Positions 1 through 29,950 of a stretch of 29,950 nucleotides of DNA are shown here, piece after piece (within the stretch, counting starts at the first letter, position 1; the number at the start of each line of letters is the position of its first letter). The stretch comes from a virus. A model generated the notes under the pieces. That model was not told where the DNA came from, searched no databases, and saw only the letters and a program-made list of their open reading frames with translations. The DNA lies in the IMG/VR virus record IMGVR_UViG_3300006793_000163, positions 1 through 29,950 of that record; one strand, written 5' to 3'. Both the position numbers and the translations under genes were made by a program.

Positions 1-942
1 AGATAATAATTTTTCCGGATTAAGTGATATATTAGCAAACAATCTTGCATTATCTTCAAGCATTTGTTTTGCTTGTTCTGTCGTAACTTGAATTGCCGCA
101 ATACTTTTTTCACCTGCACCTCCCCCTACCATATTTTTATCAGTTAGATTAAATCCCGTTTCTTTACTTAGATATTCTAATAGTTTAGATTCATATTCTG
201 CTTTTTTGGTAAAATCTTCTTTTAACGCTTTATTTTCCGTACCAAATACCTTAGTTAATTCTGCAATTTTAGCATTTTGTTCACTTGCAAACTTGGATAC
301 TTCAGTAGACGAGGTAGCCATTTGCTTCAAGAATTTTTGATTTAACATAAAACCCGCAGTAAGTGCCGCAGTTTGTAGGAAAGTTGATTCTAATATGCTT
401 TTACTTGTTGGGTCTTCTACAATGGTTTTACCCGATACTTTACCTTTACCTAATATCTTATCTAATAATCCTTTACTTTTACCAATTCTTTTTAATATCT
501 GAGCAATTGCCTTTTCATCCCCAACCTCTAAAGAGATAGCAGCAAATACATTTGATTTTTCTTTTAATTTTTCAATTGCCTCTTTATCCATGTTTACAGA
601 GGCTTTTTTAAATTGGGCTTCTAATTTAAGAAGTTCTTTTCTTTCTTTGATTATCTTAGCCATTTCTTTCATTCTAAGATTGTCTTGTAATGCTGCTCTT
701 TCTTGTATAGAAACTAATTGTATCATCGTTAGAACAGTTGCTTTTGCTTTATTCAATACTTTCCAAGCACCTGTTCCTGACAAGAATCTACTAATAATCT
801 CATAATTCTTACCACTAACTAACGTGTTTATACCCTTTAATGATGATTTTAACACCATAGCATCTTTACTAGATTGAACTAATAACTTATCCATCCCTTT
901 CAAGGAATTTTCTAATTCAGTAATCTCATCTGTCATACCCAT
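1..942 (-). CDS. Tape measure protein, N-terminal part (truncated by window edge)
   Basis: The reading frame is open from an ATG at 942 to base 1 (314 codons, no stop), so this is the N-terminal part of a longer gene. GGTGAT lies 5 nt before the ATG and overlaps the stop codon of the preceding frameshift ORF. The protein starts MGMTDEITELENSLKGM. It is rich in Lys, Glu and Ala and is predicted mostly helical, with coiled-coil-like stretches near residues 75-125 and 200-260 and a more hydrophobic stretch near 185-200. In siphoviruses the gene directly after the tail assembly chaperone pair is the tape measure protein, which sets tail length and is ejected with the DNA. That position, the composition and the helicity support the call. 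No catalytic motif is visible in this part. Confidence 0.78.
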   Translation of the reverse strand, partial: MGMTDEITELENSLKGMDKLLVQSSKDAMVLKSSLKGINTLVSGKNYEIISRFLSGTGAWKVLNKAKATVLTMIQLVSIQERAALQDNLRMKEMAKIIKERKELLKLEAQFKKASVNMDKEAIEKLKEKSNVFAAISLEVGDEKAIAQILKRIGKSKGLLDKILGKGKVSGKTIVEDPTSKSILESTFLQTAALTAGFMLNQKFLKQMATSSTEVSKFASEQNAKIAELTKVFGTENKALKEDFTKKAEYESKLLEYLSKETGFNLTDKNMVGGGAGEKSIAAIQVTTEQAKQMLEDNARLFANISLNPEKLLS

Positions 943-947
943 AAAAA

Positions 948-1154
948 TCACCTTCCTTTCTTTGCTTTATTAAATTCTTCTGATTCTATTCTTTTAACTT
1001 CACCATGTATCTCTAACATCTGCGATACTAAAGTTGCGGGAGTATGATAAGCCTCTAAAGGACTAACACTAAAAGTTGTTGAATAAGTATATATCATTAT
1101 TCGTGATGCAATATATGGTGGAACACTACCACCCTTTAATGCTTTACGAATCAA
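948..1154 (-). CDS. Tail assembly chaperone, downstream (T-like) frame reached by -1 frameshift
   Basis: This 68-codon frame has no ATG start. Its only apparent start is a TTG overlapping the TGA stop of the upstream ORF. It lies in the -1 frame relative to that ORF and is reached exactly by slippage on G GGA AAC at 1160-1166. It is therefore probably not translated alone but as the C-terminal extension of the 121-aa protein, giving a fusion of 189 aa. This matches the lambda gpG/gpGT arrangement, in which the minor frameshifted product recruits tail tube subunits around the tape measure protein. Its stop TGA is part of the Shine-Dalgarno site of the tape measure gene. Confidence 0.75.
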   Translation of the reverse strand: MIRKALKGGSVPPYIASRIMIYTYSTTFSVSPLEAYHTPATLVSQMLEIHGEVKRIESEEFNKAKKGR

Positions 1155-1516
1155 CTTTCGTTTCCCGTATCATCCCCCATCATATCTGTAAAGGGGTTAG
1201 GTAACACTTCTTTTAATTGTGTACCTACATACGGACTCAAGCGCAATAACTCTAATGCACTTAAACTAGGTTCAGTTTTTTCAACAAAATTTTCAACCAT
1301 AAACCTATACATTTTATTTAAATCTAAACCAAATGAATTGGTTGATGAATCAATATCCATCACGGTTGATAAGGCTTGTTCCACCTGTAACCAAGTTGGT
1401 TCTTTAACCCAAACCATTAGGTATTCATCAGAATCGGGTTCTACCCTCAAATGATGGCATTCAGTATTTACGGCTGCAAACAATTTACTCTTATCACTAA
1501 TTACTTTTTTTTCCAT
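948..1516 (-). CDS. Tail assembly chaperone frameshift fusion (gpGT-like, 189 aa)
   Basis: This is the predicted long product made when ribosomes slip by -1 at 1160-1166. The first 119 residues come from the ORF starting at 1516. After Gly-Asn the next codons in the -1 frame are CGA AAG TTG, and translation continues through the 68-codon downstream frame. The span of 569 nt equals 190 codons minus one base, as a -1 shift requires. In long-tailed viruses the fusion and the short form are both needed for tail assembly but are usually absent from the finished virion. Order tube, chaperone pair, tape measure is the canonical one. The frameshift is inferred from sequence only. Confidence 0.75.
1151..1516 (-). 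CDS. Tail assembly chaperone, short (G-like) form
   Basis: This is a 121-aa acidic, mostly helical protein starting at ATG 1516, with AGGTGG a few bases upstream. It lies between the tail tube gene and the tape measure gene, the usual place of the tail assembly chaperone. It has the usual size and ends in an acidic tail (TDMMGDDTGNES). The slippery heptamer lies three codons before its stop, as in lambda-like G genes. It is preceded by one of the few real intergenic gaps of the window, which carries a terminator-like hairpin and a TATA-like element, so it may begin its own transcript together with the tape measure gene. No sequence-level family match is claimed beyond position, size and frameshift. 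Confidence 0.75.
   Translation of the reverse strand: MEKKVISDKSKLFAAVNTECHHLRVEPDSDEYLMVWVKEPTWLQVEQALSTVMDIDSSTNSFGLDLNKMYRFMVENFVEKTEPSLSALELLRLSPYVGTQLKEVLPNPFTDMMGDDTGNES
1160..1166 (-). promoter_or_regulatory. Programmed -1 frameshift slippery heptamer G GGA AAC
   Basis: On the minus strand the sequence reads ACG GGA AAC GAA AGT TGA in the frame of the 121-aa ORF. G GGA AAC fits the X XXY YYZ rule exactly and in the correct phase. A -1 slip opens the downstream 68-codon frame. A weak 5-bp hairpin (ACGAA/TTCGT) sits directly at the site, and a GGTGG/CCACC stem at 1117-1133 begins 26 nt further on, so any stimulatory structure is weak. Lambda uses the related GGGAAAG. Confidence 0.8.
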
Positions 1517-1565
1517 TTTTCCACCTTCAATAAACTAACAAACAAACAAACGACTGTTAGTGGAA

Positions 1566-1574
1566 TATAATATA
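1566..1574 (-). promoter_or_regulatory. TATA-box-like element upstream of the tail chaperone gene
   Basis: The minus strand reads GTATATTATATTCC here, preceded by an A-rich run (AAAAAAGTA). An archaeal TATA box centred near 1570 would place the transcript start near 1543, leaving a leader of about 27 nt with the AGGTGG ribosome site before ATG 1516. It lies just downstream of a terminator-like hairpin. The region is AT-rich, so chance occurrence is possible. Confidence 0.4.
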
Positions 1575-1611
1575 CTACTTTTTTCTATTTATGCCTCCAT
1601 AATTAGAAAGG

Positions 1612-1644
1612 TGGTGAGGGTAGTAATTGCAGCCGCCCCCACCA
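1612..1644 (-). terminator. Hairpin after the tail tube gene, terminator-like
   Basis: A 9-bp inverted repeat (arms 1612-1620 and 1636-1644, one G-U pair in the transcript) encloses a 15-nt loop about 10 nt after the tail tube stop codon. It is the most GC-rich spot in an AT-rich window and is followed by CCTTTCTAATT, only a weak U tract. It could end or attenuate the transcript of the highly expressed head and tube genes. Confidence 0.45.
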
Positions 1645-1655
1645 TATGAAAACCC

Positions 1656-3116
1656 TCAATCATCGTTTATAATAACCCATTTACCTGTGTATTTGCAATC
1701 AGATAGTTTTCTAGCAGATATAGTTGCTTCTACCTCTATTGGCCCTTTATCACTAGGGAAAGGTACATTTACACTTTGAATGATATAATCATCTAATTCT
1801 ATCTCTATGAAATCACTATCAGATTTCTCAAATCTTAGTTTAATTCTTCCTGTACCTGTACCTGTATGGGAATATTCTTCTTGTTCTCTCAATTCTTTCC
1901 AAATTGCAGCATCAGTAATTAATAGTGTTAATGATAATTCATATGTCCTTTGAGCAGGTATATGAGCATTCATTATTTGTCTACTAGTATTACCAATAAA
2001 TCTTTGTTGAGTAAAGTTATTATTAATAGTTAATGAACCTGATTTAACCCTAGCATAAGTCTGACCGAATAATGTAATAGAACCATCAGAATACATATAT
2101 GGTGTAGTTGTTGAAGCATCATAATTAAACAACCCTGTTGCTCCTTCTTCGGCTCTATGAGGAACATAATCAGTAGGTGCATCAAAAGCCCTTCGAGTTA
2201 CTAACTCAAGAGAAGTTTTTAATTCTTGACTTTCTTCAAAATTTAATGTCATAGTATTAACCTGACACCCTGTAAATATTCTTGAATACATAGATGCTCC
2301 ATCATCATCTACAACAAGCCTATTGGTATTAGATGCTTTATTATAACTTACATCTAAAGCAAATGAAGGTAATTCTTGACCATTTAATTCTTTAAATGTG
2401 TATGCTATTGTTTTTGTGGTGTCAATATTTTTTAATGTACTGTTTCCATGAGCAGATGGAGGATATTCATTACCACCAATCACTCTAAAGAACTTGGTAC
2501 TATTATCACCAACAGTAACAACTGTACTATCACTAGTCATAGAAGTAGCAGTTGCATCATGTGTTACCGTATCAATCTTACCTAGAGCATAGTATAGCCA
2601 AGAACCATTATTCATTGATATATCTAAAGAACCACCACTAACTGTTTCTGCACCCTTGTATTGATGTGCAAAGTTTCGTGTACCTGAAACTGCTAAATTA
2701 AGTTGTTTCATTTCAACTTCAACATTAGGAGGTGTAAACTCATTAACTAAACCTAACCAATTATCTGATAATAGAGCGTGTCTATTAGCACTTGCTCTTG
2801 TAAATTGAGAAGTAGGCGCAGGTGCGCCAAACTTTTGGATTGTTGCAGTTATACTACCTGATGCTAATGCAGACCCAATACTTGAATCAACAGTAATTGA
2901 AGTAGCATCATTTTCTATTATAGTATGATATTCAGTATCACTACCTTCTACTAATTTAACTTCACATCCAACATATAAATTAGGAACTAGTTTTATTGTA
3001 GTATCAATAGTTGAAATTACTTTTGCTGAGTATGTACACGCAGTACCTAGTACGATATTACTTTCAGGTATCATTGTTACTTGTGTGCCACTACCGACAT
3101 ATACTTCATTACTCAT
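1656..3116 (-). CDS. Tail tube (major tail) protein
   Basis: This is a 486-aa beta-rich protein that starts MSNEVYVGSGTQVTMIPE, with AAGGTGAT before the ATG. It is Ser/Thr/Asn-rich with few charged stretches. The C-terminal third (about 330-475) has the look of a siphovirus tail tube domain: a segment ending in GSLTINNNFTQQ, a long extended loop, then alternating strands (RTYELSLTLLI, FIEIELDDYIIQSVNVPF) and a closing IEVEATISARKL strand. At 486 aa it is longer than the usual 150-250 aa tube subunit. The N-terminal half therefore probably holds a second tube-like or surface domain. It sits between the tail terminator candidate and the chaperone genes, the canonical place. The call rests on fold-like pattern and position. 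Confidence 0.72.
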   Translation of the reverse strand: MSNEVYVGSGTQVTMIPESNIVLGTACTYSAKVISTIDTTIKLVPNLYVGCEVKLVEGSDTEYHTIIENDATSITVDSSIGSALASGSITATIQKFGAPAPTSQFTRASANRHALLSDNWLGLVNEFTPPNVEVEMKQLNLAVSGTRNFAHQYKGAETVSGGSLDISMNNGSWLYYALGKIDTVTHDATATSMTSDSTVVTVGDNSTKFFRVIGGNEYPPSAHGNSTLKNIDTTKTIAYTFKELNGQELPSFALDVSYNKASNTNRLVVDDDGASMYSRIFTGCQVNTMTLNFEESQELKTSLELVTRRAFDAPTDYVPHRAEEGATGLFNYDASTTTPYMYSDGSITLFGQTYARVKSGSLTINNNFTQQRFIGNTSRQIMNAHIPAQRTYELSLTLLITDAAIWKELREQEEYSHTGTGTGRIKLRFEKSDSDFIEIELDDYIIQSVNVPFPSDKGPIEVEATISARKLSDCKYTGKWVIINDD

Positions 3117-3127
3117 TTTTTATCACC

Positions 3128-3643
3128 TTAGATGCTTCTAGCGAACCGCTTTAACTCAATGGAAAGTTTGTATCCTAATAACCTTTTTCCTCTATCATTG
3201 GCTTCACTCCTTCCTGTTAATTTAATCAACTCTGCACTTTCTTCAGTAGAAGTACCTGCATTTACCGTAGGATTTAGACCATTACTTTCTATAATATATC
3301 TAGCAATTCTGTATAGTGCTTGTAGCCTATCTCTAGAAAATGTTAACTCGGCAAAATCCCTACGATGCAATACTCTCAAATGCAAAGTAAATGTATAAGT
3401 TTCGTTCCTAACAGAATAATCTATGGTAGGATATTCAGTAGAATTACTATCTTCAAAAACAACTATTACTGATTGAGAATCAACATCAACTCTTCTTCCT
3501 TCATTGGGAGCAATAGACCGAACATCAATAAATCTTGGAGTTGCAATATGTGATGAAGTTATATCTCCTCTAGACTGTAAAGTGCTTGCAGCAGATGACC
3601 AATTATCACTCAATAATTCAATGATAAATGTTACTTCATCCAT
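3128..3643 (-). CDS. Tail terminator / tail completion protein candidate
   Basis: This 171-aa protein starts at ATG 3643, inside the end of the upstream 65-aa gene (13-nt overlap), with GAGGT as ribosome site. It has an N-terminal helix (FIIELLSDNWSSAAS), then alternating strands (QSVIVVFED, TYTFTLHLRVLH), a long helix (DRLQALYRIARYIIES) and a final strand (GYKLSIELKRFAR). This order and the size match tail terminator or tail-completion proteins, which form a hexameric ring that stops tube growth and joins tail to head. Position between the neck adaptor and the tail tube agrees. I see no diagnostic motif, so a head-closure role is also possible. Confidence 0.58.
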   Translation of the reverse strand: MDEVTFIIELLSDNWSSAASTLQSRGDITSSHIATPRFIDVRSIAPNEGRRVDVDSQSVIVVFEDSNSTEYPTIDYSVRNETYTFTLHLRVLHRRDFAELTFSRDRLQALYRIARYIIESNGLNPTVNAGTSTEESAELIKLTGRSEANDRGKRLLGYKLSIELKRFARSI

Positions 3644-3828
3644 GATGAAACCTCTTTAGTAATTTCCTTCTCTAACTCTTTTTGAAATATATCCATAGCA
3701 TTTTTTAAAGTATCTTCTTCTGAAAAACTCATATCAAAACCCAAATCATCTTCTATCTCTTTTAACAAAAGATTTCTCTGTTTTTGGATTTCCAATATCT
3801 CATTAAATCTAGCCATTAACTGTTCCAT
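3631..3828 (-). CDS. Small helical protein in the neck module
   Basis: This 65-aa protein starts at ATG 3828 (a second Met lies four codons further in), with GTGAT as a modest ribosome site. It is almost entirely charged helix: an N-terminal heptad-like stretch (residues 1-30), a short turn near DMSFSEED, and a C-terminal helix rich in Lys and Glu. The gene overlaps the next by 13 nt, so the two are probably translationally coupled. I recognise no family. Placed between the adaptor and tail terminator genes, it could be a small neck or assembly factor. Confidence 0.65.
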   Translation of the reverse strand: MEQLMARFNEILEIQKQRNLLLKEIEDDLGFDMSFSEEDTLKNAMDIFQKELEKEITKEVSSWMK

Positions 3829-3832
3829 ACTA

Positions 3833-4903
3833 TCACAAACTATAAATTACTATTTTCTTACCATTTAGAGTTTCCATTGCTTCTTTTACTAATATATCAT
3901 GCTTAGTTTTTAAGTCAATATTAGAACCTGTTTCAGCAATTAATATTGAATTATCATCATGTCTTATTATTTCAGCAGCAACCAATTTAGTTGCGGCATC
4001 ATGTATAACTCCGGGTACTCTAGAATCTCCACTTACATAAGTTACTTTACAAGAATGGTTTTGAACATAAGGATAATTTCGTAAGAAGAATATCTTTCCT
4101 TCTGAATCAATAGTCCAATAATCTCCTAATCTTCTTTGGTCTTGATTATCAGTAAAGTTAGTCTTACTTCCTGCACTTACAGTTATAGTACAGTCTGAAC
4201 CATCATCACCCGGCAATAAAGAAGATATAATCACTTTACTACTATCTTCGGTATCTGTTGAGGCGTAAAAGAAATCAGATATATTTCTAGTTAATCCACC
4301 ACTTGTAGCAGTCCTAGATTTAGGTGCAGTTTCACCTGTAAATTGTGCTGTTTTTTGTGGGAACACTTCATTAATTGCATCTACTACTTGACTAGCCGTA
4401 GTTTTTTTACCATATGACCCAAAGAAATGAGTACCTTCTGTTAATACAAAACTAAAATTACCAACTCCTAAAGTTAAATTATATGCTGAACCAGTTGCAG
4501 GTGGAGAATAGGAAGCAGTAGCAGAAGCCAAGTCAACATAACTATTACCTTGCCATACTTCTAATCTAACTATTTTTAATATTTTAGGTCTTTCTAATTG
4601 TATAAATCCTACATAATCTTTGTATGGTTGAACGGGATATTGAGCGTGTCTAAAGAACTCAAAATTATGTACTTCATCTTTGTATATAATTGGTCTAAAA
4701 GGATGGCCTACTTTATCATCTATCTTATCTTCAACTCTTTTAATTATTTTACCTACTTCTGCTCTTGTAGGAGTCGTACTATCCGTAAATGCACTAATTT
4801 GTAACAAGTTAGAAATATCAGTATGCGTTGTATAATACCCAAAACCTATATTATAATTCACATCAATATTAGTGAAATCACTTGGTGATGATGCTTTACC
4901 CAT
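3833..4903 (-). CDS. Head-tail connector (neck adaptor) protein
   Basis: This 356-aa protein starts at ATG 4903 with GGGGTGA upstream. The C-terminal segment (PGVIHDAATKLVAAEIIR, about 300-318) and an N-terminal helix (RAEVGKIIKRVEDKIDDKVG, about 48-67) resemble the helical bundle of HK97 gp6/SPP1 gp15-type adaptors, which bind under the portal as a ring. Between them is a beta-rich region of roughly 200 residues (strands around ILKIVRLEVWQ, NFSFVLTEG, KVIISSLLPGDD, GKIFFLRNY). Usual adaptors have about 100-150 aa, so this is a large insertion. The position, just before the tail terminator and tube genes, supports a neck role. Family assignment is by pattern and order, not by search. Confidence 0.6.
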   Translation of the reverse strand: MGKASSPSDFTNIDVNYNIGFGYYTTHTDISNLLQISAFTDSTTPTRAEVGKIIKRVEDKIDDKVGHPFRPIIYKDEVHNFEFFRHAQYPVQPYKDYVGFIQLERPKILKIVRLEVWQGNSYVDLASATASYSPPATGSAYNLTLGVGNFSFVLTEGTHFFGSYGKKTTASQVVDAINEVFPQKTAQFTGETAPKSRTATSGGLTRNISDFFYASTDTEDSSKVIISSLLPGDDGSDCTITVSAGSKTNFTDNQDQRRLGDYWTIDSEGKIFFLRNYPYVQNHSCKVTYVSGDSRVPGVIHDAATKLVAAEIIRHDDNSILIAETGSNIDLKTKHDILVKEAMETLNGKKIVIYSL

Positions 4904-4918
4904 TTATTTCACCCCAAA

Positions 4919-6646
4919 TCAAAACCTATCCACCATCCGTTCTAAACTTCTGTATGTCGCCTTTAGTCTATTAATTGTTCCTACATCTTTCAATTGGTAT
5001 TCCCCCGTTGTACTATTTTCTTCTGATGATATTGTTTTTGACCCACCACGTTCTGTCATTCTTTTACCCCTACGTTCAGGAGATAAAAATGTTTTATTAA
5101 CATTAAAGTTATACTCACTTAAATATTCTTTTACTATTTCATCTATCTTTATTACAGGAAATACATTACTAGTTATTTTTAATCTACCTGCATCTGTAAT
5201 TTCTTTTCTTCCAAGAGCATTTGTACCATCTTCTTTTCTGTCTGATACCATTCTTTTTTGTCTAGGTGATTTATACCATGTTAAAAATTCTTGAGGTTCT
5301 TTATTTATAGCAGCATCAATGAAACTTGCACCATATGTTTGAATAATTTCTTCTAGGATTCCTTTTTCAGAATCTATATCAACAATATCTTCATCCCCTT
5401 CATCAGATTCAATGATTAATTTATTTTGCTCATCAATTGATACAGAAGCATTTGCCTTATCTCTAATTGATTTTTCTGCTTCTAACACCTTTGTTCTATC
5501 TCTAGCCGCTTCTAAAATTTCTTTCTGTTTGTCTTTTTCTTCGCCACTATAATCACCCGTTATTGCTGCTATATCAGATTTATTTAATTTCATCTTTTTA
5601 TATGTAATATCTAAACTACCTGTTTTTAATTTACCATTTTCAGGCCGAACAAAACTCATAATTGCATCCTTTATAGGATTGGTTATAGGTCTATTTAAAT
5701 CCAAAGATATATTTTCCATAGTAAAAGATTCAAAATATGACTTTGCTTCTGCAAAATTTGTAAAACTTTTATCTTCTCCTAAACCGTAAAAAATATATTC
5801 GTCATCACCATCCTCATTAACTTCTACACGCATTGCGTAAATAATACCTGATTTTCCTGTGACTTTTTTAGAATCCCTAATCCCTCTTTCTTGTATATCC
5901 TTAGCATCAAATATAGTCCCTACTTTTACCTTTACTGTTTTCTTGAATGATTTTCTTTTACCTGATTTTAATTTACCTTTTCTATCCATTATCTTTGCAT
6001 CTTTCAGCATTTTTTCTATGTATTTTTCAGAGTCAAATATAATTCCACTATTACTACTATTAACATAGTTACTTAGATTAGAACTTAACATAGGTTTTCC
6101 TGAAAGAAATGCATCTAATGTGCTATTATCACTACCCTCTACTTCTAAAGTATAATTGATAACTCTATCTACTTTGGCTTTATTCTCTAAATCTTTTACT
6201 TTAAACTTAATATCATCCATTCTTTTTTTAGTAATTTCACTAAACAAGGGCGAATCATTTAAAAGATTTCTATTCTTCAAATCTTTAATTAAAGATAGTA
6301 GATTTTGTTTTTGAATTACTTCTAAAAATCTATTCATATACATTCCATATGATTCGTGAGAATAATATGGTCTATTTGCATTACTTAAATCAATTTCTGA
6401 ACTATTAATATCTAAGTTTTCAAACTTCCTTTTGTCTAAGGTATCATACACAAGGTCATCTAAATTATTCATTTTAGGATTATTATATTGTACCTCATGA
6501 AAAATATAAGTGACGAGGTGTTCATATAACTTTACATTCTCCATAAGTCTAATATGACTATAAGTTAAATATTTAGGTTCTAATATAATGTCTGACTGCG
6601 TTGGACTATTATCATCTTCAACAAATATTCGTTCTGCTTCTGCCAT
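4919..6646 (-). CDS. Unrecognised 575-aa virion-module protein
   Basis: The start is ATG 6646 with GGTGA 5 nt upstream. I do not recognise the family. The protein is highly charged. The N-terminal third (about 25-180) is helical and rich in Asn, Leu and Lys. A middle stretch (about 230-300) has a beta-rich look (KVKVGTIFDAKD, SGIIYAMRVEVNEDGDDEY). An acidic segment (ESDEGDEDIVDIDSEKG) lies near 415-430, and the basic C-terminus ends SLERMVDRF. It sits between the MQGN-rich 232-aa gene and the neck adaptor. A minor head, connector-associated or internal protein is possible from position only. No enzymatic motif is visible. Confidence 0.55.
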   Translation of the reverse strand: MAEAERIFVEDDNSPTQSDIILEPKYLTYSHIRLMENVKLYEHLVTYIFHEVQYNNPKMNNLDDLVYDTLDKRKFENLDINSSEIDLSNANRPYYSHESYGMYMNRFLEVIQKQNLLSLIKDLKNRNLLNDSPLFSEITKKRMDDIKFKVKDLENKAKVDRVINYTLEVEGSDNSTLDAFLSGKPMLSSNLSNYVNSSNSGIIFDSEKYIEKMLKDAKIMDRKGKLKSGKRKSFKKTVKVKVGTIFDAKDIQERGIRDSKKVTGKSGIIYAMRVEVNEDGDDEYIFYGLGEDKSFTNFAEAKSYFESFTMENISLDLNRPITNPIKDAIMSFVRPENGKLKTGSLDITYKKMKLNKSDIAAITGDYSGEEKDKQKEILEAARDRTKVLEAEKSIRDKANASVSIDEQNKLIIESDEGDEDIVDIDSEKGILEEIIQTYGASFIDAAINKEPQEFLTWYKSPRQKRMVSDRKEDGTNALGRKEITDAGRLKITSNVFPVIKIDEIVKEYLSEYNFNVNKTFLSPERRGKRMTERGGSKTISSEENSTTGEYQLKDVGTINRLKATYRSLERMVDRF

Positions 6647-6659
6647 TTACTCACCATAT

Positions 6660-7358
6660 TTACGCCAACCATTTAGCCCAAGCAACTGCTTTACCAATTC
6701 CCTGTGCTATCCCCAATCCACTTTGAGGTGGTGTATATGTTGGTTGACCTGTTTGTGGGTCAATCCAATATGGATTGTTAAATTGGTCATAACCTGATGG
6801 TGGTATAGGATAACCACTACCATTATTCATAGCCATTTGTTGTTGCATCATCTGTTGATTCATTCCGCCCATTGCAGGAGCGCCCTGTATATTTGCAGGA
6901 TTCATACCTTGAGGATTACCCATTGTAGGATTACCTTGAGACATTGAACCTGAACTAGATGCAAACCCTTGAGATTCTAAATACTGTTCTTTAGCCATCT
7001 TTCTTTGCATAATAACTTCCGTATTAAGTGCAGCCCCTAGAATATTCTGCAAATCTAATGTAATATTTTCAGCAGTAATACTTTCATATTCTCTCAATGA
7101 ATCAGGATGTACTTCTAAATCTCCACCTGCACCTTGAATAAATTTTAACTGTGGTAGCATTTGTCCCAATACTCTTTGTGTAACATCTTCTAATAATTTT
7201 TCAAATGCTGTTAAAAACGCTTCACCATGATAATAGAAGAACTCTTCTACATGATTTTCTTGTAGCGTCAATAAATTATTCATTGACTTAAATTGCGTTT
7301 GTTGATTTTGTGTTATCTGATTCGATAACGCCCCATTACTTGTACCTAGCCACCCCAT
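6660..7358 (-). CDS. Unrecognised 232-aa protein with Met/Gln/Gly/Asn-rich linker
   Basis: ATG 7358 overlaps the end of the upstream gene by 13 nt and has GGAGGA 6 nt upstream. Residues 1-135 are helical (FEKLLEDVTQRVLGQMLPQL). Residues 136-195 are a low-complexity linker rich in Met, Gln, Gly, Asn and Pro. The tail is Pro/Tyr-rich (YPIPPSGYDQFNNPYWIDP) and closes with a small hydrophobic helix (GIAQGIGKAVAWAKWLA) that could touch a membrane. Low-complexity linkers of this kind occur in virion and scaffold-like proteins. It lies just downstream of the GTPase and membrane-protein cassette, so a link to that cassette cannot be excluded. No family is assigned. Confidence 0.6.
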   Translation of the reverse strand: MGWLGTSNGALSNQITQNQQTQFKSMNNLLTLQENHVEEFFYYHGEAFLTAFEKLLEDVTQRVLGQMLPQLKFIQGAGGDLEVHPDSLREYESITAENITLDLQNILGAALNTEVIMQRKMAKEQYLESQGFASSSGSMSQGNPTMGNPQGMNPANIQGAPAMGGMNQQMMQQQMAMNNGSGYPIPPSGYDQFNNPYWIDPQTGQPTYTPPQSGLGIAQGIGKAVAWAKWLA

Positions 7359-8023
7359 TCGTCTTCCTCCTTATTTTCTTGTATTTGTGTTCCTTCTATT
7401 AATAATTTTTTAACTCTTTCATTATGTGCATTATTTTCTATAATTAATCTAAACAATTCTTCTTCTCTTGTTTCTGTATTCATTTGTGGGGGTTTTATAG
7501 TCCATCCTAATGCTGATAAGTTTTGTATATCCTGTTGTTTCAAAGTAGTTAATGGTCCACTTGCAATTGGATTTAGTGATTTCATACTAGGTACATAAGC
7601 ACTAAATGACAATCCATGTTCCTCCGCAAGCATCTGTTGTTCTAGCATTTCATATTGTCTATGCATATGGGAATGCTTATCACAATAAGTACCTCTCATT
7701 GGGTAGCCCTTCCTAACTTTATGTAAAGGTATCGGTGGTCTAGTTGCATCACTAGCGTTCCAACGCTTTTGTGTACCACATACTACACACCTATCTTTTA
7801 CATTAAATGCAAACTTATATGGGATTTTTAAAATTGTTTTTTTCTCAGGTTTAAGAATAGCAACAATTTCCTTTAATTGTTTTTTTGGTTTATTGCTTTT
7901 AAATTCATATGTCATTATAGAACCGGGCGCTCTAGCCATTTGTTTAGGAGGCAGAAATGGGTTTGCCTCTACATATGCATTGGTAGAACCAATCAAACTA
8001 GGAGGTTGGTAATTCATACTCAT
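7346..8023 (-). CDS. Unrecognised 225-aa protein with a zinc-binding motif
   Basis: ATG 8023 overlaps the stop of the 33-aa gene by 4 nt (ATGA). A possible zinc site is made by C79-x2-C82 (RCVVCGTQ) and C114-x2-H117 with more His at 119 and 121 (YCDKHSHMH). Around it the protein has a Pro-rich N-terminus, a basic strand region (50-75) and a helical, acidic C-terminal third ending in QENKEEDEWGG. The spacing of about 30 residues between the two half-sites is compatible with a structural zinc ribbon. I do not know the family. It follows the GTPase and the Cys-rich microprotein and may belong with them. Confidence 0.55.
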   Translation of the reverse strand: MSMNYQPPSLIGSTNAYVEANPFLPPKQMARAPGSIMTYEFKSNKPKKQLKEIVAILKPEKKTILKIPYKFAFNVKDRCVVCGTQKRWNASDATRPPIPLHKVRKGYPMRGTYCDKHSHMHRQYEMLEQQMLAEEHGLSFSAYVPSMKSLNPIASGPLTTLKQQDIQNLSALGWTIKPPQMNTETREEELFRLIIENNAHNERVKKLLIEGTQIQENKEEDEWGG

Positions 8024-8121
8024 AATCTAACCCCATCCATTTCTCTACATTCAATACACTTACAAAACTCACTCATAGAACAATTTAATGTTGTATAATA
8101 TCTCTTTTCTTTTCTTTCCAT
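8020..8121 (-). CDS. 33-aa cysteine-rich microprotein
   Basis: This very short gene starts at ATG 8121, preceded by a perfect GGTGATTAA ribosome site that begins right after the GTPase stop codon. It ends in a TGA that overlaps the next ATG by 4 nt. The product, 33 residues, has a basic start (MERKEKRYYTT) followed by NCSMSEFCKCIECREMDG, which places four Cys as C-x5-C-x-C-x2-C and could hold one zinc ion. Strong ribosome site plus stop/start coupling argue that it is real. Without it there would be a gap of about 105 nt in an operon where gaps are nearly all under 20 nt. Function unknown. Confidence 0.6.
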   Translation of the reverse strand: MERKEKRYYTTLNCSMSEFCKCIECREMDGVRL

Positions 8122-8129
8122 TTAATCAC

Positions 8130-8801
8130 CTAATAATCTTTAATCATTGTTAATACGCCACGATATACCATTTCTGAATCTGATTTTGCACTTACTATAT
8201 ATTTGAAGCATGGTATTCCCTTTTCATTTAATTTTGTCATTCCACTTTTAAAAGTCTCAAATATTGGATGGTCTTTAATTTCTCCTTTATGTGGATATTT
8301 GTCTTTCCATAAATCGTATTTGTTAGCCCATATACCTACTGCTATTGGATAATCATGAGATTTTTTTCTACCCTTTTTATTTATAGCATCCCAATAAGGA
8401 GAACATATTGTATCAACTAAAAAAGTCCAACACAATTGTTGCTCAATATCATAATGTTTATCCATGTGCCTGTCATCAATCATGAATATGATATACTTAA
8501 CTTTTCTAGTTTTCATATCTCCAATCCACTCAGACCAAAATACTGTTTCTCCTCCTACATCTGCTGTCTTAACTGTGTGTGCATCACCATCTAATTTAAC
8601 ATATTTTCTACTCGGTTTTTCTCGCCCAACAGTTCTTTTCTTAATTTCAGGTACTTCTCCTCTAGTTCTTAATTGATGATGTAATGTTGTTTTTCCTACC
8701 TTTGTTGCACCATAAACACCAAAAGGAATAGAATGCATTCTGTTCCACATTTTTGCTACACCCTCTGCTACTAATATAACAAAGCCCGCCATTACTGACA
8801 T
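8130..8801 (-). CDS. Small Ras/Arf-like GTPase with hydrophobic N-terminus
   Basis: All five G motifs are present and well spaced in 223 aa. G1 is GATKVGKT at 31-38. A candidate G2 Thr is T57 (KRTVGRE). G3 is DVGGE at 81-85. G4 is NKYD at 160-163. G5 is SAK at 204-206. Gly-Gly in G3 is Arf/Gtr-like. The residue at the Ras Gln61 position is Glu85, which may change hydrolysis. Residues 4-19 (MAGFVILVAEGVAKMW) could anchor the protein in a membrane. The start ATG 8801 follows GGTGAT. Two genes directly upstream encode small membrane proteins, suggesting a membrane-associated switch. Fold and nucleotide binding are well supported. The role, for example in entry, egress or membrane remodelling, is unknown. 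Confidence 0.85.
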   Translation of the reverse strand: MSVMAGFVILVAEGVAKMWNRMHSIPFGVYGATKVGKTTLHHQLRTRGEVPEIKKRTVGREKPSRKYVKLDGDAHTVKTADVGGETVFWSEWIGDMKTRKVKYIIFMIDDRHMDKHYDIEQQLCWTFLVDTICSPYWDAINKKGRKKSHDYPIAVGIWANKYDLWKDKYPHKGEIKDHPIFETFKSGMTKLNEKGIPCFKYIVSAKSDSEMVYRGVLTMIKDY

Positions 8802-8807
8802 AATTAA

Positions 8808-9032
8808 TCACCACAAATGATGCCACCAATTAATGAATGCGTTCCAAGTAGAATTATAAAGATTTATTCCCCAAAAAGGAAGTGCATGTCCGACAAAAAA
8901 ACTAGTAATACAAGCAGCAGATGACCAAAGAAAGAATCTAGTTCTTAAGAACCATATATCAGCAGAATGCGCTCTCTGTAAATCATATGCTAATGTGGAT
9001 TCATCAAATCCCATTAATAATTCAGAAACCAT
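8808..9032 (-). CDS. Small membrane protein, one transmembrane segment
   Basis: A 74-aa product from ATG 9032, with GTGAGGT just before it. A GTG nine bases upstream (9041) is the alternative, but it is part of that ribosome site and overlaps the previous stop. Residues 1-31 are polar and helical. Residues 32-54 (RFFLWSSAACITSFFVGHALPFW) form one likely membrane span. The C-terminal 20 residues are very rich in aromatic residues (NAFINWWHHLW), as is common for a segment lying at a membrane interface. No family recognised. It lies between another membrane protein and the GTPase, with gaps of 5 and 6 nt. Confidence 0.68.
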   Translation of the reverse strand: MVSELLMGFDESTLAYDLQRAHSADIWFLRTRFFLWSSAACITSFFVGHALPFWGINLYNSTWNAFINWWHHLW

Positions 9033-9037
9033 ATACC

Positions 9038-9457
9038 TCACTCATTCATAGTTAAGAATGTAGGGCTTATAGTATTGTCAACGGGTTGTTGATATGTCTG
9101 ACCAAATGCAGGTACGGGATTTTGTATGAAGTTATTCCCATATGTTTGGTCATACTGTCGCATAGTATCCCTAACTCTTTTACGATTTTCTTCTTCTTTT
9201 TGTTTTCTAGCCCAATATGCATCTATCTTTCTTTGTAATAACACATCTTCTATTCTATCAAATAAAGTTAAATCGAATATTGCCTTTAGTATCATTATAC
9301 CTCCTATGGTTAATATCCCAAACAATAATGCATGGGTATAACCTGCATATGGAAACATAAACCCATATTGGGTATAAAAATAAATATTAACGCCACTTAC
9401 TGCGCCAACAAATAAAATCGTCATTACTAATCTTGTATCATCTTCTAAACTTGGCAT
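9038..9457 (-). CDS. Small membrane protein, two transmembrane segments
   Basis: A 139-aa product from ATG 9457; GGTGG lies about 7 nt upstream. Two hydrophobic spans are visible, near 10-29 (LVMTILFVGAVSGVNIYFYT) and 40-62 (YTHALLFGILTIGGIMILKA). They are followed by a long charged helix (about 68-100, RKIDAYWARKQKEEENRKRV) and a disordered Gln/Asn/Pro-rich tail. The positive charge after the second span suggests that the C-terminal domain is cytoplasmic. Holins also have two spans and a charged tail, so a lysis role is an alternative. However, no lysis enzyme lies nearby, and the partners here are a GTPase and another membrane protein. No family recognised. Confidence 0.68.
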   Translation of the reverse strand: MPSLEDDTRLVMTILFVGAVSGVNIYFYTQYGFMFPYAGYTHALLFGILTIGGIMILKAIFDLTLFDRIEDVLLQRKIDAYWARKQKEEENRKRVRDTMRQYDQTYGNNFIQNPVPAFGQTYQQPVDNTISPTFLTMNE

Positions 9458-9474
9458 TTCTTTTCCACCTATAT

Positions 9475-9774
9475 CTATGCGAAATTAACCGTGCAATTAC
9501 CTGCCCCTGCATCAAATTCAACATAGCATCCTTGTGCTAATATTGCCCCATGTAAATCTTGTTCTAATGCTTGGGCTGTTCCACCTGCATGCATATGAAG
9601 TCGCAATACTTCTTTTTTACCTGAAATTGTACTATTAGCACTATCCCAAATTTTAATTGTGAATAAAGCATTAGTGGTAGAAGTCATATGAACACTAACT
9701 AATCTACATCTATCACTTGATACTAATGTTGATGAGGACAATACCCCACTAGTGTTACAACCTGAACCACTCAT
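9475..9774 (-). CDS. Small beta-rich protein, probable virion surface component
   Basis: A 99-aa product from ATG 9774, starting MSGSGCNTSGV. A TTG at 9798 would add eight residues but has no better ribosome site. Both sites are weak (GGGA 8 nt before the ATG). The composition is Ser/Thr/Gly/Ala-rich with short alternating strands (RLVSVHMTST, ALFTIKIWDS, KEVLRLHMHAGG, CYVEFDAGAGNCTVNF), a jelly-roll-like pattern typical of small decoration, fibre or spike domains. It has no charged low-complexity region and three Cys. It lies two genes downstream of the decoration-like protein after the capsid gene. Function is inferred only from composition and place. Confidence 0.55.
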   Translation of the reverse strand: MSGSGCNTSGVLSSSTLVSSDRCRLVSVHMTSTTNALFTIKIWDSANSTISGKKEVLRLHMHAGGTAQALEQDLHGAILAQGCYVEFDAGAGNCTVNFA

Positions 9775-9822
9775 ACTTATTCCCAACCATTGAAACAAGG
9801 GGTTGCCTTATCAATCTTCGGT

Positions 9823-10239
9823 TCACTCTTCTAAATCAGAAACAACTTTTTCTTTCTTAGTTTTGAGTGAATCCTTTTTAGCAGCATTAACTAAATCTTC
9901 AAATTTAGTGGATGTTTCTGCCTTTGGTTTAGACATAACCTTTTTCTTTGGTTTTGTTTTCTTTTTAGTAGGAAATAAAGTTTCTGCTACTTCTTCTGAT
10001 GAACCTTGTAGATTAAACTCTTTCTTAATTAATCTTAGTTCATTAGCCCCAAAGTTAGAAATAGCCTCTCTATCTTCACTTGTTAGTTCGACTACTAGCC
10101 CTGCATCTCCTAGCATACCTACCGCAATTCCTACGGGTACTACGCATTTCACATCATGACTTATTTGATAAACTGTACCACCTCTTCTTAGTAGAAGTGG
10201 GCCATCATGTTTTACTCTTTTTAATTTTACATTACTCAT
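9823..10239 (-). CDS. Unrecognised 138-aa protein with basic C-terminal tail
   Basis: The start is taken as ATG 10239 (MSNVKLKRVKHDG) because GGAGGA lies directly upstream. An ATG at 10254 would begin inside that ribosome site. Residues 1-70 form a small beta-rich domain (PLLLRRGGTVYQISHDVKCVV, GLVVELTSE). A short helix follows, then a Lys-rich tail (KKKTKPKKKVMSKP) and a mixed charged end. A small folded domain with a long flexible basic tail would suit contact with capsid or DNA. It probably starts a transcript, because the preceding gap has a hairpin and TATA-like elements. Family not recognised. Confidence 0.6.
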   Translation of the reverse strand: MSNVKLKRVKHDGPLLLRRGGTVYQISHDVKCVVPVGIAVGMLGDAGLVVELTSEDREAISNFGANELRLIKKEFNLQGSSEEVAETLFPTKKKTKPKKKVMSKPKAETSTKFEDLVNAAKKDSLKTKKEKVVSDLEE

Positions 10240-10262
10240 TTTCTTTTCCTCCATTATAGTAA

Positions 10263-10294
10263 TCTCATTCCCCCCAGTAAAGAAGGGAATAAGA
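10263..10294 (-). terminator. Strong hairpin between decoration-like gene and next gene
   Basis: The minus-strand transcript contains TCTTATTCCC and GGGAATGAGA, which pair over 10 bp (one G-U) around a 12-nt loop. It lies in one of the few noncoding gaps, after the capsid and decoration-like genes. It is followed by TTACTATAAT, not a clean U run. It may terminate or stabilise the 3' end of the capsid transcript, or act as a processing site. Confidence 0.5.
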
Positions 10295-10300
10295 CTACGG

Positions 10301-10320
10301 TATTATAATGGTATATATTT
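10301..10320 (-). promoter_or_regulatory. TATA-like elements upstream of the 138-aa gene
   Basis: The minus strand reads AAATATATAC at 10320-10311 and CATTATAATA at 10310-10301. An archaeal TATA box here would put a transcript start at about 10275-10290, some 40-50 nt before ATG 10239. The evidence is base pattern and position in a rare noncoding gap. AT-rich sequence makes chance matches common. Confidence 0.35.
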
Positions 10321-10326
10321 TCTATT

Positions 10327-10680
10327 TTAAAGGTTGCCCCATGCTCTTACTCGCACTGAACCACCATTAGCATCATTACTCAAAGTAGCGTTAGTACCAT
10401 CTAGTGATGTAAACATAAGAGCAAAAGATGTTCCACTCTCATACGCACCTGCGGCACTAATTTCTACTAAAGGCAATACTGCGTTAGCATTGTCTGAACC
10501 TGTAATTGTTACGCAATGAACTGATGAAAGGCCAAGAGCCGAAGCAGGGATTACTGACCCTGCTGCGACTATTGACGTTACATCTATCAAAGCATCTACA
10601 ACATATTCATCACCAACAGCCTTTGGAAGTGTAACTCCCTTATGGTCTGCAAGCAAAGTAACTGTATATGCTAAAGCCAT
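10327..10680 (-). CDS. Probable capsid decoration protein
   Basis: A 117-aa protein from ATG 10680 with GGTGATTTGA directly upstream. It lies 9 nt after the major capsid stop. It is rich in Ala, Val, Gly, Ser and Thr and low in charge. Alternating strands (YTVTLLADH, YVVDALIDVTSIV, VHCVTITGSD, SFALMFTSLDG, SVRVRAWGNL) suggest a small beta sandwich. A short beta protein directly after the HK97-type capsid gene is often a decoration protein that trimerises on the capsid surface. Codon use is richer in GC than in the surrounding AT-rich genes, as in the capsid gene, which fits high expression. No motif proves the role. Confidence 0.6.
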   Translation of the reverse strand: MALAYTVTLLADHKGVTLPKAVGDEYVVDALIDVTSIVAAGSVIPASALGLSSVHCVTITGSDNANAVLPLVEISAAGAYESGTSFALMFTSLDGTNATLSNDANGGSVRVRAWGNL

Positions 10681-10689
10681 TCAAATCAC

Positions 10690-12066
10690 CTAAGCACTCT
10701 TAATGTTAGTAATCTTACCTTGACCCTTGAAGAAAGAACAGCAAGTTTCACCCATTGTTCTGTACATTCCTTGGTTTCCAAGTTTACCTACACCAAATGG
10801 GTTTCCGTTAGTAATTCCATCCTCAAAGTATTGGGTTGGTTTCATAACAGATAGCCACATGTGGTCTGTATCTAAGAACAGCATATCACTCAATTCATTT
10901 GTTGAATTACTACCAGTTGAAGGCATATCTTTTGCAGGGATTAGAGGGATATCAAAGTATGTTGCTACTCTAAATCCAACTTCTTGACCCTTTGCACCTT
11001 TTACACCGTTATGTGTAGGAACAATCTCTTTCCTATCCATAAATCTTTCTTGGCTTTGTAGTAAGTCAGCAATGTGCTGAATAGTATCGTATCCTGTTAG
11101 AATACATTTTGGATTTCCACCGTTTTGACGGATTCTTCTAATCATACTATTAATCATAGTTAGAGTTAGAACTCTAGCATCACCTGCTGCATATCCATCT
11201 CCAAAGTCAACCTCTGCATCCAAGAAAGAAGCAACACCTGTTGCTGCGTTACTACTAATAGTAACACTTCTTGTTGTACCAAACAGATTAACTACATCTG
11301 CAACAACTGCGGAGTTATCTCCATTGTTTGCACCAGTAGTCAATAGGTTAGCGTTATACATAGCAGCGATTTCACCCGCAGAAGAAACAATCTTCATCAA
11401 AGAAGTATAGTTTCTCTCAATGTTTGTTGCTGTACCATCATCATATGACTCGTAAGGCATAACTAGCATTTTACTTTGTGTTTCAGCATGATGCTTACCC
11501 ATGTCTTCTCTAACGATTGCACGAATATCTCCGACACCATCATCAATAGCAGCCAATTCCATACCAAGTTCTGAGAACTCAAACAAATGAGCAACAGTTT
11601 TTGGACTTACGAAAAGTTTAGCGTATTCAGGTGAAAGTGGTCTAAATCCATTTGCACCATCTAATGTTGCATTCTCTTCTACTCCACCAATTTGGTCTAC
11701 TCTAGGTGTAGATAAATCAGCAGTGTTTGCAGCAACAGCAGTTGTTCCTGTTCCAAACGCAGAACCACTACCACCAGTAGGTCGGCTCTTTAGAACTCTC
11801 CATCCTGATGATGTGTAAGGTCTTTTTGCTAGAATTGAAAGAGGGTTAACCTCTTGATTCAACATTGACCATACTTTCTGTCCGTAAAGAACATTGTATA
11901 AATCTCCCAATCCGCTTGCTGCACTAAACGGGTTTGATGCAGCATCGTGGGGCGTTCCGAATCCACCGACAACACCTGAACTCTTTAATAGAGCATTTCC
12001 GGCAGGACCAGTTAATCCATAGGTTGCGGCTTCTAAATCTTTAATTGTGTTTGTGTATCCACTCAT
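10690..12066 (-). CDS. Major capsid protein, HK97 fold
   Basis: A 458-aa protein from ATG 12066 with AGGAGTGA upstream. It directly follows the protease-scaffold gene, the standard place of an HK97-fold capsid gene. The length is typical. It has a flexible Gly/Ala/Ser-rich N-terminal arm (about 1-50), a long spine-like helix region around 185-215 (DIRAIVREDMGKHHAETQSK), an A-domain-like segment with LTLTMINSMIRRIRQNGGNPKCILTG (about 300-325) and a C-terminal strand region with PTQYFEDGITNGNPF. The segment giving a target peptide location (NPKCILTGYDTIQHI) is like other archaeal and bacterial tailed-virus capsid proteins. Codon choice differs from its neighbours and suggests high expression. 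I see no long N-terminal delta domain, consistent with a separate scaffold. Confidence 0.85.
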   Translation of the reverse strand: MSGYTNTIKDLEAATYGLTGPAGNALLKSSGVVGGFGTPHDAASNPFSAASGLGDLYNVLYGQKVWSMLNQEVNPLSILAKRPYTSSGWRVLKSRPTGGSGSAFGTGTTAVAANTADLSTPRVDQIGGVEENATLDGANGFRPLSPEYAKLFVSPKTVAHLFEFSELGMELAAIDDGVGDIRAIVREDMGKHHAETQSKMLVMPYESYDDGTATNIERNYTSLMKIVSSAGEIAAMYNANLLTTGANNGDNSAVVADVVNLFGTTRSVTISSNAATGVASFLDAEVDFGDGYAAGDARVLTLTMINSMIRRIRQNGGNPKCILTGYDTIQHIADLLQSQERFMDRKEIVPTHNGVKGAKGQEVGFRVATYFDIPLIPAKDMPSTGSNSTNELSDMLFLDTDHMWLSVMKPTQYFEDGITNGNPFGVGKLGNQGMYRTMGETCCSFFKGQGKITNIKSA

Positions 12067-12078
12067 CTTTTCTCACTC

Positions 12079-12741
12079 CTAAAACTTCCTCGCTAGATTA
12101 TGAATATCGCCCCAACTCATAGAAGATAACTCTTCTGATGTTGCAGGGAAACCTTCAGGTAATCCAAACGAAACTTCTTTTGCTTTTGCTATTTCAGTAT
12201 CTTTAGCAGATAATGATTTGCGTAGTTCAGCAAACTCTTCTTTTAATGCTGCTACTTCTGTACGAGCATCATATTCTGCTCTCTCGTTAGCAGACTTTCT
12301 TACAGCCTGTTCTGAAACAAACCTTGATTCAAATTGTTTTGATAGGTTTTCATAAGCAATCTTTTCTAATTGTTCTGCTTTAAATTGCTCATAAGCCTTT
12401 TCAACATTTTCAGCAGATAAATCTAATGATTTAAATTCTGATGCATCCCATTCTTTAGATACTTTTAGAGGTGCAGGAGTTGCAGTTGGATTTCCATTAA
12501 CTACTACTTCTTCACCCGCTTCAATGTGAGTTAAATCTTGGTCATCTAATGCTTTTGCTTCTTCATCATCAGCCTTTTCATATGCCATCATTTCTTTTTC
12601 ATCTTTCCCTTCGTCAGTAGCCATGTACTCCATGTCCTCTTCCATTGGGGCTTCCATCGTTTCTTCTTCCTTATTCAGAGAATTAACTTGTTTCATCAAG
12701 TCATTTAACTCCGCAAGGGCTTTTTCTAACTTTTCAGTCAT
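12079..12741 (-). CDS. Nested scaffold protein from internal start (candidate)
   Basis: Within the protease-scaffold ORF, in the same frame, an ATG at 12741 is preceded by AAAGGTGA with a 7-nt spacer (GGTGAAAACAATATG). This is as good a ribosome site as those of the separate genes, while the full-length ORF has none. The product would be 220 aa, starting MTEKLEKALAELNDLMKQ, exactly at the boundary between the protease domain and the coiled-coil region, and ending in the Trp-centred tag. The same arrangement is known for lambda C/Nu3, where scaffold is made in excess over protease. Inferred from sequence only. Confidence 0.6.
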   Translation of the reverse strand: MTEKLEKALAELNDLMKQVNSLNKEEETMEAPMEEDMEYMATDEGKDEKEMMAYEKADDEEAKALDDQDLTHIEAGEEVVVNGNPTATPAPLKVSKEWDASEFKSLDLSAENVEKAYEQFKAEQLEKIAYENLSKQFESRFVSEQAVRKSANERAEYDARTEVAALKEEFAELRKSLSAKDTEIAKAKEVSFGLPEGFPATSEELSSMSWGDIHNLARKF

Positions 12742-13278
12742 ATTGTTTTCACCTTTTTCTTCCTTTAATATATCAAATTTTGCTTCAGGGTTAATTCCCT
12801 TTTCGCAAATTGTGACTTCGTGTAATTCAAGACCATCTATTTCATTATATTCACCTAAATCACTTGATTTACGGCTTCTTTTAGAAATAGCCTGACCTCC
12901 TATGCTAAAAGAACGTAATGTTCCTTTTCTAATATTTCTAGATATTTCCTTTGCCTTTTCAATATCATCTCTCAATTTGATAACAACATAAAATCCAACA
13001 TCATCCACATGAGTTTTATGTACTAAACCATTTTTATCTCTATAAGAATCAATTACTTCTCCTACTTGAACATTAGAATGGTTAGACATTACATTTCTAA
13101 ATTTCTTATTAACCATAAAACCTTCAACAGCCTCTTCTAATGCTTTAAGAGTAATTAAATCATTTTGCTTATCTATCATTTCTATTGAAGCATAGCCACC
13201 AATAATTAAATCATCTGACTTTAGAATACTAAAATCACGCACACCTTGATTAACAAGACGCATTGGTGCAGACAGCAT
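12079..13278 (-). CDS. Prohead protease fused to scaffold domain
   Basis: The product is 399 aa if read from ATG 13278; a TTG at 13284 and an ATG at 13263 are alternatives. Residues 8-170 match the U35-type prohead protease pattern: a GGYAS strand, His67 in MSNHS, Ser125 in LRSFSIGG, and Glu154 in LHEVTICEKG. From about 180 the protein is acidic and coiled-coil-like with a Met/Glu-rich stretch (205-245), the usual look of a scaffold. The last 13 residues (MSWGDIHNLARKF) match a tag found in other proteins here. The protease would cleave the scaffold after capsid assembly. Unlike nearly all other genes in the window it has no ribosome site, but a TATA-like box lies 27 nt before the ATG. Confidence 0.82.
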   Translation of the reverse strand: MLSAPMRLVNQGVRDFSILKSDDLIIGGYASIEMIDKQNDLITLKALEEAVEGFMVNKKFRNVMSNHSNVQVGEVIDSYRDKNGLVHKTHVDDVGFYVVIKLRDDIEKAKEISRNIRKGTLRSFSIGGQAISKRSRKSSDLGEYNEIDGLELHEVTICEKGINPEAKFDILKEEKGENNMTEKLEKALAELNDLMKQVNSLNKEEETMEAPMEEDMEYMATDEGKDEKEMMAYEKADDEEAKALDDQDLTHIEAGEEVVVNGNPTATPAPLKVSKEWDASEFKSLDLSAENVEKAYEQFKAEQLEKIAYENLSKQFESRFVSEQAVRKSANERAEYDARTEVAALKEEFAELRKSLSAKDTEIAKAKEVSFGLPEGFPATSEELSSMSWGDIHNLARKF

Positions 13279-13300
13279 TAGCAATAGGTTTTTTTCAACG

Positions 13301-13310
13301 ACTATATTAA
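13301..13310 (-). promoter_or_regulatory. TATA-like box for a leaderless protease-scaffold-capsid transcript
   Basis: The minus strand reads TTAATATAGT, centred about 27 nt before ATG 13278, in the 32-nt gap after the ligase gene. Archaeal transcription starts about 25-27 nt after the TATA centre, that is, at or next to this ATG. The absence of any Shine-Dalgarno site here, in contrast to nearly all neighbours, fits leaderless translation. Confidence 0.45.
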
Positions 13311-15863
13311 CTAAGCGGTTTCAGATTCAGGTAAGTCTAATTTTTTATACCTGTCAAGGGTAATATCCCATACTCCTTCATCTTCTTTAGTATCTAACAT
13401 AGTTTGTTTTTTACCAGTCCATGTAATCCAAGTATCTTTACCATCTAAAGGTACAACTCTAACGTGTAATCTAGTATCAAACTTATCACCTTCTAATTTA
13501 TACTCATGATAACCGTCTTTCTGTACTCCTAATATTACCTTACCACTATCAATTACTTTACCCTGTTTAATACCTGATAAACTTATTTTAGCAGGAAACT
13601 TACCTGATTTACCAAATAAGTTATAAACATCGGAAGTTGTTTCTATATCAAACAACCAAGCCATCTTTTTTTCTGCTGTCTCAATAATAAAATCTAAATT
13701 TTTGTCATCTCTTCTTTGAATTAAAAAATTTGCTTGCTTAGGATTAGTTTTTGGTTGCTTTTCAATTGTATCATTATTAGCAACAAAATTATCTTCTGTT
13801 TTATTATAAACAATATCTTCTTGTCTAATTAACCATTTCTTTAATCTTTTTAAGTCTGAATCAAAAGCAGTACTTTCAAACTTATCCATATGATGTTCTT
13901 TAACAAACTCTACTATTTGTTCAAAACTAACAGGTTCATCCATATCTAATAGTTTATTCTTTATTGATAATCTTAATTCAGAACGCATACTTTTTATTGC
14001 TTGTTTTAAATCTTCTTTCCAAACATCAATATCATATAATGCTTTTTTCTCCATTAAATTGTCACCACTGAAACCCATAATAGTAAATCCATCTAAATCA
14101 GATTTCAATAGTATTTCCGCTTCACCATGTATATCATCAGTAATATACATCTTTTTGACACCTTTCAATCTATACTTAAATGGCTTATCTAAATCTTCCC
14201 AAATAGATTTTTTAGTTTTATCAGATAATAATTCTAAAGTTGCTAATTTATCAGATTCAGTAACTTCAGGTATTTCAATTACTTTAGCAGAATACAAACT
14301 AAATCCTTCTTTAGTTTTCTTTACTTCATCAACCTTTACCCTAACTATTTCACCAACCTCAACAGATTCTTTGGTATTCAACGCCTTCCCAACAGGAATA
14401 TATGCTTTATCTTTTAATTCCGTAGTTTTGTATTTTCTTGATTGCTCTGCACTCACAGGTCCAATACCAATAGTATAAGAATATAAATTACTCTTAGTTT
14501 TCTTAGAATCTAATACTACAACATCTAAATCAACAAACTTTTTCCACTTAACCCATTTAGGATTTTTTCTACTACCTATCTGATAAGTAGATTCTATATC
14601 TTTAATTACTACACCTTCTGATGCAGGTAATTGCATTATAGTTTCAGAATAAGTACCTACCTCTTTAATAGAATCTGCTATTCTAGTATCTTTTTTAGAT
14701 GGGAATGCTAAATCTTCGGAAGAATGTTGTGAATATTGATACATTAAAATATTGATTCTCTCTCTTAGTGGTTCATCCATTAAATCTCTTTCCTCATGTC
14801 TCATGATATCAAATACATGAAGTCTAAGTTTCAATCCATCTACGGGTTTCTTGAACATATAATTAATTACAGATGCTCGGTGTAAAGGTTCTTCACCTCT
14901 AAATAACATTAATTCCCCATCTAATATACAATCTCCAAAATGTTTTTTATTTAATTGTTCTACTTGTTCAGAACATTTATCAGTAATATCTTTTTGGTTA
15001 TAAGAATATATTTTTACCTTACCATCTATCTTATGTAATTGAACTCTCATCCCATCATATTTTTCTTGAACAACATATTCACCACTAAAACCTTTTAATT
15101 GTTCCATATCATTTAATTCAAATATTCTGTACATAGGTTTATTTGGAATTACAAAATTAATATCTGCCTTTTCTTCTTCTGATTTAGTATCGTCAGATTT
15201 TTTAATATTAATATCAACTAACTTATTCCATTGTACATTGGTATATTCTTCTAAAAATACTTTTTTTAGTAGGGACAAGATACTATTAAACTTAGATTTA
15301 ATTCTTTTAGTGTCTTTATTCTCACCATAATGTTCAGAAATATATAATGGAATATCCTTAGATTCTAAATCTAATCCCATAGCACCTTGAGTAATTTCAT
15401 CAGGGCGAAGATTATGCTTTTCCCACGCTGCTGAAGGTAAAGGAATATTATGCGCTCTTAAGGCATAATGTACAAATGCAGCATATACACTATCATTAGA
15501 TAATAATGTATCTACTACATTATCACCTAACTGTTCTGCAAACGGGTCACTTATTTCTTTAGACTCAAATCTCAATGATTTGACAGCCTCATATAATTTT
15601 CTTGCTTGCATGGAAGATGCATCTTCTGCCTTCTCATCGAATAAAATATCCTCATCTAAGTGTTTCTTTAGTAGTCCTGTAAAAGCATCTAAAGAATCAA
15701 ATTGTGTTCGTATAGACTTTACAGTATTTTTCCATTTTTTATTGTATTCTTTCGGGTCTTCTAGTGCTGACAAATACGAAAATCGTGTTCGTTCAAAAAA
15801 GTCTAACACTCTTTTTGTTAGAAGGTCTTTCTTCTTTTCAAATACTACGCCTGAAATTGACAT
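13311..15863 (-). CDS. ATP-dependent DNA ligase with long N- and C-terminal extensions
   Basis: Seals nicks in DNA using ATP. The nucleotidyltransferase motifs are clear. Motif I is EKYDGMR with Lys268 as the adenylated residue, motif III is LDGELMLF (314-321), motif IIIa is HVFDIMR (349-355), motif IV is EGVVIKD (416-422) and motif V is WVKWKKF (437-443). An OB-fold region follows (about 445-535). At 850 aa it is much longer than typical archaeal or viral ligases (about 300-600). Residues 1-235 are helical and unassigned. Residues 540-700 are unassigned. Residues 710-820 look like a degenerate LigD-type 3'-phosphoesterase domain. The start ATG 15863 follows GTGGT. It sits among structural genes rather than replication genes, so it may act on packaged or injected DNA. 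Confidence 0.9.
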   Translation of the reverse strand: MSISGVVFEKKKDLLTKRVLDFFERTRFSYLSALEDPKEYNKKWKNTVKSIRTQFDSLDAFTGLLKKHLDEDILFDEKAEDASSMQARKLYEAVKSLRFESKEISDPFAEQLGDNVVDTLLSNDSVYAAFVHYALRAHNIPLPSAAWEKHNLRPDEITQGAMGLDLESKDIPLYISEHYGENKDTKRIKSKFNSILSLLKKVFLEEYTNVQWNKLVDINIKKSDDTKSEEEKADINFVIPNKPMYRIFELNDMEQLKGFSGEYVVQEKYDGMRVQLHKIDGKVKIYSYNQKDITDKCSEQVEQLNKKHFGDCILDGELMLFRGEEPLHRASVINYMFKKPVDGLKLRLHVFDIMRHEERDLMDEPLRERINILMYQYSQHSSEDLAFPSKKDTRIADSIKEVGTYSETIMQLPASEGVVIKDIESTYQIGSRKNPKWVKWKKFVDLDVVVLDSKKTKSNLYSYTIGIGPVSAEQSRKYKTTELKDKAYIPVGKALNTKESVEVGEIVRVKVDEVKKTKEGFSLYSAKVIEIPEVTESDKLATLELLSDKTKKSIWEDLDKPFKYRLKGVKKMYITDDIHGEAEILLKSDLDGFTIMGFSGDNLMEKKALYDIDVWKEDLKQAIKSMRSELRLSIKNKLLDMDEPVSFEQIVEFVKEHHMDKFESTAFDSDLKRLKKWLIRQEDIVYNKTEDNFVANNDTIEKQPKTNPKQANFLIQRRDDKNLDFIIETAEKKMAWLFDIETTSDVYNLFGKSGKFPAKISLSGIKQGKVIDSGKVILGVQKDGYHEYKLEGDKFDTRLHVRVVPLDGKDTWITWTGKKQTMLDTKEDEGVWDITLDRYKKLDLPESETA

Positions 15864-15872
15864 TCAACCACT

Positions 15873-16631
15873 CTATTCGTGTAGACTAAATCCATATTTT
15901 CTTTGCATTTCAGCACGGCCACCATGTTCAGCATCCATATAAGTTGTGCCTTCTAGACCTAATTTTTTGACTAGTGCTTTTAGTTCTGAATATTCTTTTT
16001 CATATCTAGCGAAATCAGAGTCTTTTTTAGGGCTAGAATTGAATCTTTCAAATGCCTCTACAAACTGAGCATCCAAATCCTCTAGTTCTCCTTTTGCTAT
16101 ACTATCCATTTCTAAGTTTCTAACCAAATCTAATCCTTTTGCTACTGTTAATAGTCTCTTTAACATAATTGCTTTACCCAAAGAATCGTATAAATCACCA
16201 ATCTGTTGAGTTAATCTTTTTTCGTCTTCTAATAGTCTTGTCTGCTTTCTACCTTGTACCTTATCAAATCCCGCAGAATTTTTATCTGAACCAGTTATTT
16301 CTAATTCTTCTAATTCAGTATTAACATCATCTAAATCTTTCTCTAACTCTCTAATTCTCATTTGAGTTTCTTTATCTCTGTCATCATCTAAAAAAGGATT
16401 TCCTTCTTTCATTACTGATTTACCAACGTAGCCATATCCTTCTTCACCAGTAGGATTTGGTATCTTTTCTTCAGCAGGATTTTTCTTAGGAGTTTTTAAT
16501 TTTACTTCTTCACCCATAACATCTTGGTCATTAGCAACAGTAGTTCCGTCATTAAATTCAGCCAAAACTTCTTTTGCTTTTAATATTGCTAATTCAATTG
16601 CCTTTTCTTCTCTTGTTACTTTTTCCGGCAT
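15873..16631 (-). CDS. Unrecognised 252-aa coiled-coil protein
   Basis: The start is ATG 16631 (MPEKVTREEKAIELAI), because GGGTGA lies 5 nt upstream and includes the previous stop. A GTG at 16640 is part of that site. Residues 5-30 are helix. Residues 35-90 are Pro/Gly/Glu-rich and probably disordered. Residues about 90-160 form a strongly charged coiled coil (RELEKDLDDVNTELEELEI), and 160-230 are helical. The C-terminus is short and ordered (HGGRAEMQRKYGFSLHE). It lies between the tagged 75-aa protein and the ligase. I recognise no family. A scaffold-like, structural or ligase-associated role is possible but not shown. Confidence 0.62.
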   Translation of the reverse strand: MPEKVTREEKAIELAILKAKEVLAEFNDGTTVANDQDVMGEEVKLKTPKKNPAEEKIPNPTGEEGYGYVGKSVMKEGNPFLDDDRDKETQMRIRELEKDLDDVNTELEELEITGSDKNSAGFDKVQGRKQTRLLEDEKRLTQQIGDLYDSLGKAIMLKRLLTVAKGLDLVRNLEMDSIAKGELEDLDAQFVEAFERFNSSPKKDSDFARYEKEYSELKALVKKLGLEGTTYMDAEHGGRAEMQRKYGFSLHE

Positions 16632-16636
16632 GATAT

Positions 16637-16864
16637 TCACCCTTCTATTCTCTCTACTATCTTATGAATATCATCCCAATCCATTTTAGAAATTACATCA
16701 CTTGATGGAGTTGCACCATTAACGATAGCGGGTTTAGGAGATGTAGAAACTACAAATCCTGATTTCATTAACAAATTATCTTGTCTATATACTGTATCTT
16801 CTAGTGCCTTTACTTTATCAACTAACTCTTTCATTAGCATAAGCATTTCATTTTGTTCACTCAT
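16637..16864 (-). CDS. 75-aa coiled-coil protein with C-terminal Trp tag
   Basis: ATG 16864 overlaps the preceding stop by 4 nt (ATGA) and has AGGTGAT 8 nt before it. Residues 1-32 form a short coiled coil (LMKELVDKVKALEDTVYRQD). Residues 37-57 are a flexible Ser/Pro/Gly linker. Residues 58-75 are the tag (ISKMDWDDIHKIVERIEG). This ending aligns closely with the end of the protease-scaffold (LSSMSWGDIHNLARKF), including the Ser, Met, Trp and Asp-Ile-His positions. The architecture, an oligomerising helix, a linker and a capsid-binding-like tail, is that of a minimal scaffold or adaptor. That role is inferred. Confidence 0.68.
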   Translation of the reverse strand: MSEQNEMLMLMKELVDKVKALEDTVYRQDNLLMKSGFVVSTSPKPAIVNGATPSSDVISKMDWDDIHKIVERIEG

Positions 16865-17193
16865 TTCAAATCACCTTTTTTACTGGGATACACCATACTT
16901 CGCAACTGATTATACAAAGTCTCGTAATCCTTCCTTAGTTCTGCTGCTGACGCTACAATACTTAAGTTCTTTTCATCGAACCCATTTAATTTTTTAGTTA
17001 GTTTCTTATCACTTTTAATTAATTCAACTTTCTTCATCTCATCTATAAGAGTAGATAGTTTAGTTAAGTCTTGACCAAAATATTCAGAAGGTTGAGTAGA
17101 TTGAAGTAATTTCTTCAATTTCTTTTTTTCTTTAGGTTCTAGTTTTTCCAATAAACCACTATCAGCCTTTTGAAGTGTATATTGCCAACTCAT
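16861..17193 (-). CDS. 110-aa helical protein with N-terminal Trp tag
   Basis: ATG 17193 lies 6 nt after the preceding stop; the GTGATTTAGA before it is the ribosome site and is identical to that of the gene upstream. The product starts MSWQYTLQKADSG, one of the shared N-terminal tags. The remainder is Lys/Leu/Glu-rich and helical (KLEPKEKKKLKKLLQSTQP, then TLIDEMKKVELIKSDKKL) with a net basic charge. A second helix pair is near 75-100. No family recognised. A small basic tagged protein would suit packaging into the prohead, but nothing proves it. Confidence 0.65.
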   Translation of the reverse strand: MSWQYTLQKADSGLLEKLEPKEKKKLKKLLQSTQPSEYFGQDLTKLSTLIDEMKKVELIKSDKKLTKKLNGFDEKNLSIVASAAELRKDYETLYNQLRSMVYPSKKGDLK

Positions 17194-17199
17194 TCTAAA

Positions 17200-17586
17200 T
17201 CACTCTTCCATCCAATCATCATTCAGAGGTGTCAAAAAATCTTTAGCATCTTCTAACTTATCATTAAAAGATAATTCCATTACTCTTCTCAAAAACTTGT
17301 CAATTTCTTCATTGTCATTGTCATCTAAATAAGTAGCAAATAATATTCCTGTATAATTTCCTACATTACATTGAATATAATATGTATTAGTATTTGGTTT
17401 AGGTGCTTCGTCATCGTCATAGAAAAAATTATCATAAATATTTTTTATTTCTTGGTTACGGTAGCCATCAATTAATTGTCGAGTAGATTCTATTTCTACA
17501 TTTTTATATCCTGATAAAACGTCATTTATTTCTTCAACTGCCTCCATAACAGTTAGTTTTCTTTTTAATATATCTTCCCAACTCAT
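17200..17586 (-). CDS. 128-aa acidic protein with N-terminal Trp tag
   Basis: ATG 17586 overlaps the preceding stop by 4 nt (ATGA), with GGGTGAT upstream. The N-terminus MSWEDILKRKL is the clearest form of the shared tag. The rest is strongly acidic, with two helices (about 12-27 and 37-55), an Asp-rich turn, a beta hairpin (TYYIQCNVGNYTGILFATYL, about 68-87) and a last helix pair (EEIDKFLRRVMELSF). The family is not recognised. If the tag targets proteins to the prohead, this is a candidate cargo or assembly factor. Confidence 0.63.
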   Translation of the reverse strand: MSWEDILKRKLTVMEAVEEINDVLSGYKNVEIESTRQLIDGYRNQEIKNIYDNFFYDDDEAPKPNTNTYYIQCNVGNYTGILFATYLDDNDNEEIDKFLRRVMELSFNDKLEDAKDFLTPLNDDWMEE

Positions 17587-18932
17587 TCTAAATCACCCAT
17601 AACTTCTTTTAATATAGCAAACTTTTCAGGCAAAGACTCAACTTCAACAGTATGTACATCATTTCGTAAGAACGACTTATCTAAAGAGATTTCCCTTAAT
17701 TCTGCTAAATAATACATAAATGCATATAATTCAGTAGTTCTTTTTAACTCCATACGATAATCCTCATTTTGTATATCTGCTACACCTATACTAATGTTTT
17801 CAGGCATTCCTTCTTCATCAAACATAGGGTCGGGTTCTGTCAAGTAATAAGATTCCTTAGCCTCTTTATCATCTAATAAATCTCCAAGTCTTAGTTCTAA
17901 AATATCAGCATAGTCAATAATCTTAGATTCTTTCATTTGTGTGAACACCTTCACTGCTGATTTAGTAGCATCAGGATTCATTGCTTGTTTAATTTGTGTT
18001 GCTACTTTTCTATAACTTAAGTTGATAAATTCTTTTAATCGTTTTGTATCTCCAACTTTTATTTCTTCTAATTTAAATCCCTCTTTAGTAAATATTTCTT
18101 TAAGTAATTCTATTCCTGTTTTACCGGAATATTCTTGATTTAATACTTCTAGTAATCTAGCAGAATGATTACCTTTTTCGTATTTATCTAAAAACTTAAA
18201 TATACTTTTTTGAGAAAATAACTTAGATTCACCTTGTAATATATCTAATTCTCCTCTGTAATTTTCTATTCTAGAATCTTTACCATATTTATTGAGTAGA
18301 TTAGTCAATGTTGGAATAAAAGAATAACTTGAAGACGACCCTCTTTCTTTTCTAGATAATTGGTCTTCTAATTTATCAAGTGTAGATATAGCAGTTTCTA
18401 ATTTATTGAATATATTTTCATCGGCTACAAACGCATCATAGATAGCCTTTTCATCTGAACCTTCTTCTAAATCTTCTACAAAATTATCTAATTGTTGTTG
18501 ATTTTCTTCTGAACGCATATCATCAGACATACCCGCTAATAAAAACATAGCAGCATTATCTTGTTTAATTTTTAGAATCTGTTTAAACACTTTACGATGA
18601 GAAGTTATTGCTACAAATAATTTACTCATATCTATTTTTTTAGGTTTTGATGGTTCACCTTCTTCAGTAAAATTTTCAGAACCTAATGGTTTAAATCCAC
18701 CACTAGCGGTCATCAAATCATCAGATAGAGATTGCCTAAGTTTATTTTTCCAACCTTCATTAGTAACTCTAACAACATTTTCTAAATTATTTACAAAATT
18801 ATCAGGTACTTTACTAGATAGTAAATCTTTAACTTTAGGAGAAAATGTTTTTTTAATTTGGTCTAATACAAAAGCAGTTTTAGCCATAGGCTCTTTATGC
18901 CCGTAAATATCTGCTTTTAATAATATAGACAC
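17583..18932 (-). CDS. Unrecognised 449-aa helical protein
   Basis: The start is uncertain. No ATG lies near the beginning. GTG 18932 gives MSILLKADIYGHKEPMAKTA, and GTG 18941 adds three residues. I prefer 18932 because GTGGTA lies before it and the N-terminus then resembles MSNLLKAHSKR of another gene here. An ATG at 18887 is possible. The protein is helical and charged throughout, with an acidic segment near 360-385 (LTEPDPMFDEEGMPEN) and many Lys/Asp/Leu-rich helices. There are no Cys clusters, membrane spans or enzymatic motifs. It lies after the portal and a 70-aa gene, and like the two large genes at the right end it may be an internal virion protein. That is inference from size and setting. 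Confidence 0.6.
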   Translation of the reverse strand: MSILLKADIYGHKEPMAKTAFVLDQIKKTFSPKVKDLLSSKVPDNFVNNLENVVRVTNEGWKNKLRQSLSDDLMTASGGFKPLGSENFTEEGEPSKPKKIDMSKLFVAITSHRKVFKQILKIKQDNAAMFLLAGMSDDMRSEENQQQLDNFVEDLEEGSDEKAIYDAFVADENIFNKLETAISTLDKLEDQLSRKERGSSSSYSFIPTLTNLLNKYGKDSRIENYRGELDILQGESKLFSQKSIFKFLDKYEKGNHSARLLEVLNQEYSGKTGIELLKEIFTKEGFKLEEIKVGDTKRLKEFINLSYRKVATQIKQAMNPDATKSAVKVFTQMKESKIIDYADILELRLGDLLDDKEAKESYYLTEPDPMFDEEGMPENISIGVADIQNEDYRMELKRTTELYAFMYYLAELREISLDKSFLRNDVHTVEVESLPEKFAILKEVMGDLE

Positions 18933-18934
18933 GC

Positions 18935-19147
18935 TTACCACTTGTTTTCAGAATTTCTTTTTCTTTTTGGCATTAAAATTACGTCAGGAATATCATTACT
19001 GTTAGGAATTTTCTTTTCTACTGTTCTAGACAAATCAATACCTACTGCATCTAAATCTCTATTCACTTCTACCTTACGTGCATTATACACCTTTGCCCTT
19101 GCATCTGCTAATTCTCTTTCTAATTCTCTTACACTTTTTTCAGTCAT
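18935..19147 (-). CDS. Small 70-aa helical protein
   Basis: ATG 19147 has a perfect GGTGATTAA site in front. Residues 1-33 form a charged helix (VRELERELADARAKVYNARK). The rest is extended and ends in a basic cluster (MPKRKRNSENKW). It overlaps the start region of the next gene. Family unknown; its small size, helix and place after the portal would allow a portal-associated or assembly role. Confidence 0.6.
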   Translation of the reverse strand: MTEKSVRELERELADARAKVYNARKVEVNRDLDAVGIDLSRTVEKKIPNSNDIPDVILMPKRKRNSENKW

Positions 19148-19190
19148 TTAATCACCTTTTTTTAAATATGCTAGAATAACAACTCCGGCA

Positions 19191-20837
19191 CTAACCTACC
19201 CTTCTTTCGGTTCTTTTATCAACATTTTGATTTCCGGCTGCTTCAGGTAAACCACTAAATCTTTTATCAGGTCCACTATCCATACTAGGTTTATTTCTAG
19301 TTGTAGCAGGGTTCTCTTGTTTCTTACCTTGATTCATCATCTCTTCTTGCATTTGTCCTAATTGACTTGCATCAATATTTGTACCTGCATACGGGTCTAA
19401 CTCGACCTTTTCTTCTTGATTTCCACCTGCACTTTCTTGTTCAGGTTTTGGTTCAGGCTTGCTATAAGAGAACCTACCTTCATCATCCATATCTATTTCA
19501 AATCCTAAATTTTTAATTGATGCAGCAATATTAACTTCAAGTTCTCTTTTTCTTAGTTTAGCAACTTCATCTTCTTCTTCCGATGGTGGAAGTTTTAGAA
19601 CCCAATCGGTAATTCCAAACTCCTTTGTTACAAAAGGAAATACATAATTATTCCAAATAGTCTGAGCCATTTCTACTGCTCTATTAGTAACAAGTATTTG
19701 CATACCTTCATTATTCAATCCACCACTAGAAGAATTGTCAGCCATAAATATTTTACTTACACCATAGAAACCTGAAACTCTATCTCTCAAATCATCTTTG
19801 ACTGAAACATAATCCATTTCTTTTAGGCTATCCATAAACTTAATCCATTCAATAGAACCTTTACCGCCTTCTGATTCAATACCCATTACAGGTATAAAAT
19901 GAGGGTCTTGTTCCATCTTTTCTTTTACACCTTTCCAAAAAGATTTCATAGATTCTATATTTCTAGTCTGTACTGCAAGTAATCCTCTAGGCATTCTTGC
20001 CTTAGTGTATGATGAATTAATATAATTATCCATAGCAATAAGTGTTGTTACACTATTCCATAAAGTAATTAATGGCGATAGACCATATAATCTACTAGGA
20101 GTATATTTACTAAAGTGTAATACTTCTCCTTCTAAGAAATATTGTTCTTCACCATTTACTCTATTAACATAATGTATAGGGTATAGTTCTGTTGCACCAC
20201 AATTCGGGCAAGACGCTACGGGAGTATCACTAATAAAATCCCTATGCCTTAAACAAGTAAATCCCTCTGTACCTCTTTCACCTAATTCATCTGCATAAAT
20301 GTGCATACCAACAGGGTCGCCTCGGTATATTTCTTTGATGCGGTGCATCATTATTTCTGAATCATTGTCTAAGAAATATTCCTTAACCAATACTAAATAG
20401 CCATCATCCATTATATTCAAATCGTCTTCTAACTCTTTAAGCACATCAATAAACAATTGTTCAGATTTATTGACATAACCTTCCATGAATGATAAAGCAT
20501 ATTTTAGTTGGTCACGGTTAGGTTTAGATAGATTTGTAGAACCACAATCTACACATTCGAGTGTTGGAGTTTTATGTTCTTTACAACAGTCATCACACTT
20601 AGCAACAAACTTTTCTTCCCAAATATAACCTCTTCTAAATATTTCATTTTTTAATTGTGTAACACACGTTCTAACTATTATAGATTGATTTGCTATATGG
20701 TAGATAATAGGAGCAGTTAACATATAGGAATTATCTTTTTCCTGAATACCCGGATTAAACACCTTGCGGTCAGCAGGTCTTGGCGTTGTTCTTCTAAATA
20801 GATTTGCTATACTAAATCTTCTTTTCTCTTCTACCAT
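19191..20837 (-). CDS. Portal protein with two zinc-knuckle insertions
   Basis: A 548-aa protein from ATG 20837 with GGGGGGAT upstream. The core has portal features: MHIYADELG, EVLHFSKYTPSRLYGLSPL (about 238-256), a long stem-helix region (ITLWNSVTTLIAMDNYINSS), RMPRGLLAVQ, and the FYGVSKIFMADNSSSGGLNNEG segment (357-378), followed by an acidic helical crown. It forms the dodecameric ring through which DNA enters and leaves the capsid. Unusual are two Cys groups, C81-x2-C84-x10-C95-x2-C98 and C195-x14-C210-x2-C213 (with His197 or His199), each able to bind zinc. The C-terminal 90 residues are Gln/Pro/Asn-rich and disordered. Two genes downstream of the terminase, as usual. Confidence 0.85.
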   Translation of the reverse strand: MVEEKRRFSIANLFRRTTPRPADRKVFNPGIQEKDNSYMLTAPIIYHIANQSIIVRTCVTQLKNEIFRRGYIWEEKFVAKCDDCCKEHKTPTLECVDCGSTNLSKPNRDQLKYALSFMEGYVNKSEQLFIDVLKELEDDLNIMDDGYLVLVKEYFLDNDSEIMMHRIKEIYRGDPVGMHIYADELGERGTEGFTCLRHRDFISDTPVASCPNCGATELYPIHYVNRVNGEEQYFLEGEVLHFSKYTPSRLYGLSPLITLWNSVTTLIAMDNYINSSYTKARMPRGLLAVQTRNIESMKSFWKGVKEKMEQDPHFIPVMGIESEGGKGSIEWIKFMDSLKEMDYVSVKDDLRDRVSGFYGVSKIFMADNSSSGGLNNEGMQILVTNRAVEMAQTIWNNYVFPFVTKEFGITDWVLKLPPSEEEDEVAKLRKRELEVNIAASIKNLGFEIDMDDEGRFSYSKPEPKPEQESAGGNQEEKVELDPYAGTNIDASQLGQMQEEMMNQGKKQENPATTRNKPSMDSGPDKRFSGLPEAAGNQNVDKRTERRVG

Positions 20838-20873
20838 ATTTTATCCCCCCATTATTAATTATCCGATTTCCCA

Positions 20874-20901
20874 AACACATATTAAAGTTCCTTTATGTGT
20901 T
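20874..20901 (-). repeat. Inverted repeat over the stop codon of the LAGLIDADG-type gene
   Basis: The minus strand reads AACACAT, then 14 nt, then ATGTGTT, a perfect 7-bp stem. The AAAG/CTTT inside can add 4 more pairs. It spans the TAA stop at 20893-20895 and ends before the portal ribosome site. It may be a weak terminator or an mRNA-end structure. Confidence 0.35.
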
Positions 20902-22260
20902 ATTTACTCCTATCAGATTTAAAGCATCATCTCTCTCTAACTTATCCATCCAACTCATTTTAGAATTTTCCTCTAGTTTACTTATAGAATCTAAATCAAT
21001 ATCAAAGGCAGAAAAGTCAAAGTTTACATTATCCCTATGATTATGGTATTTCATTAATTTAAATAATTCACCCATTCTACCTTTAGCCCAAGGCTGTTTT
21101 TTAAATCCTTTTTTAATTCTAACTAACTCTAATAATATATCTGCATTTGGACCTTTCATTCTAAAATGTGGCCTACATTTAGTCAATAAATCATGCACAT
21201 CTTTTTGAGAGTAAAAATTTAATCTATTCACTGGCCTAGTATCTTGAGGGGATTTTTGGTCTAAATGTAATCTTCCCATACCTAAACATTTATGCAACTC
21301 TAACATGAAAGCCTTACCTCTTTCCCCTGTGGCAACTAAACCAACTCTAGGATTATTATTTCTATCCATAGTAATATACCCATCAGAGTCTATAAACGCA
21401 GCAGTATAAGCCCAAACATTTTTCTTAATATCATCATTTATCTTATAATAAGCACCATTTACATTAGTAATATTTTGACTAATTGCTAATTTAGAAATTA
21501 TTTGAGGAGAAGACATTTTCTTAAGATTATCAGGTAATGCCTCATGTATCTCTCTAGAAGATATTCCCGGTGATTCACAAACAGATTTCAAAATATTTTC
21601 TTTAATTCTTTTCTTAATGCCCTTTGTAGAACTTTGAGATTTTATAATTCTCTTAAAATCTTTTTTCGCTGCTGTCATTTCCTTACTAATAGAAATATAT
21701 TGTTTATTTAAAGGCATATCTTTTATTTCTAACTTATTTTCCCAATACTTACAAAGAGAGTCTATAACCTGTCTTTTAGTATCTATATCTTGAATTTTAC
21801 TAAGTTTAATTATCTGAGATTCTGAACAAGTCATATCTTTAATTACAGATTTATACGGACTAGCCCAATAAATTTTATCAATGCTCTTATCTAAGTGGTC
21901 AGCATAAGCATCTATCAAATTATCAATAGATTTACTCATATCTAATCTTTTTTCACCCTTGAGAGTTCTTCTGAACATTCTCATGTCCTTTACTAAATCA
22001 GGAATATTTTTATTCTCTATTGTATATTCTTTCAATGATAAATCTAAAATTCTATCTGCTTTTGTATAAGACATATTGAAATCCTTTGCAAAGTCCTTAA
22101 CTAAATCGTTATGGTTCGATAAAGCCCTTCCATCAAGCCATAACATCTTGGCTTCTAATTCCATATCTTGTTCTAGTTGGCGTTGTTCAGCAGTGAGTTC
22201 TTCTACCTCTTTTACTTTGTTAGTTAGTGCTTGTAATTGTTCAGAACTAGGAGTCGCCAT
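20893..22260 (-). CDS. Winged-helix / LAGLIDADG-type endonuclease-like protein with C-terminal Trp tag
   Basis: A 455-aa protein from ATG 22260 with GAGAGGT upstream. It lies between terminase and portal. Residues 1-215 are helical, including a likely DNA-binding helix pair near 45-80. Residues 218-275 resemble a winged helix (NILKSVCESPGISSREIHEA, then a strand pair). Residues 283-385 look like one LAGLIDADG unit. The motif is TAAFIDSDGYI (286-296) with Asp at the catalytic place, then a beta segment (PRVGLVATG), a helix and a second beta segment (VNRLNFYS). The end holds the tag (SKMSWMDKLERDDALNLI). One LAGLIDADG motif implies a dimer. It may be a domesticated or mobile homing endonuclease, or a DNA-site recogniser for packaging (small terminase role). 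Function is not proven. Confidence 0.7.
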   Translation of the reverse strand: MATPSSEQLQALTNKVKEVEELTAEQRQLEQDMELEAKMLWLDGRALSNHNDLVKDFAKDFNMSYTKADRILDLSLKEYTIENKNIPDLVKDMRMFRRTLKGEKRLDMSKSIDNLIDAYADHLDKSIDKIYWASPYKSVIKDMTCSESQIIKLSKIQDIDTKRQVIDSLCKYWENKLEIKDMPLNKQYISISKEMTAAKKDFKRIIKSQSSTKGIKKRIKENILKSVCESPGISSREIHEALPDNLKKMSSPQIISKLAISQNITNVNGAYYKINDDIKKNVWAYTAAFIDSDGYITMDRNNNPRVGLVATGERGKAFMLELHKCLGMGRLHLDQKSPQDTRPVNRLNFYSQKDVHDLLTKCRPHFRMKGPNADILLELVRIKKGFKKQPWAKGRMGELFKLMKYHNHRDNVNFDFSAFDIDLDSISKLEENSKMSWMDKLERDDALNLIGVNNT

Positions 22261-22276
22261 AATATTTACCTCTCTT

Positions 22277-23713
22277 TTAAAAATTTAATCCCATCAATCC
22301 TGTGTTTATGTTTATAGGAGACTTTTGCGGTGCGTCAAACACTCCGAGGTCATCTAACAGTATAAAGGAGTCAGTAGGCGATTGTGTGGCGGCATTTGCT
22401 AATGCTAGACCCATAACTAAGTCATCGTGCGCACCTACACCCTCAAACCTACCGGATTCAGTTATAGAAAACATGGATAATTCTTCAATCAATGCCGTAG
22501 TCATACTCCTACTGTTATTATCACCATAAGGAAAGTTGATTTTGCCATTTTCTATGTTCATTTGTAGATTTAATATGATTTCTTGTTTCTTTTTCCTTGT
22601 TGTGTTAAAATCTTTAATGTTCATATCAGTTAAACTGCGTAATTCTTGTGTAAATGCCTTAGCGAAGGTATTTGTTTCATATAATATCTGCTCAGGCTCA
22701 AAAACCTGCCCTATTATTCTTATTTTTTCAATATTTTCTCTAAATTCAACATTTTTTGCTCTATCAACATGAACAATTGTTTTATTTTTCTCTTCATCTA
22801 CTTCTAAAACAACAATTACATTATAATCTCCATCAGTAGAGATAGCAGGGTCAACTCCAACGTAATATTTGTATCCTTTATCTTTACGATGGCCTAATTT
22901 TAACACATATTCTTTATTTTTACATTTATTCACATAATCAGGGTCAAAAAGTGCAGTTCCAGTTGAAACTGGTATGCATAAATACTCTCTAGTAAATTTT
23001 AATGACCCTATTTCCGATTTTCTTTGCATTAATGCATCATAATCCCATCTTTCAGGCCAAAGAGGTTTATTCATTGAATTTAAGCATGGATATTTTCTAA
23101 CAGTATAGGCATCATTCTCTTCTAACTGTGAAAATATATCAGTATATGTAAAAGGAGTACCAATCATTCTCAAACTTGCAGTATGATGCAATGTCGGTAT
23201 CATATCTCCAAAGAACCAATCTGTAACTCTTTGAATACCCGATAAACTAAACTCTTTCAAAGGGTCGTCAATAATAATTTCTTGAGGATGAAGTCCCCTA
23301 ATTTGCGAACCAACAGAACGTTCTAAAATTGCGTTACCATTTGTTAATTGAATATTACCGATAGCCCAACCCCTAGAAGGTCTGAATTTTTTTAATTGTG
23401 GAAGATTAAAATATTTATCAATTTCACGCATATGTACTAAAGTCTGTTTTTGATTAGAAGATATGTATAACATTTGAAAAGGTGGCTCTTGAAACACAAG
23501 ATTCCATACTACCCAACTGTGCATGAATACGGATTTCCCATGGTCACGACTACAAACAATAACAGTTCTATCTGTACCTTGCATTAACTCTAACCATTCT
23601 TGCATATATTCAGGATACATCATTCCTAATACATTCTTAAAAAAATACGGAAAAGAGGTCTTGGATAATTCCATATCCATAGAAGTCATAAAATCCGTAC
23701 TATCTAATTTCAT
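22277..23713 (-). CDS. terL: Terminase large subunit
   Basis: ATPase-nuclease that cuts viral DNA and drives it into the prohead through the portal. The start ATG 23713 is chosen because GGTGA lies 4 nt before it, overlapping the previous stop. A further upstream start (23815) would overlap the 87-aa gene by about 100 nt. Numbered from there, Walker A is CSRDHGKS (54-61), Walker B EIIIDD (145-150) and the coupling motif MIGTP (184-188). The RNase H-like nuclease has Asp288 (VGVDPAIS), Glu346 (ILYETN) and Asp430 (AHDDLVMGLALA). All parts are intact in 478 aa, a normal length. It precedes the LAGLIDADG-type and portal genes. No separate small terminase is recognisable upstream. Confidence 0.93.
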   Translation of the reverse strand: MKLDSTDFMTSMDMELSKTSFPYFFKNVLGMMYPEYMQEWLELMQGTDRTVIVCSRDHGKSVFMHSWVVWNLVFQEPPFQMLYISSNQKQTLVHMREIDKYFNLPQLKKFRPSRGWAIGNIQLTNGNAILERSVGSQIRGLHPQEIIIDDPLKEFSLSGIQRVTDWFFGDMIPTLHHTASLRMIGTPFTYTDIFSQLEENDAYTVRKYPCLNSMNKPLWPERWDYDALMQRKSEIGSLKFTREYLCIPVSTGTALFDPDYVNKCKNKEYVLKLGHRKDKGYKYYVGVDPAISTDGDYNVIVVLEVDEEKNKTIVHVDRAKNVEFRENIEKIRIIGQVFEPEQILYETNTFAKAFTQELRSLTDMNIKDFNTTRKKKQEIILNLQMNIENGKINFPYGDNNSRSMTTALIEELSMFSITESGRFEGVGAHDDLVMGLALANAATQSPTDSFILLDDLGVFDAPQKSPININTGLMGLNF

Positions 23714-23717
23714 TATT

Positions 23718-23981
23718 TCACCAATCTCTACAAGCCATACATCTAGCAGAGTAATCACTTCTTTTACATGTAGAACATTTATGTCTTGCTCTAAAGGATT
23801 TTCTTCTCTTACCATCTCTTTTACCTGAAACAGTTACTCCACTTTGACCCCAATGTACTCTTTTATATCCGCCTTTACCATTAGGAACACACTTCATCCA
23901 TTTCTTACCCTTACGAGTAGATGATGTTTTTTTTGTAGCCCTAGTGCATTGTCCTTCTTTAACTACGTCAAACCAACTCAT
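23718..23981 (-). CDS. Small basic zinc-finger-like protein with N-terminal Trp tag
   Basis: ATG 23981 overlaps the preceding stop by 4 nt. The 87-aa product starts MSWFDVVKEGQCTRATKK. It is very basic, with a Lys/Arg/Gly-rich middle (SGKRDGKRRKSFRARHKC) and a C-terminal C69-x2-C72-x8-C81-x2-C84 knuckle. The middle-to-end region (KRVHWGQSG, KRRKSFRARHKC, ending CRDW) resembles small conserved proteins found in many marine phages and viruses, whose function is unknown. The tag, the basic charge and the zinc knuckle suggest a DNA-binding protein carried in the virion. The stop codon of the gene forms part of the terminase ribosome site. Confidence 0.72.
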   Translation of the reverse strand: MSWFDVVKEGQCTRATKKTSSTRKGKKWMKCVPNGKGGYKRVHWGQSGVTVSGKRDGKRRKSFRARHKCSTCKRSDYSARCMACRDW

Positions 23982-24373
23982 GCTGTTCCCTTCCTTCGTT
24001 TATATGTTTTACATGCTGCACATGTTGGCCTACATCTTCTTTTAGTTCCTTTAGAAGCATCTTTTCTACCACAAGGTTTTGGCCCACCTTTACTACCACA
24101 ACTAGAACAATCTATCCAACCTCTTTGAGTTTTACCACCTTTTTCTTTTCCACCTCTTCTAGAAAACCAACCGTGTAATCCCTCATCTTTTTCTCTTTTG
24201 AAATTGTCTCCACCTTTCTTTACAGAATTACCCCAATTCTTTGCGCCAACTTTTCTACACTGAACTAAAGCACCACTTGCATAGGCAGAAGGCCATTTCT
24301 TGTAACGCCTTCTTACTTTATGATAACAAGCATCTTTTTTTCCTTTTTGTACTTGTTCAAACCATACATCCAT
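23978..24373 (-). CDS. Small basic Cys-rich protein with HGWFSR region (DUF5872-like)
   Basis: The start is ATG 24373. It shares one base with the previous stop (TAATG) and has GAGGTGAT before it. An ATG-less extension to 24406 would overlap the GNAT gene. The 131-aa product starts MDVWFEQVQKGKKDAC, a variant of the shared Trp tag. Residues 16-50 hold a block that I recognise from many marine phage proteins (KWPSAYASGALVQCRKVGAKNW). Residues 66-121 (GLHGWFSRRGGK, WIDCSSCGSKGG, CGRK, CRPTCAAC) resemble DUF5872 and have six Cys able to bind zinc. Function is unknown. Charge and tag suggest a virion DNA-binding or condensing protein, next to a second such protein. Confidence 0.72.
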   Translation of the reverse strand: MDVWFEQVQKGKKDACYHKVRRRYKKWPSAYASGALVQCRKVGAKNWGNSVKKGGDNFKREKDEGLHGWFSRRGGKEKGGKTQRGWIDCSSCGSKGGPKPCGRKDASKGTKRRCRPTCAACKTYKRRKGTA

Positions 24374-24933
24374 TATATCACCTCGGTTTTTATTGCAGCC
24401 CACCAACTAGAATTATGAATGTAATATTTTTCTAGAGTTCCGATAATTTTCTTAGCATTACCAATAGAAATCTCTTCTATTAATTCATCAGGTAATTCTG
24501 ATTCCTCTAATTGCCTAAACCCTTCACTAAGATAGTAGTTCATAGCATTTCTATCAGAAAAATTAACTATCAGTTTTTTATTTCCTTTATTTCTAATCAT
24601 TTCACGAAATAATAATCCCATTAACCCTCTACGTCTAAAGGTGTCTCTAACGTGTATTCCTGAACCTAATAAAAAATCTTTGTATGGTGCATAACCGATT
24701 ACTCCAATAGGTTTGTCTGTATCTTTTTCAAATGCAACATGGTGTACGGATGGGGCAGTAGCAAACTTACCATCTTTAGGGATACTCCTAAATCTTTGTA
24801 CTCTAGATTTGAACCCATCATACCCATCTTTTCTAAATATTTGAATGGCATCATCCTCTGACATTGTTTTGAAATATATTTCATCAGCAGCATACTTAGT
24901 GGCGGGTAATTGAGGATAATCTTCATCCGACAT
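24373..24933 (-). CDS. GNAT-family N-acetyltransferase
   Basis: A 186-aa enzyme predicted to transfer an acetyl group from acetyl-CoA to an amine. ATG 24933 has a perfect GGTGATTAA site. Motif A is visible (GIHVRDTFRRRGLMGLLFREM, about 92-112), with the Arg-Arg-Gly loop that binds the pyrophosphate of CoA. Motif B follows as NAMNYYLSEGF (129-139). The N-terminal strand region contains HVAFEKDTDKPIGVIGYAPY. A C-terminal helix and strand extend beyond the core. Single acetyltransferases are common in tailed viruses, where they may modify host or virion proteins. Substrate unknown. It lies between a 917-aa protein and the basic proteins; Lys-rich neighbours are possible targets, but that is speculation. 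Confidence 0.82.
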   Translation of the reverse strand: MSDEDYPQLPATKYAADEIYFKTMSEDDAIQIFRKDGYDGFKSRVQRFRSIPKDGKFATAPSVHHVAFEKDTDKPIGVIGYAPYKDFLLGSGIHVRDTFRRRGLMGLLFREMIRNKGNKKLIVNFSDRNAMNYYLSEGFRQLEESELPDELIEEISIGNAKKIIGTLEKYYIHNSSWWAAIKTEVI

Positions 24934-24937
24934 TTAA

Positions 24938-27691
24938 TCACCTAAAGTTACCCTTCAAATAGTACACTGTCTCTTCAGATATACCATGCTTTTTAGCAAT
25001 ACTAGACATAGCATCTAATTCAGTAACAATAGATTCTATATCATTAGCCGTCAATTCTATTTTATGTATTTGGTGTATATTGTCAATAGCACTATTAACA
25101 TGATAGAAATTATCAAGTTTAGATATACCATAATACACTGGTTTATTTAACATCTTTCTAATAGAGTCGTGTGATTCAAGTAGATTTATTTCAATGTCAC
25201 TTTTAATAAGTAGTCCCTTAGTAGTCAAATTATCATAACTTTGTATAAATGAAGATATCATATTCCTACCACCTGATGTCCCTTCTTTAGTTGCATTATT
25301 TCCCGCAGAAGCCAATCCTGAATCTTTTGCTCTAGGATTTAACAAAGCATCTCCTTGATAATCAGTTTTTCTTTTTCTAATATGTTTAACTAATACGGCT
25401 AAAGGATACAATTTATCATCACTATATTCTTTTGCTAGTTTTTCAACAGGAGTACCATTAAACTCTACGTCAATATTTAAATTATTTTTTTCCTTTATTT
25501 CTTGAAGTGCTGCACCAAACTCGATATCAATATCTTTGGTATGTTGCATTTCAAAAATTAAGTCCAATTGTTTAGCGGCAAGTTCCATTTTAGATTTTAT
25601 ACCGGATAACCTAGAACCCGGTGCAACATTACCAATCTCTTCTAATAATTCAGTCAATCTTGCCAATGCTTTAACTGATAATGTTGCAGTACCCATTTCA
25701 GCATAACGTGCTAATAGTGTAGTAAAGGCAGTGGGTTCTTTACCTTCTTGAGACATGAAAAAGTCCATCACTTTGTTAGTTACATATTCAGGCTCATCGT
25801 CAAACGGCATATTTTCACTAAGTAATGGTCTAATTACATAATCTATCAAGGCATCAACATAGTCATCATACTCATTCTCAATTTCAGTTAAAACTTCTTT
25901 CAGTTTAGTTCCCTTTCTTCCTGTAAATAAAGAAGAATATGTTTGTTCTGTTGCTCTTGATGTATCATCTTTACCAGTTCTACCTGCAAGTGTTTTTGCA
26001 CCAGTAGGCATAGCAGCCTTTTCTGATGCAGTTCCCAAGTTTAGAATATCATACATTATATCAAAATGTTCTAATAATTTTTTATTTAGACCTTCTTTAT
26101 TTTCTAATTGAAACTCATCCACTAATTTATTTGTTAACGGTAGATAGTAAAAGTCGTCTACTTTATCTTCAGTAGCAAACTCTTCTAAATCATCTATGTA
26201 ATTTTCCAACTTACTAAAATCTGAGTCATTTAATTCTACATTTATTTTACTAGCATATTTCTTTGCTCTACGCTTCAATGATTGAATGTCTTTCTTAAAA
26301 GTAGCGACTCTTCCAAATGCACCTTGACTCCAAACATATTGGAATAATGGGTCAACTTCCTTTAGAGTTTTGAATGATTCTATATCTTGAAATAATGCAT
26401 TTTCAGTTTTATTACCAAAGGCTTCTCTAGTTGCTAAGTCTGTTTGAGTTTTTGTGGATTGTTCTGCAAACTCAGGTTCTATCCTAACATCCATTGAATC
26501 ATAATCACTAGCAGCAGAAGTAGCAGTGTCTAATTCAATACTTTGAAATGTCTCTTGGTCTTTCAAGTATCCTTGTAAAAAATCTCCTAATAACAATATT
26601 GCCTCAATACTTTTATCATCTTTTTCAATACTCTGTTTAGGTACTTTGATAATATAATTATCTTCGGAAGTTAATCTCACTGCTTTTAATTGTGCTATAC
26701 GTTGAAGGATACTAGGCATATTTTCTTCGGATACTCTTTCAGTAGAAAGATATTTTTCATAGGATTCTATAAACTCATCTTGTGCGTCAATATATTTACT
26801 AAACGATTCATGTTTCTTTTCCCAATAATTATATATCTTATCTCTTCTATCTAATGATTTTAAAGATAAAGAACCAACTAATAAATCAACACTTACTTTC
26901 CTAATATCTTCCTGACCTGATATATTAATAGATTTTAATTTCCTAAGAATTGTTGATAGTCGTGTTTTCAAATGTGAATAATTATTAGACAAATCTTCTA
27001 ATTGTGAAATATGAGCGTTTAATTTTACAGGGTTGTTCAAATAATTATCTCTTCCTTCATCGGATAAAGATATTTTATTAATTGAAGTATTAACACCTTT
27101 CATTGCGGTTTTAACTGTAACAGTTTTACCATCAAAAAGTAAGTTTCTTAAAATAGGTTTTAACGTATCTTTAATTATAGTATCTGCTGATGCAATATCT
27201 CCGAAGGCAACTTTTAATCCTTCTGACGAATCCCTAGCATAGTCATAGAATAAATCCAAGACCTTTCTTTTGGTTGATTCAGGAAATCTTACAAACCCTT
27301 TATACTTATTTACTTCATCCCTAATTGCATTTTTATATGAAGTGCTTGATATTTCACCTGTTTCTTTATCGGCTGTACTTCCAAAAAACTTAGGATTAAT
27401 TTTAATATCATGTCCTCTAGTCATTTTACCTGCCATACCCATTTCAGGATTATCTTGTTTTTCTGCTAATAGAATGGCGTAGGCTAGGTTTTCAGCAGAT
27501 GTAGTTTCTCTTACATGTTTTATAAAATCTCTTCTTATAGATTTAATATCAACATCTTCTTGTTCAGAACCACCCGTAACATAAGGCATTAAGATTGAGT
27601 TTAATGCAATAGTTCTACCTCTTATAATTACATCCATAACCTCATCAAAGAAATCTAAATCTTCTAACCAAGTATCAAATTGCTCACTCAT
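24938..27691 (-). CDS. Unrecognised 917-aa helical protein, candidate internal virion protein
   Basis: The start is ATG 27691 (MSEQFDTWLEDLDFFDEV), with AGGTGG nine bases before it. It overlaps the previous gene by 8 nt. A start at 27706 would hide this site. The protein is almost wholly helical and charged. Coiled-coil-like stretches are seen near 225-275 (ISQLEDLSNNYSHLKTRLST) and near 720-780. A Gly/Ala/Thr-rich linker lies near 595-620 (MPTGAKTLAGRTGKDDTSRA). There are no Cys clusters, membrane spans or catalytic motifs. The segment from 825 on has GNNATKEGTSGGRNMISSF. Its size, second in the window only to the tape measure possibly, suggests an internal, ejected or baseplate-like protein. 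Not recognised. Confidence 0.6.
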   Translation of the reverse strand: MSEQFDTWLEDLDFFDEVMDVIIRGRTIALNSILMPYVTGGSEQEDVDIKSIRRDFIKHVRETTSAENLAYAILLAEKQDNPEMGMAGKMTRGHDIKINPKFFGSTADKETGEISSTSYKNAIRDEVNKYKGFVRFPESTKRKVLDLFYDYARDSSEGLKVAFGDIASADTIIKDTLKPILRNLLFDGKTVTVKTAMKGVNTSINKISLSDEGRDNYLNNPVKLNAHISQLEDLSNNYSHLKTRLSTILRKLKSINISGQEDIRKVSVDLLVGSLSLKSLDRRDKIYNYWEKKHESFSKYIDAQDEFIESYEKYLSTERVSEENMPSILQRIAQLKAVRLTSEDNYIIKVPKQSIEKDDKSIEAILLLGDFLQGYLKDQETFQSIELDTATSAASDYDSMDVRIEPEFAEQSTKTQTDLATREAFGNKTENALFQDIESFKTLKEVDPLFQYVWSQGAFGRVATFKKDIQSLKRRAKKYASKINVELNDSDFSKLENYIDDLEEFATEDKVDDFYYLPLTNKLVDEFQLENKEGLNKKLLEHFDIMYDILNLGTASEKAAMPTGAKTLAGRTGKDDTSRATEQTYSSLFTGRKGTKLKEVLTEIENEYDDYVDALIDYVIRPLLSENMPFDDEPEYVTNKVMDFFMSQEGKEPTAFTTLLARYAEMGTATLSVKALARLTELLEEIGNVAPGSRLSGIKSKMELAAKQLDLIFEMQHTKDIDIEFGAALQEIKEKNNLNIDVEFNGTPVEKLAKEYSDDKLYPLAVLVKHIRKRKTDYQGDALLNPRAKDSGLASAGNNATKEGTSGGRNMISSFIQSYDNLTTKGLLIKSDIEINLLESHDSIRKMLNKPVYYGISKLDNFYHVNSAIDNIHQIHKIELTANDIESIVTELDAMSSIAKKHGISEETVYYLKGNFR

Positions 27692-29336
27692 CCGATTCCA
27701 CCTCACTACTTTCTACTTTCTTCGTTGCTATTTTTAAATTTTCTAAGATTTTTATAGGTTCAGTAACACCTTGAACATTTACTCTATAATTATCTTCTAC
27801 GACTTTTTTCATAGAATCATAAATTATTTCTCGCAGCCCTTGGCGTATCTTACTATATGCCCCGTTATTAATTAGTTCTTTTAACATTAACTCATAATAT
27901 TCATTTCTGTTTTCATTATATTCTTCTAAAGAATCAAATCGTGCTGCATCTATTTTGAATTTAGTAAAATATTTCTTAAACTCTTTCGACATAGGAGTGT
28001 CAGTGCTTTGATTTATACTATTTAACATAGGGATTAAATCTTTAAACATTCTAAATCGTGTATTAAAATTTCCATATTCTTTTCTATCTATGCTCATGAA
28101 TGTTTCTTTTAAATCAACATCCTCTTCAGTAAATAAATCAGATAAATGTATTAAATCATTTACAGATGATAATACATAAACACCACCTCTTAGTTGCATA
28201 GCAGAAAAGGCATCTTCTCTTTCCTCATAAGCAGTTAACCAATCATCAAAATCTTGAGCATCCTCAAACCCATACTTATCATATACATCAGATTCCTCTT
28301 CTGCATTTAATGCATCATAATCATCAGCAGGTATTTTATTTAACGATACTTCAGCAGATAATCTTCTAACATATTCCTCAAATTGTTTTTTTAATTCAAC
28401 ACTCTTAGCAACCTCTTCTAAAAATTTATTATCTTGATATAGTTTTTTATTCTTTATATTCTCTTTAGTGGTGCTTACTATGTTACTCATTATTTTTCTT
28501 AATCCTTCAGGGGAGTCACTACCTCTCAACCCACTCAAAGCCTGTTTAGTGGCAATTGATAGTTTAGTTTTGGGTTTTTGAAAACCTCTAGATTCTAGAT
28601 TACCCGAAGAATTAATAGGTAAGTCTTTAGTTTCTATAATGTAAATTAGAGTAGGTAATAATTCATTATAATCATTTCCAAATAGTTCTTTGATTTTCGT
28701 TATAGTAATATTATCTTCAGTACCACCAAGAATTTCCATTTTATTTCTTTTTGGTATATTACTACTAGTAACAACTTTTCTCAAATATGCAATCATTTTT
28801 TGAGAATTAGGTCTAGAAGTTATAGTATATGTATCGGGTGCAGGTTTGTCAATTTTGTAAGTATTTTTCAACATTTCATATGCTTGAGTTTGTTTTGCTT
28901 CATCAAAATTTTTGATTGCATCAAACAATTTTGTTTTATTATCTCTTACATTCTTTACCCTATTTCTTCTTGTTTCAGGTGCTTCAGGAGAGTTAGACCA
29001 ATTTGGTAAAGATTGTATGTCGCCTGATTTGAACTTCTCTAATATATCATCGAATAGACTTCCTTTACTGCCGCCAATAGATTCATTTGATTTAATACCT
29101 TTAATTGCTTCTAATACTTTTTTAGCCCTGTCATCTACTCCATCATTTCTACGAATCTTAGGAAATGATTCAGGATTATCTAAAAAATACTGTATTGCCT
29201 TTATTCTACCTGCAACATTTTCTCCATTTGTATTGGAAATAAAAGTATTTGTTAGTTCCTCGCTAAGTAGATAACTTAGTATAATCTCATATCTACCCTC
29301 GGTTCGTTTGGAATGTGCTTTCAATAAATTACTCAT
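27684..29336 (-). CDS. Unrecognised 550-aa helical protein
   Basis: The start is ATG 29336 (MSNLLKAHSKRTEGRY), eight bases inside the end of the 72-aa gene. A start at 29378 would add 14 residues that do not fit this pattern. It is a charged helical protein. Notable parts are a Gly/Ser-rich turn near 95-105 (SNESIGGSKGS), a stretch with many Pro/Arg (about 125-140), an acidic segment near 355-395 (YDALNAEEESDVYDKYGFED) and a helical C-terminus ending ESSEVESDE. The N-terminal MS-x-LLKA resembles the start of the 449-aa protein at 18932. No motif is recognised. With the 917-aa protein it may form a pair of virion or assembly proteins. Confidence 0.6.
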   Translation of the reverse strand: MSNLLKAHSKRTEGRYEIILSYLLSEELTNTFISNTNGENVAGRIKAIQYFLDNPESFPKIRRNDGVDDRAKKVLEAIKGIKSNESIGGSKGSLFDDILEKFKSGDIQSLPNWSNSPEAPETRRNRVKNVRDNKTKLFDAIKNFDEAKQTQAYEMLKNTYKIDKPAPDTYTITSRPNSQKMIAYLRKVVTSSNIPKRNKMEILGGTEDNITITKIKELFGNDYNELLPTLIYIIETKDLPINSSGNLESRGFQKPKTKLSIATKQALSGLRGSDSPEGLRKIMSNIVSTTKENIKNKKLYQDNKFLEEVAKSVELKKQFEEYVRRLSAEVSLNKIPADDYDALNAEEESDVYDKYGFEDAQDFDDWLTAYEEREDAFSAMQLRGGVYVLSSVNDLIHLSDLFTEEDVDLKETFMSIDRKEYGNFNTRFRMFKDLIPMLNSINQSTDTPMSKEFKKYFTKFKIDAARFDSLEEYNENRNEYYELMLKELINNGAYSKIRQGLREIIYDSMKKVVEDNYRVNVQGVTEPIKILENLKIATKKVESSEVESDE

Positions 29337-29547
29337 TTTCAAAATCCCCCAATGTAGTCTGCCTGTATATCTTATCATTAATCTCTTTGATTAATTCATT
29401 CACTCCTCTCTGAATACCATTCAAAGCGTTGGTGATTTCTTTTGGCAATGTACCTGCACTTTTAATATCACTTATTTCTTTGGTTATAGTGGCTTGTACT
29501 CTTTTAGCAGCATCCAATACGGCTAACTTATCATCTAAAGTAGTCAT
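29329..29547 (-). CDS. Small 72-aa helical protein
   Basis: ATG 29547 shares one base with the previous stop (TAATG). The product is helical with two amphipathic segments (MTTLDDKLAVLDAAKRVQAT and ALNGIQRGVNELIKEINDKI) and a short Gly/Pro turn between them, so it is a likely helical hairpin. It overlaps the next gene by 8 nt. Function unknown; such small proteins often assist assembly of the larger partner encoded next. Confidence 0.6.
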   Translation of the reverse strand: MTTLDDKLAVLDAAKRVQATITKEISDIKSAGTLPKEITNALNGIQRGVNELIKEINDKIYRQTTLGDFENE

Positions 29548-29945
29548 TATTGGCCTCGCATTTGATTTTCTTTTGATGTTGCATCATCATCAATTGGGCC
29601 ACCTTTAGCCCAAGTGTAACAAGTTCTTGCTGAATGACATTTGAAATGGTGCATCCAACAATATCCTAAATGACCATCTTCATCAGTAGTCAAAGGCATA
29701 CAGTCATCCATTCTTGGTGATATATCGAATGCAACACAATTACTACAATTAGATTCTTTTGCTACTTCAGCAGAAGTGTTCCACCTACTTGCATATTCTT
29801 CCCAATATTTTTCATCTTCAAGATTAAGTGGACCATATCTAATGTTTGGATTTTTTACTGCTGCATCCCTATTTTTAGTATTTAACATTAAATCCTGCGT
29901 TGCTTTAGGACAGTCTAATTGTTTTAATATTATATGCCAACTCAT
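29547..29945 (-). CDS. 132-aa Cys-rich protein with N-terminal Trp tag
   Basis: ATG 29945 lies five bases from the window edge, so its ribosome site cannot be seen. The product starts MSWHIILKQLDCPKATQ, the shared tag. Residues 30-65 contain a short RYGPLNLEDEKYWEEYASRW segment. Then come six Cys: C67-x2-C70, C82, C96, C103 and C109 (SNCSNCVAFDI, LGYCWMHHFKC, ARTCYTW). The pattern resembles Cys-rich domains of unknown function in other marine phages, including ones annotated as high-potential iron-sulphur-like. It could bind zinc or an iron-sulphur cluster. With its tag, it may be carried in the virion. The function is not established. Confidence 0.65.
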   Translation of the reverse strand: MSWHIILKQLDCPKATQDLMLNTKNRDAAVKNPNIRYGPLNLEDEKYWEEYASRWNTSAEVAKESNCSNCVAFDISPRMDDCMPLTTDEDGHLGYCWMHHFKCHSARTCYTWAKGGPIDDDATSKENQMRGQ

Positions 29946-29950
29946 TGTAA

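Follow-up and report, generated by a model that had tools for sequence, protein, structure and literature searches.

Eukaryotes provide the best-known small GTPases that act on membranes, and only recently have such proteins been tied to vesicle release in archaea. In Haloferax volcanii, vesicle budding is driven by the small GTPase ArvA, which bears an N-terminal helix: deletion of ArvA lowers vesicle release and its overexpression raises it, and a Zn-ribbon neighbour, ArvC, has been suggested to act as its GAP (PMC10927574). Among viruses, small GTPases of the Rab, Ras and Ran kinds are found in giant viruses (Nucleocytoviricota), and a role in virion membrane biogenesis has been suggested for the mimivirus Rab (PMC11915834). 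No mechanism was established in a 2015 review for the exit of tailed viruses from archaea that lack a rigid wall, and no holin was known from isolated archaeal viruses (PMC4456609), which leaves egress as an open niche.

The stretch of DNA analyzed here (the window) is a virus record of 29,950 bases, in which an earlier note made from the letters alone had picked out a small GTPase gene. We found that this gene lies at the core of an obligate cassette of five genes, a feature beyond the view of that note. The cassette reads TM139-TM77-GTPase-Zn225-Q232 and occupies positions 6660-9457 on the minus strand (Table 1).

Table 1. Positions in the window of the cassette genes, the two boundary genes and the GTPase motifs, with the basis for each.
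Feature	Positions	Strand	Basis
S107, small protein; upstream cassette boundary, not a member	9475-9798	-	Protein of similar size and start at this place in cassette-less viruses
TM139, two predicted TM helices, basic tail, conserved C-terminal peptide (SPTFLT type)	9038-9457	-	Alignment; hydropathy in homologue L194
TM77, single predicted TM helix, preceded by a conserved YDLQRAHSADIWFLRxRF-type motif	8808-9041	-	Alignment and position
Small Ras-like GTPase, 223 aa	8130-8801	-	ORF with ATG start; G motifs invariant in homologues; Ras/Rab/Arf fold
GTPase N-terminal hydrophobic helix, aa 2-22, nearly invariant Glu13; likely membrane anchor	8736-8798	-	AF2 helix and hydropathy
G1 P-loop GATKVGKT, aa 31-38	8688-8711	-	GxxxxGK[ST] in 153/153 homologues
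G2 Thr57 in RTxG	8631-8633	-	Invariant in alignments of 28 and 24 homologues
G3 DVGGE, aa 81-85, Glu at the Ras Gln61 place	8547-8561	-	DxGG[EQ] in 153/153
G4 NKYD, aa 160-163	8313-8324	-	WANKxD in 153/153
G5 SAK, aa 204-206	8184-8192	-	153/153
Zn225, invariant CxxC...CxxH (C79, C82, C114, H117)	7346-8023	-	22-sequence alignment
Q232, conserved N-terminal half (NNLLTLQENHVEEFFxYHGE), Gln/Gly/Met-rich linker, conserved C-terminal WAKWL	6660-7358	-	11-sequence alignment
p575, variable protein; downstream boundary, not a cassette member	4919-6646	-	Large proteins at this place with or without the cassette

A sibling contig of 95.6 kb (G002) carries a GTPase 99% identical to that of the window and also encodes a two-piece PolB, an ATP-dependent ligase, an ERCC4 nuclease, a pyrimidine dimer glycosylase, an RFC-like AAA ATPase, a TFB-like zinc ribbon and a class II ribonucleotide reductase. 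This gene set is close to the one described for magroviruses (order Magrovirales), which are associated with Poseidoniales archaea (PMC10160649, PMC10768690, PMC12999244), and the Magrovirales gene-set criterion (PolB, ATP ligase, ERCC4 nuclease and DNA glycosylase together with HK97-type head genes) was met in the sibling contig and in screens of related records. Among phage records, the capsid protein (MCP) was nearest to Druskaviridae, as has been published for the magrovirus capsid protein (PMC8651126). Judged by gene content, the cassette viruses are tailed and magrovirus-like, and their host is probably Poseidoniales. Because reference magrovirus genomes were absent from the collections searched, both the membership in Magrovirales and the host rest on gene content and the literature, without host data.

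The genome collection contained only two matches to the GTPase (L077 and L078), both from one Maricaulis MAG. We rejected these copies as host genes, as they lie on two different magrovirus-like contigs with viral synteny that were most likely mis-binned. A sister marine lineage (L153-L178, L198 and similar records) has the same ligase-protease-MCP block without the GTPase cassette, and unsplit PolB frames (821-886 aa) occur in three of its long records. A link between the cassette and the split PolB was considered and dropped because of the long PolB frames present in some cassette viruses.

Elsewhere in the window, an 850-aa ATP-dependent DNA ligase is encoded within the late structural operon (13311-15863, minus strand), flanked by the prohead protease and p255; a second ligase (L116) is found in the replication module of the sibling contig. 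Two short overlapping ORFs of 121 and 68 aa (948-1516, minus strand) look like a frameshift-made tail assembly chaperone pair. Between portal and terminase, a 455-aa protein (20893-22260, minus strand) contains a LAGLIDADG-like stretch (AAFIDSDGYITMDRN) and had no Pfam match, and just upstream of the terminase gene a GNAT-type acetyltransferase (24373-24933, minus strand) adjoins two Cys-rich basic small proteins.

The earlier note had described the GTPase as complete, with all five G motifs, and this description held across its homologues. In a census of 153 distinct full-length homologues on viral contigs, GxxxxGK[ST], DxGG[EQ], WANKxD and SAK were each kept in every protein, so that homologues lacking G4 or G5, which would have refuted the claim, were not encountered (NKxD and SAK in 153/153). 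The G1 glycines and GKT, T57, DxGG, NKxD and SAK were likewise invariant in two alignments of 28 and 24 diverse homologues. The Glu that had been remarked upon at the place of Ras Gln61, within DVGGE, is present but is a variable feature: this place holds Glu in 99 homologues, Gln in 54 and nothing else, so Glu there is not diagnostic. With that site masked during tree building, a FastTree tree showed at least six switches between the two residues. Changing Gln61 to Glu in Ras is not known to abolish hydrolysis. The alternation would be in keeping with an active enzyme, hydrolysis itself being inferred, and since the place is always Glu or Gln through at least six changes, selection for hydrolysis is likely. 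The GTPase had a median dN/dS of 0.044, compared with 0.080 in the capsid protein and 0.064-0.101 in the remaining genes of the cassette; it is under purifying selection no weaker than that acting on the capsid protein.

We next compared the predicted fold and the sequence with known families. The AlphaFold (AF2) model of the GTPase, made from 28 sequences, had a mean pLDDT of 73.5 and a pTM of 0.73, with low confidence at the P-loop end and in part of switch I. A Foldseek search of this model against the PDB gave 1,399 matches at E<=1e-3, and the best 50 were nearly all Ras, Rab and Arf/Arl proteins, with E-values for the Ras/Rab/Arf fold down to 4e-8. The structure search that had been proposed as a check thus placed the protein with Ras/Rab/Arf and not with another P-loop class. 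The proposed profile search also led to Ras-like families, all of them below cut-offs: the top Pfam match was SRPRB (PF09439; E 5.6e-4, 19.8 bits against a cut-off of 25), Ras (PF00071) scored 13.4 bits and did not reach its cut-off of 21.6, Roc and MMR_HSR1 matched under their curated cut-offs, and the Arf profile (PF00025) gave no match to the window GTPase. Across 28 homologues, weak matches were obtained to SRPRB (26/28), Arf (14/28), MMR_HSR1, Roc and Ras. The only NCBIfam match was to the generic small_GTP domain, under its cut-off, and PHROGs contained no family for the protein. Sequence matches in the PDB, Arl structures among them, covered chiefly residues 26-112, and similarity to cellular small GTPases extended over only ~85 residues with weak E-values.

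Relatives were not found in the phage collection or among plasmids, and searches that did not specifically cover Poseidoniales genomes gave no close relative from cells, plasmids or isolated phages. The label "Ras/Arf-like" is therefore right as to kind, the protein being Ras-like by sequence and fold, but it is not assignable to the Ras or the Arf family. As far as profile searches can tell, the GTPase fits the Ras-like superfamily yet no named family, all curated cut-offs having been missed; it is a new, divergent branch, virus-only so far, that it adds to this known superfamily. Those missed cut-offs, together with the low model confidence in the P-loop and switch I, could suggest a protein of another P-loop class or a degenerate remnant that does not work as a GTPase. 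We give this suggestion hardly any credence in the face of motifs intact in 153/153 homologues, a fold match as strong as 4e-8 and strong purifying selection. Taken together, motifs, fold and conservation show that the protein is truly a small GTPase and belongs to the Ras-like superfamily, an observation far beyond chance. Since the motifs are intact and the fold is that of Ras/Rab/Arf, nucleotide binding is likely conserved, while GTP binding and hydrolysis are inferred.

The hydrophobic N-terminus that had been noticed in the sequence corresponds to a predicted helix (mean Eisenberg hydrophobicity 0.58; Kyte-Doolittle maximum 1.53 over 19 aa). The helix is hydrophobic and not strongly amphipathic, anchoring in a membrane is inferred, and, of SRP receptor beta and Arf, its arrangement is closer to SRP receptor beta. 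The GTPase could accordingly resemble SRP receptor beta in function as well, being membrane-anchored and bringing viral proteins or proheads to a site on the membrane while leaving membrane shape unchanged. The two share a domain order, with a hydrophobic N-terminal helix ahead of the GTPase domain, and SRPRB is both the top Pfam match and weakly matched by nearly all homologues examined. However, the SRPRB score lies under its cut-off, Roc, MMR_HSR1, Ras and Arf match weakly too, and no SRP receptor alpha partner was seen, and we regard this function as unlikely.

On one side of the cassette lie the capsid genes and on the other the head-tail connector, all on one strand within the late structural operon, and the cassette genes are spaced by short gaps or overlaps. 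The earlier wording of a "virion operon" can be upheld for this position among late structural genes, but only as a position. Related contigs showed the same order (MCP, small head genes, TM139, TM77, GTPase, Zn225, Q232, head-tail connector and tail genes), the exceptions being contig ends. At one locus (L310), the GTPase was split over two frames. In the gap between GTPase and Zn225 of the window, there is a 33-codon Cys-rich open frame (8020-8121, minus strand) whose stop overlaps the Zn225 start codon.

For a census of the cassette, the capsid protein served as the only means of recovering contigs, the first row being HVTV-2, a haloarchaeal virus, and the 55 loci with both the capsid gene and the connector gene present were counted. 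The cassette was all-or-none, being complete in 10 of these loci, absent from 45 and partial in none. Loci recovered via Q232 alone carried the full cassette, and the shorter ones started inside it near a contig end. In cassette-less viruses, an S107-like protein is followed directly by a large p575-like protein, the flanks adjoining, such that the cassette is inserted at one exact site. A record-wide search of 11 cassette-less viral records, several of which are fragments, revealed no relocated GTPase and recovered both positive controls. Our strongest result is thus that the five cassette genes are gained or lost together at a single site, and this all-or-none behavior at one exact site implies that the five genes probably work together. 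PADLOC defence models gave no match to the cassette. In a Druskaviridae record (L079), a small single-TM protein (17199-17528) lies right before the head-tail connector, near the place of the magrovirus-like cassette.

The place between head proteins and connector is a common one for neck and ejection proteins of tailed viruses, so the cassette products might be minor parts of the virion close to its neck that are taken in, or delivered, together with the DNA; in that case, TM139 and TM77 would insert in the host membrane, and the GTPase would gate or orient DNA entry. The conserved ends and flexible Gln-rich middle of Q232 would suit such a role. On the other hand, cassette-less viruses have the same head and connector genes, a GTP switch in a virion would be without nucleotide exchange until after entry, and no virion proteomics exists. 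We consider a role in the virion or in entry unlikely.

Homologues suggest that the true start of TM77 is the ATG at 9032. Based on their sequences, three consecutive gene products in the middle of the late operon, TM139, TM77 and the GTPase, are probably membrane-associated. The CxxC...CxxH of Zn225 is likely a zinc site; the 22 Zn225 proteins matched no Pfam family and no known zinc family, and a fold search with a predicted model of low confidence matched nothing. Q232 matched no Pfam family either. No known counterpart of the five-gene cassette was found; its existence is demonstrated, whereas its mechanism is inferred.

Since vesicle release in some euryarchaea is driven by small GTPases (PMC10927574), the viral GTPase might instead mimic or titrate a host small-GTPase pathway, such as vesicle release or signalling, and play no part in the morphogenesis of the virus itself. 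However, four linked, virus-specific partners and the late structural placement indicate a machine intrinsic to the virus, and a similar host protein was not found, Poseidoniales genomes not having been specifically searched. Manipulation of the host in this way appears improbable.

The reading we tentatively favor, while holding it to be somewhat short of an even chance, is that, at a late stage of infection, a membrane-anchored GTP switch reshapes the host membrane or opens it, a mechanism that is inferred. The GTPase would sit on the host cytoplasmic membrane, held by its hydrophobic N-terminal helix, and would act on TM139 and TM77, both small membrane proteins, in the manner of a GTP switch. 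Zn225 might regulate the switch in a GAP- or GEF-like role, and Q232 might tie the complex to the capsid or the membrane. In its GTP state, the complex would remodel or open the membrane late in infection, and virions would be assembled at the membrane or released through it; the logic would be like that of membrane deformation by ArvA, Arf and Sar1, with other partner proteins. In support of this membrane switch, two small TM proteins are among the four partners, and the GTPase has a hydrophobic helix at its N-terminus. Against it, there is no experiment, the helix is more hydrophobic than amphipathic, and the Zn225 model, as predicted, is of low confidence and matches nothing. Because sister viruses manage without the cassette, a role in egress would not be universal to the group. 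It is possible, if doubtful, that the cassette represents an undescribed kind of virus membrane machine, in which a tailed archaeal virus would deploy a Ras-like GTP switch and dedicated small membrane proteins of its own so as to deform the host membrane or open it, whether for an egress timed by the GTPase or to acquire a membrane. The two membrane-protein neighbours point to a virus-encoded machine on the host cell membrane, and a GTPase cassette conserved so strictly in marine archaeal viruses that are widespread is a concrete, testable candidate for exit.

The earlier note had known of no established role for a small GTPase among tailed-virus structural genes; we likewise found none in the literature searched, nor any report of a Ras-like GTPase among such genes, and the best 50 matches to the GTPase model in a viral structure library were all giant-virus proteins. 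No mention of a GTPase was found in the magrovirus literature (PMC10160649, PMC10768690, PMC12999244), although a prior mention in Philosof 2017, Zhou 2023 or Prabhu 2025 is not excluded.

The nearest functional analogue of the cassette is ArvABC (H. volcanii OapA/B/C; PMC10927574). In both, the small GTPase has a single domain and an N-terminal helix presumed to contact the membrane, the operon includes a Zn-binding neighbour, the setting is euryarchaeal and several GTPase families are weakly matched. They differ in that the two viral TM proteins and Q232 have no Arv counterpart and in that the viral genes lie in a late operon. ArvB (OapB, PF09846) was detected in 0/11 viral records, with a positive H. 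volcanii control, and none of the 22 Zn225 proteins matched the ArvC family (DUF2072 Zn ribbon) at E<=1. With ArvB absent and Zn225 outside the ArvC family, the Arv likeness is therefore one of analogy and not homology, the orthology of the GTPase and ArvA remaining open. The viral GTPase shares with Arf/Arl/Sar1 proteins (PF00025) a DxGG[Q/E] switch II and a TxG near switch I, but it lacks the Arf-type Gly2, has a long basic insertion before strand 5 and often carries Glu at the catalytic place. The giant-virus GTPases (PMC11915834) are viral small GTPases too. They resemble eukaryotic host families, whereas no close cellular relative was found for the cassette GTPase, which comes from a different virus realm and is encoded in an obligate cassette.
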